From: Chloroflexota bacterium
Lineage (GTDB): Bacteria > Chloroflexota > Limnocylindria > Limnocylindrales > CSP1-4
Assembly (NCBI GenBank): GCA_003141245.1
Contig: PLLE01000041.1
Span: 316,412-373,234 of the forward strand
Length of the DNA stretch: 56,823 nt
Direction of reading: 5' to 3'
Of this stretch, positions 1 to 56,823 are shown in pieces (the stretch's first letter is position 1; every line of letters begins with the position of its first letter). Position numbers and translations under genes: made by a program. The notes under the pieces are model-generated. The model was given only the letters and a program-made list of their open reading frames with translations, was not told the origin of the DNA and ran no database searches.

Positions 1-915
1 GTTCGGCGCGCCGGCGACGATCGCTGGTACTGGTCGAGCGACAACTTCCCGGCCTCGGCGGTCTCGCTGCGGGCCGCGGCCGAGGAGAACGTCGTGATCA
101 TCGACACGACCCCCGATCGACCTCGGGTGATCGGCGAGATCGACATCTTCGCGGCCCAGACGCTCGTCCACGAGGACGCCATCTACATCCACGAGTCGGC
201 CCAGTTCCACGTCGATCGGCTCGACTGGGACGAGCGCAAGGCGTACGTCCGCCGGGTCGACGTCGACCACTACACCTACGCCGACCGAGCCGTGACCCTC
301 AAGCCCCTGGAGACTTTCGCCTCCGCGCCCACCGACGGTGGAACTCGGGCCCACGGCGAAGTGATGGTCTCGAGCCTGGTCACCATGTTCAAGAAGCTCA
401 AGTTCGGGACGGACGAGAACCTGGGCTGGGGACCGGTCCATCTGCCGGAGATCGAGCTCCAGACGACCGCCTACTGGCTCGTGGCCGGTGAGGCGGCGCA
501 GGGCTGGCGTCGCGCGGATCTGGACGTCGCCCTCCTCGGCGCAGGGCGGGCGATGCAGGCCGTCGCGGCGGTCCTGCTGATGCTCGATCCGCGCGACCTG
601 GGGCTTGTTTCACAGGTGCGCTCGCCGCACCACCAGGCACCGACGATCTACCTGTACGAAGCCGTCCCCGGGGGCGTCGGACTCTCGGAGCGGCTGTACG
701 AACGACACGCCGAGCTGGTGGCCGGGGCCGCGGACTTGATCGCGGGCTGCGCCTGTGTCAGCGGCTGTCCAGCCTGCACGGGACCGCGGCTCGAACCCGA
801 CGTCGACGCGAAGGCGCTGGCGTTGCGGTTGCTACGGGGACTCGTGGCCGGGTGCGTGGCCGGGGCCGAGGGCGCGGCCGCGGCCGGCAACGCCGCTCCC
901 ACGGCGGCCGCCTGA
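1..915 (+). CDS. mrfA: MrfA/YprA-type DEAD/DEAH-box helicase, C-terminal part (partial, 5' end outside window)
   Basis: The reading frame is open from base 1, so the 304 residues seen are only the C-terminal end; the ATG at 94 is internal. The visible part is the DUF1998 region that closes MrfA/YprA helicases, with the four-cysteine motif GCACVSGCPACTGP near residues 245-260, a metal-binding site in this family. Known MrfA is an ATP-dependent 3'-5' helicase acting with MrfB in repair of mitomycin C damage in Bacillus subtilis. The helicase motor motifs lie upstream and cannot be checked. The last residues are an Ala/Gly-rich tail. The stop is 3 bases before mrfB, which strongly suggests one transcript. 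Confidence 0.85.
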   Translation, partial: VRRAGDDRWYWSSDNFPASAVSLRAAAEENVVIIDTTPDRPRVIGEIDIFAAQTLVHEDAIYIHESAQFHVDRLDWDERKAYVRRVDVDHYTYADRAVTLKPLETFASAPTDGGTRAHGEVMVSSLVTMFKKLKFGTDENLGWGPVHLPEIELQTTAYWLVAGEAAQGWRRADLDVALLGAGRAMQAVAAVLLMLDPRDLGLVSQVRSPHHQAPTIYLYEAVPGGVGLSERLYERHAELVAGAADLIAGCACVSGCPACTGPRLEPDVDAKALALRLLRGLVAGCVAGAEGAAAAGNAAPTAAA

Positions 916-918
916 GCC

Positions 919-2235
919 ATGGACGGGACGCGGCTTCAACGCCGCCTCGAGGATCTGCGTCGCGATCGGGCCGCCGCGCGGCGCGCGGAGCGCTCCGGCG
1001 AGGCCGATCCCGAGATAAGGCGAGCCATCGCCGCGATCGTGGCCGCGGGCGAACCGTTCGGCACGCCGCAACCGGTCTGGCGCGGCGTGGGCCCGGTGGA
1101 TCCGGCATCGCTCGCGCGCCGCCTGGCCGCCGGCCTGGACGGCGATGCGATAGAGACGCCGCGCGGCTGGTACGTCCGCCGCGAGCTCCGGCCCGTGTAT
1201 CTGCCGGTCGACCGGGATCGACTGGCGGGGCTGCCCGGGATGCCGCCGCCGAACGCTCCACTGCTCTGCCTGGACACCGAGACGACGGGCCTCGGCAGCG
1301 CAGCCGGCACGGTCGCCTTTCTCATCGGCATCGCCTGGTGGGAAGGCGAGCGGCTGAGGCTGCTGCAGCTTGCCCTGCCCGATCATTCGGAGGAGGAGGC
1401 TCTGCTCGAAGCCCTGGTGGCCGAGACTCCGCCGGGCGCCTGGCTGGTCACCTACAACGGCCGAAGCTTCGACTGGCCGCTGCTGGAGACGCGTTTCCGG
1501 ATGAACCGCCATCAGCCGCCGCCGCTGGATGGCCACCTGGACCTCCTGTTGCTCGTTCGCCGGCTCTTCCGCCACCGCCTGCCCGATGCCCGGCTGCAAA
1601 CCGCGGAACGGCATCTGCTGCGCCGCCATCGAGCGCCCGACATTCCGGCATCGGAGATCCCGGCGGTCTACCACTCGTTCCTGCGCGGTGGCCCGGTGGG
1701 ACCCATCCGGGTCGTGGCCCGGCACAACGCCGAGGACGTGGTGACGCTCGGCCGGCTGCTGGCGCACCTGGAGCGCGGCTACGGCGAGGGCGAGGTGCGG
1801 CGCTGGGCTCCCAAGGGCGATCTCGTGCGGTTGGCGCGGCTCTTCCGCCACGAGGGCCGGATCGATGAGGCGGTGGCGTGCCTGCAAGTCGCGGGCGAAG
1901 GCATCCACGGCGGCGATCCCGACGTGGCCGTGGCCACCGTCGAGCTAGCGCGGCTGCTGCGCCGCGCCGGGCGGATCAACGAGGCGGCCGTGGCGTGGAG
2001 CCGCCTCGTCACGGCTCCGGGGCCGCTGGCGGCGCTGGGTTGGATCGAGCTGGCGAAAGAGCGCGAGCATCGCGAGCGCGATCTGGCGGGAGCCTGGGCG
2101 GCCACGGACGCGGCACTTCTGGCCCTGTACCGCAGCCGGGGCCACGGGCAGGCGCTTCTGAGGCGGGGCCTGGAGGCGGATCTCGCAGGCCGGCGCGTGC
2201 GCCTGGCCCGGCGCCTCTCGAAATCGACGATCTAG
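919..2235 (+). CDS. mrfB: MrfB/YprB-type RNase H-like exonuclease with C-terminal TPR-like repeats
   Basis: This is a 438-residue protein of the YprB RNase H-like family. A DEDDh catalytic set can be read: D119 and E121 in LCLDTETTGL, D185 in YNGRSFDWPLLE, H269 and D273 in RHNAEDVVTL. Residues 295-370 contain TPR-like helix pairs such as LARLFRHEGRIDEAVACL. MrfB is known as a metal-dependent nuclease that works with MrfA on interstrand crosslinks. The ATG is 3 bases after the mrfA stop, so translation is probably coupled. The order helicase then nuclease is the same as in Bacillus. Confidence in family is high; the repair role here is by homology. Confidence 0.87.
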   Translation: MDGTRLQRRLEDLRRDRAAARRAERSGEADPEIRRAIAAIVAAGEPFGTPQPVWRGVGPVDPASLARRLAAGLDGDAIETPRGWYVRRELRPVYLPVDRDRLAGLPGMPPPNAPLLCLDTETTGLGSAAGTVAFLIGIAWWEGERLRLLQLALPDHSEEEALLEALVAETPPGAWLVTYNGRSFDWPLLETRFRMNRHQPPPLDGHLDLLLLVRRLFRHRLPDARLQTAERHLLRRHRAPDIPASEIPAVYHSFLRGGPVGPIRVVARHNAEDVVTLGRLLAHLERGYGEGEVRRWAPKGDLVRLARLFRHEGRIDEAVACLQVAGEGIHGGDPDVAVATVELARLLRRAGRINEAAVAWSRLVTAPGPLAALGWIELAKEREHRERDLAGAWAATDAALLALYRSRGHGQALLRRGLEADLAGRRVRLARRLSKSTI

Positions 2236-2268
2236 CCAGGCCTAGGTCGACCCTGGCGCCTCGTCGGT

Positions 2269-3216
2269 CTATCGACCGCGGGCGGGCCCGGCGTCGGAGC
2301 CCGTCGAGTGAAGTCGCGCGGCGACCTGCCCCCGCGTGGGGACACCCGCCAGACCCGCTCCCTCGACGGCGCAGGAGCTGGCGGCCGCCGCGAATCGAAG
2401 GGCTCGGGCCGTGGCCAGCTCCCCGGTGAGCAGCCACGCGGCCATCAGGGCGGCCAGGAAGACGTCACCGGCACCGGTGGGGTCCACGACCCTCGGCGCC
2501 GCGATTGCCCCGTAGCGGGCGGTCGCCGCCCCGCGCAGCGCCACTCCCCCGCCCGCCCCAGCGGTCAGCACCAGCGCGGCCCGTGGCGCGAACCCCCGCA
2601 ACTCCCCAAGGGACGCGCCCGCGGCCACGTCGTTGACGCTGGCGCACACCAGGCCCGCAGCCTCCAGGAGGGGCGACGACCCCGGATCGACGCGTCGGAC
2701 CCAGCCGTCGGCCGCGAACTCGCGCAGCAGCCCCTGCCAGCCGACCGCCACGCACGCGTCCGCGCGGGCCGCGGCAACCTCCGCCCATTCCGCGGCCAGC
2801 TCCCCGGCCACGGGTCCGAGCAGCCAACCCCGCGCCCGGCGCCACTCCCCGGGAAGGGCCGTCACTGGCACCGTGTCGCTCTTCGACAACCAGCGCTGTC
2901 GACGCCGCCCGTCCCGCTCGATGTTCTCGAAGACCGGCCCGTGTTCGAGCCACACCCGGTGGACCAGGACGCCGGCCGCCTCGAGCAGGTTCAGCTCGGC
3001 CGCGCCGGCCGCCGGCTCGTCGACCCCCATCACGCACCCGACCCGCAGACCGAGCCTCGCCGCCGCCAGCGACACGTAGGAGACCGCGCCTCCAAGTCTC
3101 CAGCCCCGCGGGTCGTCCGGGGTGACATCCCGCGACGCGGCTCCGACGACGATCAAGTCGAGGCGATCGGCCGAATCGGTCGATGTCTCGTCGTATACTC
3201 CGCTGACTTCCGACAT
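2269..3216 (-). CDS. PfkB-family carbohydrate/nucleoside kinase
   Basis: A 315-residue ribokinase-type protein that probably phosphorylates a sugar or nucleoside. The clearest signature is DPTGAGDVFLAALMAAWLL near residue 245, the PfkB C-terminal motif with the anion-hole glycines and the catalytic Asp. The N-terminal glycine motif is RLGGAVSYVSLAAARLGLRV. The substrate cannot be told from sequence. The start ATG at 3216 lies next to AGGGAAAG and overlaps by one or two bases the first ATG of the divergent gene on the other strand. It converges with mrfB, leaving 33 bases between stops. Confidence 0.82.
   Translation of the reverse strand: MSEVSGVYDETSTDSADRLDLIVVGAASRDVTPDDPRGWRLGGAVSYVSLAAARLGLRVGCVMGVDEPAAGAAELNLLEAAGVLVHRVWLEHGPVFENIERDGRRRQRWLSKSDTVPVTALPGEWRRARGWLLGPVAGELAAEWAEVAAARADACVAVGWQGLLREFAADGWVRRVDPGSSPLLEAAGLVCASVNDVAAGASLGELRGFAPRAALVLTAGAGGGVALRGAATARYGAIAAPRVVDPTGAGDVFLAALMAAWLLTGELATARALRFAAAASSCAVEGAGLAGVPTRGQVAARLHSTGSDAGPARGR
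3193..3198 (+). promoter_or_regulatory. Probable -10 element for the small acidic protein gene
   Basis: TATACT is one base from the TATAAT consensus. Transcription would begin near 3205, giving a leader of about 33 bases before the GTG at 3239. It sits inside the 5' coding part of the divergent kinase gene. No convincing -35 box is present. Confidence 0.45.
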
Positions 3217-3238
3217 GCACTTTCCCTGGAGTCGAACC

Positions 3239-3595
3239 GTGTTCTTCTACGAACTTCGCGAAGGCGACGACGCCATCTTCGCCGACGTGCTCCTGGTTCG
3301 CGAGGAGGAAATGGACGCCGAGTCCTTCTTCGAGCTCGTGCAGGAGATCCGGCGGCGGGTGAAGGACTCCTTCACGCAGGACACCCTGATCGAGGCGATC
3401 GCAGAGGAGCTCGAGCACGACTACGAGTTCATCCCGATCTCCGACGACCGGCTTTCGGCATCGGTCAACGTCTCGATACAGGACGACGACAACTACCTCG
3501 CGAGCATCGACTCCGACGATGACGACGACCCGGACGGGCCCGACTACCGCGGCATATTCGTCGATCTCCCCCGCGACGGCACGCGCCCGAACTAG
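3239..3595 (+). CDS. Small acidic protein of unknown function
   Basis: I do not recognise this 118-residue protein. I chose GTG 3239 because TGGAG lies about 8 bases upstream; an in-frame ATG at 3215 would add eight residues and overlap the divergent kinase start. The sequence begins VFFYELREGDDAIFADVLL, continues as a helical region with LFELVQEIRRRVKDSF-like character, and ends in an acidic run, SDDDDDPDGPDYRG, near residues 95-110. No membrane segment or signal peptide is visible. Strand, spacing and codon use support a real gene. Confidence 0.6.
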   Translation: MFFYELREGDDAIFADVLLVREEEMDAESFFELVQEIRRRVKDSFTQDTLIEAIAEELEHDYEFIPISDDRLSASVNVSIQDDDNYLASIDSDDDDDPDGPDYRGIFVDLPRDGTRPN

Positions 3596-3679
3596 CCGGG
3601 CCACGCGGCGGGCGGCCGGGCGGCTGGGAGGCCGGGCGGGAGTCATCGCCATCCCGCGCCGCCGCGCCCGCGCCGGCGA

Positions 3680-4783
3680 CTATCGGCTGAACAGGATCTC
3701 GACGACGTCGCCGTCGCGGACCAGATAGGTCTTGCCTTCGGAGCGCAGCTTGCCGTGTTTGCGCGACTCGGCCATGGTCTTGAGCGCGAGGAGGTCCTCG
3801 TACGGCACGACCTCGGCGCGGATGAAGCCGCGCGCCAGGTCGGTGTGGATCGCGCCGGCCGCGTCCACCGCGCTCGACCCGTCGGGGATCGGCCAGGCTC
3901 GCACCTCATCCGGTCCGGCGGTGAGGAACGAGATCAGGCCGAGTAGCCGATAGCTGAGCCGGATGACTCGATCCAGGCTCGACTCCGCCAGGCCCAGCTC
4001 CTCCATGAAGACGGCCGCCTCGTCGGGTTCGAGCTCGCCCAGCTCCATCTCGATCTTGGCCGACAGCGCGTCGACCAGCGTGCCGGCGTGTCGATAGCGT
4101 CCGGCGAGCTCGGCTACGATCTCGGACTCGCGGGGCAGGTCGGCCTCGCCGACGTTGAGCAGGACCAGGACCGGCTTCTGGGTCAGGAAGCGGAAGCCCC
4201 GGATCGACTTCTCCTCGTCCGGGTTCAGACCCTCGGCGCGCAATGGCCGGCCCGCGACCAGCGGCTCGTGCAGGCGCTCCAGCAGCGCCAGCTCGCGGTC
4301 GTTCGCCTCGCGCTCCGCCGGCGTTCCGTGGTGCCCGCTCGACTTCAAGCGCTCCAGGCGCTTCTCCATGACCGAAAGGTCGGCCAGCGTGAACTCGAGA
4401 TCCAGCTGCTCGAGGTCGCGCCAGGCATCGACCATGCCCTCGGCGTGCGGCACGGCCGAATCTTCGAAGGCCCGGACGACGTGCAGCAGGGCGTCTGCCT
4501 CGCGCAGTCGCGCCAGCTGATCGGCCGGCAGCTCCTCGGTTCCGACTCGCCCTTCGGTCGAGGCCGGAGGCGCCGGCAGGTCGAAGTACGTGACGTCGGC
4601 GTGCACGACCTTCTTGGGCTTGAAGATCTCGGCCAGCCGATCGAGCCGCTCGTCCGGGACCTTGACGGTTCCGACGTGTAGCTCCATCCCGCCGTAGCCG
4701 CCGGTCTGGGCGTGGCCCCGGGTGAGCGTGTTGAAGACGGTCGTCTTCCCCGAGCCGGCTAGCCCGACGATGGCGATCTGCAT
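3680..4783 (-). CDS. ychF: YchF/OLA1-family ATPase
   Basis: A 367-residue P-loop protein, close to the usual 363 of YchF. The G1 loop GLAGSGKTTVFN is at residues 7-18 and the C-terminal TGS-like domain ends in EGKTYLVRDGDVVEILFSR, both typical. YchF is an ATP-binding member of the Obg class that associates with ribosomes and is linked to oxidative stress control. I start at ATG 4783, where MQIAIVGLAGSGKT begins, because GGAGG precedes it by about 11 bases; a longer start at 4828 adds 15 residues with no family match. It converges on the small acidic gene. Confidence 0.93.
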   Translation of the reverse strand: MQIAIVGLAGSGKTTVFNTLTRGHAQTGGYGGMELHVGTVKVPDERLDRLAEIFKPKKVVHADVTYFDLPAPPASTEGRVGTEELPADQLARLREADALLHVVRAFEDSAVPHAEGMVDAWRDLEQLDLEFTLADLSVMEKRLERLKSSGHHGTPAEREANDRELALLERLHEPLVAGRPLRAEGLNPDEEKSIRGFRFLTQKPVLVLLNVGEADLPRESEIVAELAGRYRHAGTLVDALSAKIEMELGELEPDEAAVFMEELGLAESSLDRVIRLSYRLLGLISFLTAGPDEVRAWPIPDGSSAVDAAGAIHTDLARGFIRAEVVPYEDLLALKTMAESRKHGKLRSEGKTYLVRDGDVVEILFSR

Positions 4784-4889
4784 CTGGTCCTGGCCTCCTC
4801 CGCGTGACGCGCCCATGCGCAGGTGCACATGCTAGCCGAGAGCCTGCCCTCAGTAGCCGGCCGCGGGATCAGCCACGAAAGGGCACCCG

Positions 4890-6128
4890 CTATCTCGTCG
4901 GCAGAACCCGAGCCAGCCACCGCGACGGCAGGTCGATCTCCTCAGGCAGCGGCAGGGTCTCGGGTCCGCGCCACAGACTCCCAAGGGCCTCCGCTCCCCG
5001 GGCTCGTGCGACTGCGGCCACGAACGCCTCGCCCTGCCTGTACTGCTCCATCTTGAGGTCCAGACCGGTGACTCGCATCATCGCCCGCTCGAAACCTGTC
5101 CGCGGCCCGCGCCTGGCATGAAACCGCTCGCTGATCCGCTCCACGTCGGGGACCAGGTCGCGGCCGACTTCGTCCATCACATAGTCGCCGAAGCCTTCGA
5201 TCAGGCTCATGACGGCCTGGATCTCGCGGAATTCCCGACGCTGCCCGTCGGTCATCAGTCCCTCCATCCAGTGCTCGCCCGAGGCTTCGCCGCGCAGCGA
5301 GCGCCCCAGGTTCCTCAACGCGTCCCGGCCCAGGACCGAGACGCCGGCGGAGAGCGAGCTCAGATGCCTCTCCAGCCGCCCGGCCAGGTACGGCCGCAGC
5401 CACGGATGCGCCTCGAACTCGAAGGCGTGGGTCGTCTCGTGCAGTGCGATCCACGTTCGGAAGGGGCTCAGCGGCACGTCCAGCGCGGAGGCGGTGCGCC
5501 GGATGTTCTCCTCGACGAAGAGCAGTCGGCCCGGGGTCGATTCCGCCGACAGGAGCGCCAGGTCGTACTGGCCCAGCACGCGCTGACCGATAAAGCCGAG
5601 GAGGTAGCCGAACTGGCGGGTCGTCACTGCTCTATTGGCGATGGCCACAGTCGACTTCACGATTCCAGAGCCCGGAGGCACGACCTGCTGCAGGAGATCG
5701 CCCTCGATCCGGCCCATGAGCTGCGCGAAGGTCGAGACGTTGGCCCGAACCCAGCCCTCACGATCGACCACGCCGCTCCGCTCCACGATCCCCGGCAGGT
5801 CGGTCGCGAGCGCAGCCTCGAGGGCGGGCACGATCCGCGCCATCGCCTCGGCGTAGTCGGGCTCAGCCGATCGGAGCTCGGACGGGGTCAGCGACCCCTG
5901 GGCGTTGCGGACGCGATCGACGGCGACCCTCTCCACCACTTGCCAGTCGATCAGGCCGCGGCGCGCGGAACGCTCCATGCGTCGCCCCACGACGGTGGCG
6001 ACTGCCCCGAGCGCGGCGCCGACGAGAATACCTGCCTGCAAGAATGCGTTCCGGCGCCAGCCCGGGCGCCCCGGAGAGCGTCGCCGCGACGCCGCGCGGC
6101 CACGCCGCTGGTCCGGCGTGTCGCTCAC
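4890..6128 (-). CDS. DUF2342/F420-associated zincin metalloprotease
   Basis: A 412-residue protein with the zincin motif HETTHAFEFEAHPWLRPYL near residue 229, in which both His residues bind zinc and Glu is catalytic. This matches the DUF2342 family (also named F420 biosynthesis-associated hydrolase), common in Actinobacteria and Chloroflexota; no substrate is established. An N-terminal hydrophobic stretch, AFLQAGILVGAALGAVATVVG, suggests membrane anchoring. Its ATG overlaps the murI stop by four bases (ATGA), so it is third in the cpaE-like/murI operon. The fixed link to F420 genes is not seen in this window. Confidence 0.83.
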   Translation of the reverse strand: MSDTPDQRRGRAASRRRSPGRPGWRRNAFLQAGILVGAALGAVATVVGRRMERSARRGLIDWQVVERVAVDRVRNAQGSLTPSELRSAEPDYAEAMARIVPALEAALATDLPGIVERSGVVDREGWVRANVSTFAQLMGRIEGDLLQQVVPPGSGIVKSTVAIANRAVTTRQFGYLLGFIGQRVLGQYDLALLSAESTPGRLLFVEENIRRTASALDVPLSPFRTWIALHETTHAFEFEAHPWLRPYLAGRLERHLSSLSAGVSVLGRDALRNLGRSLRGEASGEHWMEGLMTDGQRREFREIQAVMSLIEGFGDYVMDEVGRDLVPDVERISERFHARRGPRTGFERAMMRVTGLDLKMEQYRQGEAFVAAVARARGAEALGSLWRGPETLPLPEEIDLPSRWLARVLPTR

Positions 6129-7045
6129 GACACCCCGACCTCCAGGTTCACTGCCTCGACGTCCGGGAACTCCTCGCCGAACATTCGTTCCGCCACAGCG
6201 CGGAAGGCGGCCACATCGCCGGTCGTCAGCTGACGGTGAGTCGGCAGGACGAGTGTCTCGTCCGGCGGCTCGTGGCCGGCCATGCCCGCGTCCGCGGCCG
6301 TGCCACGCGTGGTTCCGGGCGCTTCCAGGCCGTTGACGGAGAGAAGCTCCGCCAGCGATGAGGCCGTTGCAGTCGCCGAATCCACGATCGCCACTCCGTC
6401 CCCCACCGAGTCGCGCAGGACTCCCTGGAGCAGCGGGTAGTGGGTGCAGCCCAGCAGCAGCGTGTCGATCCGCGCGGAGGGCGGCAACGGGAAGATGAAC
6501 TCGCCGTCTTCGTTCCGCTCCCCCAGGAGCGGGGCCACGGCCTGGCGGACCGCCTCCTCGACCTCGGGGCCGGAGAGCCTCCCCGCCTCCACCAGCGGCA
6601 CCAGAGACGGCGTCGCGTGCTCGTACACCTCGACGGCCGGGTTCTCGTCCTTGATGGCGTAGAAGTACGCCCGAGAGCGAACAGTGGCGGGCGTGGCGAT
6701 GACGCCGACGCGGCGAGTTCGCGTGGCCAGCGCGGCCGCGACGGCGCCGGGCCTCACCACTCCGAGAACCGGCAGGTCGTAGCGGCGCCGAAAGTCGGTC
6801 AGGGCCACGGAGGTGGATGTGTTGCAGGCCACGACCAGCGCCTTGACGTCGCGCAGCACCAGGACGTCGAGGGCCTGCACGCTGAAGCGCCGCACCTCGT
6901 CGTCCGGGCGGATACCGTAGGGGGCTCGCGCGTTGTCGCCCAGGTAGACGGTCGATTCGAACGGCAACCGGCGCAGGATCTCGCGCAGGACGGTCAGCCC
7001 GCCGACACCTGAGTCGAAAACGCCGATGGGACGTGGGTCGGACAC
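6125..7045 (-). CDS. murI: Glutamate racemase
   Basis: A 306-residue MurI that makes D-glutamate for peptidoglycan. The two catalytic cysteines are in VVACNTSTS (C74) and LLLGCTHYPLL (C200); the N-terminal signature IGVFDSGVGGLTVL is also intact. GTG at 7045 follows the stop of the upstream gene by 4 bases, so expression depends on the leaderless promoter at 8200-8205. Usual length is about 265; the extra residues are an insertion near 175-190 (LLGERNEDGEFIFPLPPSAR) and a linker near 240-265. Confidence 0.94.
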   Translation of the reverse strand: MSDPRPIGVFDSGVGGLTVLREILRRLPFESTVYLGDNARAPYGIRPDDEVRRFSVQALDVLVLRDVKALVVACNTSTSVALTDFRRRYDLPVLGVVRPGAVAAALATRTRRVGVIATPATVRSRAYFYAIKDENPAVEVYEHATPSLVPLVEAGRLSGPEVEEAVRQAVAPLLGERNEDGEFIFPLPPSARIDTLLLGCTHYPLLQGVLRDSVGDGVAIVDSATATASSLAELLSVNGLEAPGTTRGTAADAGMAGHEPPDETLVLPTHRQLTTGDVAAFRAVAERMFGEEFPDVEAVNLEVGVS

Positions 7046-7049
7046 GGCC

Positions 7050-8192
7050 TCAGTGTCTCACCGGCGCCCCGGCCGTGCGTCCGGCGATCGTCGACGCGAC
7101 ATGGCGCACGTCGCGGCTGATCGCGGCGTCGGGGCTGACCACCACGAAAGGCGTCCCCTCGTTGTTCGCCTGGACGACGAGCCGGCCATCGGAGACGACC
7201 TCGAAGTCGAGCTCGTGGCCCAGGGCCCGGGCCAGATCGTCCCGGCTCATGCCGCCGCTCGAGTCGGCTCGGTTGACCAGATAGCGAACCTTGTCGGTCG
7301 TGTACCCGATCGACGCGAAGGCCTCCGCCACGGCGATCGTGTTATGGATCGTCGTGGAGTCGTACGTCACGACCGAGAGGATCACGTCGCAGGCGTCGAG
7401 GAAACCCAGGGTCACCTCCGAAAGTGAGGTGGGCGTGTCGATCACGACGGCCTCGTACAGGCGCCGCAGCAACGAGATGGTCTTCTCGACGTCGCGGACC
7501 GTGATCATCTCCGCCATCTCGACCCGCGGCGGGGCGAGAAGGATGTCGATGCCGGCCGGACCGCGCCACATGACGCTGCGCACGTCGGACTCCTGCACCC
7601 GATCCGTGGGCAGGTCGAGGATCGACGGGACGTCGTCTGGCACCTTGAGCAGGACCCGCAGGTCGCCGTACTGGAGGCTGCCGTCGATCAGGGCCGTGGA
7701 GACACCCAACTGACCCAACGCGACGGCCAGGTTGAACGCGATCGTGGTCTTGCCGACGCCGCCCTTCGGCGAAAAGACCGAGATGACCCGGCACTCTCCG
7801 GCGGCCCGAGACTGGCGATCCGTCATGACGCGGGCCAGGATGTTGGCCAGCTCGAAGCCGCTGAACGGCAGGGTCAGCACCGCGTCGATGCCGCGACTGG
7901 GGTCGCGCTCCAGCGGGTGCTGAGGGACGGTCAGCACGACGACCGGCACGTCGAGCCCCGAGTCGCGCAAGTTCTCGATGAGCTGGGGCCCCTTGACCTT
8001 GCCCTGCAGCAGCAGATCGACCATCACCACGTCGGGTCGGAGCTGCTGGGCCGCTTCCACGACCTTCGAACCGTCGGTCAGGACTTCCAGCAGCATCACC
8101 TGCGACTGCATGCTCAGCAGGTTGCGGACATGCTGACTTACCTGCGGAACGTCTTCCGCAACGAGCAGTCGAATCGAGGTGATGTTTGCCAC
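7050..8192 (-). CDS. CpaE-like protein: receiver-like domain fused to a ParA/MinD ATPase
   Basis: The 380 residues divide into a response-regulator-like domain (1-125) and a MinD/ParA ATPase (133-375). The ATPase has the deviant Walker A FSPKGGVGKTT at 140-150. The receiver keeps acidic residues E13/D14 and the phospho-acceptor position D59, but the conserved Lys before Pro is Leu (LTLPF, 106-110), so classical phospho-signalling is doubtful. CpaE proteins localise Flp/Tad pilus machinery, yet no pilus gene is in this window. The gene leads an operon with murI and a metalloprotease. GTG 8192 lies 7 bases after TATAGT, so the mRNA is probably leaderless. Confidence 0.82.
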   Translation of the reverse strand: MANITSIRLLVAEDVPQVSQHVRNLLSMQSQVMLLEVLTDGSKVVEAAQQLRPDVVMVDLLLQGKVKGPQLIENLRDSGLDVPVVVLTVPQHPLERDPSRGIDAVLTLPFSGFELANILARVMTDRQSRAAGECRVISVFSPKGGVGKTTIAFNLAVALGQLGVSTALIDGSLQYGDLRVLLKVPDDVPSILDLPTDRVQESDVRSVMWRGPAGIDILLAPPRVEMAEMITVRDVEKTISLLRRLYEAVVIDTPTSLSEVTLGFLDACDVILSVVTYDSTTIHNTIAVAEAFASIGYTTDKVRYLVNRADSSGGMSRDDLARALGHELDFEVVSDGRLVVQANNEGTPFVVVSPDAAISRDVRHVASTIAGRTAGAPVRH

Positions 8193-8199
8193 GGGCCCG

Positions 8200-8205
8200 A
8201 CTATA
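8200..8205 (-). promoter_or_regulatory. -10 element of a leaderless promoter for the cpaE-like operon
   Basis: On the minus strand TATAGT is followed by 7 bases and then the GTG start at 8192, the distance expected if transcription begins at the start codon. No Shine-Dalgarno sequence fits. Confidence 0.6.
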
Positions 8206-9031
8206 GCAAGGAAGCGGGGCCGGTCCTCCCCCGCCTCCGCGCTACCAGTATGGCCCGTTCGTCATGGTCGACAATCGGGTCGAGGTCGTATGAACCGGCC
8301 AGCACTTCGACGTCCAGGCCTGCGGCCTCTGCCATCTCGGTCAACTCCTCGACCCCGAGCAGGCGCAGATGATCCAGTCGGACCCAACGCCGCACTGGGC
8401 CGCCCTGCTCGGATTCATCGTAGATGGCCGTCAGCACGACCCGGCCGCGCGTCGCCTCGTGCTCGGCGCTGGCGGTCTTGGCCACGACCATGCCGGTTTC
8501 GGCGTCCTGACGGACGTATTCGAGGCTGAGTCGGCCGTCGTAGCGGGCCAGCTCGTGAGCGGCCGGCAGCCAAACGTCGACGACCGCCACTCCCCCAGGG
8601 GCAAGGTGGCGGGCCATGGTCTCGAGCGCCGCTCCCTGGGCCTCGCGGGAGTCGAGCAAGAGGATCGAATTGAGGGCCAGGATGACGAGCCCGAACAGGG
8701 GGCCGCTGGGCAGCTCCAGGCCGATCAGGTCCGCTTCGACCGTATGGACTCGATCCCGAACCCTCGGTTCGGCCTTCGCCGCTTCTTCGAGTCGCCTTTG
8801 GAGGCGCGCCAGCATGGCCGAATCGATGTCGACCGCCGTGACCTCGTAGCCGTCCTCCGCCAGCGGCACCGTCACGCGCCCCGATCCGGCGGCCAGCTCG
8901 AGGACCGGCCCGCCGGTCCGCGCCGCCAGGGCGCGGTAGAGGTCGATGTCGCCGGGGTCGTCCAGCAGGTCCACGTCGTACAACCGGGCCAGCGCGGCGG
9001 CCGTCTCTGGATCGCGACGCAACTCCGTCAT
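8201..9031 (-). CDS. Class I SAM-dependent methyltransferase
   Basis: A 276-residue Rossmann-type methyltransferase. Motif I is VLELAAGSGRVTVPLAEDG near residues 44-62, followed by VTAVDIDSAML, whose Asp binds the SAM ribose. The mid-motif LVILALNSILLL and post-motif LAPGGVAVVDVWLP are also present. The substrate is not known. Its stop overlaps the -10 box of the downstream cpaE-like gene. ATG 9031 is 7 bases after TACGCT, so it is probably leaderless. Confidence 0.8.
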   Translation of the reverse strand: MTELRRDPETAAALARLYDVDLLDDPGDIDLYRALAARTGGPVLELAAGSGRVTVPLAEDGYEVTAVDIDSAMLARLQRRLEEAAKAEPRVRDRVHTVEADLIGLELPSGPLFGLVILALNSILLLDSREAQGAALETMARHLAPGGVAVVDVWLPAAHELARYDGRLSLEYVRQDAETGMVVAKTASAEHEATRGRVVLTAIYDESEQGGPVRRWVRLDHLRLLGVEELTEMAEAAGLDVEVLAGSYDLDPIVDHDERAILVARRRGRTGPASLL

Positions 9032-9038
9032 CCCCTAC

Positions 9039-9044
9039 AGCGTA
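9039..9044 (-). promoter_or_regulatory. -10 element of a leaderless promoter for the methyltransferase gene
   Basis: Minus-strand TACGCT is followed by 7 bases and ATG 9031; no ribosome-binding site is present. Confidence 0.5.
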
Positions 9045-9119
9045 GCGCCCGGGGACGACGGCCGGAGGCGTGGCGCGCCCTGCCCGGACAGCGTATAGCC
9101 GCCGGAAGGCTGACGCGGA

Positions 9120-9494
9120 TCAGCGCTCGACTGAGAGCGTGATCTCGGCCAGGACGACCAGGGCAACGACGAAGACCACGATCGGCAGGCTCAGGACGCC
9201 CTGGATTCGCAGCGCGATCAGGAACGCCACGGCGAGCGCGACCCAGGCACCGCGCCTGATGGCGCGCGACCAGTCGCCCCGAAAGGCGATGCGACGATGG
9301 CGCCCGAAGACGGCCAGCCAGAAGAGCGGAACCGCCGTCACGCCACAAGCGAAGCCGATCAGACCCGCCCCGACTAGCCCGTTGGTCGGATTCTCGCGCG
9401 GATAGGTCGTCGTCACCAGCATGAAGACCATCGCCCACGTCGCGATCGAGGCGATGACGAAGAGGTAATTGCCAGCCCGGTCTCGCAGCTCCAT
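9120..9494 (-). CDS. Small membrane protein of unknown function
   Basis: A 124-residue protein with four likely transmembrane segments (about 10-28, 40-62, 84-96 and 98-118), with a basic loop RHRRIAFRGDWSRAIRRG between the second and third. I do not recognise a family. The ATG is 7 bases after a TAGACT element that overlaps the stop codon of the upstream HAD gene. Function cannot be inferred from neighbours. Confidence 0.65.
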   Translation of the reverse strand: MELRDRAGNYLFVIASIATWAMVFMLVTTTYPRENPTNGLVGAGLIGFACGVTAVPLFWLAVFGRHRRIAFRGDWSRAIRRGAWVALAVAFLIALRIQGVLSLPIVVFVVALVVLAEITLSVER

Positions 9495-9501
9495 CCGGAA
9501 C

Positions 9502-9507
9502 AGTCTA
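9502..9507 (-). promoter_or_regulatory. Candidate -10 of a leaderless promoter for the small membrane protein
   Basis: Minus-strand TAGACT followed by 7 bases and ATG 9494. It overlaps the TAG stop of the HAD gene at 9505-9507. Confidence 0.4.
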
Positions 9508-10350
9508 CGGAACGCGCGGCCGGTTGAGGCCGAGCGCTCGCGCCAGGTCGGTCAGGTGGTCGATCGCCAGATCCGGAGTGTCGTCGCCCGATGGCCGCGC
9601 GACCGGCAAGGGCGAGTCCTCCGGCTTCACACGGACCCACGCCGCGCGCCAGCCGACGGCATGCGCCCCGGCGATGTCTGCGCCGAGGTCGTCGCCGACG
9701 TGCAATATCCGGGGCCCCGACGGGACGGCTAGTGCCCGGGCCGCCGCCTCGAAGATAGCCGGCCACGGCTTTATCGCGCCGACGCGCTGCGAGATAACGA
9801 CGGCCGAAAGATGCGGCGACCAGCCGGCAGCCTCGAGGTACCGCTCCACGGCGATCGCAATCGGCCAGTTCGACAGGATCGCCACCGGGTATCGGGATGC
9901 CAGCAACTCCAACAGCGGACCGATCTCCGGCGGGATCGGCGTCAGGCGGACGAACGCGGACGCGTAGTGATCGAGGATCGCCGCCACCTCGCCCGGGGTC
10001 GACCGGCGCGCAGCCTCGGCGTCGTCCCAGCGCTCCTCCGGGCCGGGGGCCGGGTAGCCGCGAAGGCGGGCCAGCACGCGGGCGGCACGCACGTCCATGT
10101 CAGCCTCGCGGCCATGCGGGACCTCCTCCGCGATCTGGCGGAGGCGTTCCTCGCCCCAGACCCGCGCAAACTCGTCTCCTCGGAATCCCCACGCGGCCGC
10201 GGCATGGTCGGCCGTTTCCGATAGAACGCCGCTCATCGACGCGCTCGGGAACGGCACGAGCGTGTTTCCGAAATCGAGGGTGATCGCCTCGATCGATCGG
10301 CCAAGCTCCACGACGTCCGCGTGCGAGCGCGGCTCGCGCATGCCGCTCAT
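9505..10350 (-). CDS. HAD-superfamily hydrolase
   Basis: A 281-residue HAD-IA phosphatase-like protein. Motif I is ITLDFGNTLVPFP, in which the second catalytic Asp is replaced by Gly-Asn (DFGNT rather than DxDxT), as in several HAD-IA proteins. Motif II is AILSNWP, motif III the Lys in GAIKPWPAIFEA, and motif IV HVGDDLGADIAGA. The substrate is unknown. I start at ATG 10350, which overlaps the stop of the helicase gene as ATGA; the frame stays open further upstream but only inside the helicase gene. Confidence 0.78.
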   Translation of the reverse strand: MSGMREPRSHADVVELGRSIEAITLDFGNTLVPFPSASMSGVLSETADHAAAAWGFRGDEFARVWGEERLRQIAEEVPHGREADMDVRAARVLARLRGYPAPGPEERWDDAEAARRSTPGEVAAILDHYASAFVRLTPIPPEIGPLLELLASRYPVAILSNWPIAIAVERYLEAAGWSPHLSAVVISQRVGAIKPWPAIFEAAARALAVPSGPRILHVGDDLGADIAGAHAVGWRAAWVRVKPEDSPLPVARPSGDDTPDLAIDHLTDLARALGLNRPRVP

Positions 10351-13300
10351 TTGGCCACGCTCGAGGGGCAGATGTCCCGGAAGGCGCAGTAGCCGCAGGC
10401 GATGTACTCCGGAGTCGCCTCGAAGTTGAGGGCTCGGATCCCTGCCGCCGCCTGGCGGATGGAGGCGCGAGCCTTGTCCAGCCGCTTCTCGTCGACCTCC
10501 ACGCGGCCGACCAGACCGGACTCGAGGAACCACAGCTGCAGCGCGTCCGGCAGCCGCCCGGACTCCGCCTGGAAGGCCATGGCGTAGATCTGGAGCTGCA
10601 GGGAGTCGCGGGCCCGCTCGCGTGCTTTCGCGGGGTCGCGGACGTCGCTCGATTTGTAGTCGGTGATCGTGACCCGCTCCGGATGCAGCCCCGGGAGTGC
10701 GAGCGAGGCGACGTCGGCGTGCTGGCGCTCCCCTGCCCCATCGAGTGCGTCCGCGAATTCCGTCCCGTCGCCCGGCGGCAGACGTTCGATGTCAACGCGA
10801 TCCATTCGACCGCGGATCCGGTCCCCGTCGAGCAGGAAGCTGAACTCGCGCTCGACATACGCGGGCACAACCGCACCGGGCTTCATCTGTCCCTCCCGGA
10901 ACCGTCGCAGCGCCGCCCGACCCGCCGCCAGGCGGGCCTCCTCGTGCTCGCGCGATAGAAACCCCTCGTTGGACCAGGCATGCTCGAATGCCGCGTCCAG
11001 CTCCTCGTCGCTCATGAAGTTGCCCTTGGCCTGGCGGCGATGGAATTCCTGGACCGCCTGGTGCAGGGCCGATCCGTACACGATTGAGTGGTGAGGCGCA
11101 ATTGGGACGCGCAGGACGTGGACGTACTTGTACTTCAACGGGCACGTCAGGTAGTCGTCCACCTGGTAGAAGCTCAGTGTCAGCGGGCCCTCGACGACTC
11201 CACGGCCAGGTTCAGCGGGCGCGGCCTTGGGCTCGAACGAAGCCAGACGCTCCAGGGGCGATCGGGCCGCATCCGCGGCCGCAGCGGCGGTGGCGCTGCT
11301 GGCCGGCAGATCGAGCGCCTCGAGCACGAACTGCGAGACGCGTCGGACCCGCTTCCCGCCGTAGTCCGCCGCGTGGCTCAGGAACAGCTCGTCTCGGGCC
11401 CGAGTCATGCCCACGTAGAAGAGCCGCCGCTCTTCCTGCAGATGCGCGTCGCCTTCGGGCAGGATCTCGTTGACCAGCTCCGTCGGCAGACCCAACGGCT
11501 CGCGTCTGGTCCGGGCCGGAAATCGGCCGTCGACCAGGTCGATCAGGAAGACGACCGGAAACTCGAGCCCTTTGGCTTTGTGCACCGTCAGAACGGCGAC
11601 CGCATCCGCGTCCGGATCGAGCTCGGCCGTGGCCGGGTCGTCGCCCGCGTCGATGAGCGTCTGCAGGTGACGCGCCACGAAGACGACCCGATCGTCCGTC
11701 AATAGATCCGACTGGCCGCGGACGATGTCGAAGAACCGGGCAATGTTCTGGAGCGCCTCCTCCGCCGCGACGGAGTCGGTCGAGGCAAGCCGCGAGAGAA
11801 GCCCGCTCTGGCGCAGAAACTGGTACAGCACCTCGCCGGCGGGCCGCTCGTGCGCCAGATCCGTGAATCGGCGCACGTCGCTCACGAACCTCTCCAGGAT
11901 CGTTCGAGTCTCGGGCGCGAGTCGCATCAATCCCGGCTGGCGGACCAGTTCCTCGACAACGTCCCAGAGCGATCGGTTGCGGCGGCGCGCGGCGTTGACG
12001 ATGGCAGTCAGGTCGGGGCCGCCCAGGCCGTACACCTCGGATGCCGCCAGGGCGTACAGGTCCACGCTCGAAGACAGATCCCCGATCGAGCGCAGGAAGG
12101 CTAGCAACAGCCTGATCTCCGGCCGCGCGTACAGCCCCGACGTCCCCGAGAAGCGCCACGGCACCGCGGCGAGGTTCAGGCTGCGAAGTACTGGATCCGC
12201 GTCGACGTTGGCCCGCACCAGGATCGCGAAGTCCTTCGGCCGCGAGCCCGCCGCGATGCGGGTCGAGATCTCACGGGCAACCCAGTCGGCCTCTTCCGAT
12301 CCGGTCGCGAAGGCAAGATGCCGGACCGGCCGCTCGTTGCCCCGACGTTGCGGGATCAGGCGCTTGTCTATCCCGTTGCGAACCTCCAGGCGGTCCGGGT
12401 CGTTGAAGCGAACGAGCCGATAGCTCGAGTCGAGGATCGGGGCCCGCGATCGGTAGTTGCGGCGCAGCACGACCTGGCGGCAATGAGGATGGCGACGTCT
12501 GAAGTCGAGGATGTTGCTGATGGCGGCGCCACGGAACTTGTAGATCGATTGGTCGTCGTCTCCGACCACTACCACGTTGCCGTGGCCGGCGGTGAGCAGT
12601 TCCACCACCTCCGATTGGGCCAGGTTGGTATCCTGGAACTCATCGACCAGGACGTATCGATAGCGGCGCTGAAGCTCCCATCGGGCCGCCGGCGACTCGC
12701 GAAGCAACCGCAACGCGAGACTCACCTGGTCCCCGAAATCGATCAGTCCGGCTTCACGCAACAGTTCCTGGTAGCGGGCGTAGGCTCGCGCCAGCTCGCC
12801 CTCTCGTCGCGCGCGCTCGCGCAGAGCGGCTATCTCGTCGTCCGATGGCGTGCCGCCGTCCTGCTGCCCCCCCGCCCCGGCCGCCTCGGCGGCCGCCGCA
12901 AGTCCTGCCGCGAAATCCAGATACGACTGCGGACTGACGTCCTCGTCCTTGCAGCGGCTGAAGAGGCTCGCCAGGGCGCCCAGGAAGCGGCTCGGGTCGC
13001 CTAGAGGCCGGTACTCGTCAAGCTCGAAACGGAACAGACGCTCGCGCAGAAAGATCACGACCTCCGGCCGAGTCAGGACGCGCGTGTCGGTCGGCAACCC
13101 GAGCTCCAGCGCGAACTCCCGGACGATCCGGTCGCCGAACGCGTGGAAGGTGGAGATCCCGGCGTCGGTGTAGCCGTACGGCACGAGCTGGTCGACCCGG
13201 GCCTGCATCTCCTCCGCGGCCTTGTCCGTGAAAGTGAGGGCCAGGATCTCCGATGGCCTGGCGCGCCGAGTGGCGATCAGCCAGGCGATCCGGCGGGTGA

Positions 13301-13523
13301 TCACCTCCGTCTTGCCCGTGCCCGCGCCGGCCACCACCAGCAGCGGGCCCTCGTCGTGGCATACGGCGCGCCGCTGCTCGGCATTCAGGCCGGCCAGCAG
13401 CGCCTCGACGCCGGTCGGCGCGATGGCCGGTTCTGCGGGATCGCTCGAGGCGACGCCCCAGACGGGGATCTGTTCGAGTCGTGCGGGCTCGCGCGACGAG
13501 GTCTTGCGAGTGGTGCGAGGCAT
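10347..13523 (-). CDS. UvrD/PcrA-type helicase fused to a Fe-S PD-(D/E)XK nuclease
   Basis: A 1058-residue SF1A helicase: Q-motif LNAEQRRAV (46-54), Walker A AGAGTGKT (65-72), Walker B LVDEFQDTNLAQSE near 290, and late motifs VLTVHKAKGLEFPVVF and FYVGMTRARDELFLSHA. After about residue 770 a RecB-like nuclease follows, with RGRMDRVDIERL and ITDYKSSDVRDP giving the catalytic Asp and DYK residues. Cysteines in DYLTCPLKYKY and ACGYCAFRDIC fit a 4Fe-4S cluster as in AddB and Cas4. A role in double-strand-break end processing is likely but inferred. It is translationally coupled to the HAD gene. Confidence 0.88.
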   Translation of the reverse strand: MPRTTRKTSSREPARLEQIPVWGVASSDPAEPAIAPTGVEALLAGLNAEQRRAVCHDEGPLLVVAGAGTGKTEVITRRIAWLIATRRARPSEILALTFTDKAAEEMQARVDQLVPYGYTDAGISTFHAFGDRIVREFALELGLPTDTRVLTRPEVVIFLRERLFRFELDEYRPLGDPSRFLGALASLFSRCKDEDVSPQSYLDFAAGLAAAAEAAGAGGQQDGGTPSDDEIAALRERARREGELARAYARYQELLREAGLIDFGDQVSLALRLLRESPAARWELQRRYRYVLVDEFQDTNLAQSEVVELLTAGHGNVVVVGDDDQSIYKFRGAAISNILDFRRRHPHCRQVVLRRNYRSRAPILDSSYRLVRFNDPDRLEVRNGIDKRLIPQRRGNERPVRHLAFATGSEEADWVAREISTRIAAGSRPKDFAILVRANVDADPVLRSLNLAAVPWRFSGTSGLYARPEIRLLLAFLRSIGDLSSSVDLYALAASEVYGLGGPDLTAIVNAARRRNRSLWDVVEELVRQPGLMRLAPETRTILERFVSDVRRFTDLAHERPAGEVLYQFLRQSGLLSRLASTDSVAAEEALQNIARFFDIVRGQSDLLTDDRVVFVARHLQTLIDAGDDPATAELDPDADAVAVLTVHKAKGLEFPVVFLIDLVDGRFPARTRREPLGLPTELVNEILPEGDAHLQEERRLFYVGMTRARDELFLSHAADYGGKRVRRVSQFVLEALDLPASSATAAAAADAARSPLERLASFEPKAAPAEPGRGVVEGPLTLSFYQVDDYLTCPLKYKYVHVLRVPIAPHHSIVYGSALHQAVQEFHRRQAKGNFMSDEELDAAFEHAWSNEGFLSREHEEARLAAGRAALRRFREGQMKPGAVVPAYVEREFSFLLDGDRIRGRMDRVDIERLPPGDGTEFADALDGAGERQHADVASLALPGLHPERVTITDYKSSDVRDPAKARERARDSLQLQIYAMAFQAESGRLPDALQLWFLESGLVGRVEVDEKRLDKARASIRQAAAGIRALNFEATPEYIACGYCAFRDICPSSVAK

Positions 13524-13580
13524 GCCCCTAGGATCGCCGTCGCAGTGACATCTCGCGTGTCACGACGTCCGGCCCGCCAC

Positions 13581-14294
13581 TCAGGCCGGGGGCGCGGTCT
13601 GGTCCGCCTCGGCCGGCTGCGGCTCGGATTCGGCTGCGGCCGTTTCAACCGGCGCGACTGCCGGGGGCCGTTCGGCAGCGCCACTCACCCTGCTGGCACT
13701 GCTGGTTGAAGCCGCCACGCGTTCCCGACTGGTGCGACGCGCTGGCGAGCCGCCTGACTTGGCCTTGCCACGAACCGGCGCGACCCCACCCTGGGAGACG
13801 GCGATCTCGACGGCCTGGGTCTCCTCGGCGGAAAGGGTCATCTCGCTGGTGCCGCCGAAGATCGCCTTCGTATAGAGCCGTGAGACGGTTCGGGAGTGGA
13901 GGCTGCTCATAACGAAACCGTCGTTGTTGGCGTCGAGCATCGCCAGCACGAAGCTCTGGTTTCCGCCGGTGTCGTCGAATGGATTGAACCGGACCAGGCC
14001 CAGCCGTCCGAAATGCATCCGCGCGCCGGCTTCGAGCATCGCCGTGCGAGCGATCACGTCGTCGAGGTCGTGCGCGACGCGCATCACGGTGTCCAGGTGC
14101 GTCCCCAGGACCTCCTCCAGGCTCTGGCCGTCGGCGCCCTGAGTCAGGAAATCGAGCCTCTCGCTGAGCAGCCCGATCCGGCGCGACTGGATGAACAGCA
14201 TCAGGATCATGAGCAGCAGGACGACGCAACCGACGCCGATGACGACGCCTATGACGCCCAGGTTCGATGCGACGAAATCGTTGAGTTGCGACAC
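13581..14294 (-). CDS. DUF4446-family membrane-anchored protein
   Basis: A 237-residue protein. I start at GTG 14294 because GGAGGT lies about 5 bases upstream. Residues 8-35 form one transmembrane helix (LGVIGVVIGVGCVVLLLMILML), followed by a helical stretch and a folded domain with FGRLGLVRFNPFDDTGGNQSF and MSSLHSRTVSRLYTKA, the hallmark of DUF4446. The last 60 residues are a disordered Ala/Ser/Arg tail. In other phyla DUF4446 genes often sit beside chromosome-partition or replication genes; here the neighbours are a repair helicase and RarA. The biochemical function is unknown. Confidence 0.8.
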   Translation of the reverse strand: MSQLNDFVASNLGVIGVVIGVGCVVLLLMILMLFIQSRRIGLLSERLDFLTQGADGQSLEEVLGTHLDTVMRVAHDLDDVIARTAMLEAGARMHFGRLGLVRFNPFDDTGGNQSFVLAMLDANNDGFVMSSLHSRTVSRLYTKAIFGGTSEMTLSAEETQAVEIAVSQGGVAPVRGKAKSGGSPARRTSRERVAASTSSASRVSGAAERPPAVAPVETAAAESEPQPAEADQTAPPA

Positions 14295-14387
14295 TCCAAC
14301 CTCCACTCGGCTCGCGGCGAGTCTAGCAGCCGCGGTGCGAGGACGGCTCGCGGACCGGCGAGCCCCTCCCGCCGAGGGTTGGGATGC

Positions 14388-14393
14388 TATGCT
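14388..14393 (+). promoter_or_regulatory. Candidate -10 for the small membrane protein and rarA
   Basis: TATGCT would place the transcript start near 14400, giving a 33-base leader that contains GGAGG before ATG 14434. Confidence 0.4.
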
Positions 14394-14433
14394 CGACAGG
14401 CAATCGAACGACCATCGGAGGCCCCCCACCAAA

Positions 14434-14826
14434 ATGGCCAAGCGCAACCGCGGCTCGAACCGTCCCGGCCAGCGGCATCCCGACCGACACGCTCCCGCCC
14501 GACAGCAGCCGCGACCGGCGGGCCGACCCGCTCAGGGCCTTTCGGACGCTGAGGAGGCTCGCGCCGCCGAACTCGAATCGCAAATCGTGGCCCAGGAGCG
14601 TGCCGCCCAGGCCAACCTCGGCCGCTCGCGCGACAGGTCGCGCGGAGCGGAGCCTGACCGCATCGGGCGAGCCCGCGGCCAGAGTCCCCTCGCCATCCGA
14701 GCCGCCGAGGAATACGGTTACGTGACCCGCGACGTGCGCCGGATCATCCGGGTCGCAGCGCTGATGGCGGCGACGCTGGGCGTGATGTTCGTCCTCATCG
14801 ACGTCCTCCACGTCATCAAGGTCTGA
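14434..14826 (+). CDS. Small basic protein with C-terminal transmembrane segment
   Basis: I do not recognise this 130-residue protein. The N-terminal 60 residues are very basic and Pro/Gln-rich (MAKRNRGSNRPGQRHPDRH), the middle is an Arg/Glu helix, and residues 103-126 form one hydrophobic helix (VAALMAATLGVMFVLIDVL). The ATG has GGAGG about 14 bases upstream, rather far. The layout suggests a tail-anchored inner-membrane protein with a nucleic-acid- or lipid-facing basic region. It precedes rarA by 81 bases on the same strand. Confidence 0.6.
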   Translation: MAKRNRGSNRPGQRHPDRHAPARQQPRPAGRPAQGLSDAEEARAAELESQIVAQERAAQANLGRSRDRSRGAEPDRIGRARGQSPLAIRAAEEYGYVTRDVRRIIRVAALMAATLGVMFVLIDVLHVIKV

Positions 14827-14907
14827 CGCCCGGCTTTTCACTCGTCCGACCGTCCGGAGCCTGGCCGCCGCCGAGCCAGAACCGCGTCGGGCTTGGAGCA
14901 TCCGAAC

Positions 14908-16470
14908 ATGGCCTCCCGACGACCGACCAGACCAACTCGCGACATCGCCGGGTTGGGCTCGGCGAATCAGCAGCCGATCTTCGCACCGCCGCCGGAGCGC
15001 CAGCCGTTGGCCGCCCGGATGCGGCCGCGAAGCATCGACGAGGTCGTCGGCCACGAGCAGCTGATCGGCGAACGGGGTGCGCTGCGCCGCGCCATCGAGC
15101 GCGGCCGCCTGGGCTCGATCCTCCTCTGGGGTCCGCCGGGCAGCGGCAAGACCAGCCTGGCCCGCGTCCTGGCCGATGCGGTGGGTGCCCATCTCGTGAC
15201 GATCTCGGCCGTCATGAGCGGCGTCGCCGAAGTGCGCGCGCTGGTTGCGGACGCTCGCGACCGGCTTGCTCTCGATGGCCGCCAGACGATCCTCTTCATC
15301 GACGAGATCCATCGTTTCAACAAGGCCCAGCAGGACGCGCTTCTGCCCCACGTCGAGGAAGGGACCGTCACCCTCGTCGGCGCCACCACTGAGAACCCGT
15401 ACTTCGAGGTGAACTCGGCGCTGCTGTCACGACTGAGGGTCTATCGCCTGGAACGGTTGGCCGACGAGCAGGTGGCGACGGTCGTCCGACGGGCCCTGGC
15501 GGACGAGGCGCGGGGCCTGGCCGGCGGACTCGGTCCCAAGGGCGGCGTGGCGGTCGGCGAGGAGGCCTTCGAGCACCTCGTGAGCCTCTCCGCCGGCGAC
15601 GCGCGGCAGGCACTCAACGTCCTGGAGGGTGCCGTCTCGATCGCCGAAGCGGAGGGCGCCCGCGACGGCGAGGGCCATGTCGCGCCCACCCTTGCCGACG
15701 TCGAGGCCGCCGCTCAGCAGCGCGTCCTCGCCTACGACCGCGGCGGCGACGGCCACCACGACACGGTCAGCGCCTTCATCAAGAGCATCCGAGGCAACGA
15801 CCCGGACGCGGCGCTGTACTGGCTGGCGGCCATGGTCGCGGCCGGAGAGGACCCGCGCTTCATCGCCCGCCGGCTGATCATCTCCGCCTCGGAAGACGTG
15901 GGCCTGGCCGATCCCCGCGCCCTGGAGATTGCCGTGGCCGCGGCGCTGGCGCTCGACTGGGTCGGCCTGCCGGAAGCCCAGTACAACCTGGCCGAGGCCA
16001 CGGCCTACCTGGCCGCCGCCCCCAAGTCGAATCGGGCCGGACGCGCGTACTGGGCCGCGATGGCCGACGTGCTGGAACTGGGGTCGCTGCCGGTTCCCAA
16101 GCACCTCCGCAACGCGCCTCACGGTGCGATGCGCCAGTTCGGCATCGGCGTGGGCTACCGCTATCCCCACGACTACGAGGGCGCGGATGTGGAGCAGCAG
16201 TACCTGCCCGACGAGCTGCGCGACCGCAGCTACTACCGTCCGTCCGAGGTCGGCGTCGAGATTCGGATCGGCGAACGGCTGGAACGGCTCCGACAGGCAC
16301 GCGCCGAATCGGGAGAGAAGCCCCGGCGGCAGGGCGGCGGTCCGGAAGTCGATCCGATGAAGGTCGCCGCCAAGGTCATGCGCTCTCGCGAGTCCGAAAA
16401 GCGCCAGACCGCGGGTCGCGAACAGAGAGATGCCGTCGTCGAGGATCGTTCGGGCGAAGACCCGGCCTGA
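14908..16470 (+). CDS. rarA: RarA/MgsA-type AAA+ ATPase, replication-associated recombination protein A
   Basis: A 520-residue RarA. The AAA+ core shows Walker [17 protein letters not shown], Walker [20 protein letters not shown], the sensor-1 region [20 protein letters not shown] and an arginine finger [10 protein letters not shown]. The C-terminal half carries the tetramerisation region with [20 protein letters not shown]-like sequence and [19 protein letters not shown], typical of RarA. It acts at stalled replication forks. ATG 14908 is preferred because GGAG is 9 bases upstream; a TTG at 14893 would add five residues. A charged 65-residue tail extends past the usual family end. Confidence 0.93.
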
Positions 16471-16530
16471 GCCGCGCGATTATCTGGGATCGGGCCGTAG
16501 ACTTGAGCCTGGCCCGGCAGTGGCGGCGCG

Positions 16531-16944
16531 TCAGGGTTCCAGGTCCAGGGCACGGACGTGCCGCGGCCGGAAGATGGCGATGGGCCGGCGATCGAAGGCG
16601 GCCACCCGGGTGATCCCCAGGCGCTCCGCGGTCGCGACCAGCACCGCGTCGGCCAAGCGTGGCCGGTGCTCTACTGCTTCGCGCAGCAGCTCCGCCGCGC
16701 GCGCCAGGTCGGCCTGAGTCGGCGCAACGACCCTTACCGCTCCGCTCGCGATCGACTCGAGCAGCGCCAGCGTCGCCCGCAGCCCCAACTCCCGCTGCAG
16801 CAGCAGATCGACCTCGCCCAGCGTCAGGGCGCCGATCATGAGCGGCTCGCCGACCCTCGCGAACCACCCCAACGCGGCCCGATGGTTGAGATCCGACTGG
16901 TCCGCCGCGGCCAGAATCGCGCTCGAGTCGAGAAGGACCGCCAA
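16531..16944 (-). CDS. vapC: PIN-domain toxin (VapC-like)
   Basis: A 137-residue PIN-domain ribonuclease. Acidic metal-binding residues can be read at LLDSSAIL (D6), in TLGEVDLLL near residue 43 and in LADAVLVATAERLG near residue 97. VapC toxins cleave tRNA or rRNA and are held by a DNA-binding antitoxin. It starts at TTG, 3 bases after the antitoxin stop, as expected for a coupled toxin. It converges with rarA. Confidence 0.83.
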   Translation of the reverse strand: MAVLLDSSAILAAADQSDLNHRAALGWFARVGEPLMIGALTLGEVDLLLQRELGLRATLALLESIASGAVRVVAPTQADLARAAELLREAVEHRPRLADAVLVATAERLGITRVAAFDRRPIAIFRPRHVRALDLEP

Positions 16945-16947
16945 GCC

Positions 16948-17199
16948 TCAATCCCCTTCCGGGCGGGGCCGCTGGCCGGCCTCGCGCCGAACGATCGCTC
17001 TGCCGTCGAGCGAAAGCCGCCCGTGATCGCTCCTACCCACGGCCAGGAACGGCAGATCGGGAGCGGTGTCGTTCGACTCCAGGTGAGCCTCGAGAGCGGC
17101 CGCGATCACCGACGTCTTGGTCACGCCCGTCCGAGCCGCGAAGCGATCGAGCCGCTCGAGCAGGTCGGAGTCCATGAGGATCGTCGTCCGCTTCGTCAT
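16948..17199 (-). CDS. vapB: Ribbon-helix-helix antitoxin
   Basis: An 83-residue antitoxin. The N-terminal 45 residues form a CopG/Arc-type ribbon-helix-helix: strand KRTTILMDSDLLERL, then helices ARTGVTKTSVIAAALEAHL. The C-terminal part (DLPFLAVGRSDHGRLS) is the likely toxin-binding segment. It probably represses its own promoter through the direct repeat over its start codon. ATG 17199 follows a TA-rich -10 within 7-9 bases, so the transcript may be leaderless. Confidence 0.82.
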   Translation of the reverse strand: MTKRTTILMDSDLLERLDRFAARTGVTKTSVIAAALEAHLESNDTAPDLPFLAVGRSDHGRLSLDGRAIVRREAGQRPRPEGD

Positions 17200-17214
17200 A
17201 TGCGGTCATATATA
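17196..17214 (-). promoter_or_regulatory. Candidate operator and -10 of the toxin-antitoxin operon
   Basis: TCATAT occurs at 17196-17201 and again at 17206-17211, exactly 10 bases apart, one DNA turn, as favoured by cooperating RHH dimers. On the minus strand the same bases supply TATATA/TATATG, a -10 element 7-9 bases from the antitoxin ATG at 17199. Binding here would block transcription start. Confidence 0.5.
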
Positions 17215-17289
17215 CCACACTGGCGCGAGCAGGAGACACCCCGTAGCATCCCTTGAGTCGTCCTGCTCTTCCGAAGTTGAGGTGGAACC

Positions 17290-18456
17290 GTGAACCGCTT
17301 CGAGGCCAACCTACGCATCCCGGGCCCGACATCCATTCCGGACGCCGTCCGCGAAGCGGGCGCCCACCAGATGGTCAACCACCGGGGTCCCGAGTTCGCG
17401 GTCCTGCAGAACAGCATCATTGCCCGTCTGAAGACGTTCTACAGGACGGAGAACGATGTCCTGATCGTCACCGCGGCGGGCACCGGCGGTCTCGAGTCGG
17501 CGATCGTCAGCTTCCTGTCCCCCGGCGACAGGGTCCTGGCCGTGACCATTGGCGCCTTCGGCGATCGTTTCGCCAAGATCGCCACCGTCTACGGCGCCGA
17601 CGTGACCAAGCTGGCGTTCGAATGGGGCAAGGCCGCCGAGCCGGCCAGGGTCCGCGAGGCCCTCCAGGCCGGCGGTCCGTGGAAGGCCGTCCTGATGACC
17701 CAGAACGAGACCTCGACTGCCGTCACCAACCCGATCCACGAGCTGGCCAAAGTCGTCAAGGATGTCGCGCCCGACGCGTTGATCGTCGTCGACGCCATCA
17801 GCGGCCTCGGCGCAGTTCCGTTCGAGACGGACGACTGGAAGCTCGACGTAGTCGTCAGCGGTTCGCAGAAGGCCTGGATGGTCGCTCCCGGACTGTCCTT
17901 CGTGTCCGTCTCGCCGCGTGCGTGGGAAGCCGCGGCCGTGGCGAAGATGCCCAAGTTCTACTTCGACCTGGCCGCTCACAAGACCAGCGCCGAAGCGGGC
18001 CAGACCCCCTGGACGCCTGCCGTGGCGGTCATGTTCCAGCTCGACGTCGCCCTTGACCTGATGGAGCAGGAGGGTCTCGAAGACATTTGCAAGCGCCACG
18101 CCGCCGTCGGCGCCGCCGTCCGGGCAGGCCTGACGTCCCTGGGCTTCAAGCTCCTGGCCGATCCGGCCTACGCCTCGAACACCGTCACCGGCGCCTGGAT
18201 CCCAGAGGACCTCGACTGGAAGACGTTCAACGGCAAGCTCCGCAAGCTCGGCCTGATCGTCGCCGGCGGGCAGGGCGCCCTCAAAGGCAAGATCTTCCGC
18301 ATCGGACACCTCGGCCACGTGACGGTTCCGGACATCCTCAACGCGATGGCTGTCCTGGAGCAGGCCCTGATCGAGCTCGGCCGGCCGGTCACGCCCGGCG
18401 TGGCCGTGCAGGCCGCGCAGGTCGCTGCGCTCAAGTCCCTCGGCCTGGCCAAGTAA
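17290..18456 (+). CDS. Class V aminotransferase, probable phosphoserine aminotransferase
   Basis: A 388-residue fold-type I PLP enzyme of the alanine-glyoxylate/serine-pyruvate class. The PLP lysine is in VVSGSQKAWMV near residue 195, and the cofactor Asp is in IVVDAISGLGAV. N-terminal IPGPTSIPDAVREA is typical of the family. Standing directly before serA, it is best read as a class V enzyme serving as phosphoserine aminotransferase (3-phosphohydroxypyruvate to phosphoserine), as in lineages lacking standard SerC; serine-glyoxylate aminotransferase is the alternative. GTG 17290 has GAGGTGG 4-5 bases upstream. Confidence 0.82.
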   Translation: MNRFEANLRIPGPTSIPDAVREAGAHQMVNHRGPEFAVLQNSIIARLKTFYRTENDVLIVTAAGTGGLESAIVSFLSPGDRVLAVTIGAFGDRFAKIATVYGADVTKLAFEWGKAAEPARVREALQAGGPWKAVLMTQNETSTAVTNPIHELAKVVKDVAPDALIVVDAISGLGAVPFETDDWKLDVVVSGSQKAWMVAPGLSFVSVSPRAWEAAAVAKMPKFYFDLAAHKTSAEAGQTPWTPAVAVMFQLDVALDLMEQEGLEDICKRHAAVGAAVRAGLTSLGFKLLADPAYASNTVTGAWIPEDLDWKTFNGKLRKLGLIVAGGQGALKGKIFRIGHLGHVTVPDILNAMAVLEQALIELGRPVTPGVAVQAAQVAALKSLGLAK

Positions 18457-18466
18457 GGAGCCCTCA

Positions 18467-20050
18467 ATGAAGATCCTCGTTGCCGAGCCCCTGGCCAAGC
18501 AGGGCCTCGAGATCCTCCGTGCGCATCACGAGGTAGACGAGAAGATCGGGCTCACACCCGACGAGCTCGCCGCCGTCATCGGTGAATACGATGCCCTCCT
18601 GGTTCGCAGCCAGGTCAAGGTCACGGCCGAGATACTCGCCCACGCTACCCGCCTGATCGTCATCGGCCGAGCCGGCGTCGGTGTAGACAACGTCGACCTC
18701 GAGGCCGCCACCAAGGCCGGCATCGTGGTCGTCAACGCACCCACCGGCAACACTGTCTCGGCCGCTGAGCAGACGATCACGCTGATGCTCGCGCTCGCCC
18801 ACAAGACCGCCGCCGCCGACGCCTCGATGCGCAGGGGCGAGTGGAAGCGCAGCGCCTTCACCGGCGTCGAGCTCCGGGGACGGACCTTGGGCATCATCGG
18901 CCTCGGCAAGATCGGGCAGGCCGTGGCCGACCGCGCCCGAGGCCTGGAGATGAACGTGATCGGCAACGACCCGTTCGTCACGACCGAGCAAGCCGCCCTT
19001 CACGGCATCACCCTGGTCGACGTCGAGACGATCCTGGAGAAGGCCGACGTCATCACCGTGCATGTCCCCATCAACAAGACGACCCGTGGGCTCATCGGCC
19101 CCGACCAGATCGACAAGCTCAAGCCCGGCGTGATGCTCATCAACGTCGCCCGCGGTGGCGTCTACGACGAGGCGGCGGTGGCCCAGGCCCTCACCGACGG
19201 CAAGATCGCCGGTGCAGCCTTCGACGTCTACGATCCAGAACCCCCGGTCGACTCACCGATCCTGACCGCGCCCAACACTGTCTTGACGCCGCACCTCGGC
19301 GCCCTGACCGCCGAGGCCCAGCTGCGCGTCGCCGAGGAAGCATGCGAACAGGTCATCGACGTCCTCGCCGGCCGCTCGGCCCGCTACGCGGTCAACGCGC
19401 CCCTGCTCACCCCGGAGACGTCGCGGGCCATCGCCCCGTACCTGCCCCTGACGGTAATTCTCGGTCGCTTCGTCGCCCAGTACCTGCGTGGCGGAGTCAA
19501 GACCCTGACGATCGACGTCGCCGGGGATCTGGCCGACTACGACACGTCGCAGCTCGCGGCGGCCGCGCTGCGCGGCATTCTCGAGAACGCGACCAGCGAG
19601 CGAGTCAACCTCATCAACGCCGGGTTCCTCGCCAAGAACCGCGGCCTGACCGTCAACGAGCGCAAGACAAACGACGCGGGCACGTTCGCCTCGCTGGTGA
19701 CACTCACCGCCGAGGGCGACTCCGGCAAGGCCGTGGTGGCTGGCACGGTCGCCAACGGCGAGCCGCGACTCGTCCGCATCGACGACGAGTGGCTCGACAT
19801 GGCGCCGGCACCGTTGATGGTCGTCACGCGCCATCAGGACAAGCCCGGAACGATGGGCCGCATCGGTCTGATCCTCGGCGAGGCCGATGTCAACATCAGC
19901 TCCATGACACTGGCACGGACCGCGGCCCGGCGGGACGCGTTGATGCTTCTGGCCGTCGACGACGAAGTGTCGAACGCGGTCGTCGACCAGATCCGGAACC
20001 ACCCGTCGGTCCTCGACGTGTGGGTCATCCGGGCCGCAACCGATCGTTGA
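18467..20050 (+). CDS. serA: D-3-phosphoglycerate dehydrogenase
   Basis: A 527-residue long-form SerA with the catalytic and NAD domains (1-315), an intervening ASB-like domain (about 320-445) and a C-terminal ACT domain (about 450-527) for serine feedback. The NAD loop is LGIIGLGKIGQAVADRA; the catalytic region includes NVARGGVYDEAAV and the His in LTPHLGALTAEAQ. It oxidises 3-phosphoglycerate to 3-phosphohydroxypyruvate. The ATG has AAGGAG 7 bases upstream and follows the aminotransferase by 10 bases. Its stop overlaps the next start as TTGA. Confidence 0.95.
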   Translation: MKILVAEPLAKQGLEILRAHHEVDEKIGLTPDELAAVIGEYDALLVRSQVKVTAEILAHATRLIVIGRAGVGVDNVDLEAATKAGIVVVNAPTGNTVSAAEQTITLMLALAHKTAAADASMRRGEWKRSAFTGVELRGRTLGIIGLGKIGQAVADRARGLEMNVIGNDPFVTTEQAALHGITLVDVETILEKADVITVHVPINKTTRGLIGPDQIDKLKPGVMLINVARGGVYDEAAVAQALTDGKIAGAAFDVYDPEPPVDSPILTAPNTVLTPHLGALTAEAQLRVAEEACEQVIDVLAGRSARYAVNAPLLTPETSRAIAPYLPLTVILGRFVAQYLRGGVKTLTIDVAGDLADYDTSQLAAAALRGILENATSERVNLINAGFLAKNRGLTVNERKTNDAGTFASLVTLTAEGDSGKAVVAGTVANGEPRLVRIDDEWLDMAPAPLMVVTRHQDKPGTMGRIGLILGEADVNISSMTLARTAARRDALMLLAVDDEVSNAVVDQIRNHPSVLDVWVIRAATDR

Positions 20051-20916
20051 ACTCCTCTCTGCGGGATGCGGAGCGGCCCCGACCCGGGGAAGCCCGGGCC
20101 GCCGGGGCCGCTCCGCTCATTCCTGACGGCCTCGACGCGATCCTCGTTCTCCTGCGCCACGGGCAGACGGAATTCATCGTCGAGAAGCGCTTCCAGGGCC
20201 AGATGGAGGCGCCGCTCACGCCTCTCGGCGAACAGCAGGCGCGCCTGGCCGGCCGCCGCCTGGCAGCGCCCCACGCCGCTCCGGCCCTGCCTATCCCGGA
20301 CACTGCGCCGTTCGCCATCGTCCACTCCCCGTTGGGACGGGCTCGCCGCAGCGCCGAACTGGCGGTCGAGGAAATGGCCGCCGCCGGCCGCGCCACTCCC
20401 CCACTCCGCGCCGACGCCGGATTCGCCGAGATTGCCCAGGGTCCCTGGGAGGGCCTGACCGAAGAGGAGATCATGGCCCGCTTCGGGGAGACGCTGGGAG
20501 GCTGGCGGCGCTGGCCGACGAAGTTTCACGCACTCGGCGGCGAGAGCCTGGAGCAGGTATTCGCGCGAGTCGAACCGGCGCTGGCTCGCCTGCTGTCCGA
20601 GATGGCCGTTGGGTCCACCCCCGGCACGATGGACCGCCACCAGGTTCTGGGCTACGGCAACGTCGGCCCACAGCGAAGCTGGTCGCTCATCGTCGCCCAT
20701 GGCGGTGTCTTCAGGGTGGTGGCCTGCGCTCTGCTAGGGCTCCCGCTCGAGCATTTCTGGAACTTCGACTTCGGACTCGGCGCCATCACCGTCATCGAGA
20801 TCCGGGCCGGCCGCGCCGTGCTGCTGGCCCTGAACCTCGACGGTCATCTCGGAGACGATCGAACGACGGCCTCGTCCGAAGAGTCGGCCGACCGCGGCCA
20901 GTCGGGCGCTCTATAG
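20047..20916 (+). CDS. Histidine-phosphatase-superfamily protein, possible phosphoserine phosphatase
   Basis: A 289-residue phosphoglycerate-mutase-like protein with LVLLRHGQTEFIVEKRFQG near residue 35 (RHG catalytic His), HSPLGRARRSAELAVEE (second Arg) and SLIVAHGGVFRVVACALLG (second His). It is coupled to serA through a TTGA overlap if TTG 20047 is the start, which I favour on position since no ribosome-binding site is clear; the family match begins about 30 residues later. Metal-independent phosphoserine phosphatases of this superfamily are known, so it may complete serine synthesis; other phosphatases of the fold cannot be excluded. Confidence 0.78.
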   Translation: MNSSLRDAERPRPGEARAAGAAPLIPDGLDAILVLLRHGQTEFIVEKRFQGQMEAPLTPLGEQQARLAGRRLAAPHAAPALPIPDTAPFAIVHSPLGRARRSAELAVEEMAAAGRATPPLRADAGFAEIAQGPWEGLTEEEIMARFGETLGGWRRWPTKFHALGGESLEQVFARVEPALARLLSEMAVGSTPGTMDRHQVLGYGNVGPQRSWSLIVAHGGVFRVVACALLGLPLEHFWNFDFGLGAITVIEIRAGRAVLLALNLDGHLGDDRTTASSEESADRGQSGAL

Positions 20917-20995
20917 GCATTTCACGGGAGCCACTCAACCGCCTCGACGACCTCCGCGGGATAATCGGTCGGACGCTGCGGTCCGTCGGCCGACG

Positions 20996-23422
20996 TCAGC
21001 GAGGCCTGGCTCGGCCCGTCTTCGACGGCTTGGGGTGGCGACCCGGGATGCGGAATGCGAGCCGGAGCAACGCCTGGCGGACCCGCCGCTGCGCCGTCGC
21101 GAGCGAGATGAGTCGATCCGTCGCGAGCATGCGCCTGCCGTAGGTGACCTCGACCTCGGCCATCGCCACGATTCCTAACGGGTCCGAGGCGCGCGGTACG
21201 AGCTCGGCCAGCATCCCCGTGTACTCGTATACCGTCTGCGTAGGCAGGGGTCTATACCCGAACCGGCTGGCCAGCTTCACGACGCCGCGGTAGACCGTAT
21301 CGGGGCCCTGGAGTCGCCTCGGGCGCCAGCGCCAGAGCAGGATCAACGCCAGCCCGAAGGCGGGCGAGCCGATGACGACCGGGATCAGGAACTTGCCGGG
21401 GCCGCCGTCGTCCGTGGAGTTGGTTGTCGAGCCACCGCCACCACGCCGCGGCGTCTCCTCCGGACCGACCGTTCGGCCGGGTTCGAGGCCCGAGAACGAC
21501 GGGGTCGGCGAAGTCTTGACCTCGCTGCCCGCGGGAAGCTCGGTCGGCTGCCCGACCGAGCCCCCGGTCGGATCGAACGGGATCCAGCCGTAGCTCGGGA
21601 AGTAGACCTCGACCCAGGCGTGGCGCTGCTGGGCGGTTACCTGCTCGATCAGCGTGTGCTGGTCCAAGAGCCCAGGCAGGAACCCGAGCACGTAGCGAGC
21701 CGGGAAGCCGTCCATGCGCATCAGCATCGTCATCGTGGTGGCGTACTGCTCGCAGAACCCCTCTCGGAAGAGAGCGAAGCAATCCACCGTCGAGAGCGAG
21801 GCGCACTGGCGCGCGATGTCACCGATGTTCGTGGTGTAGGTGAAGTGATCCGGATCGCGCAGGTAGTCCTGAATCGCCTTCGCGGCGTCGTACTCGTTGG
21901 CAAAGCGCCCGGTCTCGGGGTCGATGACATACCCCTGCGTCGGTGCCCACTGCTTGATGAGCTGCAGCAGGTATTGGCCATCGGACCCGACCAGTTCGGC
22001 TCCCTGCGTATAGCGAGCCACGATGCCCGTCGGGTACGCCGTCCCGGCGTGGCGCAATCGCCACTCGGTCAGGCCAACGCCGGCGGGATCCATGTTCGGG
22101 ACGTTCGCCGTGACGCGGTAGTCCGTGGCATCCGTGGGGAACCAGACCACGTCGGCATCGGATGGCGAGCTACCGACGAGAACGCGTCCCGTAGAGACGT
22201 CGATCACCTCGGGCTCGTTGGCCACGATCAGGTGTCTGATCGACGGGTCCTGGATGTGGATCACGTAATGGAACTCGTTCCGCCCCGCGGTGGCGCTGCT
22301 CACCAGATCCAGCGTGCCCTCGGTCAGCGGCGAATTGGCGGCGATTTCCGTCTGTGCCGGGCCGCTGCCGACAGACCATCCGGTTGCCTGGAATCGGTCG
22401 TACGCGATCACGCGCCAGTGCGAGCTGGTCACTCCATCCGGCAGCCTGACTGTGAAGGCGTCCTCCGTCCCGGCCTGGAAGGAGGAACCGACCGACGTGG
22501 AGAGGCCGAAGTCCCCCCCAGGGTTGATGCGACTCTGACCGCCGTTCGGCAGGTAGTTGCTGATCCAGTTCGCCAAGTCCCGGAAGTTTCCGCTCGCCCC
22601 CTGCAGCGGCGCGGCAAGCGGCGCCGAACTCGCTACGCTGGTCAGGAACAGCGCGCCGCATATCGCCACCGAAGCGAACCCGAGGCCTCCCTGGACATGT
22701 GGCGCGTGCATGTCGCCGCCGCGCCAGATGCGGTGGCGCAGCCAGCTCGACCGTTCGTCCGCGGCATGCGCCCGGAGCAGGAGAACTAGCGCCGCGGTAC
22801 TGAACAGGACCAGGATCGGGAACTGGTCCTGCAGCGTCATGGCCATGTTGGCAATCAGGACGACCGCCATGAGCAGAACCCCGTTCACGGCGCGGTGATG
22901 GCCGAACACGTCGTAGGAGCCCGCCTGGGCCGTGCCCCAGGCGACGATGCCGATGATCAGGCCGAAGTGGCCGTACTGGTTGGTCGACAATTGATGGCGC
23001 CAGGTGAGATCGAGGTAGGCCTGCGTCACGGAACCGGCCGTTGCCTGGAACCACCCGATCAGGCCTGGGTGAGCGCCCGGAATCTGCGCCCCAACGGCTT
23101 CGATCAGAAGGAAGGCGCCGATGGTAGCTCCAAGCAGGTGGGCCAGCCACCGCGACATCTCGAGTCGCGCGCTCAGGTAGCCCCACAGCGCCGCCGCGAT
23201 GGCGGCCCAAATGACGAAGCTGCTCAGGCTGTCACGGCCCAGGATCCAGCGTGCGTCGGCGATCGACCAGGCCATCGTGCCGGCCATGATCAGAACCAGG
23301 AGCAGGCTCGCCCAGCCTTCGTCGGGGCGCAAGCGCTCCACAATCCAGCCGACGCTGCCGGGTTCCGCTCCGCTCGGCTCCACGCGACGCGACCGCAGCT
23401 CGGCGGCGGGACTCGGCGACAT
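20996..23422 (-). CDS. TgpA-type membrane transglutaminase-like protein
   Basis: An 808-residue protein with about six transmembrane helices in residues 35-250, a large extracytoplasmic region, a transglutaminase core, and a further membrane helix (FLIPVVIGSPAFGLALILLW) before a C-terminal DUF4129-like tail. The triad is readable: Cys in EGFCEQYATTM, His in QRHAWVEVYFP, Asp in IPFDPTGGSV. Such proteins act on the outer face of the membrane; the substrate is unknown. I start at ATG 23422; GTG 23434 is possible. It is third in a moxR-DUF58-transglutaminase operon. Confidence 0.86.
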   Translation of the reverse strand: MSPSPAAELRSRRVEPSGAEPGSVGWIVERLRPDEGWASLLLVLIMAGTMAWSIADARWILGRDSLSSFVIWAAIAAALWGYLSARLEMSRWLAHLLGATIGAFLLIEAVGAQIPGAHPGLIGWFQATAGSVTQAYLDLTWRHQLSTNQYGHFGLIIGIVAWGTAQAGSYDVFGHHRAVNGVLLMAVVLIANMAMTLQDQFPILVLFSTAALVLLLRAHAADERSSWLRHRIWRGGDMHAPHVQGGLGFASVAICGALFLTSVASSAPLAAPLQGASGNFRDLANWISNYLPNGGQSRINPGGDFGLSTSVGSSFQAGTEDAFTVRLPDGVTSSHWRVIAYDRFQATGWSVGSGPAQTEIAANSPLTEGTLDLVSSATAGRNEFHYVIHIQDPSIRHLIVANEPEVIDVSTGRVLVGSSPSDADVVWFPTDATDYRVTANVPNMDPAGVGLTEWRLRHAGTAYPTGIVARYTQGAELVGSDGQYLLQLIKQWAPTQGYVIDPETGRFANEYDAAKAIQDYLRDPDHFTYTTNIGDIARQCASLSTVDCFALFREGFCEQYATTMTMLMRMDGFPARYVLGFLPGLLDQHTLIEQVTAQQRHAWVEVYFPSYGWIPFDPTGGSVGQPTELPAGSEVKTSPTPSFSGLEPGRTVGPEETPRRGGGGSTTNSTDDGGPGKFLIPVVIGSPAFGLALILLWRWRPRRLQGPDTVYRGVVKLASRFGYRPLPTQTVYEYTGMLAELVPRASDPLGIVAMAEVEVTYGRRMLATDRLISLATAQRRVRQALLRLAFRIPGRHPKPSKTGRARPR

Positions 23423-23480
23423 CCGCGCTGTCACTCTCGCCCCGGCCCTTCCAAGATTGGCGCACCGACTTCGCGGCTTG

Positions 23481-24710
23481 TCATGCCAGCACCGTCCCCA
23501 GGTTGTCGCCGGCGTGAACCTCGCAAACCTTGAGGTCGTACTCGGCGAGGGCGAAACGCAGGGCGCGCTGCTCCTGGGACTCCGGCTCGCGCTCCACGGA
23601 AGCACCCCGTCGTCGGGGCCGGTCGAACTGCTCATAGCTGGCCGCGTCGAGCGTGACCACCACGGCGGCCACACCTCGGCGGCGCAGTCCCGTCAGGGCA
23701 CGGACCCAGTGTCGATCGTTCGACGGGGTGACGACCACGGCGGTCATCCCCCGTCGCAGCTTGGGCAGGCTGGCGAGGAACACTTCCGCAAGGGGCGTCC
23801 TTCCGTCGCCCTCTACGGCGGCGAGCAGCTGCATGATCTTCTGACGCTGACGCGCACCGCGATCGGCTGGGATTGAGACGAGCCTGTGGCCGCTCGTCGT
23901 CAGGCCGACGGCGCGGTTCTCCAGGATTGCGTCGTGGGCGATTGAAGCCGCCACCCGGAGCGACTCCTCGACGGTGGAGACGTCGCCCTTACCCCCCTGA
24001 GCGGCGCTCTCCAGGTCCACGAACAGCCACACGTCGGCAGTCTGCTCGAGGTCGAACTCCTTTACCTGGATCTCGCCGAGCCGCGCCGTACTGCGCCAGT
24101 GGATCCGGTTGAAGCTGTCGCCCGGCGCGTAGGGCCGGACCGTGGTCGCGAGTGGCGTCGACTGCAGAGTCCGCTCGGGTGCCGAGTGCGTACCCTCCAG
24201 GTTGGCGTTCGGAAGCCGCCATCGCGGCAGCCGAACGACTTTGGGAAATACCGTCACGACCGTCGGTCGACCGACCGTGGCGGCCGCCTCGAAGAAGCCA
24301 AACGGATCGCCCGTCCGGACGACCATGGGCTCGACGCGATACGTGCCCCGCCGCGTGAGCGGCACGATCGCGATCCAGGAGCGCTGCCCCCACGACCGCA
24401 GCCCGAGGGCGCGTCCGGGCAGCGGCACCGGCAGGTCCGTCGGGTTGTAGACCTCCAGCCACGGCTTGGGCAGCCCGCTGGCGTTGGCAATGCTGTACGT
24501 GGTGCGCAAGTCATCGCCGACGTGGCCCTGACGATGGTCGACGCGGAAACCGGCCTCGAGATCGGCCAGTCCGAATCGCGTCAGCACGTAGCTCCCCCCG
24601 ACTGCCAGCAGCCCGAGGTAGACCAGGTAGAAGAGGAACGGCAGACCGGTCGAAAATGCGGCGATCAGCAGAACGACCGCCACGATCAGGAACTGCAGTC
24701 GCCGGATCAC
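23481..24710 (-). CDS. DUF58 protein
   Basis: A 409-residue DUF58 protein. Two hydrophobic helices at 5-42 anchor it; the family core RPYAPGDSFNRIHWRSTARLG near residue 195 is intact and followed by a vWA-like domain with VWLFVDLESAAQGG. DUF58 proteins are usual partners of MoxR ATPases and TgpA-type transglutaminases in cell-envelope modules. It lies 21 bases after moxR and 58 bases before the transglutaminase start. Confidence 0.87.
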   Translation of the reverse strand: MIRRLQFLIVAVVLLIAAFSTGLPFLFYLVYLGLLAVGGSYVLTRFGLADLEAGFRVDHRQGHVGDDLRTTYSIANASGLPKPWLEVYNPTDLPVPLPGRALGLRSWGQRSWIAIVPLTRRGTYRVEPMVVRTGDPFGFFEAAATVGRPTVVTVFPKVVRLPRWRLPNANLEGTHSAPERTLQSTPLATTVRPYAPGDSFNRIHWRSTARLGEIQVKEFDLEQTADVWLFVDLESAAQGGKGDVSTVEESLRVAASIAHDAILENRAVGLTTSGHRLVSIPADRGARQRQKIMQLLAAVEGDGRTPLAEVFLASLPKLRRGMTAVVVTPSNDRHWVRALTGLRRRGVAAVVVTLDAASYEQFDRPRRRGASVEREPESQEQRALRFALAEYDLKVCEVHAGDNLGTVLA

Positions 24711-24731
24711 GACGCGACGTCCTTCCCGAGG

Positions 24732-25766
24732 CTAGCGAGCGGGGCTGCCGCTCGCGTCCCTCTGGACCGCGGCCGTTCGGCCGGACCCTGCCTCCGCCCC
24801 TTCGCCGCGCTTGGTCGCGCTGACAGCTCGGCTCGTGTCCACGGCGACGGTGTCGAGCAGCTCCGCGACGACCTGGCGCGGATCGATGTCGTGCATCGAC
24901 GAGCTGGTCTTGATGATCAGGCGGTGGGCCAGGCACGACTCGGCCAGGGCCTTGATGTCGTCCGGGATCACGAAGTCGCGCCCGGCCAGGCCGGCGAGCG
25001 CCTGTCCGGTCCGATACAGGGCCAGCGAGCCGCGCGGCGACGCGCCCAGGTAGACGTCCGGATGAGTTCGGGTCGCGTTCACCAGGCGAACGATGTAGTC
25101 CGCGACGCTCGGGTCGACGTAAATCTCACGCACCGACTTCTGAAGCTCGCGCAACTCGTCGACCGGGAGGACTTCCCTGAGATCCTCGAGTGGGTGCGTA
25201 ATCTTCTGCTGGTCGAGAATCGTCTGTTCGTCGGACTGGCTCGGGTAGCCCAACCGGATGCGGAGCATGAAGCGGTCGAGCTGGGCTTCCGGCAGGGCGA
25301 AGGTGCCCTCGTACTCGATCGGGTTCTGGGTGGCGATCACCAGGAACGGCTCGGGCATCGCGTAGGTGGTTCCGTCGATCGTCGCCTGGTGCTCCTCCAT
25401 GCACTCCAGGAGCGCGGACTGCGTCTTCGGCGTCGCGCGGTTGATCTCGTCGGCAAGGACAACCTGGGCCATGATCGGACCCGGTCGGAACTCGAACTCC
25501 TGGGTCCTCTGGTTGTAGATGGAAAGTCCGGTCACGTCCGACGGGAGCAGGTCCGGGGTGAACTGGATGCGGCGGAAACTGCAGCCCAGGCTGCGCGCCA
25601 CTGCCTTGGCAAGCATCGTCTTGCCGGTGCCCGGTACGTCCTCGATTAGCAGGTGGCCTCGGCACAGCAGGGCAACCAGCGTCAGGCGGACCTCTTGGCG
25701 CTTGCCGATGATGACGCGTTCGACATTTGCCGCGACCTTCTCACCGGTCTCTTGAATGCTCGTCAT
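24732..25766 (-). CDS. MoxR-family AAA+ ATPase
   Basis: A 344-residue MoxR chaperone-like ATPase. Walker A is [20 protein letters not shown] near residue 40, Walker [21 protein letters not shown] near 105, sensor 1 [20 protein letters not shown] near 145. The lid domain follows, and the last 40 residues are a low-complexity tail. MoxR proteins help mature or regulate complexes built by their DUF58/vWA partners. A weak AGAGAGAC precedes the ATG. A possible -10 (TAGTAT) lies at 25871-25876. Confidence 0.92.
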
Positions 25767-26224
25767 CTGTCTCTCTTCTGGACTGGAGGCTGGTCGATGA
25801 TCCGCGAGCAGGTCGCAGAGCCGTCTTCTCGGCGAAGCCCTCCGTCCAGGACGCCGTCGGGGGCCGCCACATACTACGCCGAGACGCCCTGCCGTTTCTC
25901 CTTGTGACCTTGTCGAGCCAACCTGTCGCGACTTCTCTTCTCGCCTGGCGGCGTCGAGATGGCTTCTACTCCAACAGACGCGATTCGGCGTTCCGTTGTT
26001 CGAAACACGCGCGAACCGCTGCCGCGGCCTGATCGCTGGACATCAACGTCCCAAAAGCCATCCTCTGTTGGCCTTGCGAATCGCCTTGCAAAGACCGGGA
26101 CCTTCAGCCCACGCGAACGAGTACGAGCAGGGCGGCTCGCGATCCAGGGTATCGGGGTACCCTCCAGAAGCGGGCGCCTCATCGGGCAGCGCTCAGGATC
26201 GGTTCATAGGACTGTGGAGCTAAG
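25767..26224. other. Intergenic region between divergent moxR and zinc-ribbon genes
   Basis: This 458-base gap must hold the promoters of both flanking genes. A TAGTAT on the minus strand at 25871-25876 is a candidate moxR -10, and GGAG at 26216-26219 serves the plus-strand gene. Short open frames on both strands have unlikely composition and no start signal. I see no hairpin, riboswitch or repeat. Confidence 0.5.
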
Positions 26225-27895
26225 ATGCGCGACTTCACCGACTCGTATTGCGAGCGGTGTGGCACCCGCTACACCTTCGGTCCCACGCCCTCGAAGCGGC
26301 TCTCGCTGGCAGGCGCACGTGTCCTGGCGAAGGGCCTGAAGAACTTCGTCATGAGCGACGAAGCTTCGATGGACGACGCGATGGCTGCTGCCCGCATCGA
26401 CGTTGGAAGCGGTGAGACCGCTCGCATCGCCGAGGAGTTCCACCGGACCTTCAACTTCTGCATGTCCTGCCGCCAGTACGCGTGCGACAAGTGCTGGAAT
26501 CCAAACCAGAGCGCTTGTCTCTCCTGCGCTCCGCTACGGGACTGCGAGCCGGTCGCCCGGCGGACCCTGGATGGGATCTCTCCGACCACCCGACCGACGG
26601 CGGATGCCGGTCTCGGAGTTGCCTCCGCGGAAGCGATACCGTGGCCCTCGGAAGATCCGATCCCCGGCCGGCCCGGGCCGCACCGCAACGGAAAGCGCGC
26701 CTCCGAGTCGACGACGAGCGTTCCGGAGGTCGCGCAGCCGGCACCGGCAACGCAGCCGACCCAGCCGACCCAGCCGACCCATCCGCCGGAGGAGGGCATC
26801 CTCGTCCAGGCGCAGCTCAGCCACCCTTCTCCCTACGAACAGCCGGATCTTCAGGCCGAGGCGCCCACGCCGTCGCACACCTTCGACGAGGAGGCGGCTC
26901 GCCTGGCCCCGCACGAGCGCGACCGTCGAACCGATCCTGAGACTCCAGCGCGGGGCGCGTGGGAGCCCGAGGTCCCGGCCCCCCAGATAGCCCCTTCCTC
27001 CGACTTCGATCTCATGGGCTCGCTTCGAAAGCCGGTCGAGGCCTCGGACCCGCCGGCCCCCGCCGGGCCGCGCCGCGGACGGGTCATCGGGCGTCTGCTC
27101 ACCCACCGCATCCCGATCGTCGGACCGGCGCAAGAGCCACCTCCCAAGGTTCCGGAGATTCTCAAGGCCCCGAAGCCCGCGCAGGCTTCGGTGCCAGACT
27201 CGACCGGACAGGCCGACCCATGGCCGCAGGCGACGCCGTGGGCCTGGCGTCCGTTCGGACGCCACGATTCACGGGCCGATTCCGACGCCGCGCCGCTCGA
27301 AGGGGCCGAGGCGGTCTCCGACGCTCCCGTCGAAGCCGTCGAAGCCGTCAAGACCCTCGAGGCCGTCGAGGCCACATCAGAACCGGCCGCAGAAACGGAG
27401 CAAGTGGCTTGCGCCGAGCAATCCCCTGCCGGGGCGGAGCCGGAGCCGGTCTTCGCCGCCCAGGTCGAGGAGCCCGTGCCGGCCCGTACGCCAGAGGCAG
27501 CGCCGACGCCTGCTACTCCCGCACAGCAGCCGCTCTTCACCATGCCGCCCGCGACCGTGGAACGATGGCCCGCGAAGCGCCGCCCGTCCGAACCCGCCCC
27601 GGTCGCGTCTCCGTCGGCAGAGGCGCCGGCGCCCTGGCCGCCGATCGGCGCCAGCTGGCCGCCGCACAATGCCGCGGCGGCGTCATGGCCGGAACCCGAT
27701 CCCGCTCTCGTATCGGCCTCGGTCGCGGCTGCGCACCAGTCAGAGCAGGTTGAGTCGCAACTGATTGCGACGATCTGGGCGGAATCGGCGCAGGAAGTGC
27801 TCGACCGTGGCAACGTTCGCGTCTGCCATCGCTGCGCCCTGCCTGTCTCGACGCACGCCCGCTTCTGCCGCCGGTGCGGGACCCAGCAGACCTGA
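26225..27895 (+). CDS. Large protein with zinc ribbons at both ends and a disordered middle
   Basis: I do not recognise a named family for this 556-residue protein. The N-terminal 100 residues have paired cysteines (SYCERCGTRYTF, FNFCMSCRQYACDKCWN, ACLSC), predicting two or three zinc-binding knuckles. Residues 110-510 are Pro/Ala/Glu-rich and probably disordered, with QPTQPTQPT and AVEAVKTLEAVEA repeats. The C-terminus ends in a second zinc ribbon, VCHRCALPVSTHARFCRRCG. GGAG is 5 bases before ATG. No signal peptide or membrane segment is present, so it is probably a cytoplasmic adaptor or regulator. Confidence 0.7.
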   Translation: MRDFTDSYCERCGTRYTFGPTPSKRLSLAGARVLAKGLKNFVMSDEASMDDAMAAARIDVGSGETARIAEEFHRTFNFCMSCRQYACDKCWNPNQSACLSCAPLRDCEPVARRTLDGISPTTRPTADAGLGVASAEAIPWPSEDPIPGRPGPHRNGKRASESTTSVPEVAQPAPATQPTQPTQPTHPPEEGILVQAQLSHPSPYEQPDLQAEAPTPSHTFDEEAARLAPHERDRRTDPETPARGAWEPEVPAPQIAPSSDFDLMGSLRKPVEASDPPAPAGPRRGRVIGRLLTHRIPIVGPAQEPPPKVPEILKAPKPAQASVPDSTGQADPWPQATPWAWRPFGRHDSRADSDAAPLEGAEAVSDAPVEAVEAVKTLEAVEATSEPAAETEQVACAEQSPAGAEPEPVFAAQVEEPVPARTPEAAPTPATPAQQPLFTMPPATVERWPAKRRPSEPAPVASPSAEAPAPWPPIGASWPPHNAAAASWPEPDPALVSASVAAAHQSEQVESQLIATIWAESAQEVLDRGNVRVCHRCALPVSTHARFCRRCGTQQT

Positions 27896-27968
27896 CGCTA
27901 CCGGCTCACCGATACTCGCCCGAGCGTCCCAGACCCCATCGCGCCGCGCAGTCGGGTCTCAGCGCGAG

Positions 27969-28211
27969 CTAGTCGTCCAGCTCCTCGAAGAGCTTCGGCT
28001 GAAGATCCTCGCCATGGACCGTGCCACGGGGCCGCAGCAGCGACCGAACCTGGACCTTTCGCACGAACCTGCGGTTGCCCAGCTTGATGCTCTGGAGGCG
28101 GCCGGTGCGCGCCCAGCGGCCGATCGTGTCAGACGTGAAGCGTACGTTCGAAGCCGCGAGCAGATCGGCGGCCTCCGACAAAGAGATCCAATCGGTCGGT
28201 GGCTTCGGCAT
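27969..28211 (-). CDS. Excisionase-like (MerR-type) helix-turn-helix protein
   Basis: An 80-residue DNA-binding protein of the winged-helix excisionase/BldC class: WISLSEAADLLAASNVRFTSD is the first helical part, TIGRWARTGRLQSIKLGNRR the recognition helix and wing. An acidic tail follows. No integrase is near, so it is more likely a housekeeping regulator than a phage excisionase. It starts 3 bases after the FmdB-like gene and is the last gene of that operon. Confidence 0.75.
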   Translation of the reverse strand: MPKPPTDWISLSEAADLLAASNVRFTSDTIGRWARTGRLQSIKLGNRRFVRKVQVRSLLRPRGTVHGEDLQPKLFEELDD

Positions 28212-28214
28212 CGG

Positions 28215-28538
28215 TCAGTCCGTCTCCTTCGGTGTCGTCTCGGCGCCAGATCCGGCAGAAGCTCTGGATTCGCTAGAGGCGCCGGATTCCGCGTCCGACC
28301 CCGCGCTCGAGCCGCCGGAACCGCTCGAGTCGGAGTCCTTGGGCCTTGGCTTGCTCGGTCGGCCGGAGGATCGGTCCTTGCGTGCCCAGCCGGTGCCCTT
28401 GAAGTGGATGGCAAGTGCCGAGATGGCCTTGCGCATTCGCGCGCCACACCTCGGACAGGCCGGTCCCTCGCCGTGGACTGAGTGGATGACCTCTATCTGG
28501 TAGCCGCACGCGGTGCAGATGTAGTCGTAGGTGGGCAC
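28215..28538 (-). CDS. FmdB-type zinc-ribbon protein
   Basis: A 107-residue protein. Its first 45 residues are the FmdB/CxxC zinc ribbon: MPTYDYICTACGYQIEV and GPACPRCGARMRKAIS supply four cysteines. The rest is a Ser/Gly/Asp-rich tail with many SGS units, likely disordered. GTG 28538 is preceded by GAGAGGAT. FmdB was named as a formamidase regulator, but most members have no known role. It lies 18 bases after the preceding zinc-ribbon gene. Confidence 0.8.
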   Translation of the reverse strand: MPTYDYICTACGYQIEVIHSVHGEGPACPRCGARMRKAISALAIHFKGTGWARKDRSSGRPSKPRPKDSDSSGSGGSSAGSDAESGASSESRASAGSGAETTPKETD

Positions 28539-28556
28539 TATCCTCTCCCGGCGCCG

Positions 28557-29282
28557 CTAGCCGCGGTCCATGCGCATGCCGCACTTGGGACAGTAGAAAG
28601 CCCTCTCGTGCCCCGAATCGAAGCCGCAGTGAGCACACACGATGCCACCCTGTTTGCCGCCGCCCAGGAGCCTCTCCCCGGCCACGACGCCGAGGGCGTG
28701 CGGATCGGCCTTGAGGTTGGCGAAGAGCTCGGACAGGATGCGCGAGGCATTGCGCTCCGTGTCGCCACGGACGCCCTTGCCACCCCAGCCCACGACCGCG
28801 CGAACGATCATGTCGCCCGTCATCTCGTCCCAGTGGGAGGCGACGCCGCCCACGATGGTGTTGTATTCCGGATAGCCCGAGGTATCCACCGTCCCGTCAA
28901 GCAGTCCGCACACCAAGGTGTCGAAGGCCAGATCGATCGCGTCGACGGCCTCCAACACGACGAGCGCGTGGCGCGTGACGGGAAGCCGCTTGCGGTGGTA
29001 CGCGAGCCACTCCGCTGCGGCGGGCATGCGGGCGATGAACGGAGCCGCCTGCCCGAACTCGACCGGATACGGCTCGACCAGCTCCGGCTCCGCCTGGACG
29101 CAACCGTCGAGCATCCGCGTCAGCCACGCGACGCCCGCTGGGCCGGTGCTGGCCCGGACGCTTTCGCTGCTCTTGGCCGAGTACGAGAGTTTCAGCGAAA
29201 AATCCTGGGCGCTTATCTCTTCCAGGACCGGCGGAGTATACGGTTGGGCGGGACCCTTGCGGGTCTTCCGGAACAGCGGCAC
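28557..29282 (-). CDS. Uncharacterised protein with C-terminal zinc ribbon
   Basis: A 241-residue protein I cannot place in a family. It begins PLFRKTRKGPAQPYTPPVL, continues as a mainly helical globular region, and ends with a zinc ribbon (VCAHCGFDSGHERAFYCPKC). GTG 29282 has GAGGAG 5 bases upstream, which decides the start. A -10 (TAGGAT) at 29318-29323 gives a short leader. It is the first gene of a three-gene zinc-ribbon/HTH operon downstream of valS. Confidence 0.68.
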   Translation of the reverse strand: MPLFRKTRKGPAQPYTPPVLEEISAQDFSLKLSYSAKSSESVRASTGPAGVAWLTRMLDGCVQAEPELVEPYPVEFGQAAPFIARMPAAAEWLAYHRKRLPVTRHALVVLEAVDAIDLAFDTLVCGLLDGTVDTSGYPEYNTIVGGVASHWDEMTGDMIVRAVVGWGGKGVRGDTERNASRILSELFANLKADPHALGVVAGERLLGGGKQGGIVCAHCGFDSGHERAFYCPKCGMRMDRG

Positions 29283-29317
29283 GCGCGCTCCTCGAAAGTG
29301 CTGGCGAACCTCTCCGT

Positions 29318-29323
29318 ATCCTA
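29318..29323 (-). promoter_or_regulatory. -10 element of the zinc-ribbon/HTH operon
   Basis: Minus-strand TAGGAT gives a start near 29311 and a leader of about 28 bases with GAGGAG before GTG 29282. Confidence 0.45.
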
Positions 29324-29414
29324 CCAGCGCGCCGGGGCGGTCTGCCCCGATACAGTCGCGCACCGCGGCGCCAACTGGAGGGCCCGCCGAGGGGCCCAGC
29401 GGCGGCGGTCCGAC

Positions 29415-32189
29415 CTAGCGACCCAGCCTCTCGGCCAGCCGGCCCACCAGCTCGGCCAGTTCCGCGGCGCGCGCCTTCGCGCCGTCTACGACGGCCGGCG
29501 GAGCCTTGGAGACGAAGGCCTCGTTGGCCAGGCGCGCGCGAGCGGCGGCGAGCAGCCCTTCGGCCTCGGCCAGTTCACGCTCCAGGCGGGCACGGTCGCG
29601 CTCGTCCTGGGCCTCGTCCCTGGCCGCGGGCCGGACGATCGCTTCGATCTCGCCGACGATCACCGAGAGGCCGCCGGCCACTCCCCGTCGAACCGATTCG
29701 GGGCTCAATTCGCGGCCGAGCGGCTTCGCGCGGGCCAGCCGCTCGATCGCCGGCCGGAGCGCCTCGAAAGCGGGGCCAAGCGATTCGGGAACGTACACGT
29801 CCACGGGGAGCCACGCCCCCGGTTCGATCCGCGCCTCGGACCGGGCGTTGCGCACCGCTCGAACCAGGTCGATGAGCGCGGCCACCTCAACCTCGGCGGC
29901 GGCGTCGGCGCCATCGGCGGCGGCGATCGGCCAGTCGGCTACGACGAGCAGCCCCGGGTCTTGCGCCCCGTGCGGAAGGCGCTCCCAGATCGCCTCGGTC
30001 ACGAACGGCATGATGGGATGTAGCAGCCGCAGGTAAGTGTCCAGAGCGTCGACCAGCGTCCACCAAGTGGCCTCGCGCGTTGCGGCACTCAGGCTTTCGT
30101 CCGCGAGACGGACCTTGGCCAGCTCCACGCCCCAGTCGCAATAATCGTTCCAGATGGCTTCGTACAGGATCTGGCTGGCATCGCCAAACGCGTACTGGCT
30201 CATCGCATCGTCGACGGCTGCGACAGTCGCGGCGGTGCGGGACTGGATCCAGCGATCGCCTGGACCGGCGTGCTTGCGATCCGGGCTTTGCCAAGTGTTC
30301 GGAGGGATTGACGCGGGCCGTGCGCCCAACACGAAGCGGGCCACGTTCCACAGCTTGTTGGTGAAGTTGCGGGCGTTCTCGAGCTTCTCGGCGCCCAATC
30401 GGGCGTCGTTGCCGGGCGCCGTGCCGTTGACCAGGGCGAACCGCAGCGCGTCGGCGCCCACCTCTTCGATCGTTGCCAGCGGATCGACGGTGTTGCCCTT
30501 CGTCTTGGACATCTTCTGGCCATACGGGTCGCGGATAAGCCCCGACAGATAGACGGTGTGGAAGGGCGCCTCGCCGGTCAGGTGGATGCCCAGCATCATC
30601 ATCCGGGCAACCCAGAAGAAGATGATGTCGTAGGCCGTCTCCATGACCGAGCCGGGGTAGAAGCGCTCGAAGTCGCGCGTCTTCTCAGGCCATCCAAGGG
30701 TCGAGAACGGCCATAGGCCCGAGCTGAACCAGGTGTCGAAGATGTCCTCGTCCTGGCGGAGTTCGGCGCCCGGGCGCCCGCAGACCTCGCAGGCATTCGG
30801 ACCCGACGGATCGGCGGAAACGCTGGTGTGACCGTCCGGGCAGTACCAGGCCGGGATGCGATGGCCCCACCACAGCTGGCGACTGACGTTCCAGTCGCGC
30901 ATCTCGGTCATCCAGTGCTCCCAGACCTTGACGAAACGTTCCGGCAGGATCTGGGTCTTGCCCGAGCGAGTCGCCTCCAGGGCAGCTGCCGCCAGGGGCG
31001 CTACGCGCACGAACCACTGCGTCTTGAGACGCGGTTCCACGACATCGTCGGAACGCTGGCAGCGGCCCAGTAACATCTCGTGGGGCTTGATCGACTCCAT
31101 GTCGCCGCGGGCCTGCAGGACCTCCACGATCTGGCGGCGGGCCTCGTAGCGGTCCAGGCCGGCGAACTGGGCGCCGTTCTCGTTGATCCGGGCGGCGTCG
31201 TCGAGCACGGTGATCATCGGCAGGCCGTGGCGTTTGCCGGTTTCGTAGTCGTCGTTGTCGTGGGCGGGCGTGATCTTGACCGCGCCCGTCCCGAAAGCCC
31301 GATCCACCACGGGGTCGGCGATGATCGGCACCGCGCGATCGACGAACGGGATCATGGCCTGGCGGCCGACGAGTGCGGTGTACCGGGGATCCTCCGGATT
31401 CACTGCCACGGCGGTGTCGCCGAGCAACGTCTCGGGCCGCGTCGTGGCGACTGCGATCCAGGCGTTTGGGTCGGGCGCGCCGGTCTTCTCGTCGACCAGG
31501 TGGTAGCGCATCGTCCACAGGCTGCCGGTCGTTTCGTTCGGGATGACCTCCAGGTCCGAAACGCTGGTGCGGCAGCCAGGGCACCAGTGGATGAGCGCCT
31601 CGGTCCGGTATGCCAGGCCCTCGCGGTACAGGCGCAGGAAGGCTTCCCGCACGGCGCGCGCGGAGACCTCGTCCATGGTGAAGCGGAGGCGCGTCATATC
31701 GAGCGAGGCGCCGACGCGGCGTTGCTGGCCCAGGATCGTCTCGCGCGTCTCGCGAACGAACTCCCACATCGCCTCGAGGTACTTCTCGCGGCCGAGCGAC
31801 TGGCGCGTCTGGCCCTTCTTGGCGAGCAGCTTGTCCAGAACGTATTGGGCCGCGATAGAGGCATGGTCCAGGCCGGGCAGGAAGAGCGCCGGCCGGCCCT
31901 GCATTCGGGCGTGCCGAGTCATCAGGTCCTCGACAGTCGACCGTTGGGCATGGCCGAGGTGCAGCGAGCCGGTGACGTTTGGCGGCGGCTGGATGACCAC
32001 GAATGGCGGCTTCGACCAGTCGGCGCGCGAGCCCTTGCCGTCGGGATTAAAGACGTCGGCGTCGACCCAGCGCTGGTAGATGGCGTGTTCGACCTCGGCT
32101 GGTCGGTAGGCCTTCGCCATTTCCCCTTCTTCAGCCGCGCCGTTCGGGCCGGCCGCCCTCGGCTTCCGCGCCTTGGCCCCGTCCGCCAT
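29415..32189 (-). CDS. valS: Valyl-tRNA synthetase
   Basis: A 924-residue class I synthetase. The HIGH motif is in NVTGSLHLGHAQ (residues 77-80), KMSKS appears as QKMSKTKGNTVD near residue 555, and the editing domain contains TTRPETLLGDTAVAVNPEDP. The C-terminal coiled coil with VAGGLSVIVGEIEAIVRP is the tRNA-binding arm. It charges tRNA-Val. Start ATG 32189 is 7 bases after GGAG; ATG at residue 24 is an alternative with its own AAGGGGAA. The extra 22 N-terminal residues are not conserved. A T-box leader controls it. Confidence 0.96.
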   Translation of the reverse strand: MADGAKARKPRAAGPNGAAEEGEMAKAYRPAEVEHAIYQRWVDADVFNPDGKGSRADWSKPPFVVIQPPPNVTGSLHLGHAQRSTVEDLMTRHARMQGRPALFLPGLDHASIAAQYVLDKLLAKKGQTRQSLGREKYLEAMWEFVRETRETILGQQRRVGASLDMTRLRFTMDEVSARAVREAFLRLYREGLAYRTEALIHWCPGCRTSVSDLEVIPNETTGSLWTMRYHLVDEKTGAPDPNAWIAVATTRPETLLGDTAVAVNPEDPRYTALVGRQAMIPFVDRAVPIIADPVVDRAFGTGAVKITPAHDNDDYETGKRHGLPMITVLDDAARINENGAQFAGLDRYEARRQIVEVLQARGDMESIKPHEMLLGRCQRSDDVVEPRLKTQWFVRVAPLAAAALEATRSGKTQILPERFVKVWEHWMTEMRDWNVSRQLWWGHRIPAWYCPDGHTSVSADPSGPNACEVCGRPGAELRQDEDIFDTWFSSGLWPFSTLGWPEKTRDFERFYPGSVMETAYDIIFFWVARMMMLGIHLTGEAPFHTVYLSGLIRDPYGQKMSKTKGNTVDPLATIEEVGADALRFALVNGTAPGNDARLGAEKLENARNFTNKLWNVARFVLGARPASIPPNTWQSPDRKHAGPGDRWIQSRTAATVAAVDDAMSQYAFGDASQILYEAIWNDYCDWGVELAKVRLADESLSAATREATWWTLVDALDTYLRLLHPIMPFVTEAIWERLPHGAQDPGLLVVADWPIAAADGADAAAEVEVAALIDLVRAVRNARSEARIEPGAWLPVDVYVPESLGPAFEALRPAIERLARAKPLGRELSPESVRRGVAGGLSVIVGEIEAIVRPAARDEAQDERDRARLERELAEAEGLLAAARARLANEAFVSKAPPAVVDGAKARAAELAELVGRLAERLGR

Positions 32190-32470
32190 CGTTCGCTCCG
32201 TCAATGAAGAACCCGCTCGCCCAGCGGACGAACGGGTCGTGGTACCACCTGCTGGTTCGGCGCCGCCCAAAGGCCGGTCATCCCGGCCGCCGTCACTGGC
32301 GATGCCCTCTCGGCGCGCTATCGGGCGCCTCCCGCACAGCTCACGAGCTACATTCGCGCCGTTCCGACCGCGGGGCTTTCAGCCTCGCCCGTGCCCTGCA
32401 CGGAGCGGGCCCCGCTCTCTGCTCGCCGGATGGCGGCACTACTCCTCTCGGTCAACGCCGTGAAGGCGCC
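32190..32470 (-). promoter_or_regulatory. T-box riboswitch leader of valS (tRNA-Val responsive)
   Basis: The minus-strand leader carries the T-box core GGTGGTACCACG at 32249-32238; its UGGU would pair with the ACCA end of tRNA-Val, whose discriminator is A. Upstream AGGAGTAGTG and GCAGAGAGCGGGG fit stem I elements, and two Val codons, GTC and GTA, lie near the expected specifier loop. Downstream, CGTTCGTCCG (32234-32225) can pair with CGGAGCGAACG (32200-32190), which contains the ribosome-binding site and ends at the ATG. This predicts translational control. Exact 5' limit and specifier are uncertain. Confidence 0.8.
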
Positions 32471-32471
32471 G

Positions 32472-32477
32472 ATCGTA
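32472..32477 (-). promoter_or_regulatory. Candidate -10 of the valS T-box transcript
   Basis: Minus-strand TACGAT would start transcription near 32465, just before the T-box stem I. No clear -35. Confidence 0.35.
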
Positions 32478-32513
32478 GCACAGGCTGGTGCAGCGTCCCG
32501 CGAGCCGGTGCGG

Positions 32514-33956
32514 CTATCTTGCTGCCCCGTACGAGTCGCCGAGGATGACGCCGCGGGGCATCACGACGAGGCTGTAGGAGAAGGCCGGGAAGCCGCCGGT
32601 CCACGCGATCGGCGTCCAGGTGTGCCCATCGTACGAGAGCCAGGCCTTCTTTCCGTCGGTCTTCACGGCCAGGAAGACGTTCCCATTGGCAGAGATCAAG
32701 CCGTCCGGCGAGGTCACACAGTCGGTGCACGAGAGTGCGCCCAGGGGGCCGTTGCGGGCATCGTGCCAGGTCATGCCGCCGTCGGCCGACCAGGCCAGAC
32801 CGAAGGCCAGGGACATATCGTTGGCAATCGTGTGAAGAACCATCCCATCCCGGCCGAAATCTATGAAGTCGGCAGCGAAGGAGTACCCGCCCGAACTCCG
32901 GGTCCAGTTGCGCCCATCTCCCGACAACCACATCTCGTCGCCGAAAGTCGTCGTGTTGGATCCGTCGGCCATCGGATGGGGCGTGCCCATGAGGTAGAAG
33001 CGGCCCGCGTTGGTCTGGACGTGCGGCCCCCACGCTCCCTCCGTGCCGGCCGTTAGGTCGAAGGCCGTCTCCGGCGTCCAGTTCAGCCCATCGGTCGAGA
33101 ATTCGACCTTGAATCTCTCAGAGCTCCACCCCGAGTCGGGCAGGGGCGAAGCGAGGGTGGCGACGATTCCGGAATCCGTGCCGGCGATCGAGATCAGGTA
33201 GCCGGTCATGTTGGGCGAGCCTGCTTTGTGCCAGCCGACACCGTCGGTGCTGGTCCACGCCGCGGTGGGATACCTCGTCTCGGGGTCTACGGCCATGGCC
33301 AGCAGGCCGAACGGCGCCACGGACACGATCAGGTCCGTCGCGTCGATCGAAGTCACGGCAGTCCACGTCTGCCCATCGGGCGAAGTCCAAAGTCCGTGCG
33401 ACACTCCGCGCAACGCCGTAATCCACGATTGCGCGACCGACTCGGTCGCCACGAAGCCGCCCTTCCAGCGCAGCACCTGGGCGACGCCGTGCGAGGGATT
33501 GAACCCAACATTCTCCAGCATCGGGCTGTCAGCAGTGAGCTTCGTCCAGCTGAAACCCGTCCAACCGGTGGTAGCGCCCGGCGTGGTGAAACCGATCCCG
33601 ACCATCGTGGGGCCGGGGGATTCGGCCGGCGTCGTTTCGGCGAGCGAAGGCGTCGGGGTCACGGCTGTCCTTGACGCCGCGCTTGCCGTGGCAGACGGCG
33701 AAGGTCCGCCGACGACGTTCGATCGGACCGACAGCAACAGGCCTGCCAGGCTCACTGCCAGCACGACCGCCAGCGCAACCCCAATCGCGGGCACCACCCC
33801 AAATCGACCGCGAGGACGTCCGAAGGTGAATCGCATTCCCTTTCCCCTCTTCTCCGTGGCCTGGACCGCGGATCGATAGACCGAATCGGGCACGCCCGGT
33901 TGCGGAGGTTCGGCGATCTTGCGCAGTCGCCGCTCGATCTCAGGATCAAGTGTCAT
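32514..33956 (-). CDS. Single-pass membrane protein with extracytoplasmic BNR/Asp-box beta-propeller, ECF sigma partner (module A)
   Basis: A 480-residue protein: about 50 cytoplasmic residues (MTLDPEIERRLRKIAEPPQP), a membrane helix at 52-76, a Ser/Thr/Pro linker to about 125, then an outer domain with six Asp-box-like repeats (WTSPDGQTWTAV, WTSTDGVGWHKA, FSTDGLNWTPET, WLSGDGRNWTRS, WSADGGMTWHDA, WLSYDGHTWTPI), a sialidase-type propeller without visible sialidase residues. It overlaps the sigma gene by ATGA. The layout suggests an anti-sigma sensor, although the short inner part has no HxxxCxxC zinc motif. A similar protein lies at 43079-44458. Confidence 0.8.
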   Translation of the reverse strand: MTLDPEIERRLRKIAEPPQPGVPDSVYRSAVQATEKRGKGMRFTFGRPRGRFGVVPAIGVALAVVLAVSLAGLLLSVRSNVVGGPSPSATASAASRTAVTPTPSLAETTPAESPGPTMVGIGFTTPGATTGWTGFSWTKLTADSPMLENVGFNPSHGVAQVLRWKGGFVATESVAQSWITALRGVSHGLWTSPDGQTWTAVTSIDATDLIVSVAPFGLLAMAVDPETRYPTAAWTSTDGVGWHKAGSPNMTGYLISIAGTDSGIVATLASPLPDSGWSSERFKVEFSTDGLNWTPETAFDLTAGTEGAWGPHVQTNAGRFYLMGTPHPMADGSNTTTFGDEMWLSGDGRNWTRSSGGYSFAADFIDFGRDGMVLHTIANDMSLAFGLAWSADGGMTWHDARNGPLGALSCTDCVTSPDGLISANGNVFLAVKTDGKKAWLSYDGHTWTPIAWTGGFPAFSYSLVVMPRGVILGDSYGAAR

Positions 33957-34507
33957 GGCCGTGCCTTTCGGCTTTGCGCGTCGAGCTCCGCCCGAAGCGT
34001 TCGGATGGCGTAGTGGAGCCTGGACTTGACCGTGCCGGCAGGCAGTTTCAGCCGTTCGGCGATTTCCTCGACGGAGAGGTCGCGCCAGTAACGCAGCCCA
34101 ACCACGATCTGTTGATCGGCCGGGAGGGTCCGGACGAGCTGCCCGATCTCGTCTCTCGCGAGCGCTTCGCGGAACGGATCGCGAGCCGCCGGCAGCGCCG
34201 CGACGCCCTCATCCAGCTCCAGCTCGCGAACGCGGCCGCGTCCTCGCAGCCTGTCGTAGCAGACGTTGGCGACGATACGGTCGAACCAGGCCCCGAACCG
34301 ATCGGTCGTCTTGAGCCTGGGCCAGGCTTGCCAGGCCTTCTCGAGAGCATCCTGCGTCGCGTCCTCGGCTTCGGTCTGGTCGTGCAGCAGGAAGCCGGCC
34401 AGCCGGTACGCGCCGGGAATCTCCCGCTGAATCAGGCTCAGGAAGGCCGCCGCCTCGCCCGTTGCGGACCCCCTCAACGCCACCCGCCAGACTCCTTCCT
34501 CGAACAT
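33953..34507 (-). CDS. ECF-type RNA polymerase sigma factor (module A)
   Basis: A 184-residue ECF sigma factor. Region 2 is DQTEAEDATQDALEKAWQAW with TDRFGAWFDRIVANVCYDRL; region 4 is RYWRDLSVEEIAERLKLPAG TVKSRLHYAI, the DNA-binding helix-turn-helix. ACGGAGG lies 7 bases before ATG 34507. It is followed with an ATGA overlap by the membrane propeller protein, which is the probable regulator. Possible ECF-type sequence (GAACGTTCC) occurs upstream at about 34564-34574, but I cannot confirm autoregulation. Confidence 0.88.
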   Translation of the reverse strand: MFEEGVWRVALRGSATGEAAAFLSLIQREIPGAYRLAGFLLHDQTEAEDATQDALEKAWQAWPRLKTTDRFGAWFDRIVANVCYDRLRGRGRVRELELDEGVAALPAARDPFREALARDEIGQLVRTLPADQQIVVGLRYWRDLSVEEIAERLKLPAGTVKSRLHYAIRTLRAELDAQSRKARP

Positions 34508-34669
34508 CGCCGGCCTCCGTAAGCAACTCCGCTGGGAGTGTCCTTCCTAACGGAATCCGGACGCGGAACGTTCAATCGCGGCACCACTGTACGAGCACGT
34601 TGACAAACTAACCACACGCCGACTCTACGCACAGAAGCGAGCCACTGAGTCCACCGAGGAGGCGAGAGG
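34508..34669. other. Intergenic region upstream of sigma gene A
   Basis: Holds the sigma gene promoter on the minus strand, possibly TACAGT at 34586-34591, and on the plus strand a perfect -35 hexamer TTGACA at 34600-34605 with a weak TCTACG 20 bases on, pointing at the remnant gene. Local GC is lower than the surroundings. Confidence 0.35.
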
Positions 34670-34984
34670 TTCGATTTCTTCCGCACCTGGCTCCTGGTCG
34701 CGAGTTCGGTCATGGTGGTCGGTGGCACCGGGCTGGACTTCGTGGCCGGCACTCCCCTATTTGCCTTCTTCGGCAGACTCTTCGATCGCGCCGTCTGGCC
34801 GCGAACCCCCGACACGGCAACCCGCCAGTTCGAGGCGTGGATCTACAGCGTCCTGGGCGCGACCATCGCAGGCTGGGCCTGTGCCTCCCCCGATCACCAC
34901 GCTCAGCGTGCCTGTTCCTCGATCGGCTCCCGTTTCCCGCGCCCTTCCGACCGCGATGTCCGTCCAGACACGGTCCGGCCGTAA
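34670..34984 (+). pseudogene. Remnant of a small four-helix membrane protein gene
   Basis: A frame reads DFFRTWLLVASSVMVVGGTG followed by TPLFAFFGRLFDRAVWP and FEAWIYSVLGATIAGW. From memory this resembles the first two thirds of a family of about 150-residue membrane proteins. GAGGAGG at 34656-34662 is well placed, but the expected start codon is TTC at 34670. After IAGW the frame turns into a Cys/Arg/His-rich sequence with no membrane helix, consistent with a frameshift. The next frame reads GLCLPRSPRSACLFL, possibly the decayed continuation. A functional gene starting at ATG 34712 is less likely. Confidence 0.5.
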
Positions 34985-35119
34985 AGGGTTCATCGCCCCT
35001 CTGCATTGTGGCGTCCGGTAGGGTCGGCCGTGCGGCTGCCTGTGGCTCGCTGGGCCCCAGTTCGGCGCCGCGGAGACAATTCACCGCACGCGGCGCTCGC
35101 CGAGCCACTCCCCGCTCGG
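34985..35119. other. Short gap before the flavo-iron-sulfur dehydrogenase gene
   Basis: Nothing is seen here apart from the approach to the promoter at 35120-35125. Confidence 0.4.
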
Positions 35120-35125
35120 TATGCT
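35120..35125 (+). promoter_or_regulatory. -10 element of a leaderless promoter for the dehydrogenase gene
   Basis: TATGCT is followed by 6 bases and GTG 35132. There is no ribosome-binding site, and the upstream in-frame codons look non-coding. Confidence 0.55.
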
Positions 35126-38046
35126 GTTCTCGTGAGTCCCCGGCCGTCCGCCCGCGAGTTGCTCGCGGCGGACCTGCGTGCCCACCTCCGCGGCGAGGTC
35201 CAGTTCGGCGCCGGCGACCGCGCACTGTACGCCACCGATTCGTCGAACTACCGCCAGCTCCCGATCGGCGTCGTGCGACCGGTGGACACGGAAGACCTGA
35301 TCGACACGATCCGCGTCTGCCGCGAGCATGAGGCACCGGTCACTCTCCGAGGCGGCGGGACGAGCCTGGCGGGTCAGGCGACGAACGTGGCCGTCGTGGT
35401 GGACGTCTCGCGCCACCTCAACCGGATCGTGGAGCTGGACCCGCAGCGGCGTATCGCCCGCGTCCAGCCGGGCGTGATCCTCGACGACCTGCGGGCCGCC
35501 GCCGGACGGCACGGGCTAACGTTCGGTCCCGATCCTGCGACTCACGACCGCTGCACCCTGGGCGGGATGCTCGGCAACGACTCGTGCGGCGCCCATTCGA
35601 TCATGGCCGGGCGCACGAGTGACAACGTCGAGTCGCTGGACGTGCTCACCTACGACGGCCTGCGTCTGACGGTCGGCCGCACCACGGACGACGAGCTGGC
35701 ACGCCTCTGCGCGGAGACGGGCCGACGCGGCGAGATCTACCGCTCCCTCCGCTCCCTCCGGGACCGCCACGGGGCGCTGGTCCGCGAGCGCTTCCCGAAG
35801 CTGCCGCGACTGGTCTCCGGCTTCCCGCTCCAGGCGCTACTGCCGGAGAACGGCTTCGACGTCGCCCGCTCGTTGGTCGGCACCGAGGGCACGTGCGCGA
35901 CGATCCTGGAGGCCACGGTTCGACTCGTCTCCAGCCCCCCGGGTCGGGCGCTGCTGGTGCTCGGCTTCGACGACGTCTTCGAGGCGGCCGAACGATCGCC
36001 CGAGATCATGACGACCGGTCCGATCGGGCTCGAAGGGTTCGACGATCGATTGGTCGAGGCCTGCCGGCGCAAGCGCCTGAACCTGGCCACGATCGAGGGA
36101 TTGCCGAAGGGCGGCGGATGGCTGCTGGTCGAGTTCGGCGGAGATGACGCCCGCGAGGCAGAGGCGAAGGCACGCCAGGCGGCCGCTCGGTTCGGCGACG
36201 GCGACTCCGCTCGCGTTGTCACCGACCGGGTCGAGCAGCAGGCGCTGTGGAATCTGCGTGAATCGGCGGTGGGAGCGACCGCCGTGGTTCCGGGCAAGCC
36301 CTCCACCTATCCCGGCTGGGAAGATTCGGCAGTCCCGCCCGAGCGTCTCGGCCGGTACATGCGCGAGCTGGACGAGCTGACCGGCCGTTTCGGGTTCGAG
36401 CGGACTTTCTACGGTCACTTCGGCGATGGTTGCCTGCACCTGAGGACCGAGTTCGACTTCTGGTCACCCGCCGGGCTGCGCGCCTTCCGCTCGTTCATCG
36501 AGCAAGCGGCCGACCTGGTGGTGCGGCACGGCGGCTCTCTTTCGGGCGAGCACGGCGACGGCCAGGCCCGGGCGGAGCTGCTGCCGCGCATGTTCGGGCC
36601 GGAGCTCGTGGCCGCGTTCCGCGAGTTCAAGTCGATCTGGGACCCTCAGGGCCGGATGAACCCGGGCAAGGTCGTGGATCCTCTGCCGCTCGACGCGGAT
36701 CTGCGGCCGGCCCTGCGGCTCGCCGATCCGAAGACGATCTTCGGTTTCGCCGACGACGGCGGCTCGCTGGCCCGGGCTGTGGCGCGTTGCGTCGGCGTGG
36801 GCAAGTGCCGTCGCGAGTCGGGCGGGGCGATGTGCCCCACGTATCAGGCCACGCACGAGGAGCGCTACTCGACTCGCGGCCGGGCGCGCCTGCTGTGGGA
36901 GATGCTCGAGGGCGAAGCCGTGCCGGACCTGTGGCGCAGCGACGAGGTCCGCGAGGCCCTGGACCTGTGCATCGCCTGCAAGAGCTGCAAGAACGACTGC
37001 CCCGTCGCGGTGGACGTCGCCACATACAAGGCCGAGTTCATGGCCCACCACTACGCCGGCCGGATCAGGCCGCGGGTCGCCTATTCGATGGGCCTGATTC
37101 ATTGGTGGGCCCACCTGGCGCAGATCGCGCCGCGGCTGGCGAATTCCCTTGGGGTGGTGCCCGGGATTGCGGGGCTGGCGAAGCTCGTCGCGGGCGTGGA
37201 TTCGCATCGGCAGCTGCCCCGGTTCGCCGAACGCACTTTCCGTCGCCAGCTTGCGGATGACGTGCCGGACCTCGGCGGCGCCCGCGATGCCGAACGGCGC
37301 GTCGTCCTCTTCGCCGACACCTTCACCGAGGGCTTCGCGCCGTCGCAGGGGCTCGCCGCCCTGCGCGTGCTGCAGGCCGCCGGCTTCTCGGTCGAAGTGC
37401 CACGGGCCAACCTGTGCTGCGGCCGGCCGCTCTACGATCGAGGCTTCCTGAAGCAGGGCCGCCGGCTGCTCGGCCGGATCCTGGACGCCTTCGAACCGGA
37501 GCTGGACTCCGGCGTGCCGATCGTCGTCCTGGAGCCATCCTGCGAGGCGGTCTTCCACGACGAGTTGGTGAACCTGTTCCCGGCCGACCCCCGCGCCCGC
37601 CGGCTCGACAGGATGGCGGTGGGCCTTGGCGCCTTCGTGCAGGCGCACCCTCACGAGTTCGGCGCCGCCCTGCCGGTTCGGCTCGCGAAACCCGCCGTCC
37701 TGCACGGCCACTGCCACCAGAAGGCGCTCGTCGGGATGGCCGCGGAGGAGGCGACCCTGCGCTCGATCGGCCTGGCGCCGGCCCAGCCCGAGCCGGGCTG
37801 CTGCGGCATGGCCGGCGCCTTCGGCTTCGAACGCGGCGAGCACTACGAGATGTCGATGAGGATCGGCGAGCGGGCGCTGCTACCCGCCGTCCGTTCGGCA
37901 CCGGAGAACGCCCTGCTGATCGCCGACGGCTTCAGCTGCCGCGAGCAGATCTCCCAATCGACCGGCCGCCACGCTCTCCACCTGGCCGAAGTGCTGGCGA
38001 TGGCGCTGGAGGAAGAGGCTGGCGGCGGGCCCACGGCGCGGTCCGC

Positions 38047-39351
<1,305 letters not shown>

Positions 39352-39381
39352 GCGCCTGGACCTGTCCTTTGCGATTGAGCC

Positions 39382-40062
39382 CTATTTCAGACCGGTTTCG
39401 TCCCTGGCAGCCGGGCCGTCGTCCGCCGGCTTGACGCCTTCGTCGGGGGCGCCGACCGCCCGGAGCTTCGCTTTCAGCGCTTCGCTCGTAGCGGAGTAGA
39501 CGGCGTCGATTATGCCGTAGTCCTTGGCCTCCGTTGGGGACATGAAGTAGTCCCGAGAAGTATCGGCAACGATCTTCTCGATCGGTTGCCCCGTGTGACG
39601 GCTGAGAATCTCATGATTAGTGTTGACCAGAGTCTCCATTTCCTTGACCTGGATGAAGACATCCGGAGTGTTGCCCCGGAAGCCGCCCGAACCCTGGTGG
39701 ATCATGATCCGGCTGTGCGGCAGAGCGAAGCGCTTGCCCGGCGCGCCGGCGGCGAGCAGGACGGCCGCCATGCTGGCCGCCATTCCGATACAGATCGTGC
39801 TGACGGGGGCCCGCACGTACTGCATCGTGTCGTAGATCGCCAGGCCGCTGGTGATGATCCCGCCGGGCGAGTTGATGTAGAGGCTGATATCCCGCTCCGG
39901 ATCCTCGGCGTCGAGGAAGAGCAGCTGCGCGATCACCAGATTGGCGACGTTGTCCTCGAGCGTGTCGCCAAGGAAGATGATCCGCTCGCGCAGAAGCCGC
40001 GAGTAGATGTCGTAGGCGCGCTCGCCACGGCTGGAGGACTCGATCACCATCGGAACGAGCAT
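39382..40062 (-). CDS. clpP: ClpP serine peptidase
   Basis: A 226-residue ClpP. The catalytic Ser lies in [17 protein letters not shown] and the His in [15 protein letters not shown]; the Asp follows near residue 170 in [22 protein letters not shown] 40062 has GAGGAG about 8 bases upstream, so I reject longer starts that run into tig. The last 30 residues ([15 protein letters not shown]) are a disordered tail. It forms the barrel protease fed by ClpX. Confidence 0.97.
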
Positions 40063-40090
40063 CGGATCGTCTCCTCTGTGCTGAGTCCCG

Positions 40091-41521
40091 CTACGCGCCG
40101 GAGGCCGTAGCGGCCGGCGGCGTAAGGCTCCCCGGGTCCGTGGCCCCAACCGACGCGGCAGCCTCGGCCGACGGGGTCTCGACAGTGGAGCTTTCCTCGG
40201 CGTCTTCCAGGTGCGGCAGACGTGGCGCCTCGGGGTGAGCCGCGAGCCACTCGTCGACGAGCTGCTCCACGGTTCTCGACCGCCGAATAGTGCTCCTGAT
40301 GTAGTTTCGCCCGCGTTCCGATTCGAAGTATCGGACCAGACCCTGATTATTCGCGTAGCGAGACCGGGCCCGGGCGATCTCGGCCTGGACATCGCTGTCC
40401 GGGACCTCCACGCTCCTGGCCTTGGCGATCTCCGAGAGAACGAGCAGCGTCTTGACGCGCTTCTCGGCCTGCGGCCGGAACTCCTTGTGGAGATCCTCCT
40501 CGGTCTTGCCTGCGACCTTGAGGTACGCCTCCTCGCCGATTCCCTGACGGGCCAGCGCAGAGCGCAGTTCGTCGCGCATGACCTCGACTTCCTGGTCGAT
40601 CAGGACGTCCGGCAGCTCGACGGTGGCGTTGGCCGCGGCGTACTCGACGATCTTGTCGGCGAAGTCGTGGCGGGCCCGGTCGAGGGCGTTCGTTTCGAGG
40701 CGCTTACGCAGCTCGGCCTTGAGGCCGGCCATGTCCTCGAACTTGCCGACGGACCGAGCGAACTCGTCGCTGGCTTCGGGCTGGACCTTGGCGCGCAGCT
40801 CGTTGACGGTGACGGCGAAGTGGGTCGTCTGGCCGCGCAGCGACTCTTCCTGGTAGTCCTCGGGGAAGACGACGTCGAACTCGCGCTTCTCGCCCTTGGT
40901 CGCGCCCACGAGGTTGTCCTCGAAACCCGGGATCAACCGGTCATCGCCCAGAATCAGGGGCATCCGATCCGACGAGCCGCCCTCGAACGGGGCGCCGTCG
41001 CGCGTGCCGTGGAAAGCGACGACGAGATAATCGCCCTTCTGGGCGCCGCGACCGTCGACGGGCTCGAGGCTGGCCTGGCTGTCCCGAAGCTCGTCGACGA
41101 CCTTCTCGACCATCGTCTCGTCGACTGCTTGAATCTCGGGCTTGAAGCTGAAGTGCTCGTAGTCGCCCAGCTTGATCTCCGGCCGAACCTGCACGGTCGC
41201 CTTGAAGACGACCGGCTTGCCCTCTTCGGCCTGGGTGACTTCGACCTCGGGCGAAGTCAGCGGCGCGAGATCCTGCTCGCGTATCGCCTGACGGAAGGCA
41301 TCCTCGACGAGGAGCTCGACCGCCTCGTCCAGGACGGTGGAGGCGCCAAGAACGCGCTCGACGATCGATCGAGGGGCCTTGCCCGGACGAAAGCCCGAGA
41401 TACGGTGCTGCTGTGAGAGGCGCCGAGTAGCCGTGTCGATAGAGCGCGTCAGGCGTTCGGGCGGCAGCTCGAACTCGATCTGGAGGCGGGACTTGGACAG
41501 GGGGGTGTTGGTGGTCTGCAT
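40091..41521 (-). CDS. tig: Trigger factor chaperone
   Basis: A 476-residue trigger factor. The ribosome-binding motif [17 protein letters not shown] is at about residues 43-59; the peptidyl-prolyl isomerase domain ([19 protein letters not shown]) is in the middle, and the C-terminal arm domain is helical. An Ala/Ser/Glu-rich tail of about 40 residues is disordered. It binds nascent chains at the ribosome exit. Its ATG is 8 bases after a perfect TATAAT, so the operon is probably expressed from a leaderless mRNA. Confidence 0.95.
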
Positions 41522-41529
41522 CGCGGGCG

Positions 41530-41535
41530 ATTATA
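41530..41535 (-). promoter_or_regulatory. -10 element of the tig-clpP-clpX operon
   Basis: Minus-strand TATAAT, consensus, followed by 8 bases and the tig ATG at 41521. No Shine-Dalgarno sequence exists in the spacer. Confidence 0.65.
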
Positions 41536-41615
41536 GGTGGCGCGGCGGTGGACGGCCGGGGCCCGGAGCTGAGGTCGGGATTCGGAGGCGGCCCGGCCGG
41601 GAGTCGCCTGTTGGC

Positions 41616-41978
41616 TCAGCGGTCATTCTCCTGAACCCAGCCCAGATTCTTGGGCAGGTACTCGGCCGTCCCCAACTCGAACTGGCGCTCTTCGGTGTGC
41701 TCCGGTAGTCCGCCAATCTCGACTTCGCCGAGATCCACGTTGACGTGCGTGGCCGTAATCAAGGTCACATGGTCGGCAGGCACGAAGACGCGGCGCGACC
41801 CCGACCGGAGCTGCACGACGATGCCGTGGAAGATGTCCTCCTGGTCGGACCCCAAGAGCTCATACAGCGTTCCCACCGGCTGGCCGCCCGATGCCCACAC
41901 CGGGGTGTCCTGCGGCACGGCGCGCCAGGAAATGGGCTGGTCCGCGTCGTTGGCTTCGAGGTTCGGTCCGGGGTCCAT
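41616..41978 (-). CDS. Small protein of unknown function, possibly PRC-barrel-like
   Basis: A 120-residue protein. The part ISWRAVPQDTPVWASGGQPVGTL and HGIVVQLRSGSRRVFVPADH has the alternating small strands of PRC-barrel domains, which I propose tentatively. No membrane segment is present. GGGAGGAG lies about 6 bases before ATG 41978. It is upstream of, and on the same strand as, tig but separated from it by the tig promoter. Confidence 0.6.
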   Translation of the reverse strand: MDPGPNLEANDADQPISWRAVPQDTPVWASGGQPVGTLYELLGSDQEDIFHGIVVQLRSGSRRVFVPADHVTLITATHVNVDLGEVEIGGLPEHTEERQFELGTAEYLPKNLGWVQENDR

Positions 41979-42319
41979 CCTTGCTCCTCCCGATTCCTAA
42001 CAGTTGCAGCGAGCAGCCTAGCAGGACCTGCCGGCTCTCCCGGCACCTCGCGCCGATCAGCTATCGCCGGGACGAGCCCGAACGGGCCGAAACGAGCGTT
42101 AGTCGCTGAGTCCCGCACTGACCTGCCGGATCGGGAACGCCGCGAAAGGGCTGCCCGCGAGGTCGCGCCTGCTCGGCAATCTGAAGGCGGCGCGTCCGGA
42201 GTTGCGCTGGGCCGACTTCTGGTCGACATACGATCCGGCGTCTGCCGGCCCGATCGATCCGCCGCCGGGCGTCCGGCTGGCCGACCGAAGCCACTCCACG
42301 AACCCGCTCGATGACTCCC
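41979..42319. other. Intergenic region with a possible hydrolase remnant
   Basis: No intact gene. On the plus strand at about 42120-42320 a frame reads ELRWADFWSTYDPASAGPID then RSHSTNPLDDSL, which looks like a piece of an alpha/beta-hydrolase-like or lipase-like protein (compare patterns such as DFYASADPVPNGP). There is no start, no His motif and no continuation. I treat it as a possible decayed fragment, with low confidence. Confidence 0.3.
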
Positions 42320-43021
42320 TCAGACGCCCGTTGGCGCTAGCTCGATCGTCTCGACCGCGGTCATCAAGTCGGGTGCGTAGTCGAACCCGGGCGCGGGCCG
42401 CCGAACGAGTACTCCGGGAATGCCACACCGAAGCGCCCCTGCGATGTCGACCTCGGGGCCGTCGCCGACCATCCATACGGCTTGCGGGTGGCCGAGGTCG
42501 CGCAGGACGCGGGCATATGCCTCGGGATGTGGCTTTTCGAACCCGATCGCGGCTGACGTCAGAATGACGTCGAAGTAGTCCCACAAGCCGAGCCCACGCA
42601 CCAGATCCGGGAGCTCGGGACAGTGATTTGAGAGGATCGCCTGGCGCCACCCGAGCCGTCGGAGCCGATCCAGCGCCGGTTCGGTGTCGGGGAACACGGC
42701 CCAGCGATCGAGCCGGATGTACTCCGAGCGGACTCTGAACAGAGCCCTTGCGGCGAGCGGCTCGCTGACGCCAGCCCCTTCCAGGGCGCCTCGCAGTACG
42801 CCTCGGAGGTAGTCCCACCACCGATCCGGATCGGATAGCTCGGGGTGCCCCCGCTCCCAGTCGTGCCAGGGGAAGCCGTGCGAGAGGCCCGGCATGAAGG
42901 ACGAGGCAGTCAGGGAGTGGCCTGGCGACTCCATGTCCAGGACGTCCACGAGCATGTCGCTCCAGCGCCCGGACCGTCGCGCCAGCGTTTCATCGAAGTC
43001 CCATATGACGGCTCTCGTCAT
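42320..43021 (-). CDS. HAD-IA family hydrolase
   Basis: A 233-residue HAD hydrolase with a full DxDxT motif (VIWDFDETLAR, residues 5-15), motif II ILSNHCPELPD, motif III Lys in IGFEKPHPEAYARVL and motif IV WMVGDGPEVDIAGAL. A helical cap domain (20-95) suggests a small-molecule phosphatase. The substrate is unknown. It is not closely similar to the HAD protein at 9505-10350. It lies 57 bases downstream of the module-B propeller gene. Confidence 0.83.
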   Translation of the reverse strand: MTRAVIWDFDETLARRSGRWSDMLVDVLDMESPGHSLTASSFMPGLSHGFPWHDWERGHPELSDPDRWWDYLRGVLRGALEGAGVSEPLAARALFRVRSEYIRLDRWAVFPDTEPALDRLRRLGWRQAILSNHCPELPDLVRGLGLWDYFDVILTSAAIGFEKPHPEAYARVLRDLGHPQAVWMVGDGPEVDIAGALRCGIPGVLVRRPAPGFDYAPDLMTAVETIELAPTGV

Positions 43022-43078
43022 CGTTCAGTCAGCTCCGTCGAACAGCTGCGGGCGGCCAGGTCGTCGCTGTGTCTAGAT

Positions 43079-44458
43079 CTACGGTTTGAGCTCGTGCCAG
43101 GTAGCCCCGCCGTCGTCAGTCGCGACTAGATGTTGCGGCATCGCGAAGGCGTAGTCGCAGGTCGTTAACCCTGGCCCCGTCTGGGGGCAGGGTGGGTACG
43201 GTTCACTGACCACCATCCAACCGTGGAGCGAATCGGCGAAGTCGATGGGGCCGCTGTTGTACGGCCAGGGTTCCCGGACGGCAATCGTCTGCCAGGTGGA
43301 GCCGGCGTCGATGGTGGCCCGCAACGTCGAGGGTGCCCACGGATCCAACACGACCCAGGTCGTGGGATCGACCAGCGACATCGTGAGAGCCCCTGGATTC
43401 TCGATGATCGACGTTGCCGTCCAGTGTGCACCGCGGTCGACCGTGCGATAGAACAGCTGCTGGCTGCTGATGCCTTCATTTCCGGGCATCGCGTCGTACT
43501 TGGCAACGAGGACCGCGCTGCCGTCGACGCCGACCATCTGCGCCGTGATGAAGTCCAGCTTGCCGCGGATCGAGCCGGGTACCGGCAGAGTGGCCTTCGT
43601 CCACGTGCGACCCCCGTTCGAGGTCGCCCAGATCGTATGGCTGTCCGTCAGCCAGCCGTGGTCCGCGTCGGCGAAGCAAAGGGTCAGAGGCCCGTAGAAG
43701 CCGTAAGGCCCAGGCATCGCTTTCACCTTGCCCGCGGTCGCCGTCCAATGCTGGCCGCCGTCGGTCGTCCTGAAGACATGTGCCTCCCGGTTCGAGCCTG
43801 ACTGATCGCCGACGGCGATGTAGCCGACCATGTCGGTCGGGAACGCTACGGCATCAGGCGCGATGGGTAGTGCGCTCTGGGCCCAGGTCCCGCAACCGTC
43901 GGTACTCGTCCACTGAGTCGTCCCGGAGATGATATGGATGATGTCGCCTGCCACGACGGCACCTAGCGGGCTCGTGACGTCGCCGCTCATTGGCCGCCAG
44001 CAGTCTCGCCAGCTCGACCCGTCGGTCACGATCAGCCGCGATCCTGTCAGGAGCCAGCCGCCGCTTACCGTCCGGTGCATCTCGAGGATCGACTCGTGTT
44101 CTGCCAGAGCGGGTCCGGTCGGCCCCTGGAGGGTAGGCCCGAGAGACGGCTGGGTTGAACCCGTGGGCACCGGCGATGCCGTGCCACTGGCGGCAACTGC
44201 ACTCGGAGAGCCGCTCGATCCGGAGGCGGCGCGGAAGCTCGCCCAGGCCCCGGCCCCGACGATCCCCGCGACCATCGCCACGATGGCAACCGCCCCCATG
44301 GCCAGGTTCCGGGCCGCCCGCCGACCTCGGCGCGCGCGGTCGCCTTGCTTGCGCAACTCGGTGGACGGGATCGGCATGGCCCGGGACGAAGCCGCGTACC
44401 AGCGACGCAGCAGCGTCTCCTCGTTGTCCTGGACGGGACGGTCTAGTGGCTTGTTCAT
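43079..44458 (-). CDS. Single-pass membrane protein with extracytoplasmic BNR/Asp-box beta-propeller, ECF sigma partner (module B)
   Basis: A 459-residue protein with the same plan as the one at 32514-33956: about 50 inner residues, a membrane helix at 51-74 (NLAMGAVAIVAMVAGIVGAG), a Ser/Thr/Pro linker to about 115, then an outer propeller with Asp-box-like repeats WTSTDGCGTWAQS, FRTTDGGQHWTAT, WATSNGGRTWTKA, YRTVDRGAHWTAT, ATIDAGSTWQTI and VATDDGGATWHEL. ATG 44458 overlaps the sigma stop as ATGA. The outer sequence is only loosely similar to module A, so duplication would be old. Probably a sensor or anti-sigma factor; not proven. Confidence 0.8.
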   Translation of the reverse strand: MNKPLDRPVQDNEETLLRRWYAASSRAMPIPSTELRKQGDRARRGRRAARNLAMGAVAIVAMVAGIVGAGAWASFRAASGSSGSPSAVAASGTASPVPTGSTQPSLGPTLQGPTGPALAEHESILEMHRTVSGGWLLTGSRLIVTDGSSWRDCWRPMSGDVTSPLGAVVAGDIIHIISGTTQWTSTDGCGTWAQSALPIAPDAVAFPTDMVGYIAVGDQSGSNREAHVFRTTDGGQHWTATAGKVKAMPGPYGFYGPLTLCFADADHGWLTDSHTIWATSNGGRTWTKATLPVPGSIRGKLDFITAQMVGVDGSAVLVAKYDAMPGNEGISSQQLFYRTVDRGAHWTATSIIENPGALTMSLVDPTTWVVLDPWAPSTLRATIDAGSTWQTIAVREPWPYNSGPIDFADSLHGWMVVSEPYPPCPQTGPGLTTCDYAFAMPQHLVATDDGGATWHELKP

Positions 44459-44997
44459 CGCTGTTCCTTCAGCTTCTTGCGTCCGCGGCTTGCCGCGGAC
44501 CGCACGGCGTTCGCCGCTATGCCGAGAATGGCCCCGGCCTCGGCGGCGTCGAGGTCTTCGAGCGCCGTGAGTACCAGCGCCGAACGCTCCAGAGCAGATA
44601 GCGCTCGGAAGCTGGCCCGGAGATCGAGCCACTCGATGCGGGCGTCGGTCCCGGGGGTGATGGCGACCGGCGCTCGGAGTGCGAGCGCACACCGCAGCCG
44701 GCGGAAGCGATCCGTCGCGTTGCGGCGCGTCGTGACCAGCAGCCACGGCAGGACCGGCGCCGACCAGTCGACCTCGGCCCGTCGATCCCACAGCCGGAGG
44801 AAGGCCTCCTGCGCCAGGTCCTCCGCAGCCGACCAATCGTTCGTCCAGGCGAGGGCGAAACGAAAGACCGGCAGCCACGCAGCCGCATACGCCGCCTCGA
44901 ATGCGCCAGCATCGGGATCGGGCACACTCGCGGCGACCCGCAGAGGCTGGCCAACTGCGGAGGAGGCCGGATTGGGTGCGGTAAGGTCGAGTGGCAT
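44455..44997 (-). CDS. ECF-type RNA polymerase sigma factor (module B)
   Basis: A 180-residue ECF sigma factor with region 2 DWSAAEDLAQEAFLRLWDRR and WLLVTTRRNATDRFRRLRC, and region 4 ALEDLDAAEAGAILGIAANA VRSAASRGRKKL. I start at ATG 44997 because it lies 8 bases after TACGGT, whereas a GTG at 45036 has no signal. It is followed by the propeller gene with ATGA overlap, exactly as in module A, but the two sigma factors are divergent in sequence. Confidence 0.85.
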   Translation of the reverse strand: MPLDLTAPNPASSAVGQPLRVAASVPDPDAGAFEAAYAAAWLPVFRFALAWTNDWSAAEDLAQEAFLRLWDRRAEVDWSAPVLPWLLVTTRRNATDRFRRLRCALALRAPVAITPGTDARIEWLDLRASFRALSALERSALVLTALEDLDAAEAGAILGIAANAVRSAASRGRKKLKEQR

Positions 44998-45005
44998 CAC
45001 GTCGA

Positions 45006-45011
45006 ACCGTA
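45006..45011 (-). promoter_or_regulatory. Candidate -10 of a leaderless promoter for sigma factor B
   Basis: Minus-strand TACGGT followed by 8 bases and ATG 44997. Confidence 0.4.
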
Positions 45012-45132
45012 CACGCTCGAGCACGCCGAAACGCACGCGGAACGCGGTAGATGTGGCGCCGTCGTCGCCCGCAAGTCGCAGACGCGGAGGAACGGGCAGC
45101 GTGTCGCCTTACGCTCGACACGGCCCTCAAGA

Positions 45133-45220
45133 TGGTGGGCGAGGTCGGGGTCGAACCGACACGCCGCTTACGCGGCACCAGCTCCTAAGGCTGACGCGTC
45201 TGCCATTCCGCCACTCGCCC
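45133..45220 (-). tRNA. tRNA-Leu (anticodon UAG), CCA encoded
   Basis: Acceptor strands GGGCGAG (45220-45214) and CTCGCCC (45143-45137) pair fully, with discriminator A and an encoded CCA at 45135-45133. The anticodon arm is TCAGC-CTTAGGA-GCTGG with anticodon TAG, reading CUN/CUA leucine codons. A long variable arm (TGCCGCGTAAGCGGCGT) marks class II. The T-arm is GTCGG-TTCGACC-CCGAC. Confidence 0.95.
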
Positions 45221-45230
45221 GTGGCCCCAG

Positions 45231-45236
45231 AGTCTA
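45231..45236 (-). promoter_or_regulatory. Candidate -10 of the tRNA-Leu gene
   Basis: Minus-strand TAGACT lies 10 bases before the mature 5' end. Confidence 0.45.
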
Positions 45237-45299
45237 GCGGGGGCGCCGAGCTGGCGTGGACAGGCGTGGCGGCGGCGGGCCCCGCCGATCGGCGGGCGG

Positions 45300-45932
45300 T
45301 CAGCGCGGGCGGAGCCGGTTGCGATGGGGTCCGGGGCGCGGCTCCCAGCCGGCCGAGTGACTCGCCTCGGGCGACGTCGCGGCGTCGGCGGTATGGTCGG
45401 CTGTGCGGGACTCGCGCCGGGCGCGGATCCGTTCCACAGAGGCAGCGAAGCCGCCGGCATCGGGGCTGAATAGCTGCTTGGCCAGCCGCTTGCCCGCTTG
45501 CGAAGTGACGGGGCGCAGGATATTCCCCCCGAGCTCGGAGATCGTGCCCTTGAGGTCGCGTGCCTCGCGCTCCGGCCGGCTCTTCTCCAGGTAGGCCCCG
45601 AATTCGCGCTCGAGCAGCCCGCGAACCTGCTCGCCGTCGTCGCCCAGAGAGCGCAGGGCCTTGTCTATCTGCTTGGGCAGCATCGACTTGGGCAGATCCG
45701 CCTTGGGACCGAGGATTGCCCGCCGGACGGCTCGATAGGTTCGTTTGGGCCCGCCCAGCACGATGAACGCGGTCCCAGCCGCCAGCGCGGCGACCTTGGC
45801 GGGCGAGCGCCGGATCTTGCCCGGGAAGTCGACCGCGGAGCGGCCGGCGGCCTCGAGCTTGACGACCTCGTCCAGCGCAAGCTGGCGGCGGGCTACGACT
45901 TCCGCCCGAGCGGCATCTGTTCGCGCACCCAC
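45300..45932 (-). CDS. Uncharacterised protein overlapping the holin-like gene
   Basis: A 210-residue protein. Residues 48-60 are a short hydrophobic segment (KVAALAAGTAFIVL), flanked by basic stretches; the middle contains LGDDGEQVRGLLEREFGAYL. The last 50 residues are disordered. I do not recognise the family, though its position next to a holin-like membrane protein is typical of DUF3618-type partners. GTG 45932 has AAGGAG 8 bases upstream and overlaps the preceding gene by 40 bases, so the two are coupled. Confidence 0.65.
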   Translation of the reverse strand: MGARTDAARAEVVARRQLALDEVVKLEAAGRSAVDFPGKIRRSPAKVAALAAGTAFIVLGGPKRTYRAVRRAILGPKADLPKSMLPKQIDKALRSLGDDGEQVRGLLEREFGAYLEKSRPEREARDLKGTISELGGNILRPVTSQAGKRLAKQLFSPDAGGFAASVERIRARRESRTADHTADAATSPEASHSAGWEPRPGPHRNRLRPR

Positions 45933-46789
45933 TCGATCGTCTCCTTGGTGGTTTCGATTGTCTGCTTGGGAATAAGGCGATTCTTGAGGGCCTCAAAGTC
46001 GGCCTTCTGGAGGACGAAGATCGCGGCCAGGACCGGCCAAGTCGCCAGGAAGATCGCCAGGGCGACCGCGACGGCGATTCCCCAGCTCATCGGCACGCCG
46101 GTCAGGGCGCCGAAGAGACCGCCGACGAAAGCGGCGATGAGCCCGACGCCCAGGGCTGCGCCGATTCGGTTGAAGAGGCCGCTTCCGAAGGCCAAGCCGA
46201 TCAGGACTCCGACGAGGCCGAACAGCACGGCCAGCACGATCACGCCCGCGGCTATCGGTCGATCGGCCGCCGAGATGGCGTGGCCGTCGAACGGCCAGGT
46301 GAGCCCGCCGAAGAAGGTGTCGCCGACCCAGCCCCAGGCGCGGCTCGTCAGCGTCAGCCACAGGATCACGAAGACCGCCACGCCGGCGACCAGAGCAACG
46401 AAAAGCGACAGCCCGATGCGCGGCGCCGATGCGGGAATGATCAGCAGCACGAGCGTGACGGCGACCGCGATCAGGAACTCGCTGCCGTGAAGCGCGCCCC
46501 AGCCGATTGAACCGAAGATCCACTCGTCGAGCCACAGAATCGAGCCGATCGTCGCCACCATCCCGGCCAGCAAGAGCAGGGCAAGAGCGACTCCGGCCAG
46601 GGCGGCCACGCGCTTGATCTCGCCCATGATCTCGGACAGCTCGGCCTTGAGGAGCTTGAGATGCGCCGAAGCGAGACCGAAGAGGGCGTTTCGAGTGCGG
46701 CCGAACTGCGCGCGCACACCGGGCGGCGCCGGTTCGGTGCCTTCGTGGGCTGAGGATGACGGATCGGACGAGGAGGGCCGGTCGGCCAA
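45893..46789 (-). CDS. Phage-holin-family (DUF1469-like) membrane protein
   Basis: A 298-residue protein. After a disordered 40-residue head, AQFGRTRNALFGLASAHLKL LKAELSEIMGEIKR is an amphipathic helix as in DUF1469, followed by about seven hydrophobic helices, more than the usual two. It ends in a polar helix (IETTKETIEWVREQMP). The start is TTG 46789, chosen because AAGGAGG is 4 bases upstream; an ATG at 46831 lies within the -10 box. It may be a bacterial envelope protein, since no phage gene is near. Confidence 0.72.
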   Translation of the reverse strand: MADRPSSSDPSSSAHEGTEPAPPGVRAQFGRTRNALFGLASAHLKLLKAELSEIMGEIKRVAALAGVALALLLLAGMVATIGSILWLDEWIFGSIGWGALHGSEFLIAVAVTLVLLIIPASAPRIGLSLFVALVAGVAVFVILWLTLTSRAWGWVGDTFFGGLTWPFDGHAISAADRPIAAGVIVLAVLFGLVGVLIGLAFGSGLFNRIGAALGVGLIAAFVGGLFGALTGVPMSWGIAVAVALAIFLATWPVLAAIFVLQKADFEALKNRLIPKQTIETTKETIEWVREQMPLGRKS

Positions 46790-46826
46790 GGGACCTCCTT
46801 CGAGTAGGGATGACGACAGCACTGCG

Positions 46827-46832
46827 ATCATA
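46827..46832 (-). promoter_or_regulatory. -10 element for the holin-like operon
   Basis: Minus-strand TATGAT; transcript starts near 46820, leaving a 31-base leader with AAGGAGG. Confidence 0.5.
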
Positions 46833-46928
46833 GCAGCGGCGTGAGCCCCTCCGGCAAGCGCGGCGGTTGGTCGAGGCGGCGGGCCTGACGGCGCCCGGGG
46901 TTCGGCGGCGGAATATCGGCCGACCGAC

Positions 46929-46934
46929 TACGCT
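46929..46934 (+). promoter_or_regulatory. -10 of a leaderless promoter for the CinA-like gene
   Basis: TACGCT is followed by 6 bases and ATG 46941. No ribosome-binding site. Confidence 0.55.
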
Positions 46935-46940
46935 CCGAGT

Positions 46941-48176
46941 ATGTCCGAGTCACGGCAACCGAACCACGAATCCGCCTCTCCGGAAGGTCGCCCCCTGCGG
47001 ACGGCAGCGCTGCTCGCCGTCGGCAGCGAGCTCACGGTCGGCGAGACCCGCGACACGAACAGCGGCGACCTGGCCCGGTCGCTCTCCCGACATGGAGTGG
47101 AGATTGCCTGGATCGCGGCCCTGCCCGACGTGGAGACCTCCGTCATCGACGCGCTGAGCGATGCCCTGCGCACGGTCGATCTCGTCGTCACCACCGGCGG
47201 CTTGGGCCCTACGCCCGACGACCTGACCCGAGAGGCAATCGCCGCCGCCGTCGAGGAGCGGCCCGCGGTCGATCCCGACCTGGAGCGCTGGCTCCGCCAT
47301 CTGTTCGATCGCCGCGGCATCGCCTTCCCCGAGACCAATCTCAAACAAGCGTGGCTCGTCCCTTCAGCGACGGCGATTCCCAACGAACGCGGCACCGCCC
47401 CTGGGTGGTGGATCGATCGGCCGGATGGGCGGGTCGTCGTGGCGCTGCCGGGGCCTCCCGGCGAGATGCGCCCGATGTGGGAGGGCTGGGTCCTCCCCCG
47501 CCTGACCGAGCGCGGCCTTGGACAGGAGCGCGTGACGCGGACCTTCCGGCTGGCGGGGATAGGCGAGTCGGCGGTGGCCGCGCTACTGGGCGAGCCGCTC
47601 CTGCGCGCGGAGAACCCGGTCGTGGCCACGTACGCCCGAGCCGACGCAGTGGACGTGCGCATCTCGGCGCGGATGGACGGGGCGCGCTCGGCGGCGGAAC
47701 TCTTCGAGGCCGCGGCGGTCGTCGTGCTGGCCGCTGTCGGGAACCTCGTGTGGGGTCACGACGACGACACGTGGCCAGGCGTGCTGGGCCGCGAGATGGC
47801 CGCCCTCGGCTGGACAGCGGCGCTCGTGGAAGCCGGCACGGGCGGCTCGACGATGCGGTTGCTCGGCGACGCCGCGTGGCTGACGTCGTCTCGGCTGCTC
47901 GCGCCCACCGAGGCCGACGCCCCGATCGCCGGATTGGCCGATCAGGCTCGCCGGGCATCCGGCGCGACCGTAGGGCTCGCTGTTAGGGCGGCCGAGTCTG
48001 GCGAGGATACATTCGTCGAAGTCGCCGCCTGCGGCCCCTGGGGCGCGCGCGAGACACGCCAGACGGCATTCCTGAGCGGGAGCGAAGGCCGGCGTCGGGC
48101 AGGAATTGCTGCGGCCTCATTCCTCAACGGCATCCTACGCGATGAGCAGACCGCGGGAGGCAGGTCGGCCCGGTAG
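46941..48176 (+). CDS. cinA: CinA-like protein with degenerate C-terminal amidase domain
   Basis: A 411-residue CinA homologue. The N-terminal MoCF/COG1058 domain is intact: LLAVGSELTVGETRDTNSGD, VVTTGGLGPTPDDLTRE (83-99) and ALPGPPGEMRPMWEG. The C-terminal domain, normally nicotinamide-mononucleotide amidase, has VEAGTGGSTM at 296-305 where family members have AESCTGG, so the catalytic Ser is Ala298, and the following GGVVxY region is absent. The first domain (ADP-ribose pyrophosphatase in characterised CinA) may still work. ATG 46941 is 6 bases after TACGCT. Confidence 0.82.
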   Translation: MSESRQPNHESASPEGRPLRTAALLAVGSELTVGETRDTNSGDLARSLSRHGVEIAWIAALPDVETSVIDALSDALRTVDLVVTTGGLGPTPDDLTREAIAAAVEERPAVDPDLERWLRHLFDRRGIAFPETNLKQAWLVPSATAIPNERGTAPGWWIDRPDGRVVVALPGPPGEMRPMWEGWVLPRLTERGLGQERVTRTFRLAGIGESAVAALLGEPLLRAENPVVATYARADAVDVRISARMDGARSAAELFEAAAVVVLAAVGNLVWGHDDDTWPGVLGREMAALGWTAALVEAGTGGSTMRLLGDAAWLTSSRLLAPTEADAPIAGLADQARRASGATVGLAVRAAESGEDTFVEVAACGPWGARETRQTAFLSGSEGRRRAGIAAASFLNGILRDEQTAGGRSAR

Positions 48177-48189
48177 TCCCCTGGCGTCG

Positions 48190-48264
48190 GCCGGTGCTCA
48201 GCCGGTGCTCAGCGGCGCTCGGCCGGCGCTCGACCGGCGCTCGACCGGGTGCTCGGCCGGCAGG
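48190..48264. repeat. Degenerate tandem repeat, unit about 11 bases
   Basis: Six to seven units of the form GCCGGTGCTCA / ACCGGCGCTCG are arrayed with small changes (10-12 bases) just after the cinA stop. Reads as strong GC-rich pairing potential; could serve as transcript end or be replication slippage. Confidence 0.65.
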
Positions 48265-48342
48265 CCACCCGCGCAAAGCCACAGCTTCTGGCGGACAATA
48301 CGCACCGGAAGTTCTCGCCAGGCCCGCCAGCCGGAGTTGAAC

Positions 48343-48825
48343 ATGAGCGCGACCGAGAGAATCGAAGCGGCCGAACTCGCGAGCCTGCCGCTGTTCGAGG
48401 GCCTGACCGAGGCCGAACTGGCGCCTCTCGCGGCTGCCTCCGTCCGACGCCGCCTCGCCGACGGCGAGACCCTGGTCGAGATGGGCGACCCGATTTCCGA
48501 GGTCCATTGGCTCGAGCGGGGCCGGCTGGCGCTGCGGGTTCGCCACGACGGGCGCTGGGTTCTGGTTTCGACGTTGCACGCCGGCGACCTGCTCGGTTGG
48601 TCGGCCCTGCGCGAAGACCCGACGGCACTCTCGACGGCGCGCGCGATCGGTCCCGCGGTGATGATGTCGATGCCGGCTGAAGGACTCCTCGGACTGCTCG
48701 CGGGTGGCTCGTCTCAATCTGGGCTGCTCCTGCGGCGGCTCTTCGGGATCGCCACTCAACATCTCGACGAGAGCCGGGCTCAGCTGCTGCAGCTGGGCCG
48801 CGAAGGAGTCATCTCCGCCGGCTAA
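48343..48825 (+). CDS. Cyclic-nucleotide-binding-domain protein without DNA-binding domain
   Basis: A 160-residue single cNMP-binding domain: LPLFEGLTEAELAPLAAAS opens the fold, LVEMGDPISEVHWLERGRLA and LHAGDLLGWSALR give the beta-roll, with the phosphate-binding-cassette region reduced (LGWSALREDPTALSTA, lacking the canonical GExALL). No helix-turn-helix follows, so it is not a full Crp regulator. ATG 48343 has GGAG 6 bases upstream. Binding of cNMP is doubtful; it may act as a redox or partner sensor. Confidence 0.72.
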   Translation: MSATERIEAAELASLPLFEGLTEAELAPLAAASVRRRLADGETLVEMGDPISEVHWLERGRLALRVRHDGRWVLVSTLHAGDLLGWSALREDPTALSTARAIGPAVMMSMPAEGLLGLLAGGSSQSGLLLRRLFGIATQHLDESRAQLLQLGREGVISAG

Positions 48826-49026
48826 CGCCGGAAGCGGCGCGCCCGCAGGTTCCGGCGTAATCGCCTCCAGCGACCCCTGGCGACCCCTGGCCCAGACCGC
48901 CAAAGAGCCGACAGAGGCCCAGGGCCTGGGTGGCGAAGTCGTTCTCTGACATGGTCAAACGGTAGCGTTGGACAAGGGACGCGGCGATCGCGCCCGCGTA
49001 CCGCCACGCCCACGGCAAGTCGCCCT

Positions 49027-49032
49027 TACGAT
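49027..49032 (+). promoter_or_regulatory. -10 of a leaderless promoter for the SGNH hydrolase
   Basis: TACGAT then 6 bases and ATG 49039. Confidence 0.5.
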
Positions 49033-49038
49033 GGCGCG

Positions 49039-50223
49039 ATGCAGCGACCGAACGCGAACAAGCGGCTTCTCGCCGGATTCGGCATCGGGATCGTCGCGCT
49101 GGCGGTCGGGCTGGCGGTCGGGTTGGGCACGGGCGCGCCGTGGAGCGGCTCCTCCCCCACTCCATCGCCCACCAGCGTGGCCCTGGAGTCGCCCAGCGGC
49201 AGCGCCAGAGCGACGGCCGAACCCACCGCGACTCCTCTCGATTCCGCGACACCATCGCCCACGGTGGCCCTTTCGCCGACAGCCTCCACCAAGCCGACAA
49301 CAGCCGCGACGCCGTGGACGCCCCAACTGCCGACCATGCTGGCCGCCATCGGAGATTCGTACAGCCAGGCGTGGAGCGTCTCGCCGAGCTACACGAGGGA
49401 CCATCCGGTCTTCTCGTGGGTCGTGGGAACGGCCAAGGGCGACGGCGTCTTCAGCCTCCGGGAGCGGTTCGAGGCGCTCGGCGCTCGGCTGACCGTCGTC
49501 GACGCCGCGACCTCCGGCAAGAAGATGAGCGACGCCTGGCGCCAGGCCGCCGCTGTCGTAACCGCGGCGGCCATGCTGCCGCCCGGTTCGACGGTCTACG
49601 TCACCTTCGAGCTCGGCACCAACGACCTCTGCGACGAGCCTATGACGACCGCGACGGACTTCGAGACTCAGCTTCGATCGGCAGTCTCGCTCCTCCGGGC
49701 GGACCTGCCGGCCGGCAGTCGAATCCTGATGCTCTCCGTCCCCGACTTCTCGCACTTCTACGACATGACGCAGGCCGACCCCTCGGCGATGGCAATCCTG
49801 AACGCCCATCCGGATACCTGCCCGCCGTTCCTGGGCTCGGACAGTCCGTACTCGCTGCAGGAGGCTGAGGCGACACTCGTCAGCTACGACTCGATCCTGG
49901 TCGCCGTCTGCGGCGAGATCGAGGCTACCGACGGACCCTCGAACAAGCTCCACTGCCGCAGCGATGCCACGCTGCTCGCGGAACGGGATTTCGAGATCGG
50001 GGACCTGAGCACGGTCGACTACTTCCACCCATCGCTCTCGGGCCAGGCGAAGATGGCCGAAGCCGCCTGGAAGGCCGGCTACTGGAGCACGGTGCCGCTG
50101 CCGCTCGTGGCGGCGGCCGTGACTCCCGACGGAGGGCCGGGCGAAAGCGGAACGACCGCGGTGATGGGTCTGGCGACCAGCGCTCCGCTCTTCTTCTGGC
50201 GCGGCAGGCGGCGGCGCCTCTGA
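49039..50223 (+). CDS. Secreted or membrane-anchored SGNH/GDSL hydrolase
   Basis: A 394-residue SGNH hydrolase: block I LAAIGDSYSQAWS (Ser), block III TFELGTNDLCDEPM (Asn), block V VDYFHPSLSGQAKMAEAAW (Asp and His). An N-terminal signal anchor (LLAGFGIGIVALAVGLAVGL) is followed by a Ser/Thr/Pro-rich linker to about 90. The C-terminus has a short hydrophobic stretch and RGRRRRL, which resembles a sorting tail but has no LPxTG. Such enzymes are esterases acting on envelope or plant polysaccharide esters; substrate unknown. Confidence 0.82.
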   Translation: MQRPNANKRLLAGFGIGIVALAVGLAVGLGTGAPWSGSSPTPSPTSVALESPSGSARATAEPTATPLDSATPSPTVALSPTASTKPTTAATPWTPQLPTMLAAIGDSYSQAWSVSPSYTRDHPVFSWVVGTAKGDGVFSLRERFEALGARLTVVDAATSGKKMSDAWRQAAAVVTAAAMLPPGSTVYVTFELGTNDLCDEPMTTATDFETQLRSAVSLLRADLPAGSRILMLSVPDFSHFYDMTQADPSAMAILNAHPDTCPPFLGSDSPYSLQEAEATLVSYDSILVAVCGEIEATDGPSNKLHCRSDATLLAERDFEIGDLSTVDYFHPSLSGQAKMAEAAWKAGYWSTVPLPLVAAAVTPDGGPGESGTTAVMGLATSAPLFFWRGRRRRL

Positions 50224-50363
50224 CGTCGCCGGCCGCGATCCGATGGAGGGCCGGCTCCGCGGCGTCGGTGGCCGACTCGGCGGAGCTCTCGCCTTCCGGG
50301 GTCCCTCTCTCGGAGCCGTCGCCGCACACCGGTCAAGCGCCGCAGACCACCGGTGAATCCGAT

Positions 50364-51434
50364 CTAGGAGATCGTGAGAACCGGCTGCTCGCGCGCGGCC
50401 TCGATGCTGACCTTGCCCGCGATCGCCCTGGCGATGTGTGCGAGCGCCCTGGCCGCGGGGCCCGGATCGCGCTGAGCGACCGCCGGGACGCCCACGTCGG
50501 CGCCCTGACGGAGGGTCACGTCGAGCGGCACGCCGCCAAGGAAGTCGATCCCGTTCTCGGCCGCGAAGCGCTCGCCGCCGCCCCGACCGAAGATATCGGT
50601 CGTCTCGCCGCAGTGGGCGCAGACGAAGCCCGACATGTTCTCGACCAGGCCCAGTATCGGGACGCTGACGCGGCGAAACATCGCCAGGGCCTTGGCCACG
50701 TCCGAGAGCGAGACCTGCTGGGGCGTGGTGACGAGCACGGCCCCGGTGATCGGCACGGACTGGGCCAGGGTCAGCTGCGCGTCGGAGGTGCCGGGCGGCA
50801 GGTCCACGACCAGGTAGTCGAGATCGCCCCACTCCACGTCGCGCAGGAACTGCTGAATCGCCCCGCCGACGAGCGGCCCGCGCCATACCACGGGCTGGCC
50901 TTCGGGCAGGAAGAACTGGATCGATATGACCTTCACGCCGTGGGCCTCGATCGGGGTGATCTTGCCCCCGGCCCCGGCGACGGGCTGGCCCTCGGCACCG
51001 ATCATCATCGGGATGTTGGGGCCGGTGATGTCCGCGTCCAGGAGGCCGACCGACGCGCCGGCCTGAGCGAGCGCGACCGCGAGGTTGACGCTCACCGTTG
51101 TCTTGCCGACGCCGCCCTTGCCAGAGGCCACGGCCACGATGTTCTTGACGCCCGGCAGCAGCTGCGGCGTGGTCGGAGTGGCGCGGCGGACGGTCGCGCC
51201 CCAGGCGACCTCGATCTGCTCGGCCCCGATCGACCGCAGGGCGGCCTCTACTCGGGCCTGGATCTCGTCCTTGAGCGGACAGGCGGGAGTGGTCAATTCG
51301 ATCGTGAAGGCGACCCTGGCGCCTTCGATCGTGAGATCCCTGACCATCTTGCGCGAGACCAGGTCTCCGCCGAGCTCGGGCTCCTGAACGGTGGCCAAGG
51401 CCTTGAGGACGGCGTCTTCGGTGAGAGTTGGCAT
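50364..51434 (-). CDS. mrp: Mrp/NBP35-type Fe-S cluster carrier ATPase
   Basis: A 356-residue protein: N-terminal MIP18/DUF59 domain (1-90) and a ParA-like ATPase with Walker A VASGKGGVGKTTVSVNLA near residue 96. FVCAHCGETTDIFG near 270 provides the CxxC that holds a bridging Fe-S cluster. Mrp delivers Fe-S clusters to targets. ATG 51434 has AGGAAG about 8 bases upstream. Confidence 0.93.
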   Translation of the reverse strand: MPTLTEDAVLKALATVQEPELGGDLVSRKMVRDLTIEGARVAFTIELTTPACPLKDEIQARVEAALRSIGAEQIEVAWGATVRRATPTTPQLLPGVKNIVAVASGKGGVGKTTVSVNLAVALAQAGASVGLLDADITGPNIPMMIGAEGQPVAGAGGKITPIEAHGVKVISIQFFLPEGQPVVWRGPLVGGAIQQFLRDVEWGDLDYLVVDLPPGTSDAQLTLAQSVPITGAVLVTTPQQVSLSDVAKALAMFRRVSVPILGLVENMSGFVCAHCGETTDIFGRGGGERFAAENGIDFLGGVPLDVTLRQGADVGVPAVAQRDPGPAARALAHIARAIAGKVSIEAAREQPVLTIS

Positions 51435-51537
51435 TCGGTCAGCTTCCTCGGATCTCGCTGTCGTAGCGCGCGTACGGCGCGCGCCTCATCTACCGATATC
51501 CTACGGCTTTGGTAGGAAATGGGCCGACCGCGTCGCG

Positions 51538-52014
51538 CTACCCTACTGGACGCAGAACTGTTTCGCGCGGCGACACTCCACCCTCGCGCGCTCGCGCGGC
51601 GACCTCGAACCGATTGGCTCGATACGGATGCCGGCGCCGCAACAGGGCCCAGCCCGACGATGCCACGTAGGCCGGAAGGAACAGCGGGCCGAGGCGCTGC
51701 CACTGGCGGACGTGCTCCAGCTCGTGGTCGACGATCTCCGGCGAGAGCTCCGCGCGAGCGAAGATGTACCGCCCCAGGGTCTGGGCATGAACCGGGATCC
51801 ATTGGTGGTCAAGGTAGTGGGCGGCCCGGGGATCTTCGACCAGCAAGGCCGAGACGCCTCCGGCCTGGACCCGGCGGCTGGGCTCGCGAATGTCGCAGGC
51901 GCGCATCACCAGCAGTGCCATCAGGTCGCCCGGGAACGCCCGCCACGCCTCTCGCATGGCACGAGTCAGGCAGAGCCAGACGTCGATGACCCGGGCGGCC
52001 CGGCCGAAGATCAC
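51538..52014 (-). CDS. Zincin-type putative metallopeptidase
   Basis: A 158-residue protein with HELEHVRQWQRLGPLFLPAY near residue 97, an HExxH zinc site, preceded by a region with LDHQWIPVHAQTLGRYIFA. No signal peptide. This resembles small DUF4157-like zincins. GTG 52014 lies 4 bases after the amidohydrolase stop, so the two are co-transcribed. Proteolytic activity is not shown. Confidence 0.65.
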   Translation of the reverse strand: MIFGRAARVIDVWLCLTRAMREAWRAFPGDLMALLVMRACDIREPSRRVQAGGVSALLVEDPRAAHYLDHQWIPVHAQTLGRYIFARAELSPEIVDHELEHVRQWQRLGPLFLPAYVASSGWALLRRRHPYRANRFEVAARAREGGVSPRETVLRPVG

Positions 52015-52018
52015 GAGC

Positions 52019-53272
52019 TCAGGCCCCGCGTCGGTCCGCCACGATGCGTCCGCCCTGCATGACGAAGACGATCCGGGCGGGATCGCGCCACAGCTCCGGT
52101 TCGGCCAGCGGATCGCCCGCGACGGCCACCAGATCCGCCTGCTTGCCGGCCTCGAGAGTGCCCACCCGGTCGGCCAGTCCGAGCAGCTTGGCCGCTTCGC
52201 TGGTGGCCGCCTGGATCGCCCGAAACGGCCCGAGCCCGAATTCGGACATGTAGGCCAGCTCGGCCGGCGGGTACATGCCGCTGAAGCTGTCGGTGCCCAT
52301 GACGACCCGCACGCCGCGCTCGATGGCGTGGCGGAAGTTGCGCTGCTGGCTCTCGAAGAGGTAGCGCATCTTCTCGACCGCCCAGGGCGGGACCTCGCCG
52401 CGCGCGATCCGCGCCTCGTCCATCAGCGAGAAGTTGATGTTGAAGGTGGGGATGAGCGGCACGTCGCGCTCGAGCATCAGGTCGATCCCCTCGTCGTCGA
52501 TCAGGTCGCCGTGCTCGATGCTGGTGATGCCGGCCAGCAGGGCGTTCTTGATACCGGAGGCCCCCTCGGCGTGCGCGAGCGTGCCCCGGATGCCTGCCGC
52601 CTTCGCCTCCTCGACGATGGCGCGAATCTCTTCCACGGTGAACTGGGAGGCGTCCGGGAAGTCCGCGGCGGACATGACTCCGCCGGTGGCCATGACCTTG
52701 ATCCAGTCGGCGCCGGCCCGGATCTGGAGGCGCGCGGCGCGGCGAACGGCATCCACGCCGTCGGCGACGCCGGGCGGCAGGTCGCTCATCTCGGTTGCCA
52801 TGATGGCGCCGGAAGGCGTCCAGTCGTCACCGTGGCCGCCGGTCTGCGAGAGCGGCTGGCAGCTGACCTGCGTGAGCGGGCCCGGGAAGGCGCCTGAGGC
52901 GAAGGCGCGCTTGATACCGGCCGGGGTGTAGCCCGCGTCTCGAATCGTCGTCACGCCCGCCTCGAGGAACTCGCGCCCGGCCTGGAGAGCCCGAACCACG
53001 AGGTCCGTAGAGGAACGCTGGACCTGGTCGTGGAGCGGCTCCAGGCGCAGCGCCAGATGGACGTGGCAGTCGATGATGCCAGGGAGAAGGGTCAGCCCAG
53101 ACGCGTCGATACGCTCGGCGTCCTTGGGGGCCGCGACCGCGGAGGCGGGTCCGGCGGCGACGATTCGGCCCTGCTCGTCGGTGACGAGCACGCCGTCCTC
53201 GACGGCATCGGACGAGCGCCCGTCCAGCAGGCGCGCGCCGACGAAGGCTGCGGGACGGATCGGCGCGGACAT
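52019..53272 (-). CDS. Metal-dependent amidohydrolase
   Basis: A 417-residue amidohydrolase (imidazolonepropionase/prolidase-like subgroup). Metal ligands: IDCHVHLALRLEP (HxH), KVMATGGVM (likely carboxylated Lys), TLAHAEGASG and SIEHGDLIDD (His), MGTDSFSGMYPPAEL (Asp). Imide, amide or dipeptide bonds are possible substrates. GGAGG lies 8 bases before ATG 53272. Confidence 0.86.
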   Translation of the reverse strand: MSAPIRPAAFVGARLLDGRSSDAVEDGVLVTDEQGRIVAAGPASAVAAPKDAERIDASGLTLLPGIIDCHVHLALRLEPLHDQVQRSSTDLVVRALQAGREFLEAGVTTIRDAGYTPAGIKRAFASGAFPGPLTQVSCQPLSQTGGHGDDWTPSGAIMATEMSDLPPGVADGVDAVRRAARLQIRAGADWIKVMATGGVMSAADFPDASQFTVEEIRAIVEEAKAAGIRGTLAHAEGASGIKNALLAGITSIEHGDLIDDEGIDLMLERDVPLIPTFNINFSLMDEARIARGEVPPWAVEKMRYLFESQQRNFRHAIERGVRVVMGTDSFSGMYPPAELAYMSEFGLGPFRAIQAATSEAAKLLGLADRVGTLEAGKQADLVAVAGDPLAEPELWRDPARIVFVMQGGRIVADRRGA

Positions 53273-53348
53273 GAGCTAGACCTCCGGCATGAGGGATTGG
53301 CGAGCCAGCCACAGGCGCCCCGATGCGCTCGCCGGCGAACGCCCTCGG

Positions 53349-53582
53349 CTACCCGACCAGTGTCTTGGCGGCTCTCACGCGGGCATCCGGGGGCACTGTG
53401 GTGCTGGGCTGAGGAAGCAGCCCGAATCTGATCGCGTGGCGCGCCCACTCGGGATCGCCGGGTGCCCAGGTCTGCTTGGTCTCGCCCTGATCGCCTAGCT
53501 GGTGGATCGAGCCGTCCGTTTGAAGGACGAGCTTGCCGCCTTCCGTGAGTTCGAGCTCCCGTCGTCGGAAGCGACGGGCCAC
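53349..53582 (-). CDS. Small conserved-looking protein of unknown function
   Basis: A 77-residue protein with LTEGGKLVLQTDGSIHQLGD and DPEWARHAIRFGLLPQP, patterns I recall from short uncharacterised Chloroflexota proteins. It starts with GTG 53582 immediately after the stop of the tiny gene upstream. No membrane part. Function unknown. Confidence 0.6.
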   Translation of the reverse strand: MARRFRRRELELTEGGKLVLQTDGSIHQLGDQGETKQTWAPGDPEWARHAIRFGLLPQPSTTVPPDARVRAAKTLVG

Positions 53583-53663
53583 CTAGGCGCCCTTCGAGGG
53601 CGGCTGCGGCGCCGGCTTCGGCTTCTTGACCTTCGGCGGTCGCTTCGGTGTCTTGTCGCCCAT
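53583..53663 (-). CDS. Tiny Lys/Pro-rich protein (26 residues)
   Basis: A 26-residue reading frame starting MGDKTPKRPPKVKKPKPAP, with GGGAGG 7 bases before ATG 53663 and the next start directly behind its stop. Composition (Lys/Pro, pI strongly basic) is not what random GC-rich DNA gives. Similar tiny basic proteins are seen in this phylum; they may bind nucleic acid or ribosomes, but this is speculation. Confidence 0.6.
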   Translation of the reverse strand: MGDKTPKRPPKVKKPKPAPQPPSKGA

Positions 53664-53743
53664 GATCTAGCCTCCCGACTTGACTGAGACGCTCGGCCGC
53701 TCCCCCGCTGACACGTGGAGACTCGCCTGCGCGTATGAGATCG

Positions 53744-53749
53744 ATTCTA
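53744..53749 (-). promoter_or_regulatory. Candidate -10 for the tiny gene pair
   Basis: Minus-strand TAGAAT; leader of about 74 bases before ATG 53663. Confidence 0.35.
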
Positions 53750-53929
53750 GCCGGGTTGACAGACGACTGACAGTCTCGAGTGACGGCCGCGAGGCGAGGT
53801 TCCCGGCCGAGGCAGGAGCGCCCGCGATTCGTTCAGCCAGCGCAGCATCAGCTCGGCTTGCCGGGCCTTGGGGAGCGAGCGGCGCAACCGAGCAGCGGGG
53901 GACCGTTCCAGCAACTCCCTCATCGATGC

Positions 53930-55702
53930 TCACGGCGCTGCAATGGCTTCGGCAGAATCGGGGCTCTCTCCCAACTTGTTCACCGCGCTCACGACGTAGT
54001 AGTAGGTGCTGCCCGCCGCGACCTTGGTGTCGAAATACTCGGGCAGGCCGACTCCGGAGGCGATCGCCGTGTATGGACCCCCAGCCTGCTCGGAGCGCTT
54101 CACGGTGTACGTATCAGCAAATGGTGAGAAATCCCACTTCAGATCGATCTTGCCCGAGTTCACCTTCTTCGTCATGTTGGTCGGCTGGGCAGGGGCCGCA
54201 GGATTCCCCTGACTGCCAGCCCATGTGAATGTGGCCGCGGATTGGGCCGGCACGGAGTATGCGAAGGCGCGGTCGCCCCAATGGACCGCGATGGAGGCGT
54301 CGTAGTTGAAGGGATTGGCGACGACAAGCACCTTCGAGCCATCCGGGTTCTTGAAGGCGACGGTCCCGAAGCCGTGGTATTTGAACCCGGACGAGGCGAT
54401 CCGGTATGCACCCGGCAGCACGAACTTGCTGAGCTGCCCGATGGAGTAGTAGTCGCGGGTGTAGGTGTATCCAGCGGCAGCCGACGGATCGATCGTGACA
54501 AAGCCAATGCAGGTGCCGCAGCCGCCCGTATTCGGGCCATTCGTCGTGTTCGTGGCGAGCGGCCACTTGATGACTGTCTTGGCCCAGTAGCGGGTCGAGC
54601 CGATCATGAGGTCCGACATGTCGTTCTTGAATCCGTCGCCGAAACCGAGCGAGGTGAAGCCGCTGCATTCGGTCTCGTACAGGTTCATATTCGGATAGGC
54701 GTCGTGGACGAGCTCCTGGGCGAAGAAGTTGCCCGCATAACAATGGAACGCCGTGCCATCGACGACCGCTTTGGCTTCCGGGTCGTCGAGAACGGAAATC
54801 GGATACTCCGGTTCGTTCCAGTTGTGGTCCCAGATCAGGATCTTGGTGTTGATGCCGGCTGCCTTGAAGGCCGGCGCCAGGTAGCTCTTGGCCAGAGTGG
54901 CCTCGTCGGCGGGCTCGAGCCTCATGCCCGGGTAGCTGCCCGGCTCGTAGTGCGGTTCGTTCTGCATCGTGACGGCCCAGATCGGCACGTTCTGCGCCTG
55001 GTAGGCCTGGATGAACTTGACGAAGTACTGTGCCCAGGCGGAGTAGTACTGGCTCTTCAGCGTGCCTCTCCCAAGGGCATCACTGTCCTTCATCCAGGCC
55101 GGCGGGCTCCAGGGCGATGCGACGAGCTTCAAGCTGGGATTGAGCTTGAAGGCATCCTGCAGGGCAGGGATGATGTAGGCCTTGTCATGCTCGATCGAGA
55201 AATGCGCCAGGTCCGGGTCGACCTGTCCGGCAGGCATGTCGTCGTACGTGTAGGCCGGGCCGTGAACCAGGTCGCTGGCGCCCATCGGGAGGCGCATGAC
55301 GCTGATGCCAATGCCATCGGTCCGGGAGAACAGCTTGGACATGACGTCTTTGCGCTGCGCCTCGGGCATCTGGGTGTAGATGAGCCAGGCCGAGGAATCG
55401 GTCATGGCAGCCCCAAAGCCGTCCATCTGTTGGTACTGGTTGTTCTCGTTCACGTAGATCACCGAGTCGCCGCCGGCGTCGGAGCCGAAGGTGAGGTCGG
55501 GCTGAGGTTCGAGCAGCTTGGACTGATCGGTCGTGGTGAGCCAGACCTTGACAGGGACGGGAGTCTCGGGGGTAGGCGTGGCAGCCACAGTGGGAGAGGG
55601 GCTTGGGGCGGGCGAGCAGCCGGCAACGAACCCTGCCACCAGGGCGACTTTCGCGAAGTTGCCCAAGAGATACCGATACCCGTGAAAGCGATTGCGCATC
55701 AT
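53930..55702 (-). CDS. Glycoside hydrolase family 30 lipoprotein with fibronectin type III domain
   Basis: A 590-residue secreted enzyme. A lipoprotein signal ends FVAGC at Cys29; residues 30-50 are a Thr/Pro linker. The GH30 barrel (about 60-420) has acid/base E249 in MQNEPHYEPG and nucleophile E345 in YETECSGFTS; QQMDGFGAAMTDSSAW is the family opening. A beta-sandwich follows and a fibronectin type III domain ends the protein (about 500-590). Likely acts on beta-glucosyl, xylosyl or fucosyl bonds in soil glycans; exact subfamily not determined. AGGTG is 5 bases before the first of two ATGs. Confidence 0.9.
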   Translation of the reverse strand: MMRNRFHGYRYLLGNFAKVALVAGFVAGCSPAPSPSPTVAATPTPETPVPVKVWLTTTDQSKLLEPQPDLTFGSDAGGDSVIYVNENNQYQQMDGFGAAMTDSSAWLIYTQMPEAQRKDVMSKLFSRTDGIGISVMRLPMGASDLVHGPAYTYDDMPAGQVDPDLAHFSIEHDKAYIIPALQDAFKLNPSLKLVASPWSPPAWMKDSDALGRGTLKSQYYSAWAQYFVKFIQAYQAQNVPIWAVTMQNEPHYEPGSYPGMRLEPADEATLAKSYLAPAFKAAGINTKILIWDHNWNEPEYPISVLDDPEAKAVVDGTAFHCYAGNFFAQELVHDAYPNMNLYETECSGFTSLGFGDGFKNDMSDLMIGSTRYWAKTVIKWPLATNTTNGPNTGGCGTCIGFVTIDPSAAAGYTYTRDYYSIGQLSKFVLPGAYRIASSGFKYHGFGTVAFKNPDGSKVLVVANPFNYDASIAVHWGDRAFAYSVPAQSAATFTWAGSQGNPAAPAQPTNMTKKVNSGKIDLKWDFSPFADTYTVKRSEQAGGPYTAIASGVGLPEYFDTKVAAGSTYYYVVSAVNKLGESPDSAEAIAAP

Positions 55703-55827
55703 CCAGACACCTTCAGCGGACGGTGATGGCGCGATCGTGGTGGCGCCCGCCGCGTGCCACATTCTGACACGCCGGGATCGCGCCTTGGCCGTTCTCCGGC
55801 CATCCCGACGGCTGTCGGGCGCCGCGA

Positions 55828-56622
55828 CTATCGCATCGTTCGGAGGCGCCGCAACAGCTCGTCGTGGATCAAGCCATTTGTGGCCACGGCAGAGGGTCCA
55901 TCGATCGTCCGCTCCCCCGATGCCGTCGTGAAGCGGCCACCCGCCTCCTCGACGATTACGAGCGGCGCGGCCCAGTCCCAGGGATGCGCGCCCGTTTCGA
56001 CCATGGCCTCGGCGGCGCCCTCTGCGACCAGCATGTAGCCCCAGAAATCCCCAAAGCCACGCGCCCGCCATGCATCGTCTAGAGTGGCATCGAAGCCTGG
56101 CATCAGGCCCGAACGCACGTCTGCACGGCGACTGCCGTAGACGATCTGCGACTCCTCGATCGTTCGCACTTTGCTCACGGATATCCGCTCCGAGCCGCGC
56201 CATGCTCCCCCGCCTCGCCACGCGACCCAGCGCTCGCGCAGAGCCGGGGCGCTGACCACTGCCAGCTGCAGCTCACCGTCGAGCGCCACGGCCAATAGTG
56301 TGGCGAATACCGGTATGCCGCGGATGAAGTTGGCCGTGGCGTCGATCGGGTCGACGTACCAGACCATGGTGGCGCCCGCCCGTTCGGTCCCCTCCTCCTC
56401 GCCGACGAACCCGCAGTCAGGGAACACTGCCCGCAGGCGCTCGCGGGCGAACCGTTCGATCGAGCGGTCGACCTCGGTCACAAACGATCGGTCGGGCTTG
56501 GTGTCGACGACGATGTCCCGCCGAAACCCGGCCAGGGCGATCCTGTCGGCCTCGTCGCAGATCGATAGGGCCCGGTCGCGCCAGAAGGCCAGCTCGGCCG
56601 GAGGGGCAATGCGTTCGTTCAT
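55828..56622 (-). CDS. Inositol-monophosphatase-family phosphatase
   Basis: A 264-residue member of the IMPase/HisN family. Metal sites: GFVGEEEGTER, YVDPIDATANFIRGIPVFA and HPWDWAAPLVIVEEAGG. The usual DPIDGT is DPIDAT, a Gly-to-Ala change beside the catalytic loop. Candidate substrates are inositol phosphate or histidinol phosphate; not decidable here. ATG 56622 is 6 bases after TACGAT, so probably leaderless. Confidence 0.85.
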   Translation of the reverse strand: MNERIAPPAELAFWRDRALSICDEADRIALAGFRRDIVVDTKPDRSFVTEVDRSIERFARERLRAVFPDCGFVGEEEGTERAGATMVWYVDPIDATANFIRGIPVFATLLAVALDGELQLAVVSAPALRERWVAWRGGGAWRGSERISVSKVRTIEESQIVYGSRRADVRSGLMPGFDATLDDAWRARGFGDFWGYMLVAEGAAEAMVETGAHPWDWAAPLVIVEEAGGRFTTASGERTIDGPSAVATNGLIHDELLRRLRTMR

Positions 56623-56628
56623 GAGCCA

Positions 56629-56634
56629 ATCGTA
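56629..56634 (-). promoter_or_regulatory. -10 of a leaderless promoter for the IMPase-family gene
   Basis: Minus-strand TACGAT followed by 6 bases and ATG 56622. A 17-base tandem repeat begins 4 bases upstream of it. Confidence 0.5.
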
Positions 56635-56637
56635 GCG

Positions 56638-56688
56638 GCGCGCGGGCTGATGCGGCGCGCGGGCTGATGCGGCGCGCGGGCTGATGCG
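56638..56688. repeat. Three perfect copies of a 17-base tandem repeat
   Basis: GCGCGCGGGCTGATGCG is repeated exactly three times (56638-56654, 56655-56671, 56672-56688), in the place of the -35 region of the IMPase promoter. No spacers, so not a CRISPR array. Confidence 0.9.
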
Positions 56689-56823
56689 TCGCCGAGCCGG
56701 CGCTGCCTGGCCTGTCCCGCCCCTCGGTTTCTCTCGCGCACCCGCCCAGGGAGTGCCATCGAGCGCCTGAAGGTCGAGTGCGCTCGACGGACTCGTGCCG
56801 CCGCGCGGACCACGCGTAACCCG

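Follow-up and report, generated by a model that had tools for sequence, protein, structure and literature searches.

ECF sigma factors paired with a membrane anti-sigma factor are a kind of system that is already known. Class I anti-sigma domains average about 101 residues in four helices and often carry an HxxxCxxC motif (PMC7406223), and the genes of class I factors such as RseA, RsrA and RslA of M. tuberculosis, the partner of SigL, adjoin that of the ECF sigma factor, with a membrane tether in several of them. In class II, represented by CnrH/CnrY of Cupriavidus metallidurans (PDB 4CXF), the two short helices of CnrY suffice to block the ECF sigma factor, and sensing belongs to a separate periplasmic protein, CnrX (PMC7406223, PMC4598750). 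The RsgI proteins of Clostridium (Acetivibrio) thermocellum combine a conserved tether with swappable sensors, are encoded with SigI in several paralogous, autoregulated operons per genome, and release their sigma factor by stepwise proteolysis (PMC12203970, PMC6056542).

The window that we analyzed is a stretch of 56,823 nt (C6:316412-373234) of a 2.54 Mb assembly, 92% complete, of a soil-type Chloroflexota genome. It contains module A, an ECF sigma gene followed by the gene of a membrane protein (partner A), and a second such pair, module B (Table 1). Sigma A (184 aa from the ATG at 34507, 176 aa from an alternative GTG at 34483) consists of sigma2 and sigma4 domains only, as expected of an ECF (group 4) sigma factor; PF04542 and PF04545 were both over the Pfam cut-off, and TIGR02937 scored 82.1 vs a cut-off of 42.9. 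The start of sigma A is ambiguous in the window (34483-34507), with a Shine-Dalgarno-like sequence 5' of both the ATG and the in-frame GTG, and the ATG is unconserved at this position among orthologs. The first solved relative of the profile of its sigma clade was SigL of M. tuberculosis (E = 5e-26), the other nearest solved relatives were also ECF sigma factors, and the nearest named relatives of sigma A in a public scan came from Chloroflexi genomes from fens. Partner A has a 56-residue inner tail, one hydrophobic segment and a Ser/Thr/Pro linker, then six Asp-box-like repeats that begin at residues 192, 236, 287, 345, 390 and 441, and Pfam returned no match to it. The AlphaFold model, computed with nine sequences, had a mean pLDDT of 64, higher in the outer domain, and exhibited helices at residues 5-15 and 24-40 and a transmembrane helix at 58-74, followed by almost nothing but strands. 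In Foldseek the outer domain matched propellers of the Kelch, sialidase and sortilin types at E about 1e-7; the TM-scores were moderate and leave the number of blades unsettled, and the repeated S/T-x-D-G-x-(T)-W turns on this fold identify it as an Asp-box (BNR) beta-propeller. An earlier note, written from the letters alone, had described the ATGA overlap, a single-pass protein with about 50 inner residues and a six-repeat propeller outside, and an inner part lacking a zinc anti-sigma motif; both genes and their overlap were found at the positions it gave, on the minus strand, AlphaFold and Foldseek backed the all-beta propeller, and tail A has neither Cys nor His. The overlap of the stop codon of sigma A with the start codon of partner A may couple the translation of the two genes.

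Table 1. Features of modules A and B in the window (positions are those of the window)
Feature	Position	Strand	Evidence
ECF sigma factor A	33953..34507	-	Pfam Sigma70_r2 55 bits, Sigma70_r4 51 bits, both over cut-off
Partner A, single-pass membrane protein of 480 aa, putative tethered anti-sigma factor with outer beta-propeller	32514..33956	-	Layout, AlphaFold, Foldseek
ATGA overlap, sigma A stop/partner A start	33953..33956	-	Same -1 overlap in 137/155 clade members
Inner tail A, residues 1-56, free of Cys and His	33789..33956	-	Tail profile E 1.4e-10 in own genome (profile includes tail A), AlphaFold, conserved motif
Transmembrane helix, residues 57-75	33732..33788	-	Hydropathy peak 2.7; AlphaFold helix 58-74 or 56-76
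Outer Asp-box beta-propeller, residues about 131-480, six Asp-box-like repeats	32517..33566	-	Repeats, strands, Foldseek
Putative autoregulated ECF promoter, TGAAC (34570-34574), N18, GTT (34549-34551)	34547..34574	-	Ortholog conservation, clade motif
ECF sigma factor B, different sigma clade	44455..44997	-	Pfam r2 47 bits, r4_2 39 bits
Partner B, about 51-residue tail (second tail family), one transmembrane segment (52-70), Asp-box propeller	43079..44458	-	Sortilin-Vps10 43 bits, PSII_BNR 30 bits, over cut-offs

With SigI/RsgI the locus shares the multiplication of sigma/partner operons within a genome, their autoregulated promoters (candidate promoters in our case), and a short inner N-terminal domain followed by one transmembrane segment and interchangeable outer domains. 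It differs as follows: First, SigI has a SigI-C domain in place of sigma4, while sigma A carries sigma4 as well as sigma2. Second, partner A has no Pfam match to the RsgI N-terminal domain or to the periplasmic autocleavage domain. Third, the phylum and the outer domains are different. With CnrH/CnrY it shares an ECF sigma factor and a short, zinc-free inner tail; the short two-helix inner segment before a single transmembrane segment, which is characteristic of class II, is a prediction in tail A. In contrast to CnrY, which depends on CnrX, partner A has its putative sensor fused to the tail, and no homology of the tail to CnrY was detected (hhalign probability 0.3%). Unlike a class I domain, tail A lacks both the HxxxCxxC motif and the four-helix fold of about 100 residues. 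The best reading of these comparisons is that partner A would work like RsgI while being shaped like CnrY and, by the tests that we ran, homologous to neither.

We built a sigma clade profile from six sigma paralogs of the genome that contains the window. At E 1e-25 this profile detected the clade in 94 of the 126 order genomes, with a maximum of 25 copies per genome; at E 1e-30 it detected the clade in 106 of the 177 class genomes and in 32 of the 46 genera. Among 155 distinct clade sigma genes taken from the class and order genomes and the public scan, 152 were followed by a gene whose product has a short tail and a transmembrane segment, the exact 4-base (-1) overlap being kept in 137. The tail profile scored at least 10 bits in 151/155 of the clade loci; since many of these tails had contributed to the profile, the decoy and tail-first tests weigh more than this figure. 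In the decoy test, 117 of 119 partners reached 10 bits vs 8 of 2514 decoy N-termini, and six of these eight were themselves partner proteins, taken from a different start codon or from elsewhere in the locus, the remaining two being unrelated. Searched against its own genome, the profile found seven genes below 1e-7, one next to each of the genome's seven clade sigma genes; the next match had an E-value of 0.23. When we searched 400 genomes of the phylum for the tail and transmembrane segment alone, matches appeared in 29 genomes, and an ECF sigma gene lay directly upstream in 39 of the 40 matches whose neighborhood was read, other Chloroflexota classes included. The pairing of sigma A with partner A is thus far beyond chance. 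The earlier note had staked its proposal on co-occurrence in relatives, and the proposal survived in both directions, from sigma to partner (152/155) and from tail to sigma (39/40). Column coupling between sigma factors and tails, computed on 152 pairs with a reduced alphabet and average-product correction and compared with shuffles within clades, exceeded the shuffles in total, with z about 4 for tight clades, and no site-specific signal rose over the shuffle maximum. Part of the overall correlation between sigma factors and tails could be due to genetic linkage alone. A search for natural sigma-tail fusions found none.

The tail is conserved as a pattern of its own. In 116 members it reads [DE]-L-E-x-x-L-R-x-h-h, a Pro-rich linker, P-x-x-L-x-x-x-[VL]-x-x-V-P and a basic stretch before the membrane, and the HxxxCxxC zinc motif occurred in none of these 116 clade tails. 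AlphaFold with tail A and 59 tails placed helices at residues 5-15 and 24-38, with a pLDDT of about 85 over residues 1-30. Pfam assigned no family to the 59 tails beyond single weak chance matches, and a comparison of the inner part with the PDB, which the earlier note had proposed as a check, gave nothing credible either by profile or by fold. Two NCBIfam families, the 'anti-sigma factor' NF052375 and the 'CU044_5270 family' NF038083, matched tails weakly and partially (best E 6.6e-5 and 0.0026), at 13-18 bits overall and 15-16 bits for the 'anti-sigma factor' model vs a cut-off of 100 in the members examined, and the matches covered mainly helix 2 and the transmembrane segment. Elsewhere in the genome, three ECF sigma genes (C46:58338, L033; C6:191482, L049; C26:52216, L018) overlap partners with inner Cys pairs and His, as expected of zinc-type anti-sigma factors, so both kinds coexist in this genome. 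At two loci of other genomes (L348, G158:C2; L351, G100:C31), several tail-plus-transmembrane genes stand within about 12 kb, each behind its own sigma gene, and the W/F-L..G...LPD pattern in their tails is likely a third tail variant.

Module B, at 43079-44997, had been taken in the earlier note for a recurrence of the same plan. The layout does recur, with a propeller recognized by Pfam in the partner, but module B is a parallel second family and not a copy of A. Sigma B is 25% identical to sigma A, and 25 of the 126 order genomes encode homologs of it. Wherever the gene downstream of a B-type sigma gene could be read, in 28 cases, it encoded a partner with a tail and a transmembrane segment, and the B-type tail, often only 36-45 residues long, reads roughly D-x-I-L-x-E-W...R-P...P. 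Immediately upstream of module B is a tRNA gene (45136-45220, minus strand). The A-type propeller was found in at least three B-type sigma pairs from three genomes (L375, which is the same locus as L063, L378 and L380). The outer propeller has thus passed from one system to the other, and the tails have remained with their respective sigma clades. No other natural evidence speaks as strongly for the tail, rather than the propeller, as the part that would face the sigma factor.

Outer domains were also exchanged within the clade of sigma A. In 40 pairs of partners the sigma factors were at least 60% identical while the outer domains had no detectable similarity, and in 72 pairs the sigma factors were less than 45% identical while the outer domains were similar. 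Asp-box propellers, Kelch plus Asp-box, PD40, PepSY, DUF4232, SecDF-P1-head and an NfeD-type membrane protease all occurred among the outer domains. The earlier note had inferred a defined signalling family from the recurring plan: the sigma/partner pairing indeed recurs, but the family is defined by the sigma clade and the tail, and the propeller is only one of its many outer domains. Close relatives of module A at two loci (L198, G039:C60; L199, G046:C25) lie within tandem arrays of such modules, and their A-like partner has acquired a Kelch propeller, placed between the membrane and the Asp-box propeller. In a branch that includes a locus of the genome that contains the window (C6:298029-298520, L024; minus-strand partner) and its orthologs L085-L088, L190, L168 and L193, NfeD1b_N, NfeD membrane and NfeD C-terminal domains stand behind the same kind of tail, and the NfeD similarity cluster comprised 22 of 152 partners. 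NfeD-bearing partners might process themselves or other anti-sigma factors. At another locus of the genome that contains the window (C21:22464-22901, L034), an ECF sigma gene shares an overlap with an O6-methylguanine DNA methyltransferase gene (PF01035, 95 bits), which suggests a sigma/DNA-repair operon.

The diversity of these outer domains, among them PepSY and the probable membrane protease NfeD, together with the lack of an identified ligand, would also suit a tail that is an anti-sigma factor behind a propeller that senses no ligand but serves as an adhesive, scaffold or wall-stress module, release then being triggered otherwise, e.g. by envelope stress or NfeD self-processing. Conserved tails that repeatedly exchange folded propellers and other binding-type domains instead match the swappable-sensor pattern of RsgI (PMC12203970), and we regard the non-sensing propeller as unlikely, though it is the alternative to be taken most seriously.

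The upstream regions of the clade contained a common promoter motif. Within about 260 bases 5' of the sigma domain, GAAC-N18-GTC was present in 74 of 117 clade upstreams vs 1.9 in shuffles (94/151 with more loci), and in the controls it was found in 1/117 coding sequences and in 0/51 and 1/26 members of other ECF sigma groups. The sole conserved upstream block in the module A orthologs examined is GATTGAAC...TTCCGTCTGGAAGG, which reads TGAACGTTCCGCGTCCGGATTCCGTTAG in module A itself (34574-34547). The motif of module A is the GTT variant and, as a motif, has the -35 AAC element of an ECF-type promoter. Clade operons thus look autoregulated by functional ECF sigma factors. Genome-wide, the motif had 12 matches in the genome of module A vs 1 in the control, most of them inside long open frames, and these matches identified no wider regulon beyond autoregulation.

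The promoter motif alone leaves the sign of the partner's action undecided, and an autoregulatory promoter would also suit a self-amplifying sigma factor whose partner is a positive co-factor, a membrane recruiter or an effector of the same operon, with sigma activity set mainly by transcription; that the tail has no detectable homology to a proven anti-sigma domain points the same way. Against such a partner, the gene order, the overlap and the tethered inner helical tail make up the usual anti-sigma arrangement (PMC6056542, PMC4598750). The tail moreover keeps strictly to sigma genes, no matter which outer domain it carries, and an autoregulated sigma factor that had no inhibitor would be prone to locking on, which makes a non-inhibitory partner improbable in our judgment. 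Four-base overlaps are common between adjacent genes of compact genomes, but the notion that sigma A and partner A are unrelated genes overlapping by chance is refuted by the co-occurrence data, with the pairing in 152/155 and 39/40 cases and the sigma clade in 32 of 46 genera of the class.

We therefore consider, with a probability of roughly three in four, that the pair is an autoregulated operon of an ECF sigma factor and a membrane-tethered, zinc-free anti-sigma factor with swappable sensors, in which we infer that the tail binds and inhibits the sigma factor until a sensed ligand leads to its release. In such an operon, the inner tail, predicted to consist of two short amphipathic helices and a Pro-containing linker, would tether the sigma factor to the membrane and keep it silent, probably by masking its sigma4 and sigma2 surfaces in the way that CnrY masks those of CnrH. 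The outer propeller would bind something extracellular, and ligand binding would alter the partner or open it to proteolysis, releasing the sigma factor, which would then start transcription of its own operon at TGAAC-N18-GTY and, presumably, of other genes. The tail would be the conserved, sigma-matched part, and the outer domain a plug-in sensor swapped among paralogs. The genome encodes an M50 site-2-type protease; M50 proteases were also found in all 14 control genomes and are nearly universal, so that their presence is not specific. At somewhat less than even odds, we further propose tentatively that the tails represent an unclassified anti-sigma domain family, very short, zinc-free and two-helical (about 36-45 residues in many B-type partners), which carries interchangeable outer sensors in a Chloroflexota class with up to 25 sigma copies per genome, one branch being fused to an NfeD-type protease that might release its own sigma factor.

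A literature search found no paper on this combination of sigma factor, tail and propeller. As far as we searched, the tail family, its strict sigma pairing across the class, the exchange of outer domains across two sigma clades and the size of the expansion are new; the 2021 ECF classification (Casas-Pastor 2021) lay outside the comparison, and these groups may have been described before. Uncultured members of this Chloroflexota class appear to have evolved a large private set of outside-to-inside transcription switches, which standard family libraries miss. With the tail motif, the partner of each such sigma factor can be identified and named, and with the promoter motif regulons can be mapped, while the swapped outer domains allow one to ask which part sets the sigma specificity and which sets the signal. 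The arrangement would extend the RsgI principle, a conserved tether with a swappable sensor, to true ECF sigma factors.
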